64,000 bases of DNA from Opitutaceae bacterium EW11 (GCA_003054665.1 QAYY01000002.1:1-64000); one strand, 5' to 3'. Positions 1 to 64,000 are shown, counted from the first letter of the stretch. A program made the numbers and translations. Notes: generated by a model not told the origin, from the sequence alone.

Positions 1-66
1 CAAACTTTGGTGTAGATCCGGAAAGGCCGCCCCAAGACTCACGCCGGTGCTCGGCTCCAGAAATCC

Positions 67-100
67 AAAACCCGCTTCTCTCTCGGAGTAAGCGGGTTTT
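67..100 (-). terminator. Intrinsic terminator downstream of tRNA-Leu
   Basis: An inverted repeat of about 11 bp (AAAACCCGCTT paired with AAGCGGGTTTT) lies just past the 3' end of the leftward tRNA and ends in a T run on the minus strand. It is the natural terminator of the tRNA transcript. The first 66 bases of the window show no gene. Confidence 0.75.
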
Positions 101-104
101 GATT

Positions 105-190
105 TGGTGCCCAAGGGGGGACTCGAACCCCCATGCTGTTAAGGCACAGGCTTCTGAGACCTGCGTGTCTACCAATTCCACCACCTGGGC
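105..190 (-). tRNA. tRNA-Leu (anticodon CAG)
   Basis: The minus strand folds as an 86-nt class II tRNA. The acceptor arm pairs GCCCAGG with CTTGGGC, followed by A73 and an encoded CCA. The D arm contains AATTGGTAGA. The anticodon stem CAGGT/GCCTG encloses the loop CTCAGAA, giving anticodon CAG, which reads CUG leucine codons. There is a long variable arm, as expected for tRNA-Leu, and the T arm has GTTCGAGTC. A terminator hairpin follows directly. Confidence 0.96.
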
Positions 191-237
191 GAACCGTGGA
201 AGGGCGAAAAGATACGTCCGGCGAAGGTGGCGCAAGC

Positions 238-648
238 TTGTTTTTCGATACGCCCGAGGCCTCCGGAATTGCCCGTCGGCGACGGCTGAAGCAGCGTCGG
301 TCGTCCTTTTCCACGGTGGAAACTCCCTCCGATTGCCTGCGCTGCGGCGTGTGCTGCTTCTCGAAGTCGAAACGCTATGTCACGGTTACCGGTAACGACT
401 GGTCCCGCCTCGGCAATGCTGCCGAAACGTTCGCCGATTTCTGCGGACGCGACGCCTACATGCGCATGGATTCCTACCACTGCGCGGCTCTGAAACCGCG
501 GCAGACCGGTCCCGGCGAGGTGGAGTATTTCTGCACGCTCTATCCGCAACGTCCGCAGATCTGTCGCGACGTGAAACGCGGCTCGGTCGAATGCCAGGGC
601 GAACGCATGCGAAAGGCCGAGTGGGTCGCGCGAGAGCGGTTTCCCTAG
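238..648 (+). CDS. YkgJ-type cysteine-cluster protein
   Basis: This is a small cytoplasmic protein (136 residues from this start) with the cluster D-C-L-R-C-G-V-C-C near residue 30, further cysteines at FCGRDAY, YHCAA and YFCTLYPQRPQICRD, and the 'YP.RP..C' pattern. Together these match the YkgJ/UPF0153 zinc- or iron-chelating family, whose biochemical role is not settled. The frame stays open back to position 133, but a start there would lie inside the tRNA. I prefer the TTG at 238, which has AAGGTGG eight bases upstream; a GTG at 316 is another candidate. It stands alone between the divergent tRNA and the next gene. Confidence 0.8.
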   Translation: MFFDTPEASGIARRRRLKQRRSSFSTVETPSDCLRCGVCCFSKSKRYVTVTGNDWSRLGNAAETFADFCGRDAYMRMDSYHCAALKPRQTGPGEVEYFCTLYPQRPQICRDVKRGSVECQGERMRKAEWVARERFP

Positions 649-853
649 AGGCTAAATTTCGGCCCGGATGGCTTGCGCGCCGCCGGGACGCGATGGAAAA
701 CCGGGCTCCGCCGTCCAGCGACGGGCGTGTTGCAGGCCGGCCTCGTTGCTGGACGGGTCGGTTTTGGCAGCTGCTGCGCCTGCCGGTGCTCGGCCGAATC
801 CGGTAGGTTGGGGAAAAACGGATACACCTACCGATCTCGCCATCATCGAACCC

Positions 854-1714
854 ATGCTTTCGCTCCCGCCCGCGCATTTCGATCGCCTGCTGCCCAGAGT
901 CCGTGAAATCCCGTTCAACACCTTCTTCGCCGAGGCGGTCTTGCTCGGGCATGTGAAGGGCACGGTGTATGTGGATCGAATCGACGCTCCGACGGCCTTC
1001 CTCGTCGGACACCGATGCGGTTTGTCGCTTCTCGCGGGGGACCCGACGGACGCCGGGCTGCGGAGCTGGGTCCGCGATTATGCCCTGAACGCGTCAGGCC
1101 GACGCGCTCACATGGAGTTCGTGCAGCCGTGGCCTTTCGAATGGGCGGAAGTGGTCGAGAAGGTCTCCGGCGATCGGTTTGTGTCTGGAGCCGAGATCGC
1201 CGCGCGGGCGCACGACACGGTCGCGGTGCACGGCTTGACGAGAGGGCGCGTGGTCGGCTGGAAGCGGTACAATTTCCAGTTCACTCCCGAACGTTTTCCT
1301 GCAGACGGTCTGCCGCCGCTCCCTGCGGGAGCCAGCGTGGTGCGACTCGGACCGGAGCATATCCACACGTGGAAAGGCGCGGTGGCGCCGCACGAGTTCT
1401 GGGACAGCGAGGAGGAGTACGGCAGGCGCGGCGTCGCGTTTGGCGTCGTCCAGGACGGTGAACTCGCCGCGCTGGCGTTCGCGGCCTTCGTCCAGGCGCC
1501 GGTTCTGGAAATCGGAATCGAAACCCAGTCGGCGTTTCGCAACCGAGGTTTGGCCAAACACGCGTGCGGCGCGCTGATCCGTCACTGCCTGACCGAGGGA
1601 CTCGAGCCGATCTGGGCCTGCCGCGGCGGCAACCTGGGGTCGCAGCGCACGGCCGAGTCGCTCGGATTCGTGAAGACGCTCGAAGTCCCGTATCTCTCCC
1701 TGGTCACGAACTGA
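854..1714 (+). CDS. GNAT family N-acetyltransferase
   Basis: The 286-residue protein has an N-terminal half without clear motifs and a C-terminal GNAT fold. The acetyl-CoA binding stretch is visible as IETQSAFRNRGLAKHACGAL, followed by the 'W.C..GN..S...AE.LGF' segment typical of motif B. Size and two-part layout resemble the GNAT_acetyltran group rather than single-domain RimI-like enzymes. The substrate cannot be told. The start is the ATG at 854 because family similarity begins there; the frame is open upstream but that stretch has no homology-like character. No strong Shine-Dalgarno sequence is visible. It ends about 60 bases before the convergent oxidoreductase gene. Confidence 0.82.
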   Translation: MLSLPPAHFDRLLPRVREIPFNTFFAEAVLLGHVKGTVYVDRIDAPTAFLVGHRCGLSLLAGDPTDAGLRSWVRDYALNASGRRAHMEFVQPWPFEWAEVVEKVSGDRFVSGAEIAARAHDTVAVHGLTRGRVVGWKRYNFQFTPERFPADGLPPLPAGASVVRLGPEHIHTWKGAVAPHEFWDSEEEYGRRGVAFGVVQDGELAALAFAAFVQAPVLEIGIETQSAFRNRGLAKHACGALIRHCLTEGLEPIWACRGGNLGSQRTAESLGFVKTLEVPYLSLVTN

Positions 1715-1771
1715 ACTCCGGCCGGGGCGCGGGAGCGGACGCTTCGGAAGGTAGTGGAAAAACGGCTACGC

Positions 1772-2413
1772 TCAGGCGTACCGTTCTTCCTTCCAGGGAT
1801 CCGCGCCGTTGCTGTAGCCGCGCACTTCCCAGAAGCCGAGTTTGTCCTCGGCGAGAAACGTGATCGTTTTCACGAATTTCGCGCCTTTCCAGGCGTAGAG
1901 TTTGGGGACGATCACCCGGGCGGGACCGCCGTGTTCCCGGGGAATAGGTGCGCCGTCGAATTGCGTCGCCACCAGCACGTCGTCGTCGAGGCACGCCGCG
2001 AGAGGGACGTTGGTCGAGTAGCCGTCGTAGCTGGTGAAATACACAAACGCCGCCTCCGGCTTCGGTTTGGCGAGTTCGTAGAGCGTGGTGAACGCAACGC
2101 CACCCCAACGGCAGTCGTATTTGCTCCAGGTGGTGACGCAGTGGAAGTCGCTCACGTCCTCGACCTGGGGGAGGGCGTTGAAGTCCTTCCAGCTGAGCGT
2201 CAGCGGCGACTCCACCAAACCATCCAGCGTGAGCGCCCACGCTTCGGGCGGGATGTCGGGTTGCACGCCAAGATCCAGAACGGGAAATCCGGTCGTCAAC
2301 TTCTGCCCCGGAGGCAGGCGGTCGGTCGATCGCACCTCGCGAGGGCGAAAGCCGCCGGCGACCTGTTTCTCGGCCCACTTTTGTTTGGCGGCGATGTAAC
2401 GCTCCTTCGACAT
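1772..2413 (-). CDS. Sulfite oxidase-like molybdopterin oxidoreductase
   Basis: This 213-residue protein belongs to the oxidoreductase molybdopterin-binding domain family (YuiH-like branch of COG2041). It has the DFHCVTTWS motif, in which Cys92 is the expected molybdenum-coordinating thiolate, then the conserved WGGV, the YS..VPL....D.VLVA stretch and HGGPARVIVPKLYAWK. It lacks the dimerisation domain of animal sulfite oxidase and shows no Tat signal, so a cytoplasmic location is likely. The physiological substrate is unknown. It ends in GFWEVRGYS...DPW, typical for this branch. A membrane protein gene lies upstream on the same strand, 65 bases away, and may be co-transcribed. Confidence 0.9.
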   Translation of the reverse strand: MSKERYIAAKQKWAEKQVAGGFRPREVRSTDRLPPGQKLTTGFPVLDLGVQPDIPPEAWALTLDGLVESPLTLSWKDFNALPQVEDVSDFHCVTTWSKYDCRWGGVAFTTLYELAKPKPEAAFVYFTSYDGYSTNVPLAACLDDDVLVATQFDGAPIPREHGGPARVIVPKLYAWKGAKFVKTITFLAEDKLGFWEVRGYSNGADPWKEERYA

Positions 2414-2478
2414 GGCGAGCCAACTTGCCGCGGAGTCGACGCAGCGCAAGAGCCGTCGCGCCCAGCGGGCGGCGGTTC

Positions 2479-3003
2479 TTATTCGGCTTCCAGGGCCAGC
2501 TCGATCGTCTGGCGGCGCTTCGCGTAATAGCGCGCCATTCCGCCCTGATAGATGAGCGAGACAAACCCGACGACCGAATAGACGACGTACGACAAGATGC
2601 GGCACATCTCGACGAACTGCTCTCGCGTGAGCGGCACGTCCCGGATCCGCTGTTCGATCTCCGGCGTGATCCGGCTTTCGATCATCTGCGGGTCGAACTG
2701 CGTGATGCGAAAGGCCACGTAGATGAGAATCGTGGCGAGAAGAACAAGCTGTGCGCGGACCAGCCAGTCCACACCGCGTTGCGAGCCGTGGACGAGCAGG
2801 GTGGCGCCGTGCACCTCCATCGCGCCTGCGCCCGCCGCGGCACAGCCGGCGATCGCCCCGGTCGCGTCGTGAGCCCCCGCCGAAAGGAGCGCAAAGCAGC
2901 CCGAGAGCCAGAGCACGATGCGGCCGTCTATCCGGGCGAGACCGATCACTCGGCGGAGCGTCTCGTGGGGTGTGGGCGGTGGCTTCGTGCGGCTCAGCGG
3001 CAT
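2479..3003 (-). CDS. Membrane protein of unknown function
   Basis: The 174-residue protein has three hydrophobic segments at roughly residues 29-50, 81-100 and 137-155, separated by a charged, predicted cytoplasmic stretch containing EIEQRIRDVPLTREQFVEM. I do not recognise a family. It ends in a basic segment (YYAKRRQTIELALEAE). The ATG at 3003 is chosen because upstream sequence in this frame is arginine-rich and unlike protein; the frame itself stays open to 3171. It lies directly upstream of the molybdopterin oxidoreductase on the same strand, so it might be a membrane partner, but no heme-ligand pattern is evident. Confidence 0.68.
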   Translation of the reverse strand: MPLSRTKPPPTPHETLRRVIGLARIDGRIVLWLSGCFALLSAGAHDATGAIAGCAAAGAGAMEVHGATLLVHGSQRGVDWLVRAQLVLLATILIYVAFRITQFDPQMIESRITPEIEQRIRDVPLTREQFVEMCRILSYVVYSVVGFVSLIYQGGMARYYAKRRQTIELALEAE

Positions 3004-3224
3004 GCGTTTTGGGGAGCCAACCTGTCCCCCTGAGCCGATCAGAGACAATGCCAAACGTGTGAGGCCGGGGCATCGGCCCTTCTGTAGAGCGTCGGTTTCG
3101 CGGGGAGCGCCTTTGGTCCGACCTCCCTTGGACGAGCGGCGGGAGGTCCCTCCCAGCGCTGCGCCGACCAATCACCTAGCTCGTCCCGTGCCCGGCCTTT
3201 CCATTTTACGAGCAGCCCCTAACG

Positions 3225-6200
3225 TTGTCCCTTTTCCTCTCTGTGGCCGCGCCCAAGTCCTTTCCCTTCCGTCTCGATTTTCCTCCCGAATTGCCCATCA
3301 GCAGCCGGGCGGAGGAGATCGTCGCGGCCTTGCAGGCCAACCCGGTGATCGTGCTGGCGGGTGAAACGGGTTCGGGAAAAACGACGCAGATTCCCAAGAT
3401 GTGCCTGGCGGCGGGCGGGGGCACCCGCGGGCGCATCGCCTGCACCCAGCCCCGGCGTGTTGCGGCTCTTTCGGTTTCCCGGCGGGTGGCCGAAGAGCTC
3501 GGCGTGGCCTGGGGGCGTGAGGTCGGCTGCAAAGTGCGGTTCAACGACGAGACCTCCTCCGCGACGGTGATCAAGTTTCTCACCGACGGCATGCTCCTCG
3601 CCGAAGTGCAGGGCGATCCGCTGCTGCGCGAGTACGACACCATCATCATCGACGAGGCGCACGAGCGCTCGTTGAACATCGATTTCCTGCTCGGCCATCT
3701 CCGCCAGCTGCGTTTCAAGCGCCCGGAGCTGAAGATCGTGATTACGTCGGCCACGATCGACACCGAAGCGTTTTCGAAGGCTTTCGACGGAGCTCCCGTG
3801 ATCGAGGTTTCGGGGCGGACCTATCCGGTCGAGGTCGTGTACGCGCCGCTCGACGAACTCGGCTCCGACACGGCGGAAGGCGACGAACCCACCGCAAAGG
3901 CGGAAGCGCTGCACTACATCGACGGCGCGGTGGAGGCGGTGGAGCGGATCCTGCACCAGTCCTCCTCGGGAGATATTCTCGTATTTATGCCCGCCGAGCG
4001 GGATATCCGCGAAGCGCGGGAGCTGCTCGAGGGACGCCGGCTGGGAGCCTGCGAAATCGTGCCGCTTTTCGGACGACTCTCGAACGCGGAGCAGCAGCGC
4101 GTTTTTGCCCCGAGCCAGCGCCGCAAAATCGTCATCGCAACCAACATCGCCGAGACCTCGCTGACCATCCCCGGCATTCACTTCGTCGTGGACACCGGCC
4201 TTGCCCGAGTCAGCCGTTACGCGGCCCAGGCTCGGACACGCCGGCTGCCGATCGAGGAAATCGCGCAATCGAGCGCCGACCAGCGCAAGGGCCGCTGCGG
4301 CCGCGTGGCCGAGGGCGTCTGCATCCGCCTGTATTCTGAGAAAGACTACCTGGAGCGGCCCCGCTTCACGCAGCCCGAGATCCAGCGCGCGAACCTTGCC
4401 GACGTGATCCTGCGGATGAAGGCCTTCGGCCTCGGCGACATCGAGCGTTTCCCCTTCATCAACATGCCCGCGGCCAAAGCGGTGCGGGCCGGTTACGCGC
4501 TCCTCGAGGAGCTCGGGGCGATGGAGAATCAGCGGTCGGAAGTCAGAGGTCAGATGCCAGAAGTCAGAGATCAGAAATCGGAGGACGCGCGTCCGAAGAC
4601 TAGAGAAACACTTCCGACGTCTGACCTCCGGGCTTTGTCCTCTGATCTCTGGCATCTCACCGCGCTAGGGCGCGACTTGGCGCGTTTGCCGGTGGATCCG
4701 ACGGTCGGGCGGATGATTCTGCAGGCGCGGCAGGAGAAATGTCTTCGCGAGGTGCTGGTGATCGCCGCGGGTCTTTCCATCCAGGATCCGCGCGAGCGGC
4801 CGCTCGACCTGCGGGAGAAGGCCGACGCCGCGCAACGGCGTTTTGCGCACCCGGACTCGGACTTCCTCACGCTCCTGGCGATCTGGGACGCGTTTCACGA
4901 CGAGTTCGAAACGATGTCGCAGTCGAAGCTGCGCCGCTTCTGTCGCGACCACTTTCTCAGCTACACCCGGATGCGGGAGTGGCGCGATATTCACGCTCAA
5001 TTGCTCGACGTTCTCTCGGAACGGGACGGTTTCCAAATCACGTCGGTGTTCGACGGCGCCGCGGCGTCCCGCCAGGCGGCGCGGGAAAAATCTCCCGCCA
5101 ACCGGCCGAAAAAAGGCGGTCCTGCACCCGAAAACGAAAAGATGGCGTGGGGCACGCCGTCGTACCGGGCGATTCACCGCGCCATTCTGGCGGGACTGCT
5201 GAGCAACATCGGCCTGCGCGACGACGAGACGGGACTCTACAAGGCCACGCACGATCGGAAAGTGGCGCTGTTTCCCGGTTCGACGTTGTTTGCCCGCGAC
5301 GAATCCCGACGAGGAAACGACAAGCACCGGGAAGGACCGAAGAAGGAGTCGAAAGCTCCGCGCTGGATCATGGCGGCGGAGATTATGGAGACCTCGCGGC
5401 TATATGCCCGCACCTGTGCGCGCCTGGATCCGCTTTGGGCGCTGGATCTCGGCGATCACCTCGTGAAAGTGAGCCACAGCGAGCCCTTCTGGAATCCGGA
5501 CGGCGGTCGGGTGCTGGTGAAACAACGCACGCGACTGTATGGCCTGGAACTCGAGACGCGGGCGGTGAGTTACGGTCGGATCGACCCCGTGGCCGCGACG
5601 GAGATCTTTATCCGCGAAGCGCTGGTGAACGACACCGTCACGTGGCCGTTCGATTTTCTGGATCACAACCGCCGGGTGCGGGAGCGTGTTGAGAACCTCC
5701 TCACCCGGGCCCGCGACAGCGGCTATATGAATCTGGACGAGGCCATCTACCGGTTCTACGCCTCGCGCCTGCTCGACGACTTGGAGGCCGAAGTCGAAGC
5801 CCGGGGTGTGTCCTCCGTGGCGGAGCTCGTCGACCTGGTGCGGGAGAGAAAGGCGGGCGAACCGCGTTTCCTGATGATGGAGGAGGCGGACCTGCGCGAT
5901 CCGGCGGAGCTGCTTCAGGACGTCGAGGCGTACCCGGAATCGCTGCCGCTGGACAACCGCGCGCTGCCGCTCAACTACGCCTACAAACCCGGCCAGAGCG
6001 ACGACGGCGTCACGCTGGACGTGAATGTCCGCGAGGCGGAATCGCTCAATCCGCAGGCGCTCGACTGGGCGGTGCCGGGGCATCTGCCCGCGAAGGTGGA
6101 ACATTACCTGCGCGGCGCGCCGAAGGAGCTGCGCCGGGCCTTCGTTCCGCTGTCGGAGACGGCGCGCTCGATTTCCGAATCGCTCAGGCTCACGGCGGCC

Positions 6201-7490
6201 GCCGGCGCGAAGGCCCCGCAGACGCTGGCGGAGGCGATCGCGGCGGAGCTCACGCGGCGCTACCGTATCCGTGTTGAACCTACGTGGTGGTCGGAAAAGC
6301 CGCTGCCGGAGCACCTGCAGGTGCGGGTGCGGGTTCTCGACGACGACGGCAAGGAGATCTGCGCAAGCCGCAGGTTGGAGGAGATCCGTACGGCTCTCGG
6401 CGAGCGGAGCCGCGAGCTGAGCCGAACCGTGGGCCGCGAGGACCCCGACGCGTGGCGCAAAGCCCGCGCGCGCTGGGAAAAACCGGACCAGACCGCGTGG
6501 ACGTTCGGCGACGTTCCCCAACAGGTGCCGGTGACCGATCAGGCCGGCGTACCGGTGCTGGCCTATCCGGGCCTTCGGGCGGGTGGGGAGGGCGTGGCGC
6601 TGCGGCTTTTCCGCACACCCGAGGAGGCCGACGCCGCCACGCGGGGCGGACTGCAGCGGCTGGTCGAATTGCAGCTGCGCTATGAGCTGGCGTGGCTGCA
6701 GAAAGATTTGCGGGCCCTGCGAGAGCTCGGGGCGTTGATCTCGACGTTGGTCCCCCTGGAGACGCTCCAGAGTCAGGCCTACGACTGCCTGCGCCGGTGG
6801 ATGTGCGATCCCGCTCGGGTGCTGGGGCGGTCGGATGAGGCGAACGAAGCCCGTGAGTTCCTCGTCCGGGCGTCCTGGTTCGAATCCGCCATCGTCCAAG
6901 CCAAGTCCGATCTTCGCGGTCTGGTGCCCAAGTTCGTCGACCGGATGCGTGAAGTCCTCGAAGTGCGCCAAGCGCTGCTCGTGCATCCGCAACCGTATTC
7001 CGGGATGGAGCGCGATCTGGCCTTGCTCGTGCCGAAGGACTTTCTGCGGACCACACCGTACCGGCAGCTTGGCCACCTGGCGCGTTACCTGAAGGCGATG
7101 CGGATCCGTGCGGACCGCTGGCGACAGAACCCGGCCAAGGACGCTGAGCGGGCGCGGCAGTTCGCGCCGTATGCAGCCGCTGCCGCGCGGTGGGCCTCGG
7201 CTGGGCCCGACGAACTTACGGCGGCGCAGTCCTCGTTTCGATGGCTGGTTGAGGAGTTTCGGGTGAGCGTCTTTGCCCAGGAGCTGGGGACGGCCGAGCC
7301 AGTGTCGCCCGTAAAGCTGGACCGGGCGCTCGCCGAAACCGCCAAAGGCGATTCCGGAAAGGCGGCTCCGCCGCCCGCACCGCCGGCTGGCCGCGATCCG
7401 GCAAAACCGCCGCTGGCCGCCCCAACTGCGGAGAGCAGGGCCAAGCCGTTGAAAAGTCTCGGGGCGCTGGACTCCCTTTTTCGGAGGTAA
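3225..7490 (+). CDS. hrpA: ATP-dependent RNA helicase HrpA
   Basis: This is a 1421-residue DEAH-box helicase. Walker A is GETGSGKTTQ at residues 46-55, the DEAH box is at 143-146, and SAT follows. The helicase C domain has TNIAETSLTIPG and the QRKGRCGR motif. Helicase-associated HA2 and OB-fold domains follow, then the long DUF3418-like C-terminus typical of bacterial HrpA; E. coli HrpA is about 1300 residues. HrpA acts on mRNA and ribosome-associated RNA. The start is ambiguous: TTG 3225 or GTG 3243, neither with a clear ribosome-binding site. Residues about 438-478 come from an in-frame palindromic repeat inserted between the helicase core and HA2. The C-terminus is alanine/proline-rich and ends in SLGALDSLFRR. 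Confidence 0.93.
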   Translation: MSLFLSVAAPKSFPFRLDFPPELPISSRAEEIVAALQANPVIVLAGETGSGKTTQIPKMCLAAGGGTRGRIACTQPRRVAALSVSRRVAEELGVAWGREVGCKVRFNDETSSATVIKFLTDGMLLAEVQGDPLLREYDTIIIDEAHERSLNIDFLLGHLRQLRFKRPELKIVITSATIDTEAFSKAFDGAPVIEVSGRTYPVEVVYAPLDELGSDTAEGDEPTAKAEALHYIDGAVEAVERILHQSSSGDILVFMPAERDIREARELLEGRRLGACEIVPLFGRLSNAEQQRVFAPSQRRKIVIATNIAETSLTIPGIHFVVDTGLARVSRYAAQARTRRLPIEEIAQSSADQRKGRCGRVAEGVCIRLYSEKDYLERPRFTQPEIQRANLADVILRMKAFGLGDIERFPFINMPAAKAVRAGYALLEELGAMENQRSEVRGQMPEVRDQKSEDARPKTRETLPTSDLRALSSDLWHLTALGRDLARLPVDPTVGRMILQARQEKCLREVLVIAAGLSIQDPRERPLDLREKADAAQRRFAHPDSDFLTLLAIWDAFHDEFETMSQSKLRRFCRDHFLSYTRMREWRDIHAQLLDVLSERDGFQITSVFDGAAASRQAAREKSPANRPKKGGPAPENEKMAWGTPSYRAIHRAILAGLLSNIGLRDDETGLYKATHDRKVALFPGSTLFARDESRRGNDKHREGPKKESKAPRWIMAAEIMETSRLYARTCARLDPLWALDLGDHLVKVSHSEPFWNPDGGRVLVKQRTRLYGLELETRAVSYGRIDPVAATEIFIREALVNDTVTWPFDFLDHNRRVRERVENLLTRARDSGYMNLDEAIYRFYASRLLDDLEAEVEARGVSSVAELVDLVRERKAGEPRFLMMEEADLRDPAELLQDVEAYPESLPLDNRALPLNYAYKPGQSDDGVTLDVNVREAESLNPQALDWAVPGHLPAKVEHYLRGAPKELRRAFVPLSETARSISESLRLTAAAGAKAPQTLAEAIAAELTRRYRIRVEPTWWSEKPLPEHLQVRVRVLDDDGKEICASRRLEEIRTALGERSRELSRTVGREDPDAWRKARARWEKPDQTAWTFGDVPQQVPVTDQAGVPVLAYPGLRAGGEGVALRLFRTPEEADAATRGGLQRLVELQLRYELAWLQKDLRALRELGALISTLVPLETLQSQAYDCLRRWMCDPARVLGRSDEANEAREFLVRASWFESAIVQAKSDLRGLVPKFVDRMREVLEVRQALLVHPQPYSGMERDLALLVPKDFLRTTPYRQLGHLARYLKAMRIRADRWRQNPAKDAERARQFAPYAAAAARWASAGPDELTAAQSSFRWLVEEFRVSVFAQELGTAEPVSPVKLDRALAETAKGDSGKAAPPPAPPAGRDPAKPPLAAPTAESRAKPLKSLGALDSLFRR
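4536..4660. repeat. Palindromic repeat inserted in frame in hrpA
   Basis: About 125 bases of low-complexity sequence built from repeats of GTCAGAGGTCAGA type. The left arm (about 4536-4579) has GATGCCAGAAGTCAGAGATC, and the right arm (about 4610-4660) carries the imperfect reverse complement, including GATCTCTGGCATC. The insert encodes a hydrophilic S-E-V-R-G-Q type linker in hrpA and preserves the reading frame. Such 'SEVRGQ' repeats resemble dispersed elements known from Verrucomicrobia; their mobility is inferred. Confidence 0.7.
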
Positions 7491-7554
7491 AAACCGGGCC
7501 TTTGGGGTTGTTTCGCGCCACCTGGGTGCTACCTTGCTGGCAGCAACTCAGGCC

Positions 7555-8007
7555 ATGAATACCCCCATTGCCCTGCTCCTGAGCCAGAAAGGCTCGTCTG
7601 TCTTTTCGGTGCCGGCGATAGCCACGGTGGCTGACGCTGTTAACATTATGAACCTCCACAAAGTCGGCGCGGTGATCGTCACCCAAGCCGGCGAGTTGGT
7701 GGGGATTTTCACGGAGCGCGACGTCCTTACGCGCGTCGTGGCTGCCGGCCGCTCGCCGGACACGACGGCTGTCGCCGACGTGATGACGCACAATCCGGTG
7801 ACGATCTCGCCGCATGCGACCGTGAGCGAAGTGATGAGCGTGATCACCGACCGCCGCTGCCGGCATCTTCCCGTCCTGGAAGAGGGATCGCGCACGGTGC
7901 TCGGACTTGTCTCCATCGGCGACGTCCTTCGCTGGCTGGTCGACGCGCATCGGGCCGAGGCGGAGCATCTGCGCCAGTATATCCACGGTGAATACAGCGT
8001 GACGTGA
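7555..8007 (+). CDS. CBS-domain protein
   Basis: The 150-residue protein consists of a tandem CBS pair (Bateman module). The first unit covers about residues 10-62 and ends in VGIFTERDVLTRVV; the second covers about 70-130 (VADVMTHNPVTISPHATVSE, then HLPVLEEG, GLVSIGDVLRWLV). CBS pairs bind adenosine nucleotides and act as energy or ligand sensors; no partner domain is fused here, so the effector and target are unknown. The ATG at 7555 is preferred, although a TTG at 7534 is in frame. It follows hrpA by 64 bases on the same strand. Confidence 0.88.
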   Translation: MNTPIALLLSQKGSSVFSVPAIATVADAVNIMNLHKVGAVIVTQAGELVGIFTERDVLTRVVAAGRSPDTTAVADVMTHNPVTISPHATVSEVMSVITDRRCRHLPVLEEGSRTVLGLVSIGDVLRWLVDAHRAEAEHLRQYIHGEYSVT

Positions 8008-8163
8008 AGTCCGCTCGGGACTGCGGTTGACCGCTGGGGGTTGGAGAGGGGATGTGCCGCATCCGGGCGCGTCCCCCTGGTTGCGGAGAGAGGCGCGGCT
8101 GGCGTTCGCTCTGGACGCCCGTCCGTTTGACGGTGGCGGGTTGCTGCGCATGGTGCGGGCGCC

Positions 8164-8958
8164 ATGAAGCATCTCACGATTGCACTCGCATTTCTCGCCG
8201 CTGCGGCGGTGTCGCAGGCCAAGTTGGTGACGAAGGCGGTACCCTACGAGCACGGCGGCACGAAGCTCGAAGGTTATCTCGCCTACGACGATTCCGTGAA
8301 AACGCCGCGCCCGGGCGTCCTGGTGATTCACGAGTGGTGGGGCCTCAACGATTACGCCAAGAATCGCGCCGAGGCGCTGGCCAAGATGGGATACGTCGCG
8401 TTTGCGGCCGACATGTTCGGCGCGGGCACCGCCACCACCGATGCCGCGAAGGCGAAGGAGCTGTCCGGCCAGTTTTACGGCAAACCGCTCATGGCGGAGC
8501 GGGCGCGCGCGGGCCTCGACCAACTGCTCAAGACCGGACTCGTCGACGAGAAGCGCGTGGCCTCGATCGGCTACTGCTTCGGCGGCACCGCTACGCTCGC
8601 GTTGGCCTACAGCGGCGCTCCCCTGGCGGCGGCGGTCACGTTTCACGGCGGACTGATGCCGGCTCCTGCAGGCGCTCTCGATCACACAAAAACGAAGTTC
8701 CTCGTCCTCCACGGCGGACTCGACCCGATGGTGAAGATGGACGCGGTCGACGCGTTCAAGAAGTCGCTCGACGAGGCCAAAGCGGATTATCAGATCGTGA
8801 TCTATTCCGGCGCCCTCCACGCCTTCTCGAATCCGGCGGCCGACGAGTTGGCGAGGAAGAACAACCTTCAGGGAGGAATTGGATACAACGAAGCCGCCTC
8901 GCGCCGTTCCTGGGCGCAGATGCAGGCGTTTTTCTCGGAGGTATTCGGAAAGAAATAA
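8164..8958 (+). CDS. Secreted dienelactone hydrolase family protein
   Basis: The 264-residue protein starts with a signal peptide (MKHLTIALAFLAAAAVSQA). The alpha/beta-hydrolase core has the nucleophile elbow IGYCFGG with Cys138 in place of the usual serine, Asp187 in HGGLDPMV and His219 in GALHAFSNP, which together give the Cys-Asp-His triad of dienelactone hydrolases. It also has the early HEWWGLND motif. Export to the periplasm suggests a role in degrading an external ester or lactone rather than in a classical chlorocatechol pathway; no catechol genes are nearby. A strong terminator follows, so it is probably monocistronic. Confidence 0.9.
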   Translation: MKHLTIALAFLAAAAVSQAKLVTKAVPYEHGGTKLEGYLAYDDSVKTPRPGVLVIHEWWGLNDYAKNRAEALAKMGYVAFAADMFGAGTATTDAAKAKELSGQFYGKPLMAERARAGLDQLLKTGLVDEKRVASIGYCFGGTATLALAYSGAPLAAAVTFHGGLMPAPAGALDHTKTKFLVLHGGLDPMVKMDAVDAFKKSLDEAKADYQIVIYSGALHAFSNPAADELARKNNLQGGIGYNEAASRRSWAQMQAFFSEVFGKK

Positions 8959-8992
8959 CGCCGGCGGTGCGATCGCGCATTTGACCCTTGTC

Positions 8993-9025
8993 AGCGCCGG
9001 CCCCGGGGCCGGCGCTTTCTTTTTC
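8993..9025 (+). terminator. Intrinsic terminator after the DLH-family gene
   Basis: AGCGCCGGCCCC is followed immediately by its perfect complement GGGGCCGGCGCT, then TTCTTTTTC. This GC-rich stem with a U-rich tail sits 35 bases after the stop codon. Confidence 0.85.
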
Positions 9026-9147
9026 GGCGGTATCGAATCTGGCTCCTGCCGGCGGGCGCGTGAGCCGGCGCGCCAGTCGCTTTTCGCGATTCGTTGACCA
9101 GAAAAATCTGGTGTAGGCGGGCGGTTCGGGGAAACCTGCCGTTCCCG

Positions 9148-9564
9148 ATGAACGCCGACGCCGCACGCCAGCATGTTCGCACCTGCCGCGAACGCATGGA
9201 CGCTCTCTATCAAAAGCCCGTTTTCGACGAATGGGTGGTGGTTTCGTTCGCCTCGACCGAGGCGAAAGTCGTTTTCTACGACGGTCCCCGCGGCGAGACG
9301 TTCGAGAAGAACCTGCATTCGGATTCGGCGCCGCTGATGCGCGAGATGCAGGACCGGAACTACAGCATCGGGGACTTCGAGTTTGTGCAGGAGGCCCGCG
9401 GCTCCCGGTTCGACGCCTGCGTCCGGGCGGGCGAAACGACGTATTTATTCTGCAACAACACCTACGGATCCATGGCCGAGCTGCGGAGAGATCCGCGCTG
9501 GCTCAAAGCGCAGGTGCCGTTCGTGGATCTGACGGAAAAGTTCCGCGCCGATCCGCTGGTTTGA
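9148..9564 (+). CDS. Hypothetical protein
   Basis: A 138-residue soluble protein without signal peptide or membrane segment. I do not recognise the family. It has an alternating hydrophobic/charged pattern (EWVVVSFASTEAKVVFYDGP), which suggests a mixed alpha/beta fold, and an aromatic end (TTYLFCNNTYGSMAEL). The start is the ATG at 9148; the frame is open upstream to 9094 but without a convincing signal. It is convergent with the antiporter gene, the two stops lying about 46 bases apart. Confidence 0.7.
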   Translation: MNADAARQHVRTCRERMDALYQKPVFDEWVVVSFASTEAKVVFYDGPRGETFEKNLHSDSAPLMREMQDRNYSIGDFEFVQEARGSRFDACVRAGETTYLFCNNTYGSMAELRRDPRWLKAQVPFVDLTEKFRADPLV

Positions 9565-9610
9565 ACGCGTTCGGGCCTGGCGCCCAGTCGGAGGTGCGCC
9601 TGGACGGCCT

Positions 9611-10621
9611 CTAGACCATCCCTGCGTAGACGAAGTAACAATACGAGGCGACGAGGGCCCAGCCCATGAACCTGGGCAGGCGACCGAAGGTGGACAGGAA
9701 GAGGATGTGCACGACGGTCGCGCCACCGAGGAGGATCACGCTCGTCGAAAAGACATCGGGCATCCGGAGCGGGTGAACGATCGCGTACAACCCGACGCAG
9801 AGGGGAATGCAGATGTGTCCGTCGCCCACCTGCGACGCGTACACCACGTCGCCCCGGCTCTTCGCCGCGTAATAGATCGCGAGCACGCCGTTGGGCAGCA
9901 CCATGAGCCAGCCGCTCAGCCAGCCGAGATGCTGCGCGCTGAAAAAGCCGGTCTTCTGCGAACTCATCCAATGCACCAGCCAATCCAGGCTGACGTAGAG
10001 GACGTAGGCCCCCGCGATCAGGATCAGCAGATCCAGGTAGAACAGGACGGAAAAGGAGCGCCGCTGCTGGACGTTCTGCTTGAGGACGTCGAACACCTGG
10101 AAGCACTGCCAAAAGAGGAAGAGCCCTACCAACACGAGCCCGTCGGATGCGTCGAGCACGCCGTCCTGGCCGAGAGCCCAGACGGCTCCGGTGAAGAATC
10201 CCACCGCGGCCAGCGTGAGCAGCAGCGAGAGCCGGCTCAGCTGGCTCTGCGTTTCCGCCTTCGAGGCGGATTTGCCGCGCGCCTTTTTCTTTCCGTTGGC
10301 GCTGCGGATAATCTCAAGCGAGCCGAACAGGGCGGGGATCCCGAGGAGCAGCGTCAGATTCGTGACGTTGTTCACCAGGCAGTTGGTCATGACTTCGCGA
10401 CCGTCGCCGTTGTCGCGGAGAATCAAATACACAAAGATCAGGTTTCCGAGCCCGGAGCAGTAGGGCGTGACCAGCGTTCCAAGGGCGGTGCCTTCCAGGC
10501 CGTGGTCGCCCATCGCCTCGAGCCGCCAGATCATGAAGAACGAAGCCGCGAGAAAAAGAACCGTGTAGGTGGCCGGGTGCGCCAGCCCTGCGGCATCGAC
10601 CAGGTCGGCGACGATGCTCAC
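9611..10621 (-). CDS. Sodium/calcium exchanger family membrane protein
   Basis: This 336-residue integral membrane protein has about ten hydrophobic segments and two inverted copies resembling the alpha repeats of the CaCA (Na+/Ca2+ exchanger) superfamily. The first is around GLEGTALGTLVTPYCSGLGN and NCLVNNVTNLTLLLGIPALF; the second is around LPNGVLAIYYAAKSRGDVVY. The halves are joined by a basic cytoplasmic loop (GKKKARGKSASKAE). It probably exchanges a cation such as Ca2+ for Na+ or H+. The start is the GTG at 10621, whose GTGA overlaps the stop of the upstream ABC ATPase gene, so the two are translationally coupled. Confidence 0.8.
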   Translation of the reverse strand: MSIVADLVDAAGLAHPATYTVLFLAASFFMIWRLEAMGDHGLEGTALGTLVTPYCSGLGNLIFVYLILRDNGDGREVMTNCLVNNVTNLTLLLGIPALFGSLEIIRSANGKKKARGKSASKAETQSQLSRLSLLLTLAAVGFFTGAVWALGQDGVLDASDGLVLVGLFLFWQCFQVFDVLKQNVQQRRSFSVLFYLDLLILIAGAYVLYVSLDWLVHWMSSQKTGFFSAQHLGWLSGWLMVLPNGVLAIYYAAKSRGDVVYASQVGDGHICIPLCVGLYAIVHPLRMPDVFSTSVILLGGATVVHILFLSTFGRLPRFMGWALVASYCYFVYAGMV

Positions 10622-11421
10622 AGCGGCTCCGTCCCTCGGCCGCGCGCCACGGTCAGCGCGAGGCGTCCACCTCTCCGGCTCAGGGTCACCGGCTGGCCGA
10701 AGGCCGTTGTCAACTGGCGGCTGGTCAGGACATTGTCGCGGGGACCTGCGGCAAGCACGCGGCCCGCCCGCATGACTAGCGCATGCGTGAACGCCGGGAC
10801 GATTTCCTCGACATGGTGCGTCACCAGGATGAGCGCCGGGCTGCGGCGATGCCGGGCCAGGCGGTCCAGAAAAGCGAGGAAGTGCTCCCGCGCGACCGGA
10901 TCCAGGCCGGAGCACGGTTCGTCGAGAATGAGCACTTGGGGCGAGGCCATCAGCGCCCGTGCGATCAGCACGCGCTGGCGTTCGCCTTGGGAAAGGTAGA
11001 GCCACTCACGATCGCCGAGTTCTCCGAGCCCGACGTGCCGGAGCCAGCGGCGTCCGTCCTTCTCGTCCGCCGAGGTGGTCTTCGCCCAAAGGTCCAGCTG
11101 CGCGTACCGGCCGCTGATCACCGTCTCGAGCGTTTTTTCGGCCGGCGGAATCGACTGCTGCAGCGCGCTCGTGACGATCCCGACCTGCCGCCGCAGGTCG
11201 CGCCAGTCCGTTTCGCCGTAGCGGTGACCGAGCAACGAAAGTGTGCCGCTGCTCGCGGAGAGATAGCCGGTGAGGGTGCGAAGAAGCGACGTCTTGCCGC
11301 AGCCGTTGGGACCGACGATGGCCCAGTTTTGGCCGCGATCGACCCGCCACGAGACGTCGGCCAGCAACGTGGCGCGGCCTCGGGCGAGGTGCAGGTGCTC
11401 GACTTCCAGGACAGGCTTCAT
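10618..11421 (-). CDS. ABC transporter ATP-binding protein (ModF/COG1119-like)
   Basis: The 267-residue single ATPase domain has Walker A GPNGCGKTS, the Q-loop in LRRQVGIVTSALQQ, the signature LSQGERQRV, Walker B VLILDEPCSGLD and the switch histidine in LVTHHVEEI. The sequence and the 'TH..EEI.P.FTHAL' ending resemble the ModF/YlmA-like group of stand-alone ABC ATPases. There is no ABC permease next to it. Instead its stop codon overlaps the GTG start of a cation-exchanger gene, an unusual pairing. Start ATG at 11421; it is divergent from the secreted protein gene at 11553. Confidence 0.9.
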   Translation of the reverse strand: MKPVLEVEHLHLARGRATLLADVSWRVDRGQNWAIVGPNGCGKTSLLRTLTGYLSASSGTLSLLGHRYGETDWRDLRRQVGIVTSALQQSIPPAEKTLETVISGRYAQLDLWAKTTSADEKDGRRWLRHVGLGELGDREWLYLSQGERQRVLIARALMASPQVLILDEPCSGLDPVAREHFLAFLDRLARHRRSPALILVTHHVEEIVPAFTHALVMRAGRVLAAGPRDNVLTSRQLTTAFGQPVTLSRRGGRLALTVARGRGTEPL

Positions 11422-11552
11422 CGGTGAGCGCGGTTTGTCAGACGAGCGTATCCGACGAGACGGACGGCCTTGTTCCGGGCGGAGGGAAACTTTTCTGGGC
11501 AACCTTTGCGCATGTCGCGACACGAAGCAGGCAAGCATCCAACGGGGACTTT

Positions 11553-12227
11553 ATGAAAACGAAAGCCAAACTCGCGTGCCTTTTCGCCAGCCTGAGCCTC
11601 GGATCCTGGCTTGCCGGCCAGACAACTTCGGATCCCACGTTGCCGACCGTGCCTCGCGGCGATGGGACAGGGGCGGCCGCTCCCTCGCTGAACCCTGCAG
11701 TCGGTCCCGCCACCGGCTCGGCCAACGCCCGAGCGGCGGGCGAGAACGCTCCGCTCAAGCCCGACCTCCGTAACTCCCGGCCCACTACAGACCGCTCGAT
11801 CGAGGCCGCCCGGTCGCGGGTGGGGACGATCGACGAGAATCCCGCGGATCGGCCGACGGCCCAGGTCGACACCGGCGCGGCGGTCATGAACACGACTGCG
11901 TTTTCCCACGAGCTCCGGATTCTGCGGTACAACTCGCGCGGCGAGTTGCTCAGCAAGCTCGAGGCGCGCGTGAACGACAACGAACGCGATCTGGACGAAC
12001 TCCGGCAGACCGCACCCCGGCTCACGGGCGACGCCCGAACGACGTTCCGACAGGCTATGCAGGACCTAAAGGTGAAGCGTGAAGCGCTCCTCAAGGCCCT
12101 CAAGTCCGCGAGAAAGGCCACTGCCGAGACGTGGGAAGCGAATCGGACGGCCCTCGCAAACGACTACGAGGCCTATTCGATCGCCCTCACTCGCCTGGAG
12201 ATGCTGGCGCCGACGATTCCGCGCTAG
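11553..12227 (+). CDS. Secreted coiled-coil protein, paralogue 1
   Basis: The 224-residue protein has a signal peptide (MKTKAKLACLFASLSLGSWL followed by AGQ), a Pro/Ala/Gly-rich disordered region to about residue 125, and a C-terminal helical region of about 95 residues rich in Lys, Arg and Glu (ELLSKLEARVNDNERDLDEL). The helical part resembles that of the protein encoded at 13881-14669: both share YNSR near its start, a central R.DF/R.TFR.A segment, then KS/REAR.A....WE..R..LA..Y.AY. I do not recognise a named family. A GGGGA-type ribosome-binding site precedes the ATG at 11553. Location is probably periplasmic. Confidence 0.75.
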   Translation: MKTKAKLACLFASLSLGSWLAGQTTSDPTLPTVPRGDGTGAAAPSLNPAVGPATGSANARAAGENAPLKPDLRNSRPTTDRSIEAARSRVGTIDENPADRPTAQVDTGAAVMNTTAFSHELRILRYNSRGELLSKLEARVNDNERDLDELRQTAPRLTGDARTTFRQAMQDLKVKREALLKALKSARKATAETWEANRTALANDYEAYSIALTRLEMLAPTIPR

Positions 12228-12454
12228 CCCGGAGGAGTCGCAGCGTGGAGAGCGGTTTTGGCCGGCCGCGCCGACCCCAGGCGATCGGCGAAGCGGGCGC
12301 GCTGGAGTGGCGCATAGCCCAAGATCGCGGCTCGTGGCCAAGTCAGGGACGGAATTCGCCCAAGTGCCCGATTGTTTGACAGTTTCCTCACGTTGTTGCG
12401 CTGGCGGTTGAGAGTGGCGCGCCCCAAAGTGGCGGCTGCTTCTCCACTGCCTTG

Positions 12455-13639
12455 ATGCGCTGGCTCACACTCTGTTGCGGTCTTCTGGCCCTTGCCGTTT
12501 CGGCGAAGGCGGTGCGTCCGTTTACGGTGCTGGTTTACGACGTGGAGAATCTCGCCGGCGTGGACGGGAAAACGACCTCGGCCGACTACCGCCCGGCGCA
12601 GTATTCGCGAGCGCACCTGATGACGAAGATGAACAACATCGCCCGGGTGGCGCAGTTGTTCGAAGAGGGGAAGGGGCCGGACATCATTCTCTTCCAGGAG
12701 CTGGAGCGCGACTTCACCAATAACCAGTACGTGTTCGACCACGACGGGATGCTGAAGCGGTACGCAAATCTCCGCATCGAGGAGATGCTGGGCATGAGTT
12801 TCACGTCCGAGATCGCCCGCATGCCGATCGAGGCGCTGCTGTTGAAGACGTTCAGCGACCGCGGCATGAAAGGCTACCGCGTGGCGGCGCCCGACGATGC
12901 GATCCTGCCCGACGCCCGCCGGTACGTCACCCATCTCAACGTCATTTTCACCCGGTTTCCGATCGGCGCCCTGCGCACGTATCCAATTCCCGGAGCGCCC
13001 GCGATGATGGAAGTCCAGGTGGAGGTCGAGGGTTACCCGCTGTACCTGTTCAACATCGACTGGTCGCCCGAGGCGGGGGACAAGGCGGCGGAGTCACTCC
13101 GCATCCAGGCCGCCGAGATCCTGCGGACGCGGCTGGACGAGATCTTCGGCGTCAACCCGAACGCGGACGTGATCATCGCGGGCAATTTCAACTGTTTCTA
13201 CGACCAGAAACTCCGGTTCCAGTGGGACCGCACCGCGCTTCAGGACGTGCTGAAGGTGAAAGGGGACGAATTGCTCCTGCGGAACTCCGGCACGGATCTC
13301 TACAACTTCTGGTACGAGCTGCCCCCCGGCGAACGCGGGAGCGAAATCAACGGCGACACGTGGTCGACCTGCATGCAGATGGTCGTGTCGCGCGGTCTCT
13401 ACGATTTCCGCGGTATTCAGTACGTGGATAATTCCTTCAGCGTCGCCGCCTTCGAGGGCATCAACGCCACGCCGGAGGGCAAACCCTTCGCCTGGAGCTT
13501 CCGCGGGATGGGCGAGGGCTTCTCGAACCACTTCCCCCTCGCCGCGCGCTTCACCACCGTCCGCAACAATCGACCGGACGTGTTCCTGAAGTTGCCGACC
13601 GGCCCGAGCGCCCCGCTCGTGGTTGCACCCCCGAGGTGA
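12455..13639 (+). CDS. Secreted endonuclease/exonuclease/phosphatase-fold protein with altered active site
   Basis: The 394-residue protein has a signal peptide (to about SAKA, residue 19) and an EEP-like fold: VYDVENLAG at 28-36, IILFQELE with Glu82 as the likely metal ligand, LNVIFTRFPI, LYLFNIDW, IIAGNFNCFYD (243-250) and GFSNHFPLAARF (357-359 = SNH). In active EEP enzymes the last three motifs are normally N.H, GDFN and SDH; here Asp244, Asp358 and the NxH histidine are replaced by Asn, Asn and Asp. It may be a diverged nuclease or phosphatase or a non-catalytic binder. Start ATG 12455. It lies between the two secreted coiled-coil paralogues on the same strand. Confidence 0.82.
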   Translation: MRWLTLCCGLLALAVSAKAVRPFTVLVYDVENLAGVDGKTTSADYRPAQYSRAHLMTKMNNIARVAQLFEEGKGPDIILFQELERDFTNNQYVFDHDGMLKRYANLRIEEMLGMSFTSEIARMPIEALLLKTFSDRGMKGYRVAAPDDAILPDARRYVTHLNVIFTRFPIGALRTYPIPGAPAMMEVQVEVEGYPLYLFNIDWSPEAGDKAAESLRIQAAEILRTRLDEIFGVNPNADVIIAGNFNCFYDQKLRFQWDRTALQDVLKVKGDELLLRNSGTDLYNFWYELPPGERGSEINGDTWSTCMQMVVSRGLYDFRGIQYVDNSFSVAAFEGINATPEGKPFAWSFRGMGEGFSNHFPLAARFTTVRNNRPDVFLKLPTGPSAPLVVAPPR

Positions 13640-13880
13640 CACTTTCGCTGCGGCCCCGGAGCGTCGCGCGACCGACGCACCGTCGTTCCATTGCTCATGC
13701 ACATTGCCACGGCGGCCCCGCGGCCCTTCGTGCTTTTTGCAGGTCGGTGCTGCCATGCGGGGGGATCGGCGGATCCGCATGCGGCTAATAAACAGCGACT
13801 TAGACATTTGTGAGAGCGCTGGCACGCGCTGCGCACTCCTCCAGGACTCCAGCGAGAAAAACCCAAACGCAGTACAACGC

Positions 13881-14669
13881 ATGAAAACCATCTCTCGCTA
13901 CGTTTCCCTCATCTCCGTCACCAGCCTGCTCGCCGGCGGTTCGGTGATTGCGCAGACCTCGGGCAGCTCCACAGGGACGACGCCCACCACTCGGCCGTAC
14001 AATTCCACCGACAGCGGACGCCGCGTGGGCACCTCCGGCGGCACGAACAACAATCCCAGCGGGACCGGCGCCAATACCTACAGCAGCCCCGGAGCCGCAA
14101 CGCGCGATTCCGGAGTGACGACCGGATCCGCCATGGACTCGCGCACCACCTCGGGCGCGATGCCCAGCTCCACGTTGCCGGCCATTTCCGACACGATTGG
14201 CAGCTCCATTCAGGCGGCCGACTACAACTCACGGAACCAGCTGACGACGCAGATCGAGCAGCAGTTGGACGTTCAGAAGGAAACGCTGCGCTCGATTCGG
14301 CGGAATTCCCGGAATCTCGAGGGTCAGCCTCGCACCGATTTCAAATCGGCGTGGAGCGACGTGGAAGACCGCGAGCGGGATCTGAAGCGCAGCCTTCGTG
14401 AAGCGCGGAATGCCAGCCAGTCACAGTGGGAATCCGTCCGGTCTGAGTTGGCCTCCAAATATCAAGCCTACCTCTCCGCCGTCTCCCGCGCCCAGATGGA
14501 CGCAGGCTCCGGCCTCGGTTCGCCACAAGGTTCGATGCCCCGCAACAACGGTTCATCCAGTTCCAGTGCAAGCGGGATGGACAACTCCAGCGGCATGAAC
14601 GGGACGACCAGCGGCAGCGGTACCCGCAGTCCCAACGATTCCACGATCCCGCCGACGACCTCCCCGTAA
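13881..14669 (+). CDS. Secreted coiled-coil protein, paralogue 2
   Basis: The 262-residue protein has a signal peptide (MKTISRYVSLISVTSLLAGG, cleavage near VIAQ), a Ser/Thr/Gly/Asn-rich low-complexity region, a helical core of about 95 residues (NQLTTQIEQQLDVQKETLRS and onward) related to the protein at 11553-12227, and a second Ser/Gly-rich tail. Such Ser/Thr tails suggest a surface or periplasmic protein with flexible ends. Function unknown. Start ATG 13881; the frame is open upstream but without a signal peptide-like start. A hairpin follows the gene at 14786. Confidence 0.75.
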   Translation: MKTISRYVSLISVTSLLAGGSVIAQTSGSSTGTTPTTRPYNSTDSGRRVGTSGGTNNNPSGTGANTYSSPGAATRDSGVTTGSAMDSRTTSGAMPSSTLPAISDTIGSSIQAADYNSRNQLTTQIEQQLDVQKETLRSIRRNSRNLEGQPRTDFKSAWSDVEDRERDLKRSLREARNASQSQWESVRSELASKYQAYLSAVSRAQMDAGSGLGSPQGSMPRNNGSSSSSASGMDNSSGMNGTTSGSGTRSPNDSTIPPTTSP

Positions 14670-14785
14670 GGCCTCGCTTCGGCCGGTTCTCGTCCCCCTA
14701 GACGCTGGGAAACGATCCCGAACGCACGCACTCAGAACGACGGCACCCCCGCCTTTTTCACCGGCGGCTGCCGGCCAACCTATGA

Positions 14786-14825
14786 GGGCCGCGTCCTTCC
14801 CGCGAAGGCGCGGCCCATCTATTTC
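14786..14825 (+). terminator. Probable terminator hairpin after paralogue 2
   Basis: GGGCCGCG pairs with CGCGGCCC around an internally structured loop (CCTTC/GAAGG can extend the stem), followed by ATCTATTTCC. The tail is only moderately T-rich, so the call is probable rather than firm. Confidence 0.5.
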
Positions 14826-14863
14826 CTGGCCAGGCAACCCCGGAATGGTTTTCACAACTGCCA

Positions 14864-15124
14864 GTGACTGACGCAGCACCACAAACTCCCCTCGCTTCGA
14901 CGCTCCGCTGGATGGTCGCCTACGGCCGCTTCCCGCAGAGCCGCCTGCCCGCGAAAGCGGAGTTGCTGTTGCTCGTGAGCGCAATGGCCGCGGAGGAAGA
15001 GGCGGCTCCAGGCAACCGCAACATCATCCAGCGTCGCGACGCAGCGAAGGATTCGGCCATGCGGGCTCACTCGATGCGGCGCTCGTTGGTGCACTACCGC
15101 TGCGATAACAGCGCCAAGGTCTAG
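14864..15124 (+). CDS. Small hypothetical protein (uncertain)
   Basis: An 86-codon frame beginning with GTG at 14864. The product is soluble and helical looking (LRWMVAYGRFPQSRLPAKAE), with no domain I recognise. It fills an otherwise empty interval and is not overlapped by a better candidate, but no convincing ribosome-binding site precedes it. It may be real or a chance frame in GC-rich DNA. Confidence 0.35.
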   Translation: MTDAAPQTPLASTLRWMVAYGRFPQSRLPAKAELLLLVSAMAAEEEAAPGNRNIIQRRDAAKDSAMRAHSMRRSLVHYRCDNSAKV

Positions 15125-15189
15125 GCCGGGGGCCCGTCGGGACCGATCTGCGGTGTAACTTTCCCGGGTATGCCGGGTTCTGAGAGGGT

Positions 15190-16134
15190 ATGAAACTTCC
15201 CCTCCTAGCTTTCTCGGCCGGCTTGCTGGCCCTGGTGCCCCTTTCCGCCCACGCGAAGATCGAGCGTGTGGTCGAAAAGACGTTTACGGTCTCCGCGGGA
15301 GGCCTCCTCGAGGTCCAAACCCAGGGCGGAAATGTTCGGGTCGACGTCGGGCCCGACAACGGCGTGAAGGTGGTGGCCCGGCAGCGGTTCAAGACCGACT
15401 CGGAAAAGGAAGCCGACGAGATCGCCAAGAATCTCGAGCTCACCATCGAGCAATCGGGCAACGACGTCACGGCGACGGCCAAATACAACGGCCCGAAGCT
15501 CCGTTCGTTTTGGGGAGGCGGCTGGCCGCCGGTGCAGGTGGATTTTACGGTGACCGTGCCCAGCAACTATCGCGGCCATCTGCGCACATCCGGGGGTAAC
15601 ATCGAAACGGGCGACCTCGGAGGCGAGTTGACCGCTTCGACTTCCGGCGGCGATGTCCGCGTCGGCAAGATCGACGGCGATGTCGACCTCCACACGTCGG
15701 GTGGAAATATCCGCGTCGAAGAGGCGCGGCGGACGCTGAAGGCGAACACCTCCGGGGGAGACATTCAGATCGAGCGCGTGGTCGGCAGCGCCAACATTTC
15801 CACGTCGGGCGGCAACATCCGGATCGAGGGCGCCTCGGGCTCGATCGACGCGCACACGTCCGGAGGCAACGTCACCGCGCGCTTCCTGGATACGTTCCCC
15901 GCAGACAGCCAGCTGCGCACTTCGGGCGGCGACGTGCGCGTCACGGTTTCGAAATCGGCGGCGTTTCACCTCGATGCCGCCACCTCCGGCGGAAGCGTTC
16001 GCGTCGACGGTCTCGTGATGACGATCGAGAGCGGTGCGAACGGCAAATCGAAGGTTTCCGGCAAGGTGAACGGCGGCGGTCCGGAACTGAAGCTGCGCAC
16101 CAGCGGCGGCAACATCGGCGTCCACGTCAAGTAA
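15190..16134 (+). CDS. Secreted DUF4097-type beta-helix protein
   Basis: The 314-residue protein has a signal peptide (to about SAHA, residue 19), an N-terminal stretch with V-x-V strands, and then a long DUF4097-like region in which TSGGN/TSGGD recurs about every 20-21 residues (for example LRTSGGNIETGD, ASTSGGDVRVGK, LHTSGGNIRVEE, ANTSGGDIQIER). This predicts a regular right-handed beta-helix or beta-solenoid in the periplasm. The function of the family is not established; many members neighbour anti-sigma or envelope-stress genes, which are absent here. A GAGAGGGT ribosome-binding site precedes the ATG. It is followed by a second DUF4097 gene. Confidence 0.85.
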   Translation: MKLPLLAFSAGLLALVPLSAHAKIERVVEKTFTVSAGGLLEVQTQGGNVRVDVGPDNGVKVVARQRFKTDSEKEADEIAKNLELTIEQSGNDVTATAKYNGPKLRSFWGGGWPPVQVDFTVTVPSNYRGHLRTSGGNIETGDLGGELTASTSGGDVRVGKIDGDVDLHTSGGNIRVEEARRTLKANTSGGDIQIERVVGSANISTSGGNIRIEGASGSIDAHTSGGNVTARFLDTFPADSQLRTSGGDVRVTVSKSAAFHLDAATSGGSVRVDGLVMTIESGANGKSKVSGKVNGGGPELKLRTSGGNIGVHVK

Positions 16135-16378
16135 GGGAAAGCGGCCTTCTCAGGTCGCTTGGGGTTCGTCAGCTCGCAGGGCCAGGCGAAACGCCGTTGG
16201 TCCTGCGTCTGCTTCCGATCCGGCGGAATGGTCCATCCCGGAGAATCTCCGTGGACCCGTTTGTATCCGCTGTTTTTTCCCCCTCTCGGGTTTGCCCGCA
16301 GCGTTGGCGTGTCGCGCGACTTCGCCGCGTCGGATACGCGGAGGTTGCGCGCACCTTCGCCTTGCCTTCCGCGGTCAA

Positions 16379-17356
16379 ATGTCCGGCGTTGAGACCGTGG
16401 TTCGGCACACTCTCAAGCTCGGTCTGTGGTTGATGGTCGCAGCGGGAGCTGCCGGCGCGACCTTTGAGCGGAAGGTGGAGCGAACCTGTTCCGCGGAGCC
16501 CGGCGCCCGCGTGGCCGTGGAGGTCTCCTACGGTTCCATCCGCGTGGTGGCTGTATCGGGTGCGGAAGTACGCGTCACGCTCACGCAGTCCGCCGATCTG
16601 GCGAACGACGCAGCGGCGGAACGAGAGTGGAAAAACGTGAATCTCGAAATCGAGCCGTCCGGCTCCGGCGCGGTGCGGATCCGGGCGAACGACCGGCGCT
16701 CCCTCCGCTGGAGCTGGGAGAAATGGCCACCGTCGACGGTTGCGCTCGAAGTGGCGGTGCCCCCGGGCGCCGAACTCGATTTGCTCACGCGCCAGGGAGA
16801 CGTGACGGTCGCCGATGGAATGAACGCGGTGAGGGTGCGCGACTTGTCGGGTGCGGTGTTTGTCGGCCAAGTCGCCGGTGCCGTGACCATTGAGGCGGGC
16901 CAGGGTGATGTCACCCTGACGGACTGTGGAGGCGAGCTTCGGGTGGTGGCCGACTCCGGTTCGGTGCTCGTGGGACGCGCTCGTTCGTCGGCCGAGCTGA
17001 CGCTCTCGGCCGGAAACCTTGAGGTGCAACGCGCGAACGGCCGACTCCGGGCCGACGTCGCGAGCGGCGAACTGAAAGTGGGGCTTGCGAATCCGCTTGG
17101 AGGGGAAGTCAGCCTCAAGGGCAACGGAGACGTGATCCTGGCGCTCGGACCGCGCACCCGGGCGACAATCGACGCCCGCACCGAGCCGCCGGGATTGATC
17201 CATGTGCGCGATCTCGTGTTGACGCCCCGCGCCGGACACACGGGCGAGCCCAGCCTGGAGGGCGACGTGAACGGCGGCGGCCCGCGCGTCGTCGCGCGGA
17301 GCAAAGGCGGCAACATCCGGCTGATCGGGCTTCCCGACGACCTGGCGGGCAAGTGA
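16379..17356 (+). CDS. Secreted DUF4097-like protein
   Basis: The 325-residue protein has an N-terminal hydrophobic signal (LKLGLWLMVAAGAAGATF) and a strand-rich body with repeated G.V.V and E.GQGDV.L elements, for example VTIEAGQGDVTLTDCGGELR and ADSGSVLVGRARSSAELTLS. Like its upstream neighbour it ends with a G-D-V-N-G-G-G-P and KGGNIRL motif, so the two are distant homologues, probably from duplication. The solenoid repeats are less regular. Start ATG 16379 is chosen to place the hydrophobic segment near the N-terminus. About 245 bases separate it from the first copy; nothing else is seen there. Confidence 0.78.
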   Translation: MSGVETVVRHTLKLGLWLMVAAGAAGATFERKVERTCSAEPGARVAVEVSYGSIRVVAVSGAEVRVTLTQSADLANDAAAEREWKNVNLEIEPSGSGAVRIRANDRRSLRWSWEKWPPSTVALEVAVPPGAELDLLTRQGDVTVADGMNAVRVRDLSGAVFVGQVAGAVTIEAGQGDVTLTDCGGELRVVADSGSVLVGRARSSAELTLSAGNLEVQRANGRLRADVASGELKVGLANPLGGEVSLKGNGDVILALGPRTRATIDARTEPPGLIHVRDLVLTPRAGHTGEPSLEGDVNGGGPRVVARSKGGNIRLIGLPDDLAGK

Positions 17357-17411
17357 CGGTGGTTCTCCTGCGATAACGGAGCCGCCGAAACGTGGGACCG
17401 GAATTTCGAAC

Positions 17412-18902
17412 ATGAATGCCTTTGACGAACTGAACTCGATGCTGCGCCGGGCTCACCTGCTCGGAACCGTTTCCGACCTCCTTGCGTGGGATGAACAGGT
17501 GAATCTCCCCGACGGCAGCACCGAACTTCGCGCCGAGCAGCGCGCCGTCATGGCCGAAACGCAGCATGCGGCGGCGGTGGAGACTCGGATCGGAGCGGCG
17601 CTCGCGACCTTGGAGAAATCGCCCGACGCGCTTTCGGACGAGCAGCGAACCGTCCTCCGCTGGGCGCGGCGCGACTACGATCGCGAGACGAAGCTGCCCG
17701 AGGCTTTTGTCCGCGAAAAGGCGGAGCAGGGGAGCCGCGCTTATCATGCCTGGGCGGAGGCCCGGGCGGCATCTGATTTCGCCCGCTACGCGCCCTATCT
17801 GGAGAAGAACGTCGAGCTGGCCCGGCGCGAAGCCGCGTATTTGGGCTTCGGCGACAGAACCTACGACTACCTCATCGACCGGCACGATCCGGGCATGACG
17901 GCGGCGGCGATCGACCGGCTCTTCACCGAGCTGAAAACGGAACTGGTCCCGCTGGTGCGCGCGATCGTGGGTTCGCCGGTCCAGCCCCGCACGGATTGGA
18001 TGAGAGGCTTCCCGGAGGATCCGCAGGAGCGGTTTCTTCGCGAAGTGACGGAGCGCATCGGCTTCGACTACTCGCATGGCCGCGTGGACCGCGCCGTGCA
18101 TCCGTTCTGCTCGGGCACCGGCCTGGACGTGCGGATGACGACTCGTTTCCACGTCGACAATCCCCTAGATTCGCTTTTCAGCGCCATCCACGAATCCGGC
18201 CACGGGCTGTACGATCAGGGCCTGCGCGCGGACCAGCATCACACCGCGCTCGGACAGGCGGTCGGCATGGGCGTGCACGAATCGCAGAGCCGGCTCTGGG
18301 AGAACCAAGTCGCGCGCAGCCGGGGCTTCTGGCGGTATTTCGAACCGCGCTGGCGGGACCTGTTTTCCGAGCAGTTGCGCGGCGTTTCGTCGGACGAACT
18401 CTACCTCGCCGTCAACGCGGTGCGGCCGACGCTCATCCGCGTGGATGCCGACGAGGTCACGTACAATCTCCACATCGTCCTTCGGTTTGAAATCGAGAGG
18501 CGACTCTTCTCCGGCGAACTCGCCGTGCCGGAACTGCCCGCCGCCTGGAATCAGCTTTCCGACTCGCTCCTCGGCCTGCGGCCGGGAAACGATGCGGAAG
18601 GAGTGCTCCAGGACGTGCACTGGAGCGACGGCGCCTTCGGCTACTTCCCCAGCTACTGCGTCGGCAACATGATGGCCGCGCAGCTTTGGTATCGAGCCCT
18701 GGAGCTCCGTCCGCGGCTGGAGGACGAATTCGCTGCCGGCGATTTCTCATGGCTGCTTGGCTGGCTGCGGGAGGTCGTGCACCGTCATGGGAAACGCTTT
18801 CTGACGTTGGAGCTGGTGGAGCAGTCCACGGGAGAACCGCTCAGCCCGAAATACCTCATCCGGTATTTGAAAGAGCGTTACGGCCCGCTTTATCTCCCGT
18901 AG
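17412..18902 (+). CDS. Carboxypeptidase M32 (Taq family)
   Basis: The 496-residue cytoplasmic metallocarboxypeptidase starts with the typical LLAWDEQVNLP stretch. It has HPFCSGTGLDVRMTTRF and the zinc motif HESGH at residues 260-264, followed by GLYDQGL, GMGVHESQSRLWEN and the late VT YNLHIVLRFEIER region, in the order expected for peptidase family M32. Length matches the family (about 500). It releases C-terminal residues from peptides and probably serves peptide turnover. Start ATG at 17412, soon after the DUF4097 gene (55 bases), with which it may be co-transcribed by chance of position only. Confidence 0.95.
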   Translation: MNAFDELNSMLRRAHLLGTVSDLLAWDEQVNLPDGSTELRAEQRAVMAETQHAAAVETRIGAALATLEKSPDALSDEQRTVLRWARRDYDRETKLPEAFVREKAEQGSRAYHAWAEARAASDFARYAPYLEKNVELARREAAYLGFGDRTYDYLIDRHDPGMTAAAIDRLFTELKTELVPLVRAIVGSPVQPRTDWMRGFPEDPQERFLREVTERIGFDYSHGRVDRAVHPFCSGTGLDVRMTTRFHVDNPLDSLFSAIHESGHGLYDQGLRADQHHTALGQAVGMGVHESQSRLWENQVARSRGFWRYFEPRWRDLFSEQLRGVSSDELYLAVNAVRPTLIRVDADEVTYNLHIVLRFEIERRLFSGELAVPELPAAWNQLSDSLLGLRPGNDAEGVLQDVHWSDGAFGYFPSYCVGNMMAAQLWYRALELRPRLEDEFAAGDFSWLLGWLREVVHRHGKRFLTLELVEQSTGEPLSPKYLIRYLKERYGPLYLP

Positions 18903-18996
18903 GCACGCGCCGCACGGCTGACTGGGGAGCCTGCGCTCGCTCGAGGCGAGAAATTCGTGTTCAATCCGCCCGGTTCGTGGTTCCCTCGCTCTCGGT

Positions 18997-19800
18997 ATGC
19001 CTCTGATCGATACACACACCCACTTGGAAGGTTTTGCCCGCAAGGGGCAGCTGGTTCCGATTCTCGAGCGGGCCCGGGCGGCCGACGTCGCGGCGATGGT
19101 GACCATCGGCACCTCACCGGACGACTGGGGCCTGTATCGCGAGATCGCTCACCAGAATCCCGGGCTCGTGCACTACGCGGTCGGACTGCATCCATGTTCG
19201 GTCGACGAGCGTTGGGTCGGCGCGGTTGCGCAGGTGGAGGCGTTTTGGACGGACCTGGCGACGCCCAAGCCGGTCGCGCTCGGCGAGATCGGCCTCGATC
19301 GGTTTCATCTTCCGAAGGACGACCCGGCGAAGGCCGAGCTTCTTTTCCGCTGGCAGCGGGACGCGTTCAACCAGGGGCTGGCGATCGCGAAACGTCTCGG
19401 ATGTCCCGTCGTGGTGCACTCGCGGGGCGCCTTCGACGAATGTGTGGAGATGATCGACGAGAGCGGCGTGGATTGGACGAAGGTCGTTTTCCATTGCTTC
19501 ACGGAGAGCGAACCGCAGATGCGCGAACTCATGCGCCGCGGTGGGTATGGCTCCTTCACCGGCGTGCTGACCTATAAAAACGCGGAGAACGTGCGTGTGG
19601 CGGCGAAGCTCCAGGGGCTCGATCGCTTCATGCTCGAGACGGATGCGCCCTATCTCACCCCGATGCCCCACCGCGGTAAGCCGAACGAGCCTGCGTTTGT
19701 CCGGCACACCGCGGAGTTTGCCGCCGGTGTCTTCGGACTCCCTTACGAGGAGTTGGCGCGAATCAGCACCGCGAATGCGCGGCGGTTTTTCGGCATCTGA
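18997..19800 (+). CDS. TatD family metal-dependent hydrolase
   Basis: The 267-residue amidohydrolase-fold enzyme has the N-terminal metal site IDTHTHLEG (His7, His9), Glu in ALGEIGLDRF, the histidine of VVHSRGAFDE, the histidine of VVFHCFTESEPQM and the final aspartate in MLETDAPYLTP, all in the order of TatD DNases/hydrolases. Length is normal for the family. TatD proteins are Mg-dependent 3'-5' exonucleases or related hydrolases, usually cytoplasmic. It follows the M32 gene by 94 bases on the same strand. Confidence 0.94.
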   Translation: MPLIDTHTHLEGFARKGQLVPILERARAADVAAMVTIGTSPDDWGLYREIAHQNPGLVHYAVGLHPCSVDERWVGAVAQVEAFWTDLATPKPVALGEIGLDRFHLPKDDPAKAELLFRWQRDAFNQGLAIAKRLGCPVVVHSRGAFDECVEMIDESGVDWTKVVFHCFTESEPQMRELMRRGGYGSFTGVLTYKNAENVRVAAKLQGLDRFMLETDAPYLTPMPHRGKPNEPAFVRHTAEFAAGVFGLPYEELARISTANARRFFGI

Positions 19801-19832
19801 GACGTCGGCGGGCGAGGGGGGTCGTCTCCCGG

Positions 19833-19873
19833 GAACACAGAGGGCTCAGAGCTCTGCCGCGGAGTTCACGGAG
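19833..19873. repeat. Short CACAGAG/CACGGAG repeat relic
   Basis: Within the 217-base gap between tatD and the HPr gene, about 40 bases contain degenerate repeats (ACACAGAGGG, CTCAGAGCTC, GTTCACGGAG). They resemble short degenerate repeats seen dispersed in Verrucomicrobia. No gene or clear terminator is visible in the rest of the gap. Confidence 0.35.
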
Positions 19874-20017
19874 TCGTCAAACCGGCCCGCGTATGCGGCG
19901 GACAAAGGGTAGGGGAAGCGCAGCCTGTGCGGGCAAGGCGTCCCAGGTGCCGAATTCAGGTCCCCCAAACATCGACTACCAACGCCGCACTCTCCCTGGC
20001 GCGCGGTGCGCGCTCGA

Positions 20018-20317
20018 TTACGCCTCGTCGAACTTGCGGGCGAAAAGCTGCTCCAGCTCGGTGAGCATCTGCGGGGCGTCTTCGCCGGTCGCGATGAACT
20101 TCACTTTCGAGCCCTTGCCGGCGGCGAGCATCATCAATCCCATGATGCTTTTGCCGTTCACCTGTTCGTCGTCTTTCTCGACGAAGACATCGGCTTTGAA
20201 CTTGTTGGTGATTCGGACGATCATGGCGGCCGGGCGGGCGTGGATGCCCATTTTGTTGTGGACCACGAGTTCTTTGAGGAACTGCTTACTGGTCGTCGTG
20301 CCGTCGTTTTTGTCCAT
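20018..20317 (-). CDS. HPr family phosphocarrier protein
   Basis: The 99-residue protein has the HPr active-site motif GIHARPA with His26 and the regulatory-site region NGKSIMGLMMLAA with Ser57, equivalent to His15 and Ser46 of classical HPr. It has about ten extra N-terminal residues. No enzyme I, EII or HPr kinase gene is in this window, so whether it serves sugar transport or a nitrogen/regulatory PTS cannot be decided. The start ATG at 20317 lies 75 bases from the divergent kdsB start. Confidence 0.93.
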   Translation of the reverse strand: MDKNDGTTTSKQFLKELVVHNKMGIHARPAAMIVRITNKFKADVFVEKDDEQVNGKSIMGLMMLAAGKGSKVKFIATGEDAPQMLTELEQLFARKFDEA

Positions 20318-20392
20318 GCGTCAGGTCCGACGTATGCTCCGGGCGTGGGGGCGGCTTGCAACCTCAAAAACCGGACGCCACGCTGCGGCCCG

Positions 20393-21133
20393 ATGCCGAA
20401 GACCGCCATCATCGTTCCTTGCCGCCTCGAATCTACACGCTTCCCGCGCAAGCTCTTGCACGTGATCAAAGGACGTCCGCTCCTGCGCTGGGTGGCGGAG
20501 AGAATCTCGAGTCAGGCACCGGAGTTTCCACTCTACTTCGCGGTCGATCATCCGCTGCTCGCCGAGTGTGTGCAGGCGGGCGGGTTTCGAGCGATCATGA
20601 CGGGCGCGCATCACCAGAGCGGCACGGATCGCATCGCGGAAGCGAATCAGACGGTGAAAGCGGAGCGCGTGATCAACGTGCAAGCCGACGAACCGCTCGT
20701 CACCGGCCAGCAGCTGCGTGAATTGGACGCGCTCATCGCCGGCACCGCTTCCATGGCGACCATGGCCACGCCGTTTCACACTGCGGCCGATTTCAACAAT
20801 CCCAACCAAGTCAAAGTCGTTTTCGGAAACGGCCGCGCTCTCTATTTCTCGCGCTCGCCGATGCCCTTTGCCCGCGAACGGGGCGGGGTGGTCGACGATG
20901 CCTGGGTTCAGTCTCACCCGTGCTTCAAGCACCTCGGTCTTTACGCCTACAATGCGGAGCTGCTCGATAAGCTCTCCAAGCTCCCCCTGGGCAAGCTCGA
21001 GCAAATCGAAAAGCTCGAACAGTTGCGTGTCTTGGAAAACGGATACGAAATCGCGATCGGCGTGACGCAGGACCAGTCGATCGGCGTCGACACGCCGGAA
21101 GACGCGGTGAAGTTCGAGCGCTGGCTCGGTTGA
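20393..21133 (+). CDS. kdsB: 3-deoxy-manno-octulosonate cytidylyltransferase
   Basis: The 246-residue enzyme activates KDO with CTP to CMP-KDO for lipid A core synthesis. Visible signatures are the N-terminal IIVPCRLESTRFPRKLL (nucleotide-binding, family R..STR.P.K.L), the INVQADEPLV motif, YFSRSPMPFARE, HLGLYAYN and LEQIEKLEQLRVLENG, in the standard order. Length matches KdsB. It implies an LPS-bearing Gram-negative envelope, in line with the TonB receptors elsewhere. Start ATG at 20393; the frame is open upstream but overlaps the divergent HPr gene. Confidence 0.95.
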   Translation: MPKTAIIVPCRLESTRFPRKLLHVIKGRPLLRWVAERISSQAPEFPLYFAVDHPLLAECVQAGGFRAIMTGAHHQSGTDRIAEANQTVKAERVINVQADEPLVTGQQLRELDALIAGTASMATMATPFHTAADFNNPNQVKVVFGNGRALYFSRSPMPFARERGGVVDDAWVQSHPCFKHLGLYAYNAELLDKLSKLPLGKLEQIEKLEQLRVLENGYEIAIGVTQDQSIGVDTPEDAVKFERWLG

Positions 21134-21170
21134 GTCGGGCAGGCAGGCCCATGTTTCGGACGGCCTCCAG

Positions 21171-21761
21171 CTAGAGCTTCCGGTGCGAGACGCCGGTGAC
21201 CCACAGGACTTCGCACGCCCCACCTCCCGAATCGTCCCGGGTCAGGGACGAACGCCAGATCCAGCCTTGCGCATTCGTCACCTGCACGAGGTAACCGGTC
21301 AGGCTGACCAACTCGTGCCGCCGGACGGCCAGGAGATCTTTGCGAACGTGATCGTCGGCGGGCAGGCAATGCGTATTCGCCGAGTGGCAGACGATCTGTT
21401 CCACCTCCAGCGGTGGTTCGTCGCTCCAGCGATACTCGTAGAAACGCCCGCCCTGGCTGATCCTGAGTTCGTTGATCGTTCCTGCGACGCTCATCGGCCC
21501 CCAGCCGAGCGCGAGGTCGACCGGCGATAGTTTCGCCGAGGGGTCGAAACGGTAGCGTTCCCGTCCGAGTACGACGGCGGTGATCGAGTAGTTCGCGAGC
21601 GGAGTGACCGTGTAGTCTCCCGCGGTGAATCGCGCCGGAAGCGGGGCTGCCGTTTGCACGGGATCCTTGGCCGCGGGCATGCCACGCCATCGCGCCGGCG
21701 GCTGATAGCGCCAGGCCCAGATCGCCAGGAAAACGAAACCGAGGAAGACGAGCCGCTTCAT
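21171..21761 (-). CDS. Membrane-anchored or secreted hypothetical protein
   Basis: The 196-residue protein starts with a hydrophobic N-terminus (MKRLVFLGFVFLAIWAWRYQ), either a signal anchor or a signal peptide, followed by a Pro-rich linker and a strand-rich domain (FTAGDYTVTPLANYSITAVV; LVSLTGYLVQVTNAQGWIWR). Two cysteines (IVCHSANTHC) may form a disulfide. It ends with EVLWVTGV. The overall pattern, with YRF.P.A.LSPVDLALGWG.M, recurs in bacterial proteins of unknown function. Start ATG 21761. It is convergent with kdsB. Confidence 0.75.
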   Translation of the reverse strand: MKRLVFLGFVFLAIWAWRYQPPARWRGMPAAKDPVQTAAPLPARFTAGDYTVTPLANYSITAVVLGRERYRFDPSAKLSPVDLALGWGPMSVAGTINELRISQGGRFYEYRWSDEPPLEVEQIVCHSANTHCLPADDHVRKDLLAVRRHELVSLTGYLVQVTNAQGWIWRSSLTRDDSGGGACEVLWVTGVSHRKL

Positions 21762-21923
21762 GAAGGGCGCCCTCAACATCGGCTTGGTTAGCCGACCGCT
21801 TGAGCGCCCTCGGACGGCCTCAGCCGGCGTGTGGCAGGCTCAGACTGGAGGCGGATTCTGATGGCGCACCTTGGAAAGCTCTCCGTTGCGAACGGCAAGC
21901 CGGCGCGCGCAGGCGGAGCCCGG

Positions 21924-23090
21924 TCAGATCTTACCGGCCTTGCGGGCCTCGACCATGTTGTAGAAGTCGACGAAAAGCGGATCGGCGTCGTTGGGGCCGG
22001 GCGCGGCTTCGGGGTGATACTGCACGGAGAAGACGGGGAGTTTTGTGTGGCGCAGGCCTTCGACGGTACCGTCGTTCAGGTTGATCTCCGTCACCTTGGC
22101 GCCGCTCTTCTCGATCGATTTCGGATCGGTGGCGAAGCCGTGGTTTTGCGCGGTGATCGAGACCTTGCCGGTCTCGAGATTCTTGACCGGCTGGTTCCCG
22201 CCGCGGTGGCCGAACTTCAGCTTGAAAGTGGTGCCGCCGAGCGCGTGGGTGATCATCTGGTGCCCGAGGCAGATCCCGAAGATCGGGAATTCGGGCATAA
22301 GCTCGGTGACCGTCTTGTGAATGTACGGGAGCGCGGCCGGATCGCCGGGACCATTGGAGAGGAAAACCGCGTCGGGCTTCATCTCGCGCACCTGGGCGGC
22401 GGTGGCCGTCGCAGGGATGACGTACGGCTCAAAGCCGTGACGGGCGAGCTTGCGGAAAATCGAATATTTCGCGCCGAAATCGTAGGCGGCGACCTTGAAG
22501 TGCTTCGAGGGAACGCCGGGGGCGTTCATCGTGGTGCCGACGGGAAAGTACGGTTGGTTGGTCGGGTCCGCGGGATTCCAGAGGAAGGGCGCTTTGCTCG
22601 TGACGTCCTTCACGTAGTCCGCGCCGGCCATCTGCCGCCATCCGCGAGCCTGGCGAACGGCTTCCTCGTCGCTCAGATCGAGCGTGCTGAGGCAGGCGCG
22701 CATCGCGCCCTCGACCCGGAGCTTTTTCGTGATCGCGCGGGTGTCGACCTCGCTCAAGCCGGGGATGCCGTATTTGGCGAGGTAGTCGCCGAGTGACATG
22801 CGGGACCGCCAGTTGCTGACCACGGGGGAAAGCTCACGGACGACAAAGCCGGAGCACTTCGGCGTGGTGGCCTCGGTGTCCTCGTCGTTCACGCCGTAAT
22901 TGCCGATCTGGACCGCAGTCATGGTCACGATCTGGCCGAAGTACGACGGATCCGTGAGGATCTCCTGGTATCCGGTCATCGACGTGTTGAACACGCACTC
23001 GCCGGCGATGGTCGCTTCCGCGCCAAAACCGACGCCGCGGAACACGGAACCATCTTCGAGAGCGAGAACACCTGGCTTGAGTGTGGACAT
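21924..23090 (-). CDS. carA: Carbamoyl-phosphate synthase small subunit
   Basis: The 388-residue glutaminase subunit of carbamoyl-phosphate synthase hydrolyses glutamine and passes ammonia to CarB for arginine and pyrimidine synthesis. The N-terminal CPSase small-chain domain (ALEDGSVFRGVGFGA, FNTSMTGYQEILTDPSYFGQ) is followed by a class I glutamine amidotransferase domain with the nucleophile in FGICLGHQM and the His-Glu of QYHPEAAPGP. carB is not adjacent in this window. Start ATG at 23090; 227 bases separate it from the divergent kamA gene. Confidence 0.97.
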   Translation of the reverse strand: MSTLKPGVLALEDGSVFRGVGFGAEATIAGECVFNTSMTGYQEILTDPSYFGQIVTMTAVQIGNYGVNDEDTEATTPKCSGFVVRELSPVVSNWRSRMSLGDYLAKYGIPGLSEVDTRAITKKLRVEGAMRACLSTLDLSDEEAVRQARGWRQMAGADYVKDVTSKAPFLWNPADPTNQPYFPVGTTMNAPGVPSKHFKVAAYDFGAKYSIFRKLARHGFEPYVIPATATAAQVREMKPDAVFLSNGPGDPAALPYIHKTVTELMPEFPIFGICLGHQMITHALGGTTFKLKFGHRGGNQPVKNLETGKVSITAQNHGFATDPKSIEKSGAKVTEINLNDGTVEGLRHTKLPVFSVQYHPEAAPGPNDADPLFVDFYNMVEARKAGKI

Positions 23091-23317
23091 TAAAGCCGAA
23101 CAAAAAAGCTTCGGCCGGACCCTGCCAAGGGTTTTGTGGAAAGAAACGCGACCATCCGGCCGTGAGTGTGAAGGACCGGGGCAGCTCCGGGCTCCGGCCG
23201 CCGGCACAATGGGAGAATTCCTCGTGTTCCGACTGGGGAGAGGTCTGGCTTGCCGACGTTTTTCGGTCCACCGTTTGACAGCCCCCCGACGCAAACCAAC
23301 GTTCCGCCCGCAACTCT

Positions 23318-24502
23318 ATGCCATATACCGAAGATCGATCCACGTGGTTCGAAGGGCAGGGACACTGGCAGCACGTGCCGGAGGCGGACTGGAAAGACTG
23401 GGGATGGCAGCTGAAAAACCGGATCACCACCCTCGACCAGCTGGAGCAGATGATGCCGCTGACGACCGAGGAGCGCCGGGGAATCGCCTTCGCCGGCCAC
23501 AAGCTGGCGCTCGCGATCACGCCGTACTTTTTCAACCTCATCGACCGAGATAATCCCTCCTGCCCGATCCGGTTGCAGGTGATCCCCCGCGAAGGGGAAT
23601 CGATTCGGAGCGAGGAGGAGATGCTCGATTCCCTCGGTGAGGACGAACACTCGCCTGTGCCGGGCCTCGTCCACCGCTATCCGGACCGGGTGCTGTTCCT
23701 CGTCACCGATCGCTGCGCCTCCTACTGCCGCTACTGCACGCGCAGCCGGCTGGTGAGCAATGCGCAGGACTACAACTTCCATCCGGAATACGAGCAGGGG
23801 CTCCGCTATATCGAATCGCACCCGGAGGTGCGCGACGTTCTCCTCTCCGGCGGCGATCCGCTGCTCCTGGCGGACAAAAAACTCGAACATCTGCTGAGCC
23901 GGCTCCGTGCGATCAAACACGTGGAGTTCATCCGCATCGGCTCGCGCATTCCGGTTTTTCTTCCGCAGCGCATCACCCCGGCCCTGTGCGACATCCTGAA
24001 GCGGTATGGTCCGATCTGGATGAGCATCCACGTCAATCACCCCAAGGAGTGCACCGCCGAACTGCGCGAGGCATGCGAGCGGCTGTCCTATGCCGGCGTG
24101 CCGCTCGGCAACCAGTCGGTCCTGCTCAAAGGCGTCAACGACGACGCCGACGTGATGAAGGCGCTCGTGCACCGGCTGCTTCGGATGCGGGTGCGCCCGT
24201 ATTATCTCTACCAGATGGACCTGATCACCGGCGGTTCGCACTTCAAGGTGGATGTCCGCAAGGGGATCGAGATCATCCAGGCCCTTCGCGGCCACACCAC
24301 GGGGTATGCGGTGCCCCAATACGTAATCGATGCCCCGGGAGGCGGCGGCAAGGTTCCGATCAACCCGGATTACCTCGAGAAGATCACGGACGACGAGGTC
24401 GTCTTCCGGAACTACGAGGGCCGGACATTCCGCTACCCGCTGAAGAGCACCCCGGTGAAGGAACCGGCCAAGCCGGTCACGGTGCACGAAGAACTCGCGT
24501 AA
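23318..24502 (+). CDS. kamA: Lysine 2,3-aminomutase (KamA family radical SAM enzyme)
   Basis: The 394-residue radical SAM/PLP enzyme has the iron-sulfur motif RCASYCRYC with Cys133, Cys137 and Cys140. The PLP lysine is Lys345 in DAPGGGGK. Asp301 (YQMDL) and Asp338 (VIDAP) correspond to the residues that hold the substrate lysine amino group in characterised KamA. It would convert L-lysine to beta-lysine. Length and the N-terminal WGWQLKNRITTLDQL fit KamA rather than the shorter EpmB, which partners EF-P. No ablB acetyltransferase or lysine-fermentation gene is next to it. Start ATG 23318. Confidence 0.93.
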   Translation: MPYTEDRSTWFEGQGHWQHVPEADWKDWGWQLKNRITTLDQLEQMMPLTTEERRGIAFAGHKLALAITPYFFNLIDRDNPSCPIRLQVIPREGESIRSEEEMLDSLGEDEHSPVPGLVHRYPDRVLFLVTDRCASYCRYCTRSRLVSNAQDYNFHPEYEQGLRYIESHPEVRDVLLSGGDPLLLADKKLEHLLSRLRAIKHVEFIRIGSRIPVFLPQRITPALCDILKRYGPIWMSIHVNHPKECTAELREACERLSYAGVPLGNQSVLLKGVNDDADVMKALVHRLLRMRVRPYYLYQMDLITGGSHFKVDVRKGIEIIQALRGHTTGYAVPQYVIDAPGGGGKVPINPDYLEKITDDEVVFRNYEGRTFRYPLKSTPVKEPAKPVTVHEELA

Positions 24503-24510
24503 GTGCGCGA

Positions 24511-24530
24511 CGCGCCCCGGCCCGGGGCGT
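24511..24530. terminator. Hairpin between convergent kamA and SIMPL genes
   Basis: CGCCCCGG and CCGGGGCG form an 8-bp stem in the 47-base gap between two convergent genes. No T tract is present on either side, so termination is only suggested by position. Confidence 0.35.
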
Positions 24531-24549
24531 GGCGGACCGCTCGCCGGCG

Positions 24550-25284
24550 TTATTGCAGACCGAACGTCGCCGTCACGGTGGCGGTGATCGTTTTCTCGAT
24601 CGACGTGGTGTCGTTGTTTCCCTCCCAGCTCGTGGCCGAGGAATAAAGTGGGTTGATCTGCACCACTCCCATTTTGGCCGAGCGCAGGGCCTTGATGGTT
24701 CTTCCTCCCTGGTTGGCGATCTGCTCGGCCCGCGTGCGTGCGTCCTTCGTCGCCTCCGCCATCATCTCGACCTTCGCGTCGCCGGCTTTTGTATAGATAA
24801 AGTCGATACCCTGGGACGCGAACACCACGCCTTGCTGAATGAGGTCCGTCGAATCGCTGCTCAGGCGCGGGAGGCTTTCGACGTCGGCGGAGCGGACCTC
24901 CACGTTGCGCGTCAGGCGGTAGCCGATCGTGACCGGCACGCTGTCGGCGCCGGGGTCGGAATGCGCGGTGATCTCCCGGATCTGGACGGGGAGGATCGCG
25001 AAGTCCTTCACCGCGTTGGCCTGGAGAAACGCCTCCACCTTCTGCCGGTCGGAAGTGAGCCGCTTCTGCGCTTCGAGGATCGAATCCGCGTCGGCCGAAA
25101 AGCTGGCGTGCCAGACGGCGAGATCAGAGCGGACGTTGCGGTGGGCCGAGCCGGTCACCGTGACGACCTGCGATTCGGCGATGCGACGCCACGTCGAGCT
25201 GAGAATCACAGCGGCGAGAACAGCTCCGGCGGCAAGGGCCAAGCCGGCGACAGAACCGATCAGATGGGAACGTTCCGAGGGCAT
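24550..25284 (-). CDS. SIMPL domain (DUF541) protein
   Basis: The 244-residue protein has an N-terminal hydrophobic anchor (residues about 9-29, LIGSVAGLALAAGAVLAAVI) and a SIMPL/DUF541 domain: VVTVTGSAHRNVRSDLAVWH, then IGYRLTRNVEVRS, an EAT.DARTRAE.IA segment and the final IEKTITATVTATFGL, as expected for the family. SIMPL proteins are periplasmic or surface proteins of unclear function (BP26/OMP28-like). It is anchored to the inner membrane by sequence. A 437-base gap lies upstream. Confidence 0.9.
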   Translation of the reverse strand: MPSERSHLIGSVAGLALAAGAVLAAVILSSTWRRIAESQVVTVTGSAHRNVRSDLAVWHASFSADADSILEAQKRLTSDRQKVEAFLQANAVKDFAILPVQIREITAHSDPGADSVPVTIGYRLTRNVEVRSADVESLPRLSSDSTDLIQQGVVFASQGIDFIYTKAGDAKVEMMAEATKDARTRAEQIANQGGRTIKALRSAKMGVVQINPLYSSATSWEGNNDTTSIEKTITATVTATFGLQ

Positions 25285-25721
25285 GCGTTGATCACCGGCT
25301 TTACCTTGGTTTTACGGGCGCTCACGAACCTATTTTTCCGAGTGAATTCATTAGAAACTGAGAAATAAGGAGATATGAAATTCGCGTTCTCGGATGAATT
25401 CTGGAGGATTTTTTTGAGCGTTTTCCGGAGATCCCCGTCTATCTCCGTGTAGTCAGCATCGTCCTCTGGAGGACGGTACTTGTTTGTAGTTCTTACGGTT
25501 TGCTTGGTGTTAGGTCATGCGGGCCGCCCCACACGGGGCGGCCTTCATGATTTCTGGAGGTCGCGATCGCGACTCTGTGGAAAAAAGCGACCGAAGAAAA
25601 TCGAGACGCAGCGCCGGTTGGCGCGATTCGTTTTTGCCGATGTGTGGGACGCGTCCGCCGTTCCGGACTGCGCTCCTGACGGCACTTGCGGGCGCTGAAG
25701 CGTTTCGTTCAAATCGAACGA
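25285..25721. other. Low-GC intergenic region with three hairpins
   Basis: This 437-base stretch is noticeably richer in A and T than its surroundings from about 25320 to 25510. It holds stems at 25426-25447 (CGGAGAT/ATCTCCG), 25460-25475 (CGTCCT/AGGACG) and 25522-25543 (GGCCGCCCC/GGGGCGGCC), plus a possible small ORF at 25375. It may contain the leader of the downstream pRiA4b ORF-3 family gene or a small structured RNA. No long coding frame with protein-like content is seen. Confidence 0.5.
25375..25452 (+). CDS. Possible 25-residue small ORF with strong ribosome-binding site
   Basis: ATAAGGAGAT precedes an ATG at 25375 with near-ideal spacing; it is among the best Shine-Dalgarno matches I found in the window. 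The frame runs 25 codons (MKFAFSDEFWRIFLSVFRRS and five more residues) to a TAG at 25450-25452. The peptide is amphipathic with a basic centre. Its 3' part overlaps the hairpin at 25426-25447. It could be a leader peptide, a small membrane-active peptide or a chance frame; codon use is not GC-rich like neighbouring genes. Confidence 0.35.
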   Translation: MKFAFSDEFWRIFLSVFRRSPSISV

Positions 25722-26315
25722 ATGATCGGACTGCACGAAGGCAAAGGACCTGGCCCGAAGAAGAACACGGAGAAGGTTTTCTCGCTGCGGCTGTCCGTTG
25801 TCGGTTGTTCGCCGCGAATCTGGCGGCGGCTGCTGGTGCGGGAGAGCATGTGGCTCACGCGTTTGCACGACTGCATCCAGATCGCCTTCGACTGGTTCGA
25901 CTACCAGACGCACGTTTTCGCGCTCGACGACCTGAAGTACGGCAATCCCTTCCGCAAGGACGAGTTGGCGGTCGAAGACGACCGGGACGTGACGCTTGCC
26001 GATATCGACCTTGGGACGCGCGACCGGCTTTTCTACGAATACCATTTTGGCGAGGGCTGGCAGGTGGAGATCCGCGTCGAAAAAGCGGTTCCGCTGGAAA
26101 AGGGAGCCGCGTACCCCCTCTGCACCGGCGGAGAGCGCGCCGGACCTCCGGAAGACTGTGGAGGGCTGGAGGCTTACCACGACATGCTGGCGTGCATCAA
26201 GGAACCGAATACGGACCTCGGCCGCGAATGGCTCGAGTGGCTTGGCCCCAACTTCGATCCGGCGGTGTGCGATCTCGAGAAGATCAACAAGGCGCTGAGG
26301 AAGCTTGGGAAATAA
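25722..26315 (+). CDS. Plasmid pRiA4b ORF-3 family protein
   Basis: The 197-residue protein matches the pRiA4b ORF-3-like family: FSLRLSVVGCSPRIWRRLLV at the start of the domain, then LHDCIQIAFDWFDYQTHVF, RLFYEYHFGEGWQVEIRVEK, and the ending YPLCTGGERAGPPEDCGG followed by WLGPNFDPAVCDLEKIN. The biochemical function is unknown; members occur on plasmids and in accessory regions. The preferred start is ATG 25722; TTG 25686 is in frame upstream. The neighbouring low-GC leader and the family's mobile habits suggest acquired DNA, though the gene itself is GC-rich. Confidence 0.85.
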   Translation: MIGLHEGKGPGPKKNTEKVFSLRLSVVGCSPRIWRRLLVRESMWLTRLHDCIQIAFDWFDYQTHVFALDDLKYGNPFRKDELAVEDDRDVTLADIDLGTRDRLFYEYHFGEGWQVEIRVEKAVPLEKGAAYPLCTGGERAGPPEDCGGLEAYHDMLACIKEPNTDLGREWLEWLGPNFDPAVCDLEKINKALRKLGK

Positions 26316-26671
26316 CGGAGCGCCTGCCCGCTCTCAGCCTGCGCTTCTCCACGGGATAAGGTGCTCTGCAATTGCAGGCGTTTGGCAGAATCGTGCTGAA
26401 CGGCGGACCCGCTGTCCCGATGCTGGGGTTATGTCCACCTTCATCGACGCAACGCTTACCCCGGCGAACGTTCGGTGCGCGCGTCTCTCCAGAACGCGCG
26501 GCCGACTGAACCCGGGAGCACAGCTTCCGTCGGTCAAGGGCTGAGATTCCGCCGGGCGACGCTCCGGCGGCTCCGCATCCAAGCAGCCACTACGACGTGG
26601 CGAACCTCTCCGTCCGGAGGTGGGCTCGCCGCGTCCACCGCGAGTCATGCGCCCGGCCTTCGCGCGAATTC
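26316..26671. other. Intergenic region without recognisable gene
   Basis: 356 bases between the pRiA4b ORF-3 gene and the HExxH protein gene. I see only short stems (GCAATTGC near 26371, CGCCGGGCGACGCTCCGGCG near 26554) and no coding frame with protein-like composition. It might contain the promoter of the next gene but no clear -35/-10 pair stands out. Confidence 0.4.
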
Positions 26672-27544
26672 ATGAAGGCATTTCCGGTTTGGGTTTTGGT
26701 GTTGAACGCCGCTTTTGCGGCATGCTGCCCGGGCGGCGATCCCGTCTGGGCGTACCAGAAGCGGCTCGACGAACTTGACCGCCGGGCCCGCGCCGAGGGC
26801 GCGGTCCACTACCGCCAGGTTCTCGAATGCGCCTATTCGTCGAGCTGGCTGGACGTCCTGCTCGAGCAGAAGGCGGTCTACCGCTCCTGGCTCGCGTCGC
26901 GTTTTCCGATTTTCTCGCACTACGAACGGATGGAGCGGGAAATCCCGGTCGATTTCGAGGTGAGCCGCACGGTCGTGGACGGGATGACGGAGGCCGCGTC
27001 GTATTTTGTCGCGGCCGATCGGATACTTGTGCGCACCGTCGAAAACCCCGGACGTTCGCTCGTGCACGAATCGGGACATTCGCTGCAGCACGAACGGCTG
27101 GCGGAGCTCGGGAAGGACGCGACGGTTTGCGACCGAAGGCTGGCGAGGTTCGCGGCGAAACGGCGCGAGCCGCGGCTGGACTACCTGCTCCAGCAGGCCG
27201 AGTTCGAGGTGCGGCTCCAGGACCTGAATCGTTTCTACGCCGCGTTTCACGCCGGCACGCCGATCCTCACCCCGCAGGACGCGATCTGTGCGCTCGCCAT
27301 GATGGGGACGGAGGTGACGGCGGTGGATATCGAGAGCGCGCTGGCCGGCCTCCAGGTCTCGTGGCCTCCACCGGCGAGCAGGAAACTTCTGCGGCAGAGC
27401 TTGAAGAACGACGGCTTCACCCGCTCGGCCTTCGCCGACGCCTTCACGCTCAAGGAGCTGCTCGGGCTCGCTCGGCTGCGCTCTCGAGAACTCTACCTGA
27501 CGGTCCTGCAGAAGATCCTCTTCGAATCGCCGGCGCACCTCTAG
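26672..27544 (+). CDS. Secreted HExxH protein of unknown function
   Basis: The 290-residue protein starts with a signal peptide (MKAFPVWVLVLNAAFAACC); the cysteines at 18-19 could make it a lipoprotein, though the lipobox is poor. The central motif VHESGHSLQHE (His132-Glu133-x2-His136, third His140) fits a zincin active site, and an upstream strand (YFVAADRILVRTV) is compatible with that fold. The rest is helical and charged. I do not recognise a named peptidase family; the third histidine is only four residues after the second, unlike metzincins. A second HExxH membrane protein is encoded at 37402. The ATG at 26672 is chosen because it gives a proper signal peptide. Confidence 0.68.
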   Translation: MKAFPVWVLVLNAAFAACCPGGDPVWAYQKRLDELDRRARAEGAVHYRQVLECAYSSSWLDVLLEQKAVYRSWLASRFPIFSHYERMEREIPVDFEVSRTVVDGMTEAASYFVAADRILVRTVENPGRSLVHESGHSLQHERLAELGKDATVCDRRLARFAAKRREPRLDYLLQQAEFEVRLQDLNRFYAAFHAGTPILTPQDAICALAMMGTEVTAVDIESALAGLQVSWPPPASRKLLRQSLKNDGFTRSAFADAFTLKELLGLARLRSRELYLTVLQKILFESPAHL

Positions 27545-27589
27545 CACTGGCGCGGGGCCCTCCGGCAGAGATAGCCGGCTCGGGAGAAC

Positions 27590-28906
27590 TCACTCCACGA
27601 TGTCCGGTTTTGTCGGAAAGACGCCGGGTTTGATCGTGCGCGTGACGTTCACGAATTTCAGCCCTTCGGCGTCTTTGATCACGAGGTCCTTTTCGGCGGT
27701 GATCTCGACGTTTTCGAGCGTCACGTCGCGAATCTGGCTCTGAGGAAGCCCCACGATGCGTCCGGCATTCTTGCCGTTCTCGGCCACGACGTGATCGATC
27801 AGAATGCCCTGGATCGAGGGGATCTTTGTCGGGTCGCCTTTGAAGTCCGGACGGTTGTTGTCCACGTAGTTCAGATCGAGGATGATCGCGTTGGCCACCG
27901 CCTTCATCCGGATGTTCGTGTAGCGGACGTTTTCGACGGGACCGCCGGCGCCGATCATCGATTTGATGCGAATGCCGTTGTCCGTGCCTTCCAGGGTGCA
28001 GTTCCGAACCAGCATGTTGCGGACTCCGTCGGTCGTGCCGGAGCCGATGGAGATTCCGTGGCCGTGCTTGATCGTGCAGTCCTCGATCAGCACGTCGACG
28101 CCTCCGGATTTGATGACGATATCGTCGTCGCCGGTATCGATGTCGCAGTGGTGGATGTGCGCACGGGTGACCGGCCCCGGATCGATCGCGTCGGTGTTCG
28201 GCGCGTCAAACGGGGCACGCACCTTCACGCGCTCGATCGTCAGGTCGACGATGTTGCGGGGCACGAGGTGAAACATCGGCGAGTTGGTCAGGGTGATATC
28301 GGAAACGAGCAGACGTTCGCATCCGCTGATCACCACGAGGTGCGGCCGCCTGAAGACCACCCGGCCCGGGCTCTTTCGCGCCGCGCGTTCGGACCAGGCC
28401 CACCAAAGAGCGCCGTTGCCGTCGATCTTGCCCGTGCCGGTGAGGGCGACGTCGTGGAGTTTCTTGCCCGTGATGAGCGGCGCCGGCGTCCGCGCCTTGC
28501 TCGCCTCCTGCTGCGAAGCCAACGAGGAGGGATCCGGCATGCCGTAGGCCGAAAATGTATCCGGCGCCTGGATCACCGCGCCTTCGGATAGGTGAAGCTC
28601 CAGCGAGGAGCAAAGCGCGAAGGGCAGGGTGCGGAAGACGCCAGCCGGCACCACGAGTTTGCCGCCACCGGCCTTTTCGACGGCGGCGATCGCTTTTTCA
28701 AACGCCTCCGTGTTCAGCGTCTTGCCGTCGCCGACGGCGCCGAAGTCCGAAAGCTGGAAGGTGCGGGCGGGGATCTGCGGAAGCGCCGGTTTCACGTGCT
28801 CGGCGCTGGAGACGTCGACCGGTGCCGCGGGAGAAAGGGACGGGGAAAGCGTCGAGAAGACGCCGAGCGCGGCCAGGGCCGCGAAGCTGCGTGCAAGAGA
28901 ATTCAT
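27590..28906 (-). CDS. Secreted glycoside hydrolase family 28 (polygalacturonase-like)
   Basis: The 438-residue protein has a signal peptide (to about SPAA, residue 28), an N-terminal FGAVGDGKTLNTEAFEKAI segment typical of pectate-lyase-like beta-helices, and all four GH28 signatures in order: NTDAIDPG, DTGDDDIVIKSG with the catalytic aspartates, GHGISIGSG with the conserved histidine, and GIRIKS. It should hydrolyse galacturonan or rhamnogalacturonan backbones in the periplasm or outside the cell. It is one of two GH28 genes here (other at 61053) and fits the PL22 and symporter genes functionally. It is convergent with the HExxH gene. Confidence 0.94.
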   Translation of the reverse strand: MNSLARSFAALAALGVFSTLSPSLSPAAPVDVSSAEHVKPALPQIPARTFQLSDFGAVGDGKTLNTEAFEKAIAAVEKAGGGKLVVPAGVFRTLPFALCSSLELHLSEGAVIQAPDTFSAYGMPDPSSLASQQEASKARTPAPLITGKKLHDVALTGTGKIDGNGALWWAWSERAARKSPGRVVFRRPHLVVISGCERLLVSDITLTNSPMFHLVPRNIVDLTIERVKVRAPFDAPNTDAIDPGPVTRAHIHHCDIDTGDDDIVIKSGGVDVLIEDCTIKHGHGISIGSGTTDGVRNMLVRNCTLEGTDNGIRIKSMIGAGGPVENVRYTNIRMKAVANAIILDLNYVDNNRPDFKGDPTKIPSIQGILIDHVVAENGKNAGRIVGLPQSQIRDVTLENVEITAEKDLVIKDAEGLKFVNVTRTIKPGVFPTKPDIVE

Positions 28907-29060
28907 GGGGTGGGTAGGGAGCGGGAGACGGCGGCGGAACGGTCGAGTTACGCTCCGAACGCAAATTTACGGACACATGTCCGCAGAGCGAGCCCGTTTC
29001 GCACCAGGCGATGCGGTCGTGGTTGTGGCGCGGCGCCCCCTCGTCCGCCGCCCCGCGCGA

Positions 29061-30749
29061 TCAAACCCGGGCGTGCCCGGAGAGTTCGTTTTTCAGGGCC
29101 ATGCAGAACTCGTGGGCCTGCGCTTCGAAGGCTCTCAGATTGAAACTCGGGAATACCCGCTCCCGGATCACCTGCCAGGCGGCGGTTTCCTCGACCGGCG
29201 GGCAGGCGTCTTTCGGCGTGTCGCCGCAATAGCCGACGTGATTGTGCAGGCAGATCTGCCGGGCGAGCGAGACCACCGCGACCATGTCGCGATCCCCCGG
29301 CGCCTCCGCCGGCGTATTCACATAGCGGATCACGTTGGTGTAGACCGCGGGCAGTCCGTGGGCCTGGGCGAAGTTGCCGCCGATTTCCTGGGTGGTGCAG
29401 CCGATGAATTTCTTCTCCGCCTCCTGCAGCGAAATGCCGGCCATGTCCGCGTACTGCACGATGGTCGGAAAACCGAAGGGGTAGAGTTTGACGAGGAGCA
29501 GTTTCCCCAGGTCGTGCAGCAGTCCCGCGGTGTAAGCGTTGGGTTCGATGTCCTTGAACTCGAGCGCGGTGGCGGCGTATTGGGCGAGCCGGCCGACGCC
29601 GACGAGAAACATCCAAAACTGGGCCCAGGTGATCGGCGGGCAGCGCATGTGGCGGTCTGGAATGCTCGGCAGGCTTTTCGCGAGCGCGCTGAGCCGAAGG
29701 TTCCCCAGCAAGCCCACGGCGGTGCGGGGATCCTCCAGCGAGTTCATGTCGTCGCGCTCGAGCTTGTTGGCGGCGATCAGCACCTGGGCGGAGAGGCTCG
29801 GATCCTTGCTCACCAGATCCATCAGGTGGGTGAGGTGGGTCGTCTTCGTGTCGGACGCCATGAGGAAGGCGGCCGCGACGTTGTCCATCGCCGGGCACGC
29901 GAGAAGGGTTTCCACCTGCTGTGCGACGAGCGACGCCTCCACCACGGGGCCGCGGCTGACGTCGGCAAACTCCCATCGCGAGCGTTCCTCCGACTCCTCC
30001 TTCGCGCGGCGGTCCTGGTCGGACATCAGACCGTCGGGAATGTAGTCGGGGTGGAGATGGCAGTGGATCAGGTTCGAGACGTACGCCAGCTGCTCCTTCG
30101 CCATTTTGAAAGGTTCCCAATTCCCCGACTCCGCCATCGCGAGCAGGTACTGGAGGTATTCAACGACTGCCCACACGCCGGCGGTTTCGGCGGGCTCGAT
30201 CAGGCCGTTGAGCTTGATCTGGGTTTGGACGCGGTCCTGGACTTCGGGGCAGTCGGAGAAGAAGGGGATGCTCTCTTCCAGGGAGTGCCGCAGGTTCTCG
30301 CGCATCCCGGCCAGCTCCTCCGGCTTCAGGCCCGTCAGTTTGCAGAAGGATTTTTCCTCCTCGAAGTGGAGGTTGCGCCAAGGATTCGCCAGGGCCTTGG
30401 CGATCTCCTGGCTGATCGCCTCGTCGCTGTACGGCTTGATCAGGTAATTCTGCACGCCCACCGAGAGCGTCTTCTTGATCACGTCGTGGTGGTTGACCGC
30501 GGTGTAGGCGACGATCGGCACCTGTTTCGTGAGCGGGTCCAGTCTGACCCGCTGGATGAAATGGAGGCCGTTTTCCCCGGGCAGCTTGAGCTCGGCGAAT
30601 ACAAGATCGATGAGCAGCAATTCGTGGAGAAGCTTCCACGCATCCTGGACGTTGGTCGCCACCACGCAGCGATGGTCTCCCCGCGCCAAGATGCCCTGCA
30701 GGGCACGACTGGCGACCTCACTGTCGTCGAGGAGGAGGATGTTGGCCAT
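29061..30749 (-). CDS. Response regulator with HDOD output domain, receiver Asp replaced by Glu
   Basis: The 562-residue cytoplasmic protein has an N-terminal CheY-like receiver (residues 1-120: LLLDDSEVA with acidic Asp8 and Asp9, Thr83, Lys105 in LIKPYS). A linker of about 150 residues includes a helical stretch and a possible metal-binding HCHLHPDY. The HDOD domain lies at about 275-490 (LLACPAMDNVAAAF, VSKDPSLSAQVLIAANK, YTAGLLHDLGKLLL). The usual phosphoacceptor Asp is Glu53 (FAELKLPGENG), so phosphorylation is unlikely and the protein may be locked in one state. HDOD proteins act in signalling and stress control. It is encoded singly. Confidence 0.9.
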   Translation of the reverse strand: MANILLLDDSEVASRALQGILARGDHRCVVATNVQDAWKLLHELLLIDLVFAELKLPGENGLHFIQRVRLDPLTKQVPIVAYTAVNHHDVIKKTLSVGVQNYLIKPYSDEAISQEIAKALANPWRNLHFEEEKSFCKLTGLKPEELAGMRENLRHSLEESIPFFSDCPEVQDRVQTQIKLNGLIEPAETAGVWAVVEYLQYLLAMAESGNWEPFKMAKEQLAYVSNLIHCHLHPDYIPDGLMSDQDRRAKEESEERSRWEFADVSRGPVVEASLVAQQVETLLACPAMDNVAAAFLMASDTKTTHLTHLMDLVSKDPSLSAQVLIAANKLERDDMNSLEDPRTAVGLLGNLRLSALAKSLPSIPDRHMRCPPITWAQFWMFLVGVGRLAQYAATALEFKDIEPNAYTAGLLHDLGKLLLVKLYPFGFPTIVQYADMAGISLQEAEKKFIGCTTQEIGGNFAQAHGLPAVYTNVIRYVNTPAEAPGDRDMVAVVSLARQICLHNHVGYCGDTPKDACPPVEETAAWQVIRERVFPSFNLRAFEAQAHEFCMALKNELSGHARV

Positions 30750-30958
30750 GGGGAGGGCCGGGGAAGCGGGGGAGCGCCTGCGCGAACAGGTTCTCTTTCA
30801 CAGTTCTTCGACACGGCGGCAAGGCGGGTTGAGTGTGAATACACGCTCGAGCTCCCTCGAGGCCCGGAGTCTCCGCCGCGAGTATGCACACGCCGTTGGG
30901 AGTGTGCTGGCGTTTACTTTCGTCGCAACCAGCTGGAATTCAGCGACTAGGGATGGTG

Positions 30959-32122
30959 TCAACGGCGGGCGCCGAGTTGATGGTCGAGCCAGGTGAACGC
31001 CTCGTCCTGCATCTCGATCCCGAAACTGTGCGGCACGTCCCAGAACCGGGTCGTGAGCCGGTCGTCGGCCTGCTGGCTGGACCAGACCGCGTGCAATTGA
31101 CGGAACGCCTCCTCCACGACCGGCACGGGGAAGAGTTTGTCCTGCCTGCCGGCCAGAACGAGGAGGGGCTTGGGGCAGGCGATCGAGACCATGTCGGGAT
31201 AATCCAAATACCGGGAGAGTCCCGGATGCGTCATCGTGTAGGAGGAGCCGCCGCGGGTGAGATTGCCGCCGGGCTGGAGCAGTCCTTTCAACGTTCCCAT
31301 CCAACAAATGGATACTGCCGCCGAGATGTGTTCCGAGAGCGCCGCGACCTGGCAGGACCGGAAACCGCCCATGGACCATCCGAGCGAACCGACGCGCCGC
31401 GGGTCCACCTCCGGGCGCGTGGCGAGAAACTCCGCGGCCCGCAGGTCCTCCCAGGCGATCAGCCCGGCGAACGACGAACCCAGGTTGAGCAGGTTGCTCG
31501 AGATCGCCTGCTGGCCGTCGTAGCCGCCGCCTCCGCGATCGCCCCAGTTCAGCGCGTCGACGGAGAGACAGACGTAGCCGCGCTTCGCGAGCTCGTCGCC
31601 GACGAAGCGGCCGCCGTAGCCCTTTGCCGCCCACTCGCGCGCCGCCGCGAGTTTGTCCGAACTGCGCAGCGGCTCGATCGTCTTTTCCTTGCCGATGTCG
31701 AAACGCGCGCCGTGGTCGTGCAGCAATAGCACGGCGGGAAAGGGTCCCTTGCCCTTCGGCACGGTCATCAGCGCGAGGACCCGGCTGTCGCCTGTGAGCT
31801 GGAGGACGATTTCCCGCGCGACGTAGCTCCCGCGGTCTTCCTCGGCGCGGACGACCGGCGCGAAATCGACCGCGGGCGGAGGCGCGAGCAGGGCGTCGAC
31901 GAGCTTCTGGCGCGCAGCGTTTTTCCATGCGCCGAAGTCCGGGAAACTCCCGGAATTCCAGGAAAACGGATACGTCTGGCGCGCGGCCAGCGCTTCGCGG
32001 AACACGGGCAGATTGGAGGTCACGCCGGGGCTCTGGAAGGCGGTGGACGGCGTGTCGGCGCGAAGCACACACCCTGCGGCGAGGGCGAGTGCAGCGGAGC
32101 ATAAGGCGGGAAAACTGCGCAT
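30959..32122 (-). CDS. Secreted alpha/beta hydrolase
   Basis: The 387-residue protein has a signal peptide (MRSFPALCSAALALAAGCVL), an alpha/beta-hydrolase core with oxyanion-region VLLLHDHGARFDIG, nucleophile elbow LGWSMGGF, acid-region LVLAGRQDKLFPV and catalytic-histidine region VPHSFGIEMQDEAF. The overall arrangement is that of dienelactone-hydrolase- or acetyl-xylan-esterase-like proteins of the Planctomycetes/Verrucomicrobia type (prefix with RQKLVDALLAPP). A role in removing acetyl or methyl groups from plant polysaccharide is plausible given the GH28 and PL22 genes, but the substrate is not shown by the sequence. Start ATG 32122 places the signal peptide correctly. Confidence 0.85.
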   Translation of the reverse strand: MRSFPALCSAALALAAGCVLRADTPSTAFQSPGVTSNLPVFREALAARQTYPFSWNSGSFPDFGAWKNAARQKLVDALLAPPPAVDFAPVVRAEEDRGSYVAREIVLQLTGDSRVLALMTVPKGKGPFPAVLLLHDHGARFDIGKEKTIEPLRSSDKLAAAREWAAKGYGGRFVGDELAKRGYVCLSVDALNWGDRGGGGYDGQQAISSNLLNLGSSFAGLIAWEDLRAAEFLATRPEVDPRRVGSLGWSMGGFRSCQVAALSEHISAAVSICWMGTLKGLLQPGGNLTRGGSSYTMTHPGLSRYLDYPDMVSIACPKPLLVLAGRQDKLFPVPVVEEAFRQLHAVWSSQQADDRLTTRFWDVPHSFGIEMQDEAFTWLDHQLGARR

Positions 32123-32246
32123 GGGATGGGGCGGGAGTCTCCGATCCAGTCCGTGCGGCCGCGGAGCCGCAAGCGTTTGAGAATCACGCTGGAGGCGGGG
32201 TGGCGCTCCCGTGCGGCGACCGTTCCGCGGCGCCTGCGGACGGACT

Positions 32247-33656
32247 CTACACCGACTCGGGCGAAACGAGATATTCGGTTGGAGCGGCAGCCGCGGGCTG
32301 AGCCACGTGGGCACGGCTTTGTTTCGCGTGCTGTACCCAACGCCGGAGCTTCCACCGGCGGTACATCATCACGCCGCGAGTCCATTCGTCGAGCGTCATG
32401 GCAATCCAGATACCGACCAATCCCCAGCCGAAATGCAGGCCGAGCAGCCAGGCGAGCGGAACCCACACGCACCACATGGAGAGCATCGCCATGCGGATGG
32501 GGAAACCGACGTCGCCGGTCGCCCGGAGCGAGTTGATCACCACCAGGTTGAAGACGCGGCCCACCTCCAGAACGATCGCGATGCGCAGCAGCACGATCGA
32601 GCCGTGGATGATCGTGGGGTTGCTGGTGAAGAGGCGGATCGCCCACGGACCCGCGGCGGCCACGACGAGGATCGCGCCGAACGCGGTGATCAGGCCGGTG
32701 CGCAGGCTCTTCAGAAGCTCGCGGTAGGCGACGTCGAACTCGCCTGCGCCGACCAGGTGACCGATGAGGATTTCCGTTCCCAGCCCGATGGAAATGCTGA
32801 AGAGCATCACGAGACGCTGGAGCTGCAGCGTGTAGGATTGGGTGGCGAGGCTGTCGGCGCCGAGTTTCGCGACGAACGTCGTCACGAGCATGAAGGCGAG
32901 CCAGTAGCAGAGATTCTCGCCGGCCGCGGGCAGACCGAAGCGGAGGATGCGGCCGACCTTGTCGCGCTGGACGCGGAGAAAATCCGAGGCGCCGAGCGTG
33001 ATGTGGGTCCGATGCCGGAGCAGGATCCAGAGAGCGGTGCAGGAGCAAATCCGGCTGATGACGCTGGAGAGCGCCACGCCGAACACGCCCAGCTTCGGGC
33101 AGCCGAACAGGCCGAAGAGCGTGATGCAGTTGCCGGCGACGTTGAGCACGTTCTGCAGCACCGCGACGTACATCGCATCCCGGGTGAACTTGTTCGCGCG
33201 GAGCACGGCGGCGATCGACATGCCCATCGCCTCGAGGAAGAGCGAACCGCCCATCAGCGACAGAAACGGCAGGCCGTACTGCATGAGGTCGTCGGGCAGC
33301 TGCATCGCGCGCAGCAGCGGGGCGGCGCCCGCGCACACCAGGATGCTCGCGATGATTCCGAGCCAGGTGTTCACCGCGATGGCGGTGCGGGTGATATCAC
33401 GGGCCCCGGCGTGGTCCCGCGCTCCCAGATGGTGGGTGAGCACGATGCTGGCGCCGATGCCGACGAAATTGAAGATGATCAGAAAGAGGATGATCAGCTG
33501 GTTCGCCACGCCGAGCGCGGCCACCGCGCCGTCGGAAACATGGCTGACCATGAACGTATCCACGGTGCCGATCAGCATGCGCAGCGCCTGTTCGACGAAG
33601 ATCGGCCATGCGATGGCGAGAAGCTTGGGTTGTGGTGCAGTGGATACCTGGCTCAT
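32247..33656 (-). CDS. MATE family efflux transporter
   Basis: The 469-residue inner-membrane protein has about twelve hydrophobic segments and MATE hallmarks: an N-terminal AWPIFVEQALRMLIGTVDTF with MVSHVSDGAVAALGVANQL, followed by VGIGASIVLTHHLGARD in the next segment, and the second-half repeat AGENLCYWLAFMLVTTFVAK with IGLGTEILIGHLVGAGEFD. It would export cationic or other organic compounds by Na+ or H+ antiport. No regulator is adjacent. The C-terminus is cytoplasmic and charged. Start ATG 33656. Confidence 0.93.
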   Translation of the reverse strand: MSQVSTAPQPKLLAIAWPIFVEQALRMLIGTVDTFMVSHVSDGAVAALGVANQLIILFLIIFNFVGIGASIVLTHHLGARDHAGARDITRTAIAVNTWLGIIASILVCAGAAPLLRAMQLPDDLMQYGLPFLSLMGGSLFLEAMGMSIAAVLRANKFTRDAMYVAVLQNVLNVAGNCITLFGLFGCPKLGVFGVALSSVISRICSCTALWILLRHRTHITLGASDFLRVQRDKVGRILRFGLPAAGENLCYWLAFMLVTTFVAKLGADSLATQSYTLQLQRLVMLFSISIGLGTEILIGHLVGAGEFDVAYRELLKSLRTGLITAFGAILVVAAAGPWAIRLFTSNPTIIHGSIVLLRIAIVLEVGRVFNLVVINSLRATGDVGFPIRMAMLSMWCVWVPLAWLLGLHFGWGLVGIWIAMTLDEWTRGVMMYRRWKLRRWVQHAKQSRAHVAQPAAAAPTEYLVSPESV

Positions 33657-33889
33657 GGCGAGAACCGGTCATTAGCGCCAAAATGGTCGAGCAAGTAAAT
33701 CTGTGAACGGACCGCTCAACGCTATCAGTTGAGTAAGGCCCGGTTACGCTGAACGACGCCGGCGTGTCGGCGGTTGCCTCCCGGTCGTACGGAGGGGGGC
33801 CTTCGCGACGGTTCATCTCAACCAGCTGCGGTGTAACAGGTTGAGATGGACGTGCCTTCGGTCCGCGCCGCAGGCTCCGTCGCCGAGGT

Positions 33890-35878
33890 TCAGCGCGAGC
33901 GCGGTGCTGCGGCTTCGGCCACGGCGGGGTTCTGCCGGTTCCGCGCCGCAGCGTGTTCGGGCTGGTTTTCGCCCGAGTCCTCCGCCGCGTCGGCCGCGGG
34001 TTCCTCCTCGGCGTTAGCGGACGCTGCTGGCAGCTGCGCAGGATGGTTTCCGTGCACGAGCAGGAGAAGGGATTGAACGGCCTCGTTGAGCCGGACGGCC
34101 TGGCTGCTGAGGTCGGCGGCGGCGCTGGCGGTTTCTTCGGCGTTGGCCGCGGTCGTCTGCGTCACCCGGTCCATCTGGGCGATCGCGGTGTTGATTTGCT
34201 GGATACCGTCGCGCTGTTCGTTGGAGGCGGTTGCGACCTGCATCACCAACTCGTCGACTTTGCGGATCTTGGCGACGATCTCGTTCAGGCTGGCCTCGAC
34301 CTTGGCGCACACGTCCACGCCGTGAGCCGTGCGCTCGGAAGCGTGTTCGATCTTGGCGGTGACGTCTTTGGCGGCGGCGCTGCTGCGGTGGGCGAGGGCG
34401 CGCACCTCGTCGGCGACGACGGCGAAACCCAGACCGGCTTCTCCGGCGCGCGCGGCTTCCACCGCCGCGTTGAGCGCCAGGATGTTGGTTTGAAAAGCGA
34501 TTTCCTCGATCGTCTTGATGATGCGCCCGATGTCGTCGCTGCTCGCCTTGATCTCGTGGATAGAGCCGACCATCTCCTTCATCTCGTGGGCGCCGCGGTC
34601 GGCCGCCTCGCGAGTCTCGCGGGTGAGCGTGTTGGCCTGATCGGCGTCCTCCGCATTGCGCTTGGTCATGCTCGCGAGTTCTTCCAGCGACGAGGTCGTC
34701 TCCTCCAGCGATGCGGCCTGTTCGGAAGCTCCCTCGGCCAAGCTGTGGCTGGCGGACGCGACCACTTCAGATGAGGCGCTCGTCTCGCCGGCGCTGCTTG
34801 AAAGGGAGCTGCCGATTCCGGCGAGCAGGCGGCCGGTTTTGACGGTGATCAGGATCGCGACAAAAATGCCGAGCACGACGGCCGTCGCTCCGCCGAGTGT
34901 CACCTGGCGGGTGGTGGCCTGGAGCGAACGTGCGTCGGCGATCGCGGTGGCGTCGATGGTGGCGGCGGCGGCGGCCTGCACTTTTTTCACCTCGGCGATG
35001 AATGCGAAATACGCTTCCGTTCGCGCGCCACGGCTGGCCGTTTTGCCGTCGATTGCCTGCTCAAGGGTGCGTGCGCCGTTTTCGTAGACTTGGAGCGCGG
35101 TGACCGAGCGGTCGAGATGGGGTTTTACAGCTGGTCTGCTGGAGGCGGCGATTGCGTTCACGCGCTTCTGGAGTTCAACGGCGCGTTCATGCGCGGCCTT
35201 CGCCGAGGCGAGGTCGTCGTACGCTTTGGCGCGCCAGCAGGAGAAACGCATCTCGGCACAGTCGCGGAACACCTCCGCCATCGACTTCATGCCCGCGACG
35301 GCGTCGTGGGCGGGGGCTGCCGTCGCTGCGGCTCCAGGAGTTGGGGAGGACGCGGGGACCGCAGGGGATTCGCTCGGCGGCGTCCCCATCGCCGTCAACG
35401 CTTCGGTGAGAGCTTTGAAGAGCTCGCCGCCGGCGGGGACCATCTTGGACCAGGCGCCGTCGAAATTCTCCTGCGCCTCCCGGAAATTCTGCACGGTGGC
35501 GAGGTAGCGCGCGAACATCTGCTGAAGAACGGGCAGCTGGGAATTCAGCTCGGTCAGTTCGGGATGCTGGGCAGCGAAGACGCTCAGCTCGCCGATGGCT
35601 TTTTTCGCCCCCTCAATGCCCGCGGAGACTTTCGCCCAGTTGTCGCCGGTGGCCGAAAGATCATAACCCCGGGTCGCGATCGCCAGATCGCTCGAAGCGT
35701 CGAGCACGTGGGCGGCCAGCGAGCCCTCCCGCGTGTAAACCTGGGCCATTCGATCGGCCGAGCGGGCGGCGCCGCGCAGTCGAAACACGGATACCGTGCC
35801 CACGAGAATGAGGGCGATGCAAAGCAGGCTGAAGCCAGCCGTGATGCGTTTTTTCAGGGTCCAGGACCGGGCTTTCAT
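33890..35878 (-). CDS. Methyl-accepting chemotaxis protein without evident HAMP domain
   Basis: The 662-residue receptor has TM1 at about residues 15-33, a helical periplasmic region of about 290 residues with a Pro/Ala/Ser-rich insert (about 165-190), TM2 at about 327-347 and a cytoplasmic signalling domain to about 635. The hairpin tip is conserved (EIAFQTNILALNAAVEAARA, GFAVVADEVRALA). After TM2 the sequence passes directly into SSSAGETSASSEVV without the usual Pro-containing HAMP AS1/AS2 pattern. It has no C-terminal CheR pentapeptide; the tail is low complexity (EEPAADAAEDSGENQPEHAA). No che genes are adjacent, so it is an orphan receptor here. Confidence 0.92.
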   Translation of the reverse strand: MKARSWTLKKRITAGFSLLCIALILVGTVSVFRLRGAARSADRMAQVYTREGSLAAHVLDASSDLAIATRGYDLSATGDNWAKVSAGIEGAKKAIGELSVFAAQHPELTELNSQLPVLQQMFARYLATVQNFREAQENFDGAWSKMVPAGGELFKALTEALTAMGTPPSESPAVPASSPTPGAAATAAPAHDAVAGMKSMAEVFRDCAEMRFSCWRAKAYDDLASAKAAHERAVELQKRVNAIAASSRPAVKPHLDRSVTALQVYENGARTLEQAIDGKTASRGARTEAYFAFIAEVKKVQAAAAATIDATAIADARSLQATTRQVTLGGATAVVLGIFVAILITVKTGRLLAGIGSSLSSSAGETSASSEVVASASHSLAEGASEQAASLEETTSSLEELASMTKRNAEDADQANTLTRETREAADRGAHEMKEMVGSIHEIKASSDDIGRIIKTIEEIAFQTNILALNAAVEAARAGEAGLGFAVVADEVRALAHRSSAAAKDVTAKIEHASERTAHGVDVCAKVEASLNEIVAKIRKVDELVMQVATASNEQRDGIQQINTAIAQMDRVTQTTAANAEETASAAADLSSQAVRLNEAVQSLLLLVHGNHPAQLPAASANAEEEPAADAAEDSGENQPEHAAARNRQNPAVAEAAAPRSR

Positions 35879-36080
35879 GGGGTAGCGAGCGGCGCTCTAC
35901 CGGGCGCACGAAACCCGGCGGCTCCTGCTCATGGTGCATCAAAATCGGCACTACAGCGGGCAAGTTAAGGCCAAACCCCCGGCATAACAGGCGGGGGAAA
36001 ATGCCCGAAGTGCCGCTCCGTGGCTGACATGCCCGGTCGCCTGGCGCACCGGAACCTGGCCTCGCGAGACCCTGGCGAGG

Positions 36081-37208
36081 CTACTTCAGCTGGACGTCGC
36101 GGATACGCGACCAGCGCGACTTGCCGTCCGGACCTTCGACTTCGAGCACGACGACCCGCGGTCCAGGATCCGAATACGCGTGAATCGGGTGCTGCTCGGT
36201 CGAAGTTGTCCCGTCACCAAAGTCCCAATGCCACGACGTGACCTTTCCGGCCGACTGGTCGATGAAGGCGACCAGGCGGCGGTCAGGGTCGACGACTTTG
36301 AAGGTCCAGTGGGCCTCCAGTTTTTTCTGGAACTGCGGTTCCAGCGGCATGAGGCGGAATGCGGGAAGGTCCGAGGCGTCGCCCAGCATGGTGCGATGCC
36401 GCGAGAGCATCCAGAAGCCGTTGTTCGCTTTGGACGCGGGGTTGTCGTAGTCGATCACGATCCACCCGAGGCCGATCAGCTTATCCTCCCAGAGGACCGA
36501 TTCGACGGCGCGCTGCGGCCCCTCGGGACCCGCGTAGTCGAAGGGCGTGATCCAGAATTCAAGGACAAGCCGGCCAGGCTCGCCGGGCTTGAAGTCGAAC
36601 GACGCGGCGGCGTTGGCCCAGGGCAGATCCTTGATCCACGTGGCGGCACCCCAGGCGAGCGCCCATTCCTTCCCGACGGCAGGCGTGAACACGTGGTAGT
36701 TCTGCGCGTGCACGCCGTGGATCGCCCACTCGATTTCTTCCGGACGCATCCGCGGGTCGGCCTCGGCCCGGCGCACACCGACGTCCTCGGCCGTCCAGAC
36801 GCTTTTCTGTTGGGGACCGACAAAAGGGCCTCCCGAAGCGTCGCCGTCCACGACCAGTTCGAGCGTGTCGTTGTGGAGATCCGGCCGGGAGAAGTCCCAG
36901 AAATTATCGTACGCCTCGTAGAGAAAATAGAGGCGGTTCAGGCCCTTCACCCAGCCGACCCGCACGCGGACGTCGAGGTCCTTGGGATCCATCTTCTCGT
37001 GTTTCTTGCCCGCGTCCACCAGTTGGTCCGAGCCGACAACGTAGGATTCGGGCACCATGGCCCAATCGTCGGCCTTGCCGTCGATCCGCGGGATCTTGTC
37101 GGCGGGAAACTGGAAAACCGGAAACGTGACGTCGGGCCGGTCGAAAGCTCGAACAGTCGGCGCGAGGACGAGCGTGGCGACGAGGAATCGTAGCGGACGG
37201 AACATCAT
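36081..37208 (-). CDS. Secreted protein with CBM9-like and PKD domains
   Basis: The 375-residue protein has a signal peptide (MMFRPLRFLVATLVLAPTVR). Its first two thirds resemble a carbohydrate-binding CBM9/DOMON-like beta-sandwich: IDGKADDWAMVPESYV, YFLYEAYDNFWDFSRPDLHN, DTLELVVDGDASGG, VLEFWITPFDYAG. A C-terminal PKD domain (about 295-375) has the typical WHWDFGDGTTSTEQHPIHAY. It is a likely surface or periplasmic binding protein, possibly for polysaccharide. No catalytic domain is recognisable. The start ATG at 37208 has a second ATG directly after it. Confidence 0.78.
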   Translation of the reverse strand: MMFRPLRFLVATLVLAPTVRAFDRPDVTFPVFQFPADKIPRIDGKADDWAMVPESYVVGSDQLVDAGKKHEKMDPKDLDVRVRVGWVKGLNRLYFLYEAYDNFWDFSRPDLHNDTLELVVDGDASGGPFVGPQQKSVWTAEDVGVRRAEADPRMRPEEIEWAIHGVHAQNYHVFTPAVGKEWALAWGAATWIKDLPWANAAASFDFKPGEPGRLVLEFWITPFDYAGPEGPQRAVESVLWEDKLIGLGWIVIDYDNPASKANNGFWMLSRHRTMLGDASDLPAFRLMPLEPQFQKKLEAHWTFKVVDPDRRLVAFIDQSAGKVTSWHWDFGDGTTSTEQHPIHAYSDPGPRVVVLEVEGPDGKSRWSRIRDVQLK

Positions 37209-37401
37209 GGAAGGTGTGAGCGGCGCCGAAGCGCCAAAGACGAGGCGGTCTCCTGGTTTCGCGGACGCGAGCGCAACTTCGAGTTGCACTCGGCAAGGCC
37301 CTGCGAGCCGGCGCTGCGCCTTGCCGAACACAAAGGATTCGCGGGGATACGGTGCGTGTCGGCGGGGGCTGCGCAATGATGCCCAAAAACGTACTGTGTG
37401 A

Positions 37402-38181
37402 TCAAGGGCCCGGCGAGCGGTGGCCGGACTCGTTGACAAGATAGCGCCGAAGCCGGTCCTCGGCGTCGGCCCGGGTGATGCGCCGATCCGCGATTTCCCG
37501 CAGGGTCAGGCGCTCGTTTTCCAGTAGCTGACCGAGGAGGAGGTTGTAGCGCAGATACGGCGCGGCTTGGGGCCGATTCATCTCGTCCGTTTCGGCGAGG
37601 TACGCCGCCCGTGCCGCCGGCCTCTGGAACACGCTGCCGCGGCCAACTCGGTCGGCGTACGCATCCTTGAGCCAGGAGGTTGTTTGTGTGTGATAAGCCC
37701 AGGCGCCCAACGACTCGACGGTGAGCGTGTGACCGATCTCGTGACCGGCGAAATACGCCAGGGTCGTTTCGCCGCCGATGACTCGGCCGGCGGGATTGAC
37801 GAGCTGGTTTTCACGGATGTTTCCGCCGCTCAGAAACACGTTGGTCGTGAACGGCGCGTAATTCAGCCCGGCAGCCCGGTGGTTGGGCAGAAAGAACAGC
37901 CAGCGCCTCCAGGCTGTGTTGCAGACGAAGATGGCATGGTGTTCTTCCGCTGAATACAGCGGCTCCGCCTCCAGGCGCTCCCGCAGTTTCCACAGAACCG
38001 CCTCGCCGTCCCTGGAATGGAACGGCGTGTCGGCGTACAGCGTCAGGTTCTCCGCCGTCGCGGACCAGCGGAAGAACAACGGCGCGCAATGGAGCAACAC
38101 CACAAAACCGCCGGCGACGAGGCCCGCCGCCACCGCGAGCCGCAGAACCCAGCGCAGCAGAACATGGAAAGGCGCTCGCAT
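37402..38181 (-). CDS. Membrane-anchored HExxH protein
   Basis: The 259-residue protein has an N-terminal anchor (residues about 9-31, LRWVLRLAVAAGLVAGGFVV) and an extracytoplasmic domain with YFAGHEIGHTLTVE (His147-Glu148-x2-His151), a zincin-like zinc site. A downstream segment with LKDAYADRVGRGSVF may supply a further ligand. Residues 84-117 (IFVCNTAWRRWLFFLPN, NVFLSGG) are strand-rich. The arrangement is reminiscent of small membrane-associated metallopeptidases, but I cannot assign a named family. It sits 20 bases downstream of the thioredoxin-like gene on the same strand, so co-transcription is likely. Confidence 0.7.
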   Translation of the reverse strand: MRAPFHVLLRWVLRLAVAAGLVAGGFVVLLHCAPLFFRWSATAENLTLYADTPFHSRDGEAVLWKLRERLEAEPLYSAEEHHAIFVCNTAWRRWLFFLPNHRAAGLNYAPFTTNVFLSGGNIRENQLVNPAGRVIGGETTLAYFAGHEIGHTLTVESLGAWAYHTQTTSWLKDAYADRVGRGSVFQRPAARAAYLAETDEMNRPQAAPYLRYNLLLGQLLENERLTLREIADRRITRADAEDRLRRYLVNESGHRSPGP

Positions 38182-38201
38182 GCCGGCTTGGAGGACGGCT
38201 C

Positions 38202-38930
38202 TCAGCGGTGACGCTGCAGGTAGGCTTTCAGCGCGACATCAGGTCCGACGTAGCTGCCGTCCTGGAAACTGGAGGCGACGACCTGGTCGTTTTCGTCGAG
38301 CAGCACGAGACACGGGATGCCCTTGACGCCGTATTGCTCCTTCAAGGTCTCCGTCAGCGGATGGTTCCGTTTCAGTCCGATCCACGGCATCGCATGCTGG
38401 TCCATGTAGGCGTTCATCCCTGCCTGGTCCTTGTCGCGGGAAACGAAGAGCACCTCGAAGTCTCCGTTCTTCTGATACTGCTGGTAGAACTCCACCAGCT
38501 TCGGCGTGAACTGCTGGCAGGGGCCGCACCACTTCGCCGAGAAATACAGAAAGAGGTACTTGCGGTTCTGGATGGCGGAGACGTCGGCCGGACCGGCGCG
38601 GACGATGAGCGAGTCTTCCGCGCCTTGGATCACTCCGCCGTGCAGAGAGGCGTGGTTGCTTGGGCGTGCGACCGTGGTTGTTGAACGCGGCGTGACCGTG
38701 AGATTCTTGCCGTTCATCCGTTCGACGGATACAACCTTGCCGTCGCGAATGCGGAGCTTGAGGCCGTCGGCGTAACCGACGACGCCGTTGCCGTCGGAGA
38801 GCGTGCTCAGCGTCGGTTTGCCGAGGTTTCCCGCAATGTCGTCGAAAACCGCGCCGACCGTAACGTCCGCCGCCGCCAAGCGGAGGGAAAGAAGCGCCCC
38901 GAGCACCGCCAATCCGAGGTGAGATTTCAT
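38202..38930 (-). CDS. Secreted thioredoxin-like protein
   Basis: The 242-residue protein has a signal peptide (MKSHLGLAVLGALLSLRLAA), an N-terminal region of about 90 residues of unknown fold, and a thioredoxin-like domain with the redox motif FSAKWCGPCQQF (Cys135-Gly-Pro-Cys138), cis-proline region GIPCLVLL, and the 'EVLFVSRDKDQAGMNAYM' stretch typical of tryparedoxin/nucleoredoxin-like members. It probably acts in periplasmic disulfide exchange. The WCGPC signature is intact. The HExxH membrane protein gene follows 20 bases downstream. Confidence 0.88.
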   Translation of the reverse strand: MKSHLGLAVLGALLSLRLAAADVTVGAVFDDIAGNLGKPTLSTLSDGNGVVGYADGLKLRIRDGKVVSVERMNGKNLTVTPRSTTTVARPSNHASLHGGVIQGAEDSLIVRAGPADVSAIQNRKYLFLYFSAKWCGPCQQFTPKLVEFYQQYQKNGDFEVLFVSRDKDQAGMNAYMDQHAMPWIGLKRNHPLTETLKEQYGVKGIPCLVLLDENDQVVASSFQDGSYVGPDVALKAYLQRHR

Positions 38931-39008
38931 GGGTCGCTGAGATATCGCGCACGGTTGGGATTTGCCAGCTTCGGCTGGCCGCTCCGGCCGGCTCGCCGCC
39001 GCTGCGTA

Positions 39009-41804
39009 TCAGCGGGGCAACTCCGGGGCCGCCGGCTTGGGCCCGATCCAGCCCACGTCGATCATCTTGACGGGGCGCACGATGGGTACGACGCGTCCCT
39101 CGATCTTCTGGGTTTCTCCGGGCTGGAGCTTGAGCGTGAAGACCCCCTGCTCGAGCCGATGCCTCGGCGGCACGGCGCGCTCGTCGATCAGGATCGTCCA
39201 CTCGCCCGCGGGAAGCCGGTCGAAAGCGAAACGCCCCCATTCGTCGGTGACGGTCCGCCGGATCGCGCCGTCCGCCGCGCGGGCTTCGATCAGAACTTGG
39301 CTGAGCCAGCGTTCGAGGCGGAGCGGGGCGGATCCTTCTTTCGACTCTTCGAACGAACTCGGCATTGCGGCCTCAAACGTGCCCACTCGCCCTTCGAGTC
39401 TCGCCGCCGGTTGCACCGCCAGCCGTACGGTCGCGCGCCGTCCGCGTTCGATCACGACCTCCACGGGCTGGGAGGCAAAGGCGACGGGGGCCGTGACCGA
39501 CGCTTGGTCCATCCTCAGCGTGTAGCGTCCCGCTTTCACGGAGGGGAAAACAAACCGGCCTTGGCGATCGGTGGACGCCTGGAGGTGGTCGAGGAGCAGC
39601 GTGGCGCCGGCGATGGGCGACGTGCCGGCGGGAGAGTCCAACTGGAGCACTCCTTCCAGACTGCCGCGGTTTTTCCGCATGGGAGACCGCACGCGAAGCG
39701 GAAGGGTGTAGGTCGCGATCACCATCCGGTCGCGCGAACCGCCGGTGATGCCGGAAGCGCGCACGCCGAGGTCCACCGAAGATCCCCCGCGGAAATCGTA
39801 TGCGAGGTCCGTCTGGGCGGCCACGTTGTTGGTGGTTTCGCCCCGCACGGTTCGGTAGAGCGACAAGGCGCCCGTGAGGCGAAATCCGTTCTTGGCATCC
39901 CAGGTGGTGCTGGCGATCGCGGTCAGGTCCTTCTGCGAGGCGGCGGAGTAGCGGCTGTCTCCAAACGACACATACAGCGCGTAGGTCAGATCGGGCCGCG
40001 GCCGGGCGTTGGCTGACAATGACACGCGACGGTATACGCGGCCCGAGTCGCCGGGCCTGTTCACGTCCGTCCAGCCGCCCTCGAGCGCGCCGCGAAGATA
40101 AAGCTTCTGTCCGCCCCAGATCACCGAAGCCATGGCAGTCTGCTGCGTCATGGACGATTCGGGACCCTGAAGCCGGTCCTCGGACTCGTTGAGGTTCAGA
40201 TCGAGGGAAGCGGTGACACGGCCGGAGAGCTGGCGGTCCGTGCCCACGCTGAACCAACGCACGCGGGAGGCGGACGGCTTCTCCGGATCGAGGTCCAGGT
40301 TGTTTTCCATCAGTTGAAAATTGCCTCGGGCCAGCCACTGCGGGCCGAGGTGCCAGGTGAAGTTCCCGCTGGTGGACTGCAGGTCGTGGTAATAGCCGAA
40401 GAAATCCGGCGAGGCTCGAACGTGTTCGACGTCGTAATACACGTCGGGACCCCAACGTCCGCGGAGTCTCGCCCGGTACGCGTTCCCGCTCGGGTGTTCG
40501 TCGTTCTCGCTCGTGGCGGCCTCCAGTTCGAGCGAGTTGATCCGGTTCGGTTGCAGGAACAGCTGAACGCTGGGAATGAGCGATTCCGGGTCCGAACCGA
40601 TGGAGTGAAGGCCTGTGTGGCGCGCGAGGAGGTTTCCTCGAAGGCGGAGATCCTTCGTGGGATCGAGCTGCACGAAGGCGCCGGTCTGCTCGGTGTCGAG
40701 AACCTGCCACGGTGTCGTGGCATAGTAGATACCGGTGGCGAGCGGAGCGTGGCGGTACTCGATTCCCGCGCCTCGGCCGAACAGCCAGCGCTGCGTCAGG
40801 GGCGAGAGGGTGTAGAGCTGGTCGCCGAGCAGCAGGTCCAGCGTCTTGCTGCGGTAGGCGAAGGAATACTGGTCTCCGGGAAGCAGCTTGGAGCCCTGGC
40901 TGATCGGGCCGGAGCGGAGAAGGAAGTCCAGTCGCTGGGTCTTCTGCAGATCGAGGAAACCCTGGCCGGACAGCTCCGTTTGGATGCCCGTGCTGTGGCC
41001 TGCCTCGGTGCTCCGATACAGCCCGCGGGTCCTTACCGAAAGCGCGAGCGTCTCCTCCTGCTCGGCGTCGGTCGTGTAGCGCGGGACGAGGTGCGTCGTG
41101 ATCGCCACCGTCTCGGAACGCGTGCGCGGTCCTTCGGCGATTCTGAGTTCGAGCAACACGGCATGACTCTGTTCGCCCCGCATCGCGGCGCTCGAGGTCA
41201 CGGTGGCCGAGACCGTGCCGCTCGATCCCGGCCCGAGGTCGAGACGATCGGGAACGAGGCTCACCGGAAAACCCAGCGTGCTGCGCGCCTTGATCGCGAT
41301 GCCGACGGCGTGATTGCCCCGGTTGGAAATGCGCCAGCTGACGGTGAACGGCTCGCCCGCGATGGCGCGCTCGGGGGCGAGCTCCGGTTCGACGCGCAGC
41401 GCCGAGGCGGACGGAACCAGCACGGTCAGCTCCGCCCGGGCGATTTCGCGGGAAGGATCCTGCTCCCGCGCCAAAACGTAGTGGATCGTGTAGGTGCCTT
41501 CGGCGGCGTTCTTCGGCACGGTCACGCCGATCAGCCGGATCTCCTCGGGCGCGACGGGGGTGAAGGGCAGATCGACCGGCGACAAAGCGCTCCAGCCCTC
41601 CGGCAGGATCAGCCGATCGCGCCACGCGGACGGCTCACGGTCTTCGAAGCGAAGGGCGATCGTTGCGGAGAGAAACCCGCCTGGCAGAACGGTCGCCGAG
41701 TGGCCGCTCCGTAGTTCTACGCTGGGTACAGAGTCGGCGGCGAGAACCGGACAAGCCAGAGCCAAGGCGTTTGCCAGAAGACAAATCCTTGTGAACGGAA
41801 TCAC
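39009..41804 (-). CDS. Large outer-membrane protein, candidate export channel of a fimbria-like operon
   Basis: The 931-residue protein has a signal peptide (about 1-22), two Ig-like or NEW3-like domains (about 25-130 and 135-235: PFTVSWRISNRGNHAVGIAI), and a region of about 500 residues of alternating amphipathic strands compatible with an outer-membrane beta-barrel (IEYRHAPLATGIYYATTPWQ, LRGALEGGWTDVNRPG). Two carboxypeptidase-regulatory-like domains follow (about 745-820 and 825-925: GATLLLDHLQASTDRQGRFV). No FimD/PapC plug or N-domain is recognisable. It is last in a four-gene operon: its GTG start directly follows the TGA of the chaperone-like gene. A role as secretion or anchoring pore for the upstream subunits is inferred. 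Confidence 0.75.
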   Translation of the reverse strand: MIPFTRICLLANALALACPVLAADSVPSVELRSGHSATVLPGGFLSATIALRFEDREPSAWRDRLILPEGWSALSPVDLPFTPVAPEEIRLIGVTVPKNAAEGTYTIHYVLAREQDPSREIARAELTVLVPSASALRVEPELAPERAIAGEPFTVSWRISNRGNHAVGIAIKARSTLGFPVSLVPDRLDLGPGSSGTVSATVTSSAAMRGEQSHAVLLELRIAEGPRTRSETVAITTHLVPRYTTDAEQEETLALSVRTRGLYRSTEAGHSTGIQTELSGQGFLDLQKTQRLDFLLRSGPISQGSKLLPGDQYSFAYRSKTLDLLLGDQLYTLSPLTQRWLFGRGAGIEYRHAPLATGIYYATTPWQVLDTEQTGAFVQLDPTKDLRLRGNLLARHTGLHSIGSDPESLIPSVQLFLQPNRINSLELEAATSENDEHPSGNAYRARLRGRWGPDVYYDVEHVRASPDFFGYYHDLQSTSGNFTWHLGPQWLARGNFQLMENNLDLDPEKPSASRVRWFSVGTDRQLSGRVTASLDLNLNESEDRLQGPESSMTQQTAMASVIWGGQKLYLRGALEGGWTDVNRPGDSGRVYRRVSLSANARPRPDLTYALYVSFGDSRYSAASQKDLTAIASTTWDAKNGFRLTGALSLYRTVRGETTNNVAAQTDLAYDFRGGSSVDLGVRASGITGGSRDRMVIATYTLPLRVRSPMRKNRGSLEGVLQLDSPAGTSPIAGATLLLDHLQASTDRQGRFVFPSVKAGRYTLRMDQASVTAPVAFASQPVEVVIERGRRATVRLAVQPAARLEGRVGTFEAAMPSSFEESKEGSAPLRLERWLSQVLIEARAADGAIRRTVTDEWGRFAFDRLPAGEWTILIDERAVPPRHRLEQGVFTLKLQPGETQKIEGRVVPIVRPVKMIDVGWIGPKPAAPELPR

Positions 41805-42620
41805 TCAATCGATGCGGAAGCGGTACTGCGCACCATAGGTCTCGTCGTCGCTGTCGAGCACGATGAAGGCCAGGTACTCGCCGCTGCCTAGGTTTTGAAG
41901 TGGAAAGGATTGGTGGACGGACATCTCGGGCAGCACCTGCGTGGTGCGCCCCTGCAGGGTGGAGATGGCCCGGCCTTGTCCGTCGAAAAGCCGCACCTCG
42001 ATTTTCGGCCGGAACGAACGTTCCCCGTCGTTGGAGAGATCGAAGCACAAGGCCCGCGTCCCGCGCTCGAGCGCGACTGACTGGTTGAAGATCCTCGGTT
42101 TGGCCGCGGCGGATTCTCCGACCTGCACCACGATCTGCAGACCGTACCGCACGATCGAGCGGACCCTGACGGTGCCCGGTGCGGAGGGCTCGTCCAGGGA
42201 GAGCGGCTCAATCATGACCAGACACCAGTAGGTGCCGCTGAGGCGGGCTTCGCGCGGGACCGCAACCCGGAAAGAGATGCTTCGGGATTCGCCCGCTTTC
42301 AGTTCCGGTTGCCGATCGGCAACCTCGATCCACGGAGCGCAGGAGCGCGGAAGTGTGCCCGGCTCGTCGTACGTCGTATTCCCGTCCGCCGTGTAGCGAT
42401 AGTCGGTCAGGTAAACCCGGGCCGACGTCGTGTCGTTCGAGGCGTTGAGCAGCACAAAGCGGCCTTCCGCGCTCTGCCCCGGCTGCAGGCGGAACTCCCG
42501 GGTCAGATCACCGCCCAGCAGAATGCCCCGGGGCGCGTCGGCGGCCTGGATCTGTCGCGGCGCGGCGACTACAAACCCCAGGCAGACCATTGAGAGCAGC
42601 GTGGAAAGAGCGGATTTCAT
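41805..42620 (-). CDS. Periplasmic chaperone-like Ig-fold protein of the fimbria-like operon
   Basis: The 271-residue protein has a signal peptide (to about IQAA, residue 26) and two Ig-like segments. The first ends in WIEVADRQPELKAGESRSIS and FRVAVPREARLSGTYWCLVM, resembling the strand F-G region and Arg/Lys anchors of pilus chaperones or DUF916-type proteins. The second contains LERGTRALCFDLSNDGERSF and GSGEYLAFIVLDSDDETYGA. It probably binds the small subunits encoded upstream before passing them to the large outer-membrane protein. The ATG overlaps the TAA of the preceding gene (TAATG), and its TGA touches the next start. It is not a recognisable PapD. Confidence 0.7.
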   Translation of the reverse strand: MKSALSTLLSMVCLGFVVAAPRQIQAADAPRGILLGGDLTREFRLQPGQSAEGRFVLLNASNDTTSARVYLTDYRYTADGNTTYDEPGTLPRSCAPWIEVADRQPELKAGESRSISFRVAVPREARLSGTYWCLVMIEPLSLDEPSAPGTVRVRSIVRYGLQIVVQVGESAAAKPRIFNQSVALERGTRALCFDLSNDGERSFRPKIEVRLFDGQGRAISTLQGRTTQVLPEMSVHQSFPLQNLGSGEYLAFIVLDSDDETYGAQYRFRID

Positions 42621-43096
42621 TAGTTGTCGGTCACGGTGAACGTCACGTCGGCCACGTACGTGCCGGGAGCCGTGGCGATGCTCAGCTTCTGGACCGAATA
42701 CTGGAGTTCGTAGATGTCGCCGTTCAGCGCAGAGGCGCTGGAGAGGAGCGGAACATCGGTGTCGTTGACCTGGATAGGCTGGCCAAAAACGCCGTTGCGT
42801 TTGATCGCGATCATCAGGTGGCCCGACCGGACCCAGGCGGCGTTGGAGCGGCGGACCCAGACGATGCACGGGCCCGTGGACGAGACTCGGATGGTGAACG
42901 GCACTCCGACGAGCACCGAACTCTTGAAGTCCGACCCCGCTCCCGAAACCAGATCGCTGGCGGTGAAAACTTTCTCCTGACTCGAGCCCGTCGCGATCAC
43001 GCTCCCGCTGCCACGACAGACCCCGGGGGAGAGCCCAAGCAGAACCGCCAGCACGAGGCTGGCGGATGCTGCTTGAAACATGCTCCTGCGACGCAC
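42620..43096 (-). CDS. Small secreted pilin-like subunit 2
   Basis: The 158-residue protein has an N-terminal signal (MRRRSMFQAASASLVLAVLL, cleavage near CRG) and a single beta-rich domain with a C-terminal strand pattern (YVADVTFTVTDN) resembling exported fibre or surface subunits. Cysteine 25-27 region and another at GPCIVWVRR could pair. The GTG at 43096 starts two bases after the TAG of the previous gene and is chosen for coupling; an internal ATG at 43081 is possible but would put an AGGAG too close to it. The stop overlaps the chaperone-like gene's ATG. Function unknown apart from context. Confidence 0.65.
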   Translation of the reverse strand: MRRRSMFQAASASLVLAVLLGLSPGVCRGSGSVIATGSSQEKVFTASDLVSGAGSDFKSSVLVGVPFTIRVSSTGPCIVWVRRSNAAWVRSGHLMIAIKRNGVFGQPIQVNDTDVPLLSSASALNGDIYELQYSVQKLSIATAPGTYVADVTFTVTDN

Positions 43097-43098
43097 GG

Positions 43099-43650
43099 CT
43101 ATGAGCCTGCGGTAATCGTATAGGTGACAGTGAGGGTGACGGCGGCGGTCGGGGCCGGCACGGCGGCGTTGGACCGGAACGTGTAGATCAGCGGGAGTCC
43201 GGTGGGATCGAGCGTGTCGCTACCCATCGCGCCGATGCCGGTGATGAAGTCCTGATCGGTCGAGGTGAGGGTGACGGTGTTGTCCACGAAGGTGTTGCTG
43301 CCGCTATGTGTGCCCAGCTTGACGGTCAGCTGGGAGCCGGTCACCTCCGTGCCTGCGCTCAGCCGTGCGGTGATCTTTCTGTCCGGCGTGACGTTGTTGG
43401 TGATCCTGAGCACGGGGGCCGTTCCCTCGGCATTGCTTACGCCGACGGTTGCGCCGGTGTTGCCGGGCAGTTTGCCGGCGTCCGTGTTGGACGAGCTCAT
43501 CGTGACCGTAGGCGCGCTCCCGGTGATGGAAATAATGCTGATGGAATCGACGCCGGTGGCCACTTGGCCGGCAGTCTGCGCGTGCAGACTCGCGGCTCCG
43601 GCAGCGAAGGCGAGAGCGGGAAGAAGATGGAGGATGCGAAGTGATTTCAT
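43099..43650 (-). CDS. Small secreted pilin-like subunit 1
   Basis: The 183-residue protein has a signal peptide (MKSLRILHLLPALAFAAGAA, cleavage near LHA-QTA). The mature part is Ser/Thr/Gly-rich and all-beta: VDSISIISITGSAPTVTMSS, VLRITNNVTPDRKITARLSA, QLTVKLGTHSGSNTFVDNTV. It ends with AVTLTVTYTITAGS, an alternating strand like those in surface fibre subunits and similar to the end of subunit 2. No cysteines remain in the mature region. It is first in the operon, so it may be the major subunit. The ATG at 43650 follows a leader with a strong hairpin. No fimbrial family is recognisable. Confidence 0.65.
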   Translation of the reverse strand: MKSLRILHLLPALAFAAGAASLHAQTAGQVATGVDSISIISITGSAPTVTMSSSNTDAGKLPGNTGATVGVSNAEGTAPVLRITNNVTPDRKITARLSAGTEVTGSQLTVKLGTHSGSNTFVDNTVTLTSTDQDFITGIGAMGSDTLDPTGLPLIYTFRSNAAVPAPTAAVTLTVTYTITAGS

Positions 43651-43685
43651 GGCATGTACTGTGGTGGGTTTGAGTGAAGCGTGAT

Positions 43686-43707
43686 GCGGGAGGCAAAAGC
43701 CTCCCGC
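43686..43707. promoter_or_regulatory. Stem-loop in the leader of the fimbria-like operon
   Basis: A perfect 9-bp stem, GCGGGAGGC and GCCTCCCGC with AAAA (TTTT on the minus strand) as loop, begins 36 bases upstream of the first subunit's start codon. It has no T tail on the minus strand. It may affect mRNA stability or translation, or be a remnant repeat. The rest of the gap to the symporter gene shows no clear promoter pair. Confidence 0.45.
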
Positions 43708-43894
43708 CTCCCTTACTGCGGTGGGCTCGCTCAACCTTCAAACGGAAACACCCTCCGAAAATCTCCGTACGGGACGTTGCGTATCCGTGTAGGCGGATCC
43801 GTAGATTTCCGGGTCGGCCGAATCCTCGTAGCGGCCCGGAAAATGCGCGCCGAACGAGCCCCTCGGCCGGACGTACGGAGGCCGTCCCGGGCCG

Positions 43895-45391
43895 CTAGCC
43901 CTTCATCATCCCGAGGGCGTTTCTCCAGGCGGCACGGGTGGCGAGTTCGAAGCTGGCGCGCTGGCGAAAGACGAGGCGGTTCACAGCGAGGGCGAAGCCG
44001 ACGCAGGACCAGACTGTCGCTGCCATGAGATAGAGAAAATGCGGCGGCGCGGGAATCGACGGATGGGCGGCGTGAATCGGAGGCCAGGCGAAGATCATCA
44101 GCCCGTACAGCACGGCGCCGAAAACAATCGTGCCGATGACGGCGCGCGCGTCGACGTTGCGGAAGAGGAGGCCGGTGATGAACGCCGCGAGGATCGGCAT
44201 GCTGAAGAGTCCGATCAGCTTCTGGATCAGCTGAATGATGCTCTCGGACTGCATGTAGACGGGAATCAGAAGAATGGATACGGCGGCGAACAGGATCTGG
44301 AGCCCGGTGCTGAACCGCTTGATCTTGTCCGTCGGGTTGAAGTACCGCTGGTGGATGTCGCACACGTAGAGCGTGGCGGAGGAGTTCAGGGTCGCGGTGT
44401 AGCTCGAGATCACGGCGCCGAACATCGCCGCGGCGAACGCTCCGAGCAGCCAGGTGGGCAACAGCTCGTGCACGATGTGGCCGTAGGTCTGATCGCCGAG
44501 TTTTCCGTAGAGCTTGAAGGCGCAGATGCCGGGAATCGCGATGATCGGGGGGATGATGAGAAGCCGAATCGCGGCGGCGGCATAGACGCCCTTCTGCGCC
44601 TCGCGGATCGACGGCGCGGCCAGCGCGCGCTGGGTGATCGTCTGGTTCGTGCTCCAATAATAAAGCTGCGAGTAGATCATGCCGATGAGCAGCGCGGGCC
44701 AGGGGAGGAGCGAGTCCGAGCCGCCGATCATCGTCAGCCGTTCCTGAGGGATGCCGGAGAAATCCCAATGCACGGCGTTGAGCGAGAGCACCGTCACGAA
44801 CATCGCCATGCCGAGGACGATGATGCCGTTGTAGGAATCGCAGAACGCGACGGCGCGGAGTCCGCCGAGGATCGCGTAGCTCGCGCCGATCGCCGCGGTG
44901 AACGTGCCGATCGCAACGAGCGGGAACGGCAGGCCGAGCATCGTTTTGATCAGGAGCGAACTCGTGTAGAGCATGATCGGCAGGAAGATCAGGACGTCTC
45001 CGAGGAGGAAGATCGTCGCGACCGTGCCGCGGATGTGTTTGTTGTCGTAGCGGCGCTCCAGCAGCTCCGTCACGGTGGTGCACTTGTACCGGTAATAGAT
45101 CGGGACGAAAACCTTGGCCAGGAGGAGGAGGCCGACCACCGCGCTGAACTCCCACCAGGTGATGAGCAGCATCTGATTGCCGTTCCAGCCCACCATCGTG
45201 TCGGTGTTGATGTTGGTCAGCGTGATCGATCCGGCGATGAGGATCCAGTTGAGCCCGCTGTTCGCGAGGAAGTACTCCTTCGTGTCGCTGCTGGAATGCT
45301 TCGCCTTTCGGCAATGGAGCCAGGTCGCGAGGGCGACGGAGCCGATCAGGACGATGAAGATGACGATCTGGAAAACCGCGGCGGACGACAT
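43895..45391 (-). CDS. Sodium:solute symporter family transporter
   Basis: The 498-residue inner-membrane protein of the SSS family has about thirteen hydrophobic segments, the early DTKEYFLANSGLNWILIAGS region followed by TNINTDTMVG, the SYAILGGLRAVAFCDSYNGI motif, and QLYYWSTNQTITQRALAA, all typical of this family. It lies 75 bases downstream of the oligogalacturonate-lyase gene on the same strand, so galacturonide or unsaturated uronate uptake with Na+ is a reasonable guess. An intrinsic terminator lies between them, so expression may be only partly shared. Start ATG 45391. Confidence 0.92.
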   Translation of the reverse strand: MSSAAVFQIVIFIVLIGSVALATWLHCRKAKHSSSDTKEYFLANSGLNWILIAGSITLTNINTDTMVGWNGNQMLLITWWEFSAVVGLLLLAKVFVPIYYRYKCTTVTELLERRYDNKHIRGTVATIFLLGDVLIFLPIMLYTSSLLIKTMLGLPFPLVAIGTFTAAIGASYAILGGLRAVAFCDSYNGIIVLGMAMFVTVLSLNAVHWDFSGIPQERLTMIGGSDSLLPWPALLIGMIYSQLYYWSTNQTITQRALAAPSIREAQKGVYAAAAIRLLIIPPIIAIPGICAFKLYGKLGDQTYGHIVHELLPTWLLGAFAAAMFGAVISSYTATLNSSATLYVCDIHQRYFNPTDKIKRFSTGLQILFAAVSILLIPVYMQSESIIQLIQKLIGLFSMPILAAFITGLLFRNVDARAVIGTIVFGAVLYGLMIFAWPPIHAAHPSIPAPPHFLYLMAATVWSCVGFALAVNRLVFRQRASFELATRAAWRNALGMMKG

Positions 45392-45402
45392 GGGGTGAAG
45401 GG

Positions 45403-45435
45403 AAAAAGCAGGCCCGCCGGGATCGCCGGCGGGCC
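45403..45435 (-). terminator. Terminator between the PL22 and symporter genes
   Basis: On the minus strand a 10-bp stem (GGCCCGCCGG/CCGGCGGGCC with loop CGATC) is followed by a short U-rich run (read as TGCTTTTTCC) just before the symporter start. It would limit readthrough from the PL22 gene into the symporter gene. Confidence 0.7.
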
Positions 45436-45466
45436 CAGGAAGTCTACCGATGTAGGGGGCGCGCCA

Positions 45467-46864
45467 TTACGGGACGTCGACTTCCATCAGGTTGAGGTTC
45501 TTGCCCTCGGAGAGCAGGCCGGACTGGATGAGGACGCGCTTGCTGTCGGGGCTGAAGATCGGATGCGTATGATCCGGCTTCATCACATGCCCGGTGGTGA
45601 GCAGCGTGCGGCACCCGTTTTCGCGGCTGATGAGGTAGATGCTGCCCTTGAACGTGTCGCCGACCGCCCACTTGCCGTCCGGCGAACCGTTGCAGTGCCA
45701 GAAGCCGCCCTTCGTGCCGTTTTCCATGTCCTCCTCGACCTGGCCGAGGATCTTCATCTGGCGGTCGCGCAGGTTGACCACGGCGATGCCGGTGGGCTTT
45801 TCGCGAAGGTAGGGGAGATGGCCGATGATGAGAAACATCACCTCGTCGCGAGCGGAAACGGTCTCGTGCGTGATCCACTCGTCGGGCGTCTCGACATACA
45901 CCGGGCGATTGTTCGAGCCGTCGGCGTTGACCGCCCAGATGCGCTGCGGGGCGTCACCCGTCGTTTCGTGGCAGTAGATGATCTCCCCGGGCACCCACGG
46001 ATTCGTCTGCACGTGGCCCATGCGGAAATCCACGTCGATCACCTTTGTCACCGCGCCGGTCTTCAGGTCGATGGCGCGAATGCCTCCGGGACCGCGTCCG
46101 GCGAGTTCGAACCGCTTGCGGGCCGCCTCGCGGCTCTGGGTCGGATCGGTGTTTTTCGTGTCGACGTCGCCGCGGACGCGTTGCGCCGCCTTGTCGGCCT
46201 CCGATTTCGGAGCGGGAAGCGGGGCCGGAGCCGCGGGAGGCGCCGGCGGCGGCCCGAAGGCGACGCCCCAGTAGGCCTTGGTCTCGTCGGCATCGACGCC
46301 GAAACCTCCGGAGTCGCGGAGATCGGCCGGCAACGTGGCGACGACACGCTGGTAGATAAAGGGAGCCTTCAGCTTTCCGGCCATGCTGTCGGCGATCAGC
46401 GAACCGATATCGAGCTCGATCAGCTGGCGCGGAGGCGCGGACTTGTCGGGCGCCGGCTCTCCCGGGCGCGGCATGCGGGGACCGCCCCGCATGTACCAAA
46501 ACTTCATCTCCTTCCGCGACAGGTTGGGCGTGATCATGCCGCCGCCTTCGCGCTCGTCGGTGAGCTGGATGATGTCGCCGGTCTCTTCGTTGACGACAAA
46601 CGCCTGCCCGCCGTGGCCGCCGCGTTCGGAGCGGAAGATGATCCACTTGCCGTCGGCCGTCCAAGTCGGGTGGGTCTGGTAGGGTTTGCTATCGCTGAAC
46701 GTGGAGCTGGTGAGGACCTTGATCTTCCGGCCGGTGACGGCGTCGGTGATCGTGCGCATCTCGGACGGATAGCGCTTGCCGACATTGGACGGAGCGTCCT
46801 CGGCGAGGCTCGCCAGCGATGCGAGTGTAAGGGAACCAAGAATACAAAATGCCTTGAGGTTCAT
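45467..46864 (-). CDS. Secreted oligogalacturonate lyase (PL22)
   Basis: The 465-residue seven-bladed beta-propeller has a signal peptide (MNLKAFCILGSLTLASLASL). PL22 signatures are HPTWTADGKWIIFRSERGGH near the start, the putative catalytic histidine in IIYCHETTGD, another histidine in WITHETVS, and the metal-binding pair His432/His434 in PDHTHPIFSPDS. The family cleaves short (unsaturated) oligogalacturonates by beta-elimination. A Pro/Ala-rich insert (about residues 205-225) is present that standard enzymes lack. It sits between a TonB receptor gene upstream and a symporter gene downstream. Start ATG 46864 gives the signal peptide. Confidence 0.9.
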   Translation of the reverse strand: MNLKAFCILGSLTLASLASLAEDAPSNVGKRYPSEMRTITDAVTGRKIKVLTSSTFSDSKPYQTHPTWTADGKWIIFRSERGGHGGQAFVVNEETGDIIQLTDEREGGGMITPNLSRKEMKFWYMRGGPRMPRPGEPAPDKSAPPRQLIELDIGSLIADSMAGKLKAPFIYQRVVATLPADLRDSGGFGVDADETKAYWGVAFGPPPAPPAAPAPLPAPKSEADKAAQRVRGDVDTKNTDPTQSREAARKRFELAGRGPGGIRAIDLKTGAVTKVIDVDFRMGHVQTNPWVPGEIIYCHETTGDAPQRIWAVNADGSNNRPVYVETPDEWITHETVSARDEVMFLIIGHLPYLREKPTGIAVVNLRDRQMKILGQVEEDMENGTKGGFWHCNGSPDGKWAVGDTFKGSIYLISRENGCRTLLTTGHVMKPDHTHPIFSPDSKRVLIQSGLLSEGKNLNLMEVDVP

Positions 46865-47348
46865 GAGGTGCGGAAGGAGACGGGCGGCGGAGCCCGGGGT
46901 TACTCGATTGCGGGGCGTCTGCGCGCGGCCAGGGGACTCGGGTTGGGCGGGTAACGGAGGCGTAGCGCGACGACAGATACTCGGTCGGAATCTGCGGCGG
47001 CGAGCCGAAGGCCACACGGAGTTTCGCTTCTTACAGTCCGAGTGAAGGCCGCACGGGGGCGAACTCGGCGAATGGCGCGCCGCCGGTCACCTTGATTTGT
47101 TGTAGGCCGGGTGCCCCCACCCGGCGGTCTGCAGCGCCGCTCGCGGGGTGTGGGCACCCCGCCATATCGGAACGGAGCAGGGAGATTCGGAGGAGCGGGC
47201 GCGAGGCGTATCTCACCGGCGTCGGATTCCGATGCCGAGGCGCGAACGAAGCCGCGCCCTCCAGCGTGGTGACTGGAGAGAAGAGACTGGAGGGCGCGCC
47301 GCCGTGCGCGCCTAGCCGCTGCGGGTGGGGTGGGCGGAGCGCCTTGCG
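46865..47348. other. Intergenic region between TonB receptor and PL22 genes
   Basis: This 484-base gap shows no coding frame with protein-like content. Its right part (47094-47313) is made of palindromic repeat modules also found at 58581-58865. The left part next to the PL22 start probably contains its promoter but shows no clear consensus. Confidence 0.55.
47094..47313. repeat. Mosaic of palindromic repeat modules, copy A
   Basis: Modules, in order: (i) GCCGGGTGCCCCCACCCGGC, a hairpin with TTTGTTGTA in front, at 47094-47127; (iv) GGGCACCCCGCCATATCGG at about 47152-47170; (ii) CGGATTCCGATGCCGAGGCG region at 47215-47244; (iii) GGCGCGCCGCCGTGCGCGCC with CTGGAG in front, at 47287-47313. The same modules occur at 58581-58865 in the order iii, i, ii, with a further module iv-like copy in inverted orientation. 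Modules i to iii are each individually palindromic. Confidence 0.75.
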
Positions 47349-50213
47349 CTAGAAGGAGAAGCTCGTCGAGAGGGTCCACTTCCGCGGCTCGATGAAGTCG
47401 TAGTCGAGGCCCTGGCTGAGGCCGGTGCCGTACGCCTTGTAGCTGCGGTAGATGAGGGTGTCGTTGCCGAGGAGGTTGTCGACGTTCAGCTGAATCTTCA
47501 TCCGGACCTCCCGATTCCTCGCCCGGAAGGTCGTGTTGTAGGCGACCATCAGGTTGTACACGGAGTAGCCGGGCGAGAGGATGCGCTCGCCGTTCACGAC
47601 GTCCTGCGTGTTTCCGTATTGTTTCCCCAAGTACGTCACGCCGGCGCCGACGGAGTAACCCTTCAGGATATCCTGGGGAAACGTGTAGGTTCCGAAGAAA
47701 CTGAAGGTCGATTTGATCAGGTGGCTGTTCACGACCGGCTGCGAGAGGCTGGTGATTTCACGCTGCACGTTCTCGAGGTTGGTCCGGAGAGAGTCGCGCT
47801 TGGCCTGGATCGCCGGATCCGAACTGGGCGTCGTGGCGACGGCCTGCCATTCCGCGAGGTGTTCGGCGTAATAGCGCCGGCTGTCGGGGACGGAGTTGGA
47901 GAGTTCCGACTTCGGAATCGAGTAGTTGGCCTGAAGGCGCAGGTTGGGCGTGGGGTTTCCGACGAACTCGAATTCGTAGCCGTGGCTCTCGAGGTCCGTC
48001 GTATCCGAAAAACTCATCGACGCATTGGCGGAGGGGCCGCTGCCGGTGATGACGCCTGAAGGACCGATGTCCGTCGCGGTGCCGCCGGCGTCGAGGTAGT
48101 CGTTCCAGATTCCCTGGAAGCCGGGACCGCCGCGGGGCCGGCCGGTGGACTTGTCGCGGTAGTAGTTGGCGGACGCGTAGTATTTCCCGTCGGCGGTCGA
48201 AACGCGCAGCCCCATCGTCTGGCCTTTGCCCTTCGAAGCGCCGAGCGCCTGGCCGTAGAGCGACGGCGCGACGCCGCCTGCGAGCGGCGCGAAGTTCTCG
48301 GAGTAGTTGTAGTTGATGCCGAGCCAGCTCGTGACGTAGGCGATCACGCCGCCCTGCAGGGTCGTGCCCGACTCGTCGACGGAGGTGGCGGTGTTGCTCA
48401 GGCCGCGGATGCCGATCTTGTAGTTCGAATACTTGTCGCGGCGCGCGCCGAGGGTGAGGTTCAGCCGGTCGTTCCAGAGACGGGACTGGGAGACGATGCC
48501 CGCGTATTTGATCGTCTCGCGCAGGTCGAAATCGAACCAGTTGAACGGCATCGCCTGATACGTGAGCGTCCGCCCGTCGGCGTTTCTCGGGAGGTTCATG
48601 TACGTGAGCGATTTGTCCCAGTACATCCGGCCCCAGATCATGTGCTGGATCCAGTCGTCGGCCGTGATGCCCACCTTGTCGAACGCCAGGTACGTGCGGG
48701 GCTTCAACTCGGTGCGACGGTAGCCGCCGCTCACGCTGAACCACTGTTTCAGGGGGACGCCGAAGACGGTCGTGTCGAAGTGGTAGTTGAACTGACCGCG
48801 GAATTCCCGGGCGGGGTGATACTGGTTCTGCTGCATGAGGAACACGTCCGAGTAGAGCTTGCCGTAGTTCGGGTTGGGCTGGCCGTTCGGCAGCTGGCGG
48901 TTCAAGTCCACGGACGACGTCGCGCCGTCGGCCCCGACGTTTTCGCCGTTGTTCGTGCGCTGGGCGTCGAGGTAGCCGTAGGCGCTCAGCTGCAGCTCCA
49001 TGTTCGGGTTGATCTTCTGGTCGAGAATCGCGGTGATCGAGGCGTAACGAGCACGCAGATACGAATCGCCGGGGGCGACGGTGAAGCTCTTGTGCGGCAG
49101 GGCCGGGATGGTCGTGCCGGTCGGTCCGAAGTCGTACGCGTTGGGCTGGAGGTAGGCGTCGAAACCCACGTCGGCCGGGCCCATCGACCTGTATCCATCG
49201 TGCCAATCCATCAAACCGATGCCGGGAATCCACACGAGGGTCGTCGGACCCCACGCGGTCATCGGCTTCACGCCGGGTGCGCCGGGATTCTTCAGAGGAT
49301 CCTTGTCCGCGCCGGCGATCGTCGAACCCCACGTGGGCGCGTCGGTGTTCCGGTCCCAGAGCGAGTTGGTGTCCTTGATCGTGAACGTGTACAGCGAGTT
49401 CTTCCGGTCGTAGCCCTCCAGCTCCACGCGAAGCCGGGTGTTGTCGCTGAAGTTGTAGAGAAACGAGAGGTCGGCGGCGAACGTGCCGGCCTTGTCTCCA
49501 TCGCGCCAGCCGCGCTCGCGTTCGAGCAGGGTGTTCACGCGCACCGCCAGGCGCTTGTTCACGACGCGGTTGTAGTCGTCGGTCGCGCGGACGCCGCCGC
49601 GGTCGTTGAAGGTGAAGACCGTGTCGTTGAAACTCCGGTCGACGCGCGGCACCTTCGTGTACGTTGCGATGCTGCCGCCGATGTCGCCGACGCCGAAAAG
49701 AATCGAGTTCGGCCCGCGGGCGGCCTCGACGCGGTCGACGTTGTAGAGGTCCTGCACGACGTAGTTCGGAAAGTAGTTCCGGCTCGGAGGATTGCCGCCC
49801 TGGTCGAGATCGCCCTGGCCGCGCACGCTGAAGGCCCAGGAGTTGAATTGGCCGCCGCTGCCGGTGCGGCCTCCGCGCCAGTTCTGCGGGACCGCGCCCG
49901 CGGTCCAGCGGAGCGCGTCGCGGATATTCGTCATCTGCACGTCGTCGATGAACGCGCGGGTGAGGGAGAAAATCGGAGCCGCGGTCACGCGCAGGGGGAG
50001 GTTGGCGCGGCCGCCGGCGAGCGAGTCGACGGCGACGTAGCCGACGTCGCGGGTGGAATCGACGGTGAAGGGATCGAGCTTCACCACCTGGTCGCTCGGA
50101 GCCGTCTCGGCTGAGGTGGGCGCAGCGGCAGGGACGGCCTGGGAGAAGGCGGGGAACGGTGCCGCCGCCAGCGCGAGCGACACCGCCAGTTTCGGCGCAA
50201 GGTGTGGGGTCAT
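47349..50213 (-). CDS. TonB-dependent receptor
   Basis: The 954-residue outer-membrane receptor has a signal peptide (to about FSQA, residue 25), an Opitutaceae-style N-terminus with VVKLDPFTVDSTRDVGYVAV, a plug domain (LRVTAAPIFSLTRAFIDDVQ, DALRWTAGAVPQN) and a 22-stranded-barrel-like body with many aromatic strand ends. It terminates in WTLSTSFSF, a C-terminal phenylalanine beta-signal. It lacks the long classical TonB-box consensus I can name. It probably imports oligosaccharide, given its position upstream of PL22 and a symporter. Start ATG 50213 gives the signal peptide; the frame is open further upstream. Confidence 0.92.
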   Translation of the reverse strand: MTPHLAPKLAVSLALAAAPFPAFSQAVPAAAPTSAETAPSDQVVKLDPFTVDSTRDVGYVAVDSLAGGRANLPLRVTAAPIFSLTRAFIDDVQMTNIRDALRWTAGAVPQNWRGGRTGSGGQFNSWAFSVRGQGDLDQGGNPPSRNYFPNYVVQDLYNVDRVEAARGPNSILFGVGDIGGSIATYTKVPRVDRSFNDTVFTFNDRGGVRATDDYNRVVNKRLAVRVNTLLERERGWRDGDKAGTFAADLSFLYNFSDNTRLRVELEGYDRKNSLYTFTIKDTNSLWDRNTDAPTWGSTIAGADKDPLKNPGAPGVKPMTAWGPTTLVWIPGIGLMDWHDGYRSMGPADVGFDAYLQPNAYDFGPTGTTIPALPHKSFTVAPGDSYLRARYASITAILDQKINPNMELQLSAYGYLDAQRTNNGENVGADGATSSVDLNRQLPNGQPNPNYGKLYSDVFLMQQNQYHPAREFRGQFNYHFDTTVFGVPLKQWFSVSGGYRRTELKPRTYLAFDKVGITADDWIQHMIWGRMYWDKSLTYMNLPRNADGRTLTYQAMPFNWFDFDLRETIKYAGIVSQSRLWNDRLNLTLGARRDKYSNYKIGIRGLSNTATSVDESGTTLQGGVIAYVTSWLGINYNYSENFAPLAGGVAPSLYGQALGASKGKGQTMGLRVSTADGKYYASANYYRDKSTGRPRGGPGFQGIWNDYLDAGGTATDIGPSGVITGSGPSANASMSFSDTTDLESHGYEFEFVGNPTPNLRLQANYSIPKSELSNSVPDSRRYYAEHLAEWQAVATTPSSDPAIQAKRDSLRTNLENVQREITSLSQPVVNSHLIKSTFSFFGTYTFPQDILKGYSVGAGVTYLGKQYGNTQDVVNGERILSPGYSVYNLMVAYNTTFRARNREVRMKIQLNVDNLLGNDTLIYRSYKAYGTGLSQGLDYDFIEPRKWTLSTSFSF

Positions 50214-50391
50214 GGGGAGTATGGGTTTCGCCCGAAAATCGGGGCGGCTGCGTCGAAGCTGGGGCGCCGACTGACCCTGCGCTGCGGCCATGGTGCCGGC
50301 TCGGATTCCGTCAGAAGGGACGGGAAAATCACCTATGGGAGGCATCCGTCGCGCCGCTTGCCCCGAAGGCTCGGAACGGTACGGTGCGCTC

Positions 50392-50901
50392 ATGCCGCAG
50401 CTCGAATTCTCCACGCCGATCGGATGCTGCCGCCTGGCTTGGAACGAGGCGGGCCTCACCGGTTTCTGGTTGCCGCGGGCCGGCTCGGCCGAGGGCGGCC
50501 GGCAGGCACCCGATGCGGCGGGGGGCGAGACGCCGGCCTGGATCGCCGGGTTGATCGAGCGTATCCGCGAACATCTGACGGGGCGGTTGCAGGACTTTTC
50601 GGATACGCCGATCGACTGGACGGCGGTGAGCGAGTTTCAACGCGGCGTGTACCGCGAGACCCTGCGCATCCGGCCGGGCAGCGTCCGGAGCTACGGCGAC
50701 ATTGCCGGCGCGCTCGGACTCGGGCCCGCAGGCGCTCGGGCGGTGGGCGTGGCCCTGGGCTCCAATCCATGGCCGCTGATCGTGCCGTGCCACCGCGTGG
50801 TGGCGTCGGACGGCCGCATGACCGGTTTCTCCGCGCCGGGCGGGATCCGGACGAAAACGCGTCTCCTGGTGCTCGAGGGCGCAGAGCTGATTTCCGAATA
50901 G
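50392..50901 (+). CDS. ogt: Methylated-DNA-protein cysteine methyltransferase
   Basis: The 169-residue repair protein has the active site VPCHRVVASD with Cys133, the preceding NPWPLI, the recognition-helix region RPGSVRSYGDIAGALGL and final LLVLEGA. It transfers O6-alkyl groups from guanine to its own cysteine in a suicidal reaction. It is a single-domain Ogt form, without the Ada N-terminal regulator. The ATG at 50392 is chosen because family similarity begins there; a GTG/ATG upstream would add a non-conserved stretch. It is divergent from the TonB receptor gene. A terminator follows. Confidence 0.94.
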   Translation: MPQLEFSTPIGCCRLAWNEAGLTGFWLPRAGSAEGGRQAPDAAGGETPAWIAGLIERIREHLTGRLQDFSDTPIDWTAVSEFQRGVYRETLRIRPGSVRSYGDIAGALGLGPAGARAVGVALGSNPWPLIVPCHRVVASDGRMTGFSAPGGIRTKTRLLVLEGAELISE

Positions 50902-50933
50902 CACGGGCCTGAGTATCGGCGGCCCGCTCGTCC

Positions 50934-50962
50934 CCGGCGCCTTGCGGGGGCGCCGGTCTTTT
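50934..50962 (+). terminator. Intrinsic terminator after ogt
   Basis: CCGGCGCC pairs with GGCGCCGG around TTGCGGG, followed by TCTTTT. It lies 33 bases after the ogt stop codon. Confidence 0.78.
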
Positions 50963-51055
50963 GAGAGTCATCCCGTCGGCACCGCGGCCGCAACCCTGCG
51001 GCCGTGCGGACCGTAGCTTCTTCAAGGCTGTCGCCGTCGGCCTCCCTTCATCACC

Positions 51056-51988
51056 ATGAGCACGGAAATACCCGAATCGTTGAAAGCGGACCTCCCGGCC
51101 AGCAAATGGGGCAAGATTCTCGGCGCCACACCGGTGGTCATGACCGTGGTGGCCACGCTGCTCGCCGGACTCTCCTCGAGCGAGATGACGCGCGCCCAGT
51201 ACGATCGGTCGCTCGCCGCGCAGCTGCAGTCGAAGGCGGGCGATCAATGGAGTTTTTTCCAGGCGAAACGCCTGCGCAGCGCGCTGCAGCAGACCGCGCT
51301 GGAAACGATCGGCGCAACCGACGGGCTGACCGTTCTTGACCGGTCGACGCTGCTCGATGCGCTCGCCGGATCTCCGGCTCAAAAAGCGGCGGAGACGGAG
51401 GCGGGGCGCAAGGCCGTGGAGGCTCTCGTTGCCCGGGAGCTCGGAGCGCCGCCGCCGTCGCTCGTCGGCGATCGCCCGGTGCAGGAAGCGCTGAACGCCG
51501 TGGAGGCGTTCAAACCCGAGAGCGAAGTCGCCGACTTGGTATCCAGAATCGACGATAGGACCCTGGACGAGGCGCTAAGGACCGCGAGGCAGCAGACCTT
51601 CGCGCTCGACGACGCGTTGAAGCCGGTCACGCGTGCGGTGGAGTCGATGGAACAACAGATCGACCGGCCGGAAACCCAGGCTTCCCTGCGCCGCGCTTTC
51701 GGCGTTTCGCGTCTGGCCTACCATGCACAGCGTTACGATGCCGAAGCCCGGCTCAACCAGACCATCGGCAGCCTCTACGAGCTTCAGGTGCGAAAGAGCA
51801 ATCTCTCGGCCGAACGGCATCACCGGCGCAGTCAGAAATTCTTCTACGGCATGCTCGCGGCGCAGATGGGCGTGATCATCTCGACCCTCGCGATCGCCGC
51901 CCACAAACGAAGCCTTCTGTGGTCGTTGGCCGCCGGTGCGGGCGCCATCGCGATTGTTTTTGCGGTTTACGTCTACCTGTACGTGTAA
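51056..51988 (+). CDS. DUF4337-like membrane protein
   Basis: The 310-residue protein has a hydrophobic segment near the N-terminus (about 21-42, LGATPVVMTVVATLLAGLSS), a long soluble helical region (about 45-255) and two C-terminal hydrophobic segments (about 262-280 and 286-308). The motif DRSLAAQLQSKAGDQWSFFQ and the AAQMGVIISTLAIA region fit the DUF4337 family, whose function is unknown. Start ATG 51056. It is probably monocistronic, since a terminator precedes it and about 260 bases follow. Confidence 0.85.
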   Translation: MSTEIPESLKADLPASKWGKILGATPVVMTVVATLLAGLSSSEMTRAQYDRSLAAQLQSKAGDQWSFFQAKRLRSALQQTALETIGATDGLTVLDRSTLLDALAGSPAQKAAETEAGRKAVEALVARELGAPPPSLVGDRPVQEALNAVEAFKPESEVADLVSRIDDRTLDEALRTARQQTFALDDALKPVTRAVESMEQQIDRPETQASLRRAFGVSRLAYHAQRYDAEARLNQTIGSLYELQVRKSNLSAERHHRRSQKFFYGMLAAQMGVIISTLAIAAHKRSLLWSLAAGAGAIAIVFAVYVYLYV

Positions 51989-52047
51989 CCGCCGGGTGAC
52001 TTGCGGCGAGGGGCAACGCTTCTCCTGACGGCCCTGGGGCGCAGAGC

Positions 52048-52073
52048 GTTTCCCATTTTGCAGACACGCCCTG
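52048..52073. repeat. Solo terminal repeat of the 59.7-kb MITE-like element
   Basis: GTTTCCCATTTTGCAGACAC followed by GCCCTG is nearly identical to both ends of the element at 59715-59987 (which read as GCAAACACGCCCTG there). Only one end is present, in the 259-base gap between the DUF4337 and rhomboid-like genes, so it looks like a remnant or solo copy. Confidence 0.65.
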
Positions 52074-52247
52074 GGTCCGAACGGGTCTGGCGCGAAGGAT
52101 CGGTGCCGATCGCGACCGAGCTGGAGCCGCACGCGAATCGGCCTATGCGTTCTTACTTTGAGGGCTCCCGCGCCCCGTTCGGCGTGTCCCTCGGGGAACC
52201 TTTCACCTGAGTTGCGGAACAGTCCGCGTGCGCCCATTCTCTTCCCG

Positions 52248-53099
52248 ATGCTGACAGACTTCACCTCCAACGAAAACGACGACGGCCCGGTCACCTGGGT
52301 CCGGGGCTACCCGCTGTACGCGGCCCACGTGATCGTGGTGATTTTTGTCGTTTCGATGCTGGTGACGTCGCTGCTGCTGACCGTCCAGGGCGGCGCGTTG
52401 CTCAACGCCTTTCCCTTCAGCAGCGCCGCGGTGCTCAACGGCCAGGTGTGGCGCCTGGTGACCTACGGTTTGGTGAATCCGCCGAGCCTTTGGTTCGTGA
52501 TCGATATGGCGATGATCATCTGGTTCGGCCGGGAGGTGGAGCGCACGTTTGGCCGGCGGAAGTTCCTCGCCCTCTACGGCTCGCTCTACCTGCTCGCGCC
52601 GATCGTGCTGACGGTCGTCGGGCTGTGGTGGCCGACTCAGCTCGTCGGGCAGACCGGCGGCTTCGCGCTTTTCGTCGCCTTCGCCACGCTCTATCCCGGC
52701 GCTCCGATTTTCTTCAACGTGCTCGCGAAATGGGCGGCGCTCGTCCTCGTCGGCATCTACTCGCTGATGGGTCTGAGCAGCCACGACTGGACCGGGTTGA
52801 TTTCGCTCTGGAGCACGACGGGATTTGCGTTCGCCTTCGTGCGTTTCGAGCAGGGCCACCTCTCGCTTCCGAAGATTCCCAAGCCGAGGCGCAGACCCAG
52901 GCTCCGCGTGCTTCCCAACGACAACGATATCCCGGTGAAGCCGCACACGCCGTCGGCGCACGAGACGTCCATGCGCGAGATCGACGCTCTGCTCGACAAG
53001 ATCGCGCAGTCGGGAATCCACAGCCTGACCGACGCGGAACGCGCAAAACTCGAGGACGCGCGCGAGGATCTTCTCCGCCGTCACTCGGATCAAAGATAG
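52248..53099 (+). CDS. Rhomboid-like membrane protein, probably inactive, with DUF6576-type tail
   Basis: The 283-residue protein has six or so hydrophobic segments with rhomboid-fold hallmarks (VWRLVTYGLVNPPSLWFVID, IIWFGREVERTFGRRKFLAL). The catalytic GxSG loop is GQTG at 134-137 (Thr136 in place of Ser), and no His is found in the equivalent of TM6 (ISLWSTTGFAFAFVRF), so serine protease activity is unlikely. After a basic linker the C-terminus has REIDALLDKIAQSGIHSLTD and AERAKLEDAREDLLRRH, a pattern of the DUF6576 tail found on such proteins. Start ATG 52248. Function may be protein binding in the membrane. Confidence 0.85.
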   Translation: MLTDFTSNENDDGPVTWVRGYPLYAAHVIVVIFVVSMLVTSLLLTVQGGALLNAFPFSSAAVLNGQVWRLVTYGLVNPPSLWFVIDMAMIIWFGREVERTFGRRKFLALYGSLYLLAPIVLTVVGLWWPTQLVGQTGGFALFVAFATLYPGAPIFFNVLAKWAALVLVGIYSLMGLSSHDWTGLISLWSTTGFAFAFVRFEQGHLSLPKIPKPRRRPRLRVLPNDNDIPVKPHTPSAHETSMREIDALLDKIAQSGIHSLTDAERAKLEDAREDLLRRHSDQR

Positions 53100-53100
53100 A

Positions 53101-53122
53101 GGCTGTCCGTTTCCGGACAGCC
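53101..53122. terminator. Hairpin between convergent genes
   Basis: GGCTGTCCG and CGGACAGCC form a 9-bp stem with a TTTC loop immediately after the stop of the rhomboid-like gene, and 66 bases beyond the stop of the convergent TonB-like gene. T tails are weak on both sides. Confidence 0.5.
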
Positions 53123-53187
53123 CCAGCCTGGCGACCCCAGCTCGGGAGAACTCTGTGCCGTTCCCCGCAGCGTTCGCCTAAAGTAGT

Positions 53188-53565
53188 CTACGGTTTTGCC
53201 GGCGCTCCGTCTGGCCTGAAAACAATCGGGACAGTGACCCGGCACTCCACCGCGCGGCCGTCCTTGGTGCCCGGAGTGAACTGCCACTGGCGGACCGCTT
53301 CGGCCGCTGCGATCCCGAACGCTTCGTGGGTTGCACGGTCGACCAGCACGCCGGTCGTTGTTCCGCTGGCATCGACGACGAAGGAAATCACCGCTTCTCC
53401 GGCGATTCCTTTTTGTTTGAGCTCGGCCGGGTACAGCGGGCGGACGTTGCGCACCAGCGCGGGTTTGCTGTCGAGCTGGTCGTAGGGAATGACATCGCCG
53501 GCTTTGGCGATGCCGACCGAGGCGGCAACCAGAGCCAGCAGGAGGGGAATGAGTTTCGGTTTCAT
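53188..53565 (-). CDS. TonB C-terminal domain protein without membrane anchor
   Basis: The 125-residue protein is a signal peptide (MKPKLIPLLLALVAASVGIA, cleavage near KAG) directly followed by a TonB-like C-terminal domain (PLYPAELKQKGIAGEAVISF, VVDASGTTTGVLVDRATHEA, AVRQWQFTPGTKDGRAVECR). The proline-rich spacer and the retained N-terminal helix of true TonB are missing, so it is probably a soluble periplasmic member. exbB/exbD are not nearby. It may modulate TonB function or have an independent role. Start ATG 53565. Confidence 0.82.
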   Translation of the reverse strand: MKPKLIPLLLALVAASVGIAKAGDVIPYDQLDSKPALVRNVRPLYPAELKQKGIAGEAVISFVVDASGTTTGVLVDRATHEAFGIAAAEAVRQWQFTPGTKDGRAVECRVTVPIVFRPDGAPAKP

Positions 53566-53619
53566 CGATCCAAGGCACCCGCTGCCGTGCCGAACCGCAC
53601 ACCCCCCTCCGCAAACCCA

Positions 53620-54918
53620 TCACTCGAAAAACCACCGCGCCGCCGGGGGAGCATCGAAGAACACGGGCTTCCATTTCCATCCGGCGCGCAGCGTCGCTTC
53701 GATCAAGGGCGCCTTCAACTTCTGCAGGTCGAAATCGACCTCCGTGATTTCGCCGACGCGGATCGCGCCGTCCGCCATGCCCACAACCGCACCGGCGCTT
53801 CGGGTTCGGGCGACTTCGAAAAACACCGTGCCCCACTGCGCCTGCCAGCGGAGCCCGGCCGACGCCCCCTGCGCCGTCCAGTCGAGTTCCGCGGCGAACT
53901 CGCGCACACGGACCGTCCGGCTGGGTTCGTCCAACTGAAGCACGAGTTTGTGGATACGGCGGAGGCCCTGGGCTTTCGCCAAATCGAGCCACGCCGATTC
54001 GAGCCGCCACGAGGCGACCACTTCTCCGGGGCGTTTGCCTTCCTCGATCGCGAGGGGAGACGACCTGCCGCCTAGGTGGAGCAGAGCGTCCCGCAATTGC
54101 GCGCTGTCCGCGACGGCCGTGTCCTCCGCTGGAGAAAGCGATCCGGCCCAGCTGGAGCCTTTGAAAAACCAAGCCGTGGCGCAGGCGAGAACCGCGAACA
54201 CGAGGAGGGCGGCGCACCAGCCGGCGAGTCTGGAGGGACCGGTGCGGGCCTCCGGAGAAGCCCCGCTCGACCAGCAGCCCGCACTCGCCGCGGCGCGTGC
54301 CTCGAGGCCTTTTTCGTCGCTGCTGGCCCAGACAAAGAGCGTGCGGCCGGCGACGAGGAGACGGACCCAGTCGGCCGAGCGACGCAGGGTGTGCGCACCG
54401 TTATCTTCCGGCTCGGGGAGTTCGGCGCCGATCGCGGCGGCATAATACCGTGCGCCGGCCCATGCCTCCTCCGGGGAACGAAACCGCGCGACCATCGTGG
54501 AATCGGTGCTGGGGAAAACCACGCGTTCGGCGACCTCCGGCGTGGGCGCGACAAAGAGCCGCCTCACGTCGGCCCGAAGCTGCGGATCGAAGCCTGGTCC
54601 GAAGACCAGCTCGGCGTTGCGAAACCGGCCACCCGCCGCCTCGAGCAGGTCGTCCCTGTCTGTCGCCTGAGTGCGAATACGCGAACCGCTCCAGGAGAGG
54701 TCCGGCAGCGCGCCGCGGGCCTGGAACGCGTGGTAGAGGAGCTGCGGCGCGAGCACGATCGCAAGGAAGACCCCGAAAAACACGAGTGGCTTGAGCGAAA
54801 CTCCGGCTCGGATCATGGCCCAGGCCAGCACGGCCGTGACGACGAGCGCGATCACCGCGATCAGCGTGCAGGCCAGCAGACCCGGATTTGCGCGGAGGAG
54901 GGAAAACGCGCGGTCCAT
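53620..54918 (-). CDS. Membrane protein of unknown function (operon member 3)
   Basis: The 432-residue protein has two N-terminal hydrophobic helices (about 14-35 and 43-62), a soluble region with FGPGFDPQLRADVRRLFV and ARFRSPEEAWAGARYYAAAI, another hydrophobic segment around 233-250 (AGWCAALLVFAVLACATAWF) and a C-terminal strand-rich domain (VRVREFAAELDWTAQGAS, GMADGAIRVGEITEVDFDLQ). I do not recognise a family. Its start lies 8 bases downstream of the preceding gene's stop (54926-55330), which itself closely follows 55337-56281, so the three form an operon. Function unknown. Confidence 0.7.
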   Translation of the reverse strand: MDRAFSLLRANPGLLACTLIAVIALVVTAVLAWAMIRAGVSLKPLVFFGVFLAIVLAPQLLYHAFQARGALPDLSWSGSRIRTQATDRDDLLEAAGGRFRNAELVFGPGFDPQLRADVRRLFVAPTPEVAERVVFPSTDSTMVARFRSPEEAWAGARYYAAAIGAELPEPEDNGAHTLRRSADWVRLLVAGRTLFVWASSDEKGLEARAAASAGCWSSGASPEARTGPSRLAGWCAALLVFAVLACATAWFFKGSSWAGSLSPAEDTAVADSAQLRDALLHLGGRSSPLAIEEGKRPGEVVASWRLESAWLDLAKAQGLRRIHKLVLQLDEPSRTVRVREFAAELDWTAQGASAGLRWQAQWGTVFFEVARTRSAGAVVGMADGAIRVGEITEVDFDLQKLKAPLIEATLRAGWKWKPVFFDAPPAARWFFE

Positions 54919-54925
54919 CGGGCGT

Positions 54926-55330
54926 TCAGTTCCGGTTTCGGAACCAGAGAACGATTCCGGCCAGGGCGGAACACACCGCGATCATGGCCCAGCCGTAGAT
55001 GGTGGCCATGACCCAGCCCATCGGCACGCCGGAGTTCCGGGTGTCCTTGTAGTCGATGTGGCCCGTGATCACGCCCGCCGCGACACACACGCCGATCGCC
55101 GCCGAGAGGGCGATCCGAGCCATGAGCCAACCTCGCGAGACGCCGGGTGTGAAGAGGGCGGCGAACGTGAGCGGCACCGCAATGAGAGGCAGCCAGGTCC
55201 AGAAGTTCTCCAGCCACCGGCTCCCCTCCTCGGTGGGCGGCAGGTTTCTCGCGCCGAGGAGCTTCATCGCGACGCAAACGAGCAGCCAGTAGGCTTCGGG
55301 ACCGAAAAGGTATTTGAGAAATGGCGACAT
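54926..55330 (-). CDS. Small membrane protein of unknown function (operon member 2)
   Basis: The 134-residue protein has about four hydrophobic segments (around 10-25, 45-65, 70-90 and 105-127: WLPLIAVPLTFAALFTPGV, ATIYGWAMIAVCSALAGIVL). A short charged loop contains HIDYKDTRNSGVPMGW. I do not recognise it. It starts 6 bases after the stop of the cytosolic operon member 1 and ends 8 bases before member 3, so co-expression is very likely. Confidence 0.7.
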   Translation of the reverse strand: MSPFLKYLFGPEAYWLLVCVAMKLLGARNLPPTEEGSRWLENFWTWLPLIAVPLTFAALFTPGVSRGWLMARIALSAAIGVCVAAGVITGHIDYKDTRNSGVPMGWVMATIYGWAMIAVCSALAGIVLWFRNRN

Positions 55331-55336
55331 GACGGG

Positions 55337-56281
55337 TCAGGAGCGGAAGAACCAGGGCGTGGAGGAGACGGGCAGCGGCGGTTCTCCGCGCAGGTGGCGA
55401 AGGATCTCCGAGATCTGGCGGACAAGCTCGAAGTCGCGTCGACCGATCCGCTGCTTCGCCTTCTCGAGCGCCGCCTCCGCCGCCGCGGCCGGAGGTTTCC
55501 AGCGCCTGATCTGGTCGAGCGCGGCGGCAATGTGCCACGGCTCGTCGAGCCGCTCCGGATCTGCGGGGTCGTGGGAAAGGCAGACGCCTTCGAGCCACGC
55601 GAGCAGCGCAGGCAACGCGATTTCGCGGAGGGCGGGGCTCTCCGTGGCGGTGGCGCAGGCCGTCATTCGGCGGTAGTGATCGCCGTTCCGGATTGCCTCC
55701 ACGACCAGCTGCGCGACGTCGGTTCGCTGGAGCAGCGTGTCGATCGCGAGAGGGCTGCTCAACCACCGTCGCGGATCCGCCCGGGCGAGGAGCCGCTGTG
55801 GATCGTCGCTCGGCTGCAGGCCGGCGTAGCTCCAGGTGAGCGCGAAGTCCTCCAGCGCCTCCGGCAGCGGCGGAGGCGGCTCGGCGGGAAGGCCGGCCTC
55901 GCGGAGCCGCCGGCCTCTCGGAAGCGTTTGTTGTGCGGCGCGCAGGCCCTGCGCGAGGTCGAAGAGATCTCTGCTTTTCGCGATCCGCGTGGACGCAGGG
56001 ACGAAGAAGGGACCTCCGCGATCGACTTCGATCAGGCGCGGCCACGCGGAGAGCCATTGCCGGGCTCGTTCGTCGAGCGGGATTTCCCGGCGGTCGTAGG
56101 GTTCGAAGGTGTTGTGATGCACGTGCCGCGTGAGCATCTCGCTCGCAGTCACGGTTCCGCAGCTGAGGCACGCATGCACGCCGCGGCTCATCGTGGGCTC
56201 GAGCGCCACCGGCACATGCAGCGCCCGGTCGCAGGCGCAGGTCACGGAGCGGTCGAGAGAGAGGGCGGAGGATGTTTTCAC
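55337..56281 (-). CDS. Hypothetical soluble protein (operon member 1)
   Basis: The 314-residue protein has no signal peptide or membrane segment. The N-terminal part carries paired cysteines and histidines (VTCACDRALHV, ACLSCGTVTASEM, RHVHHNTFEPYDR), suggestive of a zinc-binding module, followed by a mostly helical region rich in Arg, Leu and Ala. The C-terminus is also helical (AALEKAKQRIGRRDFELVRQ). I do not recognise a family. It is first in a three-gene operon whose other two products are membrane proteins, so it may act at the inner face of the membrane. Confidence 0.65.
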   Translation of the reverse strand: MKTSSALSLDRSVTCACDRALHVPVALEPTMSRGVHACLSCGTVTASEMLTRHVHHNTFEPYDRREIPLDERARQWLSAWPRLIEVDRGGPFFVPASTRIAKSRDLFDLAQGLRAAQQTLPRGRRLREAGLPAEPPPPLPEALEDFALTWSYAGLQPSDDPQRLLARADPRRWLSSPLAIDTLLQRTDVAQLVVEAIRNGDHYRRMTACATATESPALREIALPALLAWLEGVCLSHDPADPERLDEPWHIAAALDQIRRWKPPAAAAEAALEKAKQRIGRRDFELVRQISEILRHLRGEPPLPVSSTPWFFRS

Positions 56282-56453
56282 GGGAAACGGCCCGCCGGGC
56301 GTCGCGACGGTCGTTCATCCTAACTCCGTGGAGCGCGTCGCACCATGGTACTTTCGGCTAAGGATCGCGGGCCGCGGGCGGCATGGGATGGACGCTCCAT
56401 TGTTAGCCGATCGACCCATACCGTCCGGGCCCGGGTGCCGCTATTCTGGCGCG

Positions 56454-57236
56454 ATGCATCACGCCCTTCGCTTTTCCCGAGCCGCCCTCTTGAAGCGCGG
56501 CCTTCCGGTCCTTGCCGTTCTCGTCGGCTTCGCGCCGCTCGCGTCGACGAGCTTTGCCGAAGCCCCCGCGCCAGCTCCTGCTTCGAAGGTCGCGGTCCAG
56601 CGCGGGACTTCGACCGCTCTGCGCTTTTCCGAGCCCGTCGCGGCCGAGGTCACGTTCGAGCAGCTCAAACGCATGCTCCCTCCGCCGCCCATAGTCGTGG
56701 GCTTCGACGTCGACGATACGCTGGTGTTCTCCGAACCGGCGTTCACGCCGCTTCAGCGGGAGTATCCGGCGGAGGTGATACGTCCGAAGAATCTCGCCGC
56801 GCTCACGCCGGAGCAGAAAGCCAAGTACCATGAGTTCTGGAATCGGCTGAACAACGAGTACGACGACCGTTCGGTGCCGAAGCGCATCGGAAAAAAGCTC
56901 CTCGATCTCCACCTGCAGCGCGGCGACGTGATTTACATCATCTCGAAGCGCCAGAGCAGCGTTCCGGAAAACGACCTGCCGACCCGTCGACTCGAGCGAT
57001 TCTTCGGGATCACGCTGAAGAATCCTGTCGTGCAGACGGAGCTGAAGGACAAAACGCCCTTCATCGTCGAGCACCACATCCAGTATTACTACGGCGATGC
57101 GGACACCGACGTGACGGCGGCGCTCGCGGCCGGGGCGACTCCGATCCGCGTCAAACGTTCGAGCGAATCCTACTCCGCCGACAAGGTGCACAACGGCTGG
57201 TACGACGAGATCGTGCTGGCGGGCTCCGACTGGTGA
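56454..57236 (+). CDS. Class B acid phosphatase (AphA-like)
   Basis: The 260-residue secreted protein has a signal peptide (to about SFAE, residue 35) and a HAD phosphatase domain with VVGFDVDDTLVFSEPAF (Asp85 nucleophile, Asp87), the conserved FWNRLNNEYDDRSVPKRIGK and KLLDLHLQRGDVIYIISKR with the Thr/Ser-Lys region, and IQYYYGDADTDVTAALAAGA for the final acidic motif. The pattern matches AphA class B non-specific acid phosphatases. It would release phosphate from nucleotides and other organic monoesters in the periplasm. Start ATG 56454 places the signal peptide correctly. Confidence 0.88.
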   Translation: MHHALRFSRAALLKRGLPVLAVLVGFAPLASTSFAEAPAPAPASKVAVQRGTSTALRFSEPVAAEVTFEQLKRMLPPPPIVVGFDVDDTLVFSEPAFTPLQREYPAEVIRPKNLAALTPEQKAKYHEFWNRLNNEYDDRSVPKRIGKKLLDLHLQRGDVIYIISKRQSSVPENDLPTRRLERFFGITLKNPVVQTELKDKTPFIVEHHIQYYYGDADTDVTAALAAGATPIRVKRSSESYSADKVHNGWYDEIVLAGSDW

Positions 57237-57358
57237 CCGCGCGGCGGTCTCCGAAACCGCTGCGACCGGAGGCGCGTCTCGTGGTCGCGTCTGGCGGGGT
57301 TCGGACGGAAACAGGCGCGGCCGGTTGCGGTTCTTCCGGTCGCGGCTACCTCTGAGCG

Positions 57359-58150
57359 GTGCAGCCGGGGATTTCCGAATCGGAGAGACTTTTCGAGCAG
57401 GCGCCGCGGCCGGCGCTGCGCCCGTTCGTGCAACGCTTTCTCGTCGTCGAGTTTCCGTCGGGCACGAGCGATCTTCATTTGCCCGCAACGGGTAGCGTCG
57501 CAGCCGTTTCGTTTCGAGGTCGTTGCCGGCTGAACGGCGAGCAGTGGGTGCCGCAGGCGGCCTTCACGGGCTTGTGGGGAAATCTCCGGGCTCACGAGCA
57601 CTGCGACAGTCACGCGGTGTTGTTGGCGATGTTCACGTCGGCGGGCGCGGCGGCGTTTGTCCGCGAACCGTTGGAAGCCTTTTGGAACGCGACCGAGAGC
57701 CTAGCCGTCGCGCTTGGAGAGGGCGGCGAGGTCGACCGCCTGCAGGACGATCTCCGTGCGGCGGACAATCACGCTTCGCGAGTGAAGCGATTCGAGGAGT
57801 TTTTGTTGTCGCGACTGCGGGGGAATGGGCCCGATCCGCTCGTGGAAGCCGCCACCGTGTGGCTGCAGCGCCTGGAAGGGCCGGCGCGGATCGATGCGCT
57901 GACGCAGCACATCGGCCTGAGTCAGAGCGCGCTCGAGCGCCGGTTTAGGCGAGTCGTCGGAGTGTCGCCCAAACGATATGCGTCGCTGGTGCGGCTGGAG
58001 CGCGCGGTGGCCCTTCGGCGGGATGGATACGCTTCCGCCGAGCTTGCGTATGCGGCGGGGTATTACGACCAGTCCCACTACATCCACGAATTCCGCCGCG
58101 CCGCAGGTTGCGCGCCGGAGGTTTTCTTCCGGACGGGTTCGCGGCGCTGA
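57359..58150 (+). CDS. AraC family transcriptional regulator
   Basis: The 263-residue protein has an N-terminal sensory half (LRPFVQRFLVVEFPSGTSDL, a beta-barrel-like pattern ending near 130) and a C-terminal pair of helix-turn-helix motifs of the AraC type: LTQHIGLSQSALERRFRRVV then GVSPKRYASLVRLERAVAL, and AELAYAAGYYDQSHYIHEFR. It resembles regulators that neighbour YciI and DoxX genes, as it does here, and may control them. The start is GTG at 57359. An inducer cannot be inferred. Confidence 0.9.
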   Translation: MQPGISESERLFEQAPRPALRPFVQRFLVVEFPSGTSDLHLPATGSVAAVSFRGRCRLNGEQWVPQAAFTGLWGNLRAHEHCDSHAVLLAMFTSAGAAAFVREPLEAFWNATESLAVALGEGGEVDRLQDDLRAADNHASRVKRFEEFLLSRLRGNGPDPLVEAATVWLQRLEGPARIDALTQHIGLSQSALERRFRRVVGVSPKRYASLVRLERAVALRRDGYASAELAYAAGYYDQSHYIHEFRRAAGCAPEVFFRTGSRR

Positions 58151-58200
58151 AACGCCGAATTTTTCCAATCCTGTCCGCTGTATCGGCGGTAGAGTGGGGC

Positions 58201-58533
58201 ATGAACTCGTTCGTCCTTATCTTCCGTCAGGGAAAACCGGTCACCGAGGCCGAAAAACAACGCCGGGCCGAAACGGTGCCGCAATGGGCCCGCGAACAGA
58301 ACGCGGCCGGCCGGAGTCTGGAGCCGCGAATCCTGGGGCCCGAGAAACTTCGCCGCGGCGCGGAGCTGCCTTCGTCGGGCGCAATCGACGCGTGGCCGGT
58401 CACGGCGCTTCTGTTTATCCAGGCAAAAGACTTGGACGACGCGGCGGCCGTGGCCGCCTCGCACCCCGCGGTGCAGGAGGGTCTTTCGGTGGAAGTCCGT
58501 CCCTGGGGCGCCCCTGCCGCAGTCGCGCGCTGA
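58201..58533 (+). CDS. YciI-like (DGPF) domain protein
   Basis: The 110-residue soluble protein fits the YCII-related/DGPF family: MNSFVLIFRQGKPVT, then an alpha-helical stretch, ALLFIQAKDLDDAAAVAASH for the second strand-helix unit and a final LSVEVRPWG. The histidine in AASHPAVQ is the conserved one of this family. The fold is a ferredoxin-like dimer of unknown enzymatic role. It starts 50 bases after the AraC gene on the same strand and is probably in the same unit. Confidence 0.85.
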   Translation: MNSFVLIFRQGKPVTEAEKQRRAETVPQWAREQNAAGRSLEPRILGPEKLRRGAELPSSGAIDAWPVTALLFIQAKDLDDAAAVAASHPAVQEGLSVEVRPWGAPAAVAR

Positions 58534-58977
58534 TGCGCGTCGGGTCGCTTGAAAGGGCGGCGGTGTTGCGGATCTCTCTGCTGGAGGGCGCGCCGCCGTG
58601 CGCGCCTGGATTTGTTGTGGGCCGGGTGCCCCCACCCGGCGGGTCGCGACGTCGCTCTGCGCGGTGGGGGCACCGTGCCCACATCGGAGGAAAAGGTGCG
58701 AGCGATGATCCGCTGGGGGCGCGCTCCGGGGCGGATTCCACCGGCATCGGATTCCGATGCCGAGGCGCGGACGGCGCCGCGACCTCCAGCGCGGGTTCGG
58801 GTGGGGAGAGCCCGAGGTAGATTCGCTTTGGCCCGATATGGCCGGGTGCCCTCAATCCCGAGGGGGCTCCCGGTCCGCTGAGAGCGCTCCACCTTTTTGG
58901 CTGAGGCGTGTCCGGAGGGCGAGGGTTCGTTCGTTGGAGAGGCGAACACACAAACAACCCTTCAAGAAAGCATCGCC
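58534..58977. other. Intergenic region with mosaic palindromic repeats
   Basis: 444 bases between the YciI and DoxX genes with no coding frame that looks protein-like. The stretch 58581-58865 consists of repeat modules shared with 47094-47313. The final part contains the probable promoter region of the DoxX gene. Confidence 0.5.
58581..58865. repeat. Mosaic of palindromic repeat modules, copy B
   Basis: Module iii is at 58581-58607 (GGCGCGCCGCCGTGCGCGCC), module i at 58608-58641 (GCCGGGTGCCCCCACCCGGC) and module ii at 58740-58769 (GGCATCGGATTCCGATGCC, a perfect palindrome). A module iv-like piece in inverted orientation is near 58841-58862 (CGATATGGCCGGGTGCCC). The same modules occur in a different order at 47094-47313. 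Confidence 0.75.
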
Positions 58978-59460
58978 ATGAACTCCTCCCTCTCTGCCAG
59001 CCTCCTTGCCTCCACCGACTCCGCCGCCCGGCCGGAGTCGGCGCCGCGCGACCGCAACGTGGTCGTTCGCTACCTGCCTGCCGTCGCCCGCATCCTGATG
59101 GGCGTGCCGTTGATCGTTTTCGGCCTGAACGGTTACCTGAACTTCATCCCGCCTCCGTCGACCCCGCTGCCGCAGGGAGCCATGGATTTCGCCGGGGCGC
59201 TGGTGAATTCAGGATACATGATGCAGCTGATCGGGACCACCCAGCTCGTGGTGGGCCTGCTTCTGGTGTTGAACCGATTCGTGCCGCTCGCGCTGGCGCT
59301 GTTCGCCCCGTTCATGGTGAACAGCATCGCCTTTCACCTTTTCCTGGAGCACTCGGGCCTGCCGATGGCGGCCGTGTTCCTGGCGCTCGAGCTGTATCTG
59401 GCCTGGACCTACCGGGCCGCGTACCGGCCGATGCTCGCCGCGAAGGTTCGCCCGGTGTGA
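58978..59460 (+). CDS. DoxX-like membrane protein
   Basis: The 160-residue protein has a hydrophilic N-terminus and four hydrophobic segments (about 33-51, 76-97, 98-120, 123-146: ARILMGVPLIVFGLNGYLNF, QLIGTTQLVVGLLLVLNRFV). The RILMGVPLIVFGLNGYLNFI start and the internal SGYMMQLIGTTQLVVGLLLV agree with the DoxX/DoxD family. Its role is likely in redox or sulfur-related membrane chemistry, but this is unproven. The ATG at 58978 is preceded by TTCAAGAAAG. It lies downstream of the AraC/YciI pair across a repeat region and may be a separate unit. Confidence 0.82.
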   Translation: MNSSLSASLLASTDSAARPESAPRDRNVVVRYLPAVARILMGVPLIVFGLNGYLNFIPPPSTPLPQGAMDFAGALVNSGYMMQLIGTTQLVVGLLLVLNRFVPLALALFAPFMVNSIAFHLFLEHSGLPMAAVFLALELYLAWTYRAAYRPMLAAKVRPV

Positions 59461-59530
59461 TCGCCTCCTGTTTGTTCCGGCGGGGCACGCTCGGACATTC
59501 TCTCCGGGCCCGTCTGCTCCTGGCGGCGGT

Positions 59531-59606
59531 TGGTGCCCCCGCCCAGACTTGAACTGGGATACGCGGTTTAGGAAACCGCTGCTCTATCCAGTTGAGCTAC
59601 GGGGAC
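59531..59606 (-). tRNA. tRNA-Arg (anticodon CCT)
   Basis: The minus strand folds as a 76-nt tRNA. The acceptor arm pairs GTCCCCG with CGGGGGC, followed by A73 and encoded CCA. The anticodon stem GCGGT/ACCGC encloses TTCCTAA, so the anticodon is CCT, reading AGG arginine codons. D arm and T arm (TTCAAGTC) are regular. It is a site near a MITE-like repeat (59715 onward). Confidence 0.95.
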
Positions 59607-60429
59607 GGCCACCGCGGCGGATGTTTTCGGACGTTTCCGCCAGCGTCAACGACGAGAATCGGACGCAAATCGGGGTATAGTCCGGCGCGACTTCTCGATA
59701 ATCGGCACTCGGCTCAGGGCGTGTTTGCAGAACGGGAAACGGAGCGCTGGGAGCGGAGCGAGCAGAGTGCAAGGCGGGAACAAGGGAGCTGGGCTTTCAG
59801 CCCTGCCCCTTGTTCACAACGCCGCACCGTGCTCGCTTCCGCCCCAGCCCTTCGGGTGGGAAAAGGATCGAGGCGGGCGGCGTTGTGCCGAAAAGCATGG
59901 GCCGCAGGCCCACCTCTTTTCGGCCCGCCTGGCCCCCCTTCGATTCTTTCCTCCACACTCTGATTCCCATTTTGCAAACACGCCCTGGCTGCTGCATTCG
60001 CGCCCCGCGCGGGGTCGGCCCGGAGGCCCACAAGGCGGAGTGGCGCAGGTCGTTCGACAACTTGAAGAGCCTGATCGAAGAGCGGAGTCGCGCGTTTGGA
60101 TAGCAGCAGTGCGAGGCGGGACACGGGCGTGTCCGGCGGAAGCGAAGTCGCGACTGGAACCCCCTGCGCGGCACGGCGGCGAGTACCGGAGTCTCCCCGC
60201 GGGAAAGCCCCCGATTATCATGGGCCGTCGGGTGGGGTAGATTTCCCATCGATGAGTGGCGGCACAGCCTTTTTCCCTGCCAGAGCGGCACACCATGACG
60301 CGTAGTGCCGCGGCGGATGGAGAGGCCGGGAGACGGACGGACGCGGCGCCGGGCGCGCTATGTTCGTATCGATGCACTTGTTACATGCCACGCGCTTTCT
60401 TGTTTAACCACCAACCTACAACCATTCAC
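59607..60429. other. Repeat-rich intergenic region
   Basis: About 820 bases between tRNA-Arg and the secreted protein gene at 60430. It contains the MITE-like element at 59715-59987 and, further right, short palindromes such as CCCCGCGCGGGG near 60005 and a GC-rich stretch without protein-like frames. The right end near 60360-60430 is less GC-rich and probably holds the promoter of the next gene. Confidence 0.5.
59715..59987. mobile_element. MITE-like element with 26-bp terminal inverted repeats
   Basis: Left end CAGGGCGTGTTTGCAGAACG and right end (reverse-complemented) CAGGGCGTGTTTGCAAAATG are inverted copies over about 26 bp. The inside has nested palindromes (AGCTGGGCTTTCAGCCC, GCCGAAAAG...CTTTTCGGC) but no transposase frame. 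A third copy of the end sequence lies alone at 52048-52073. The properties match a non-autonomous, palindromic mobile element; a target-site duplication is not obvious. Confidence 0.65.
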
Positions 60430-60939
60430 ATGCACGCATTCGCATTGCCTCGCTTCGTTCCCGCCGCAATTGCCGCGCTGACGCTCTGTTTCAGCGCCGC
60501 CGCAAGCTCCGCCAAGGCAGCCACTCCGCTCGTAGCCGTCCACTCGACGGGCACGAGCTCCGTCACCAACATTGTCGACAATCCCGACGGCACCATGACC
60601 CTGGAGGCCGACCAGACCGGCAAGCTGGGGACGCTCGGTGCCTTCAACGGCCACTGCACCTACGTCGCGACCTTTGACACGACCCTGCAGCAGATCCGCA
60701 TCACCGGCACGGGCACCTTCACCCTGACCGACGGATCCCAGCTGAAACTGGCGATCTCGTTCACGGAGTTCGGCCTCAATTACCCGATCCCGTTTGCCGG
60801 CATGATCTCGGTGACGGGCGGGACCGGGCAATGTGAGAACGCGTCGGGCTACCTCGTCCTTCACGGCGTGGACGAGGAGGCCTTGGTCGACGGGATCAAC
60901 CTCGACGGCTTCGTCTTCACGCCGCGCTGCTCGCGCTGA
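60430..60939 (+). CDS. Secreted hypothetical protein
   Basis: The 169-residue protein has a signal peptide (MHAFALPRFVPAAIAALTLC, cleavage near SSAKA) and an all-beta mature domain with alternating strands (GTMTLEADQTGKLGTLGAFN, IRITGTGTFTLTDGSQLKLA, ENASGYLVLHGVDEEAL). Two cysteines (HCTYVAT, QCENAS) could form a disulfide; another near the end (PRCSR). I do not recognise a family. A strong terminator lies 21 bases after the stop codon, so it is monocistronic. The ATG at 60430 gives the signal peptide. Confidence 0.72.
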   Translation: MHAFALPRFVPAAIAALTLCFSAAASSAKAATPLVAVHSTGTSSVTNIVDNPDGTMTLEADQTGKLGTLGAFNGHCTYVATFDTTLQQIRITGTGTFTLTDGSQLKLAISFTEFGLNYPIPFAGMISVTGGTGQCENASGYLVLHGVDEEALVDGINLDGFVFTPRCSR

Positions 60940-60960
60940 GGCGTCTGCCGTTCCGACTTC

Positions 60961-60990
60961 GCCGGAGTGCTTCTGCGCTCCGGCTTTTTC
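60961..60990 (+). terminator. Intrinsic terminator after the secreted protein gene
   Basis: GCCGGAG and CTCCGGC form a 7-bp stem with a small loop (extended by GTGC/GCGC-like pairing), followed by TTTTTC. It lies 21 bases after the stop codon. Confidence 0.85.
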
Positions 60991-61052
60991 GTGCCCGAAC
61001 CGGGCCGTCCCGGCGTATTCGCCGCTCGGCGACAGGACGGGCGGCGGTGCCG

Positions 61053-62318
61053 TCAGGCCGAGGCGGACCTGGGACCGGCGATCCAGTTGCTTGTCTGAAC
61101 GTCCGCATCTTCGGCTTGCAGCGCTCCGGCGGGCACGAAGCCTTCGGACCACCAGGCGCGGGAGTTGCGGAGGCGTATGTCGCGGGCATGCCGGAGACGG
61201 ACGGCCGCCAGCGGCACTTGCGACGTCCCCAGTGCGTCGGGCGGGCGGACGTCGAGGCGCCCGGCGGCGTAACCGGTCGTCTTCCGCAGTTCGAGGGTGA
61301 GGCCGTCGATCTCGACGTCCTCGATCACACACTCCGGCGAGCCGTGAATCAGCACGCCGCCTTCGCCGACGGCGCGGATCTGGGAGAAACGCAGGCCGCG
61401 CAGGCAACCGATGGGATTTCCCGGGATGCGGGCGTGAGCGCTCACGTAGATCGCCTCGGCGCCGCCCCACCAGTCGGTGTGAAACAGGCGCGTCTCGATG
61501 GTGATGTTTTGAAAGAGGACGTTCTCGATGCTGCCCGAGTCCCGGAGCACGACAGCGATCCCACGGTGGCTTCCCCGGACGACGCAGTTGGAGAAAACGA
61601 CGTTGCGCAGACTCTGCACGCTTTCGGTGCCGAGTTTCAGGGCGGCCGAAGTGGACATGAGCGTGCAGTTGGTGACGGTGACGTTTTCACACGGCCCGTA
61701 CTTGGCCGCCTCGCGTCCGGCCTTGAGCACGATGCAGTCGTCGCCGGCCGCGATGTGGCAGTTGCTGATCCGCACGTTGCGCGAGCAATCCGGGTCGATG
61801 CCGTCGCCATTGGGGAGCTTGAGGTGGTTTTCGATCGTGATGCCGTCGATCACGACGTCCTCGCAACCGAGCAGGTGCACGGCGTAGTGCGGCGCGTGCC
61901 GGAGAGTCCAGTCACGCAGGCGGACGCGGCGGCAGTTTTCGAGGACGAGGATCTTGGACCTCCAGCCTCCCGGGATGAGGCGATGGGGAAGATCCTTCGT
62001 CATGAACTCGGCTCCTCGGCCGTCGATGAGCCCCGTGCCGGTGATCGCGATATCGTCGGCATCGGTGGCCGAAATCAGCACGGCCGACGGGTAGGCGGCC
62101 TGGTCGAGGCTCGCCAGGATTCGCGAGCCGGCCTCGAGGTGAAGACGAACCCGTGCCTTCAGGGCGACCTGTCCGCAGAGCAGGCTGCGACCGGCCGGGA
62201 GGGTGACCGTGCCGCCGCCGTTTTTGTGGGCGGCGTCGATTGCGGCCTGGAGGGCCCGGGTATCGTCCGCCACGCCGTCGAGACGAGCGCCGTGGGATTC
62301 GGGAGAGAATGCGTTCAT
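61053..62318 (-). CDS. Glycoside hydrolase family 28 enzyme
   Basis: The 421-residue beta-helix protein has the GH28 order of motifs: HGARLDGVADDTRALQAAID at the start, LPNGDGIDPDCSRNVRISNC and HIAAGDDCIVLKAG with the catalytic aspartates, and GSHRGIAVVLRDSG with the conserved histidine. There is no signal peptide, so it may be cytoplasmic, unlike the GH28 at 27590. It probably cleaves small oligo-uronides or rhamnogalacturonides after uptake. Its ATG overlaps the stop of the mutarotase-like gene (ATGA), so the two are translationally coupled. Confidence 0.9.
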   Translation of the reverse strand: MNAFSPESHGARLDGVADDTRALQAAIDAAHKNGGGTVTLPAGRSLLCGQVALKARVRLHLEAGSRILASLDQAAYPSAVLISATDADDIAITGTGLIDGRGAEFMTKDLPHRLIPGGWRSKILVLENCRRVRLRDWTLRHAPHYAVHLLGCEDVVIDGITIENHLKLPNGDGIDPDCSRNVRISNCHIAAGDDCIVLKAGREAAKYGPCENVTVTNCTLMSTSAALKLGTESVQSLRNVVFSNCVVRGSHRGIAVVLRDSGSIENVLFQNITIETRLFHTDWWGGAEAIYVSAHARIPGNPIGCLRGLRFSQIRAVGEGGVLIHGSPECVIEDVEIDGLTLELRKTTGYAAGRLDVRPPDALGTSQVPLAAVRLRHARDIRLRNSRAWWSEGFVPAGALQAEDADVQTSNWIAGPRSASA

Positions 62319-63166
62319 GAAGGGGAAAGAAAATCGTAACGAACCCGCCACTCCCGCCTGCCGCCCGGGGGAAGCGCGGTGTGGAGATAGGGCTCGATGG
62401 AGAAAGTCCGGTGATTCGCCCACACCGGCACGGCCGCAGGGACGTAGTCGCAGCGCATGCGGATCCCGCGCAGTCTCGGGTGTGCGACGGTTCCGGCGAG
62501 GGGAACAGGCGTCGCCGTGAGCGGCTGGAAATGGCCGGGATCGCCGGGCGGAAATGCGCAGCGCTGCTCCAGTCTGCCGTTCGAGCAAGAGAAGACCGGG
62601 TTGTCGTCGACTCCATAGCCGATCGGCACCGCGGCGTTCGTTCGCCCTTCGACGAGGGGAAAAAACGGATGGGGAAACCAGTGTACGGGCAGCTCCGCGG
62701 TGCCGAGATTCCGTAGCCGCGTGCACGACGTGAGACTGCGATCCTGGAGCACGATTCGCCGATCCAGCACGGTGTGCCAGTCGGCGAAGCGCTGTTCGCA
62801 GGTGAACTCGAGTGCCCCGGGCGACGCGGCGTAACTCCAGCGGGCCGGGGCGAGGAGACGCACCTCGCCATTGTCCGCCACCTCCACGTCTCCGGCTCCG
62901 ATGACAAATCCGCGGCTGCCGTGCATCGTGAGCGGATCGCCGGTCTTCTGGCTCCGGCATCGGAACGCCTCCGGGAGTCCCTGGCCGTTGAACGGGTCCG
63001 GGGTCGCGTGCGGGTACTCGGGGCCGGAGAGCAGCCCGCCGGCGGAGTCCTCGACCTGCCAGACGTACCCGCCCCAGCAGAAACGGCTGCCCTGCAATGC
63101 GTATTCGCCGGGCGACGACGGATCGAGGAGCTGAACCGTCAGCTGGGAGTTGGAGAGCGTGAGCAT
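62315..63166 (-). CDS. Galactose mutarotase-fold (aldose 1-epimerase-like) protein
   Basis: The 283-residue soluble protein consists of a single beta-sandwich-like domain similar to the galactose mutarotase superfamily: a strand-rich body with LSGPEYPHATPDPFNGQGLP and EAFRCRSQ early, RRIVLQDRSLTSCTRLRNLG, LPVHWFPHPFFPL (conserved His region), and NHRTFSIEPYLHTALPPGGR near the end, where the E is in the usual catalytic position. It may epimerise or bind a sugar released by the GH28 enzyme. The ATG at 63166 is preferred; a GTG at 63202 would add 12 residues. It is coupled to the downstream GH28 gene by a four-base overlap. Confidence 0.72.
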   Translation of the reverse strand: MLTLSNSQLTVQLLDPSSPGEYALQGSRFCWGGYVWQVEDSAGGLLSGPEYPHATPDPFNGQGLPEAFRCRSQKTGDPLTMHGSRGFVIGAGDVEVADNGEVRLLAPARWSYAASPGALEFTCEQRFADWHTVLDRRIVLQDRSLTSCTRLRNLGTAELPVHWFPHPFFPLVEGRTNAAVPIGYGVDDNPVFSCSNGRLEQRCAFPPGDPGHFQPLTATPVPLAGTVAHPRLRGIRMRCDYVPAAVPVWANHRTFSIEPYLHTALPPGGRREWRVRYDFLSPS

Positions 63167-63202
63167 CGCGGCGATGTTTCTTCCGTGTCGGACCGGCTGC
63201 AC

Positions 63203-63234
63203 AAAAAGAGCCCGCCGGGCATGCCGGCGGGCTC
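63203..63234 (-). terminator. Intrinsic terminator after the partial TonB receptor gene
   Basis: On the minus strand GAGCCCGCCGG and CCGGCGGGCTC make an 11-bp stem with loop CATGC, followed by TTTTTGT. It lies 15 bases past the receptor's stop codon and just before the mutarotase-like gene, so readthrough into that gene would be limited. Confidence 0.85.
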
Positions 63235-63248
63235 GCTCGAACCAAGAA

Positions 63249-64000
63249 CTACAGACGAGTGGAGAGGCTCAGGTAGATCATTCGGGATTGGCCGAAGAAG
63301 CCGTCGGAGCCCTCGCGGTACAGCTTGTCGGTGAGGTTCTTCACGTTGAGCTGCGCCTTGAGGTCGCGGTTGAACGCCCGGAAGCTGTACGAGACCATGG
63401 CGTCGAACACGGTGAACGACGGGAGCCGCACGACGTTCTGCGGATCCTGCGAGAGGTTGGTCCCGTCGTTGTGACGGACGCCGAGTCCGAAGGTGAGGCC
63501 CTTCGCGGCGCCGGACGGAATGGAGAAGCGATTCCAGAGCACGTAGGTGTTTTCCGGAATGCCGCCGAAACGCCGGCCGACGAAGGTCGCGTTGTTGGAT
63601 TTCGTCGTCTCGGCCTCGGTGACGTGGCTCCAGCCGGCGATGATCGTGTAGTTGTTCACCGGCGACCAATTCATGTCGAGCTCGATGCCCTTGCTGGCCT
63701 CGGAGTTGCCGAAGACGTAATAGGGGGAGCGGCCGGTCGCGACTTCCCGCGTCGTGTCCCGGTAGGCGAGATTGTCGCGGCTGATGTCGTAGTAGCTGAC
63801 CGTCGAGGTGAGACGCCCCTCCATCAGTTCGGTCTTGATGCCGATGTCCCAGCTCGAGCTCGTCACGGGCTCGGAGGCGACGCCGTCGGCGTCGAGCTGG
63901 AAGTTGGGCTCGATCGACTCGCTGTAGGTGGAGAACGCCGAAAGCTGCGGCAGGATCTTCACGAGCACGCCGGCCTGCGGCGTCCACGCGCCCTTGGCGC
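63249..64000 (-). CDS. TonB-dependent receptor, C-terminal part (continues beyond window)
   Basis: The open frame runs from the right window edge to the stop at 63249, giving at least 250 residues of a TonB-dependent receptor barrel: SSWDIGIKTELMEGRLTSTV, KGIELDMNWSPVNNYTIIAG, LRHN-like strand ends such as GLGVRHNDGTNLSQ, and a C-terminal strand MIYLSLSTRL. The N-terminal signal, plug and TonB box lie outside the window, so the ligand cannot be suggested from sequence. An internal ATG (63968) is not the start. A strong terminator follows. Confidence 0.9.
   Translation of the reverse strand, partial: AKGAWTPQAGVLVKILPQLSAFSTYSESIEPNFQLDADGVASEPVTSSSWDIGIKTELMEGRLTSTVSYYDISRDNLAYRDTTREVATGRSPYYVFGNSEASKGIELDMNWSPVNNYTIIAGWSHVTEAETTKSNNATFVGRRFGGIPENTYVLWNRFSIPSGAAKGLTFGLGVRHNDGTNLSQDPQNVVRLPSFTVFDAMVSYSFRAFNRDLKAQLNVKNLTDKLYREGSDGFFGQSRMIYLSLSTRL

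Follow-up and report, generated by a model that had tools for sequence, protein, structure and literature searches.

A four-gene operon of an Opitutaceae bacterium with features of chaperone-usher and WxL/WxLIP surface systems

Organization of the locus

The window analysed here is the whole 64,000-nucleotide stretch QAYY01000002.1:1-64000 of Opitutaceae bacterium EW11 (GCA_003054665.1). Its minus strand was found to carry, from 43650 to 39009, four coupled genes with secreted products in the order P1-P2-P3-P4 (Table 1). The four open reading frames, their strand and their junctions (TAG-2 nt-GTG for P1/P2, TAATG for P2/P3 and TGA/GTG for P3/P4, with spacings of +2, -1 and 0, respectively) were all confirmed as an earlier reading of the sequence had given them. 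P2 has an alternative start at an in-frame ATG at 43081, and a signal-peptide-like start was recognised by eye on P1, P2, P3 and P4. Full-length relatives of P4, P3 and P2 were present in the same order in two other genomes (identities of 43/28%, 48/32% and 33/26%, respectively), so that these are not a chance set of open reading frames. A single copy of P4 and a single copy of P3 were found in the 6.4 Mb genome (G000) that contains the window.

When the operon was scanned for promoters and terminators, the scores were not above those of shuffles, and no Rfam elements were found near it. Immediately upstream of P1, at 43683-43710, lies a 12-nt inverted repeat with a 4-nt loop, which may terminate transcription of the symporter gene lying upstream or form a hairpin in the 5' UTR. 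On the other side, a secreted thioredoxin-like protein with a WCGPC motif is encoded on the minus strand at 38202-38930, its start lying 78 bp past the P4 stop. This gene was considered as a fifth operon member and dropped; relatives carry unrelated genes at that spot, and it therefore probably lies outside the system.

Table 1. Features of the operon and usher-less loci related to it. Positions are those of the window unless a locus is named.
Feature	Position	Strand	Description
P1	43099..43650	-	183 aa, ATG start; secreted small beta-rich protein, putative fibre subunit (S1/S2-like)
P1 C-terminal strand	43102..43137	-	TLTVTYTITAGS; candidate chaperone-recognition / F-like strand
P2	42620..43096	-	158 aa, GTG start; second secreted small beta-rich protein, putative subunit (S3-like)
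P2 C-terminal strand	42623..42658	-	YVADVTFTVTDN
P3	41805..42620	-	271 aa, ATG start; periplasmic two-Ig chaperone-like protein, WxLIP (DUF916-DUF3324) / PapD-like
P3 candidate donor strand	42120..42173	-	residues 150-167, end of F1-G1 loop and G1 strand; TVRVRSIVRYGLQIVVQV
P4	39009..41804	-	931 aa, GTG start; outer-membrane usher-like barrel protein
P4 N-terminal Ig/NEW3-like domain pair	41085..41723	-	residues 28-240
P4 predicted beta-barrel	39687..41051	-	residues 252-706, 26 strands by DSSP
P4 two C-terminal carboxypeptidase-regulatory-like beta-sandwiches	39084..39668	-	residues 713-907
Usher-less WxLIP-like chaperone loci	L114 5697-11471; L115 5872-8080; L113 863-3692		other PVC genomes

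Gene order and distribution

Relatives were sought in genome samples that were drawn, and not exhaustive, with one genome per species. A scan of the genome contigs with the P4 single sequence as query gave no match. P4 was rare in the window's own order (3 of 273 genomes, the window's genome counted) and in its own phylum (3 of 388 genomes, one copy being truncated). Intact copies in Verrucomicrobiota, among them those of the window, of another Opitutaceae genus (G114) and of the Opitutia MAG PWMU01000029.1, all have the order P1-P2-P3-P4. P1 was recognised upstream of P2 with a profile E of 5e-12 in G114 and of 1.5e-38 in the MAG, whose sequence is itself part of the profile. At L012 6736-8019 (genome G360), a P4 homologue was reduced to its C-terminal half, with no chaperone nearby; this is probably a decayed locus.

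A profile scan led to the system in Algoriphagus pacificus (Bacteroidota), and ten further genomes of the order to which this species belongs were found to carry it, seven of the ten with the arrangement S1-chaperone-usher-S2-S3, in which S1 and S2 are P1-like and S3 is P2-like. With the chaperone profile alone, 48 of the 325 Bacteroidia genomes sampled gave a match. P4 searches located 13 relatives whose P4 gene is intact, and in every one of them a chaperone gene adjoined the P4 homologue. When loci were located by the chaperone, a same-strand protein of at least 900 aa was present within three genes in 16 of 20, and 13 of these 16 large proteins matched the P4 profile (E<1e-3); among the remaining chaperone loci, one had a P4 relative nearby on the opposite strand and one ended at a contig edge. 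The distances between chaperones and those between ushers were strongly correlated (r = 0.97, with none of 5000 permutations as high), as expected for genes inherited together. The system is much commoner in Bacteroidota than in Verrucomicrobiota, where it is rare.

Variations on this layout were also observed. In three Algoriphagus-type loci (L008 4331-6394, L025 9220-11286 and L026 9183-11246), the first subunit gene is separated from the chaperone by genes for a PAS-type sensor kinase and for a response-regulator-like protein, both assigned by eye, which suggests dedicated signalling control. At L096 3308-6020 and L099 6983-9537, at least three tandem and very similar subunit genes stand upstream of the chaperone, as if subunit variants had been amplified. 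Usher-less cousins were found in three other PVC genomes, where small secreted proteins accompany a P3 relative and the stretch read contains no P4; the locus at L114 also encodes a protein of 926 aa whose C-terminal strand is similar. These loci are arranged like WxL clusters and may represent intermediates or reduced forms.

Protein families and predicted folds

Scans of P1-P4 as single sequences against Pfam and NCBIfam gave nothing usable except CarboxypepD_reg in P4, which also had weak Ig/NEW3 matches, and in scans of curated families no usher, PapD or pilin family matched P1-P4. P1 aligned with small secreted proteins of Cytophagales operons, in which P2 relatives are present as well. 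In profile-profile comparison, the P1 family matched the P2 family with a probability of 94 (E 1e-7), and the P1-type and P2-type proteins each matched the small proteins of other Bacteroidia loci with probabilities of 96-97. Nearly every subunit inspected had a C-terminal strand of the form Y-x(3)-[VL]-x-[YF]-x-[hydrophobic], placed 2-4 residues before the end. By these comparisons, the small proteins form one new linked family with a common C-terminal beta-strand, and a conserved free C-terminus of this sort would be required by a chaperone to anchor a subunit at its final strand. PDB sequence searches with two subunit alignments gave no match, profile comparisons of P1 and P2 with WxL and with FimA were not significant, and the W-x-L motif was absent from both proteins. 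WxL domains have a look-alike terminal strand (TLTWTL), and one Flavobacteriia-type subunit set matched WxL in hhalign with a probability of 76, at the C-terminus and over only 26 columns, so that homology of the subunits to WxL is unproven.

P3 alone gave nothing above threshold in a Pfam scan, and NCBIfam yielded no convincing match for the chaperones or the subunits. When a 14-sequence profile of the P3 family was compared with the PDB, EfmWxLIP1 (9i25, 9i1y) came first with an E of 3.6e-8, covering both domains over the whole length. In hhalign, the P3 profile matched seven WxLIPs of lactic acid bacteria with a probability of 97 (E 7e-11), compared to a probability of 7 against E. coli PapD-type chaperones. 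With a broader set of 34 diverse chaperones, the probabilities were 98.4 (E 5e-15) and 90.5 (E 1.4e-6), respectively. WxLIP and PapD compared directly gave a probability of only 0.6, and the P3 family, which reaches both, is therefore the link between them. One Bacteroidota P3 relative scored above the Pfam WxLIP_PGBD cut-off (38.6 versus 27.3 bits). The AlphaFold model of P3 (pLDDT 88) contains two Ig domains, and a Foldseek search with it returned WxLIP first (9e-14), followed by the pilus chaperones CfaA, CsuC, FimC and Caf1M at 7e-10 to 1e-7. The profile comparisons show that P3 is homologous to WxLIP over its whole length and, via the broad profile, to PapD.

The F1-G1 loop of P3 is long and, apart from the signal peptide, the least confident part of the model. 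At the end of this loop and in the G1 strand, positions 151, 153, 157, 159, 161 and 163 are hydrophobic across 34 sequences, an alternation compatible with donor-strand complementation. As placed by alignment only, the candidate counterparts of PapD R8/K112 are R158 in the G1 strand, which is R in 18 of 34 sequences, and the R41 position, which is R in 3 of 34 and mostly L or H. The PapD cleft pair as such may thus be absent from the P3 family, which would count against the chaperone-usher-like reading. P3 closes with the final strand of its second Ig domain (E261-270 of 271), and there is no transmembrane helix of the WxLIP type.

PF00577 had no match in the whole genome, with an E. coli control being positive, and hhalign of P4 against ushers gave probabilities of 0.3-16 (0.3-1.7 against FimD). 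The AlphaFold model of P4 was of moderate confidence, with a pLDDT of 79 and a pTM of 0.49. No plug insertion was present in the model barrel, in which the gaps between strands never exceeded 14 residues. The ten best Foldseek matches among 350,542 PDB chains were all FimD or PapC, at 3e-16 to 4e-13 over about 740-790 columns, and unrelated outer-membrane barrels started near 1e-7. The TM-scores against FimD were only 0.3-0.4 and, together with the pTM, make the predicted domain arrangement unreliable. The model supports an usher-like predicted fold for P4, the specific arrangement being unproven.

Relation to known systems and proposed pathway

With the WxL/WxLIP clusters of Gram-positive Bacillota, the system shares a two-Ig partner protein, P3 and WxLIP being homologous along their full length, as well as small secreted beta proteins whose C-terminal strand resembles Y-x(3)-[VL]-x-[W/Y/F]-x-[hydrophobic], and a similar gene order. 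It differs from them in the outer-membrane usher-like protein, in the missing C-terminal transmembrane helix of P3 and in the lack of the two W-x-L motifs in P1 and P2, and for homology of the subunits to WxL the last strand gives no more than a hint. Its chaperone makes the system a member of the WxLIP superfamily, though one without W-x-L motifs or transmembrane helix. With chaperone-usher pili (FimC/FimD, PapD/PapC, Csu, CFA/I) it shares the operon logic of subunit, chaperone and usher, a two-Ig chaperone, and a predicted barrel of the approximately 24-strand usher type (26 in the P4 model) followed by two beta-sandwiches. In contrast to these pili, a pair of Ig domains takes the place of the FimD N-domain at the N-terminus of P4, the model barrel of P4 has no plug insertion, the window proteins have no usher, PapD or pilin sequence match, and the chaperone is nearest to WxLIP. 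The system would work like a chaperone-usher one but falls outside the usher and pilin sequence families and has no plug. The type V pili of Bacteroidota (FimA/Mfa1) overlap with it in phylum, and their fibres are thought to be joined by strand exchange. Their subunits are lipoproteins matured by a protease, and no usher is known for them. The Mfa1 operon components have been described (PMC5789003), and the Mfa2 family matched one chaperone, at no better than 0.013.

Taken together, the operon probably encodes a chaperone-usher-like surface-fibre pathway that connects WxL/WxLIP with chaperone-usher pili. The computed basis consists of the conserved gene order, co-inheritance, the homology of P3, the unity of the subunit family and the fold class of P4; from there we infer donor-strand complementation and exchange, transfer to P4, polymerisation, translocation through P4, a surface fibre and an adhesive role. 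P1 and P2, as subunits, would enter the periplasm by Sec, and the F1-G1 hairpin or G1 strand of P3 would cap each incomplete subunit, as PapD-type chaperones do on pilins and as AlphaFold predicts for WxLIP on WxL. The complexes of P3 and subunit would then be delivered to P4, probably docking at the N-terminal Ig pair instead of a FimD N-domain. Subunits would pass through the P4 barrel, with the two C-terminal sandwiches as assembly or anchor domains, and the exported subunits would build a fibre or short fibril on the surface. In AlphaFold predictions, the long hairpin of WxLIP enters WxL and completes its sandwich (PMC10599100), and in chaperone-usher systems the G1 strand of the chaperone stabilises the subunit comparably (PMC9452303). 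WxLIP has been described as a surface anchor or linker and not as an export chaperone (PMC10599100), which counts against the proposed pathway.

An alternative is a WxL-like surface complex, in which P3 would be the lasting structural partner completing P1 and P2, as WxLIP is proposed to do with WxL, P4 would be an outer-membrane anchor or export pore, and nothing would polymerise. The closest relatives of P3 are indeed WxLIP and not PapD, WxL clusters show the parallel order small WxL-WxLIP-large WxL, and other PVC genomes have usher-less loci in which a chaperone relative occurs together with small secreted proteins. However, P3 ends after the second Ig domain with no transmembrane helix, unlike WxLIP, a linked P4-type barrel with usher fold matches is almost always there in Cytophagales/Bacteroidia, and two to four subunit genes are typical per locus, so that such a complex is rather unlikely. 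It is very improbable that the operon is a canonical chaperone-usher pilus of the archaic or alpha clade that has merely diverged. PF00577 is absent genome-wide where the E. coli control was detected, the window proteins match no PapD, usher or pilin family, the chaperone is nearer to WxLIP than to PapD, and the subunits are unrelated to FimA by profile; these findings outweigh the fold matches of P4 to FimD/PapC and of P3 to CfaA/CsuC, as well as weak hints of an alpha-type usher C-terminus (CooC_C in one member of the P4 family, 0.024; EcpC, probability 16). CarboxypepD_reg and NEW3-like domains also occur in porin, transporter and carbohydrate-related contexts, and other barrels do appear lower in the Foldseek list of P4. 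Nevertheless, a general porin, transporter or carbohydrate-related barrel with the small proteins as periplasmic accessories is scarcely credible, given that FimD is separated from other outer-membrane barrels by an E-value gap of approximately nine orders of magnitude, that linkage to a PapD/WxLIP-type chaperone is strict and that the small proteins have subunit-like ends.

The sequence-only reading was largely right. The logic of subunit, chaperone and pore that it proposed is supported. The AlphaFold models confirm its two Ig segments in P3 and its Ig, barrel and carboxypeptidase-regulatory segments in P4, to which Pfam adds CarboxypepD_reg for P4. The relevance it saw in DUF916/WxL agrees with the homology of P3 to WxLIP (DUF916-DUF3324), the FimD and PapD signatures whose lack it had noted were likewise not found as sequence matches in the window proteins, and the survey of gene order that it proposed showed conserved synteny in another Opitutaceae genus and the Opitutia MAG. 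Its suggestion of a separate, undescribed surface-fibre system of Verrucomicrobiota is not supported as regards complete separation from chaperone/usher systems, since the best fold matches of the P4 model are FimD/PapC and the broad chaperone profile reaches PapD, nor as regards Verrucomicrobiota, the system being far commoner in Bacteroidota.

Tentatively, the proposed pathway might be extended to the third branch of a single superfamily, in the form of a diderm 'WxL-usher' pathway of Bacteroidota and Verrucomicrobiota. Its chaperone, subunits and usher would then show that Gram-positive WxL/WxLIP surface complexes and Gram-negative chaperone-usher pili have a common ancestor and use a common donor-strand mechanism. 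In a 2016 survey, fimbrial ushers were listed for Proteobacteria, Spirochaetes, Cyanobacteria and Deinococcus-Thermus, with Bacteroidota and Verrucomicrobiota absent (PMC4827864); archaic pili are said to occur across a wide range of phyla (PMC9452303). In the open-access full-text literature no paper was found that links WxL/DUF916 with ushers or describes the P1-P4 operon, which is not proof of absence. An usher-like pathway that usher profiles do not see, with its chaperone in about one seventh of the sampled Bacteroidia genomes, would give major environmental and host-associated phyla a further class of surface appendage. Such a pathway would point to a role of WxLIP as donor-strand chaperone and would join two fields, WxL surface systems and chaperone-usher pili, that have so far been studied apart.

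An unannotated WxLIP of the Enterococcus type, 73% identical to EfmWxLIP1, was observed at 101794-102462 of CP069367.1, a record labelled as a Klebsiella pneumoniae plasmid, which is probably a mixed or mislabelled assembly.
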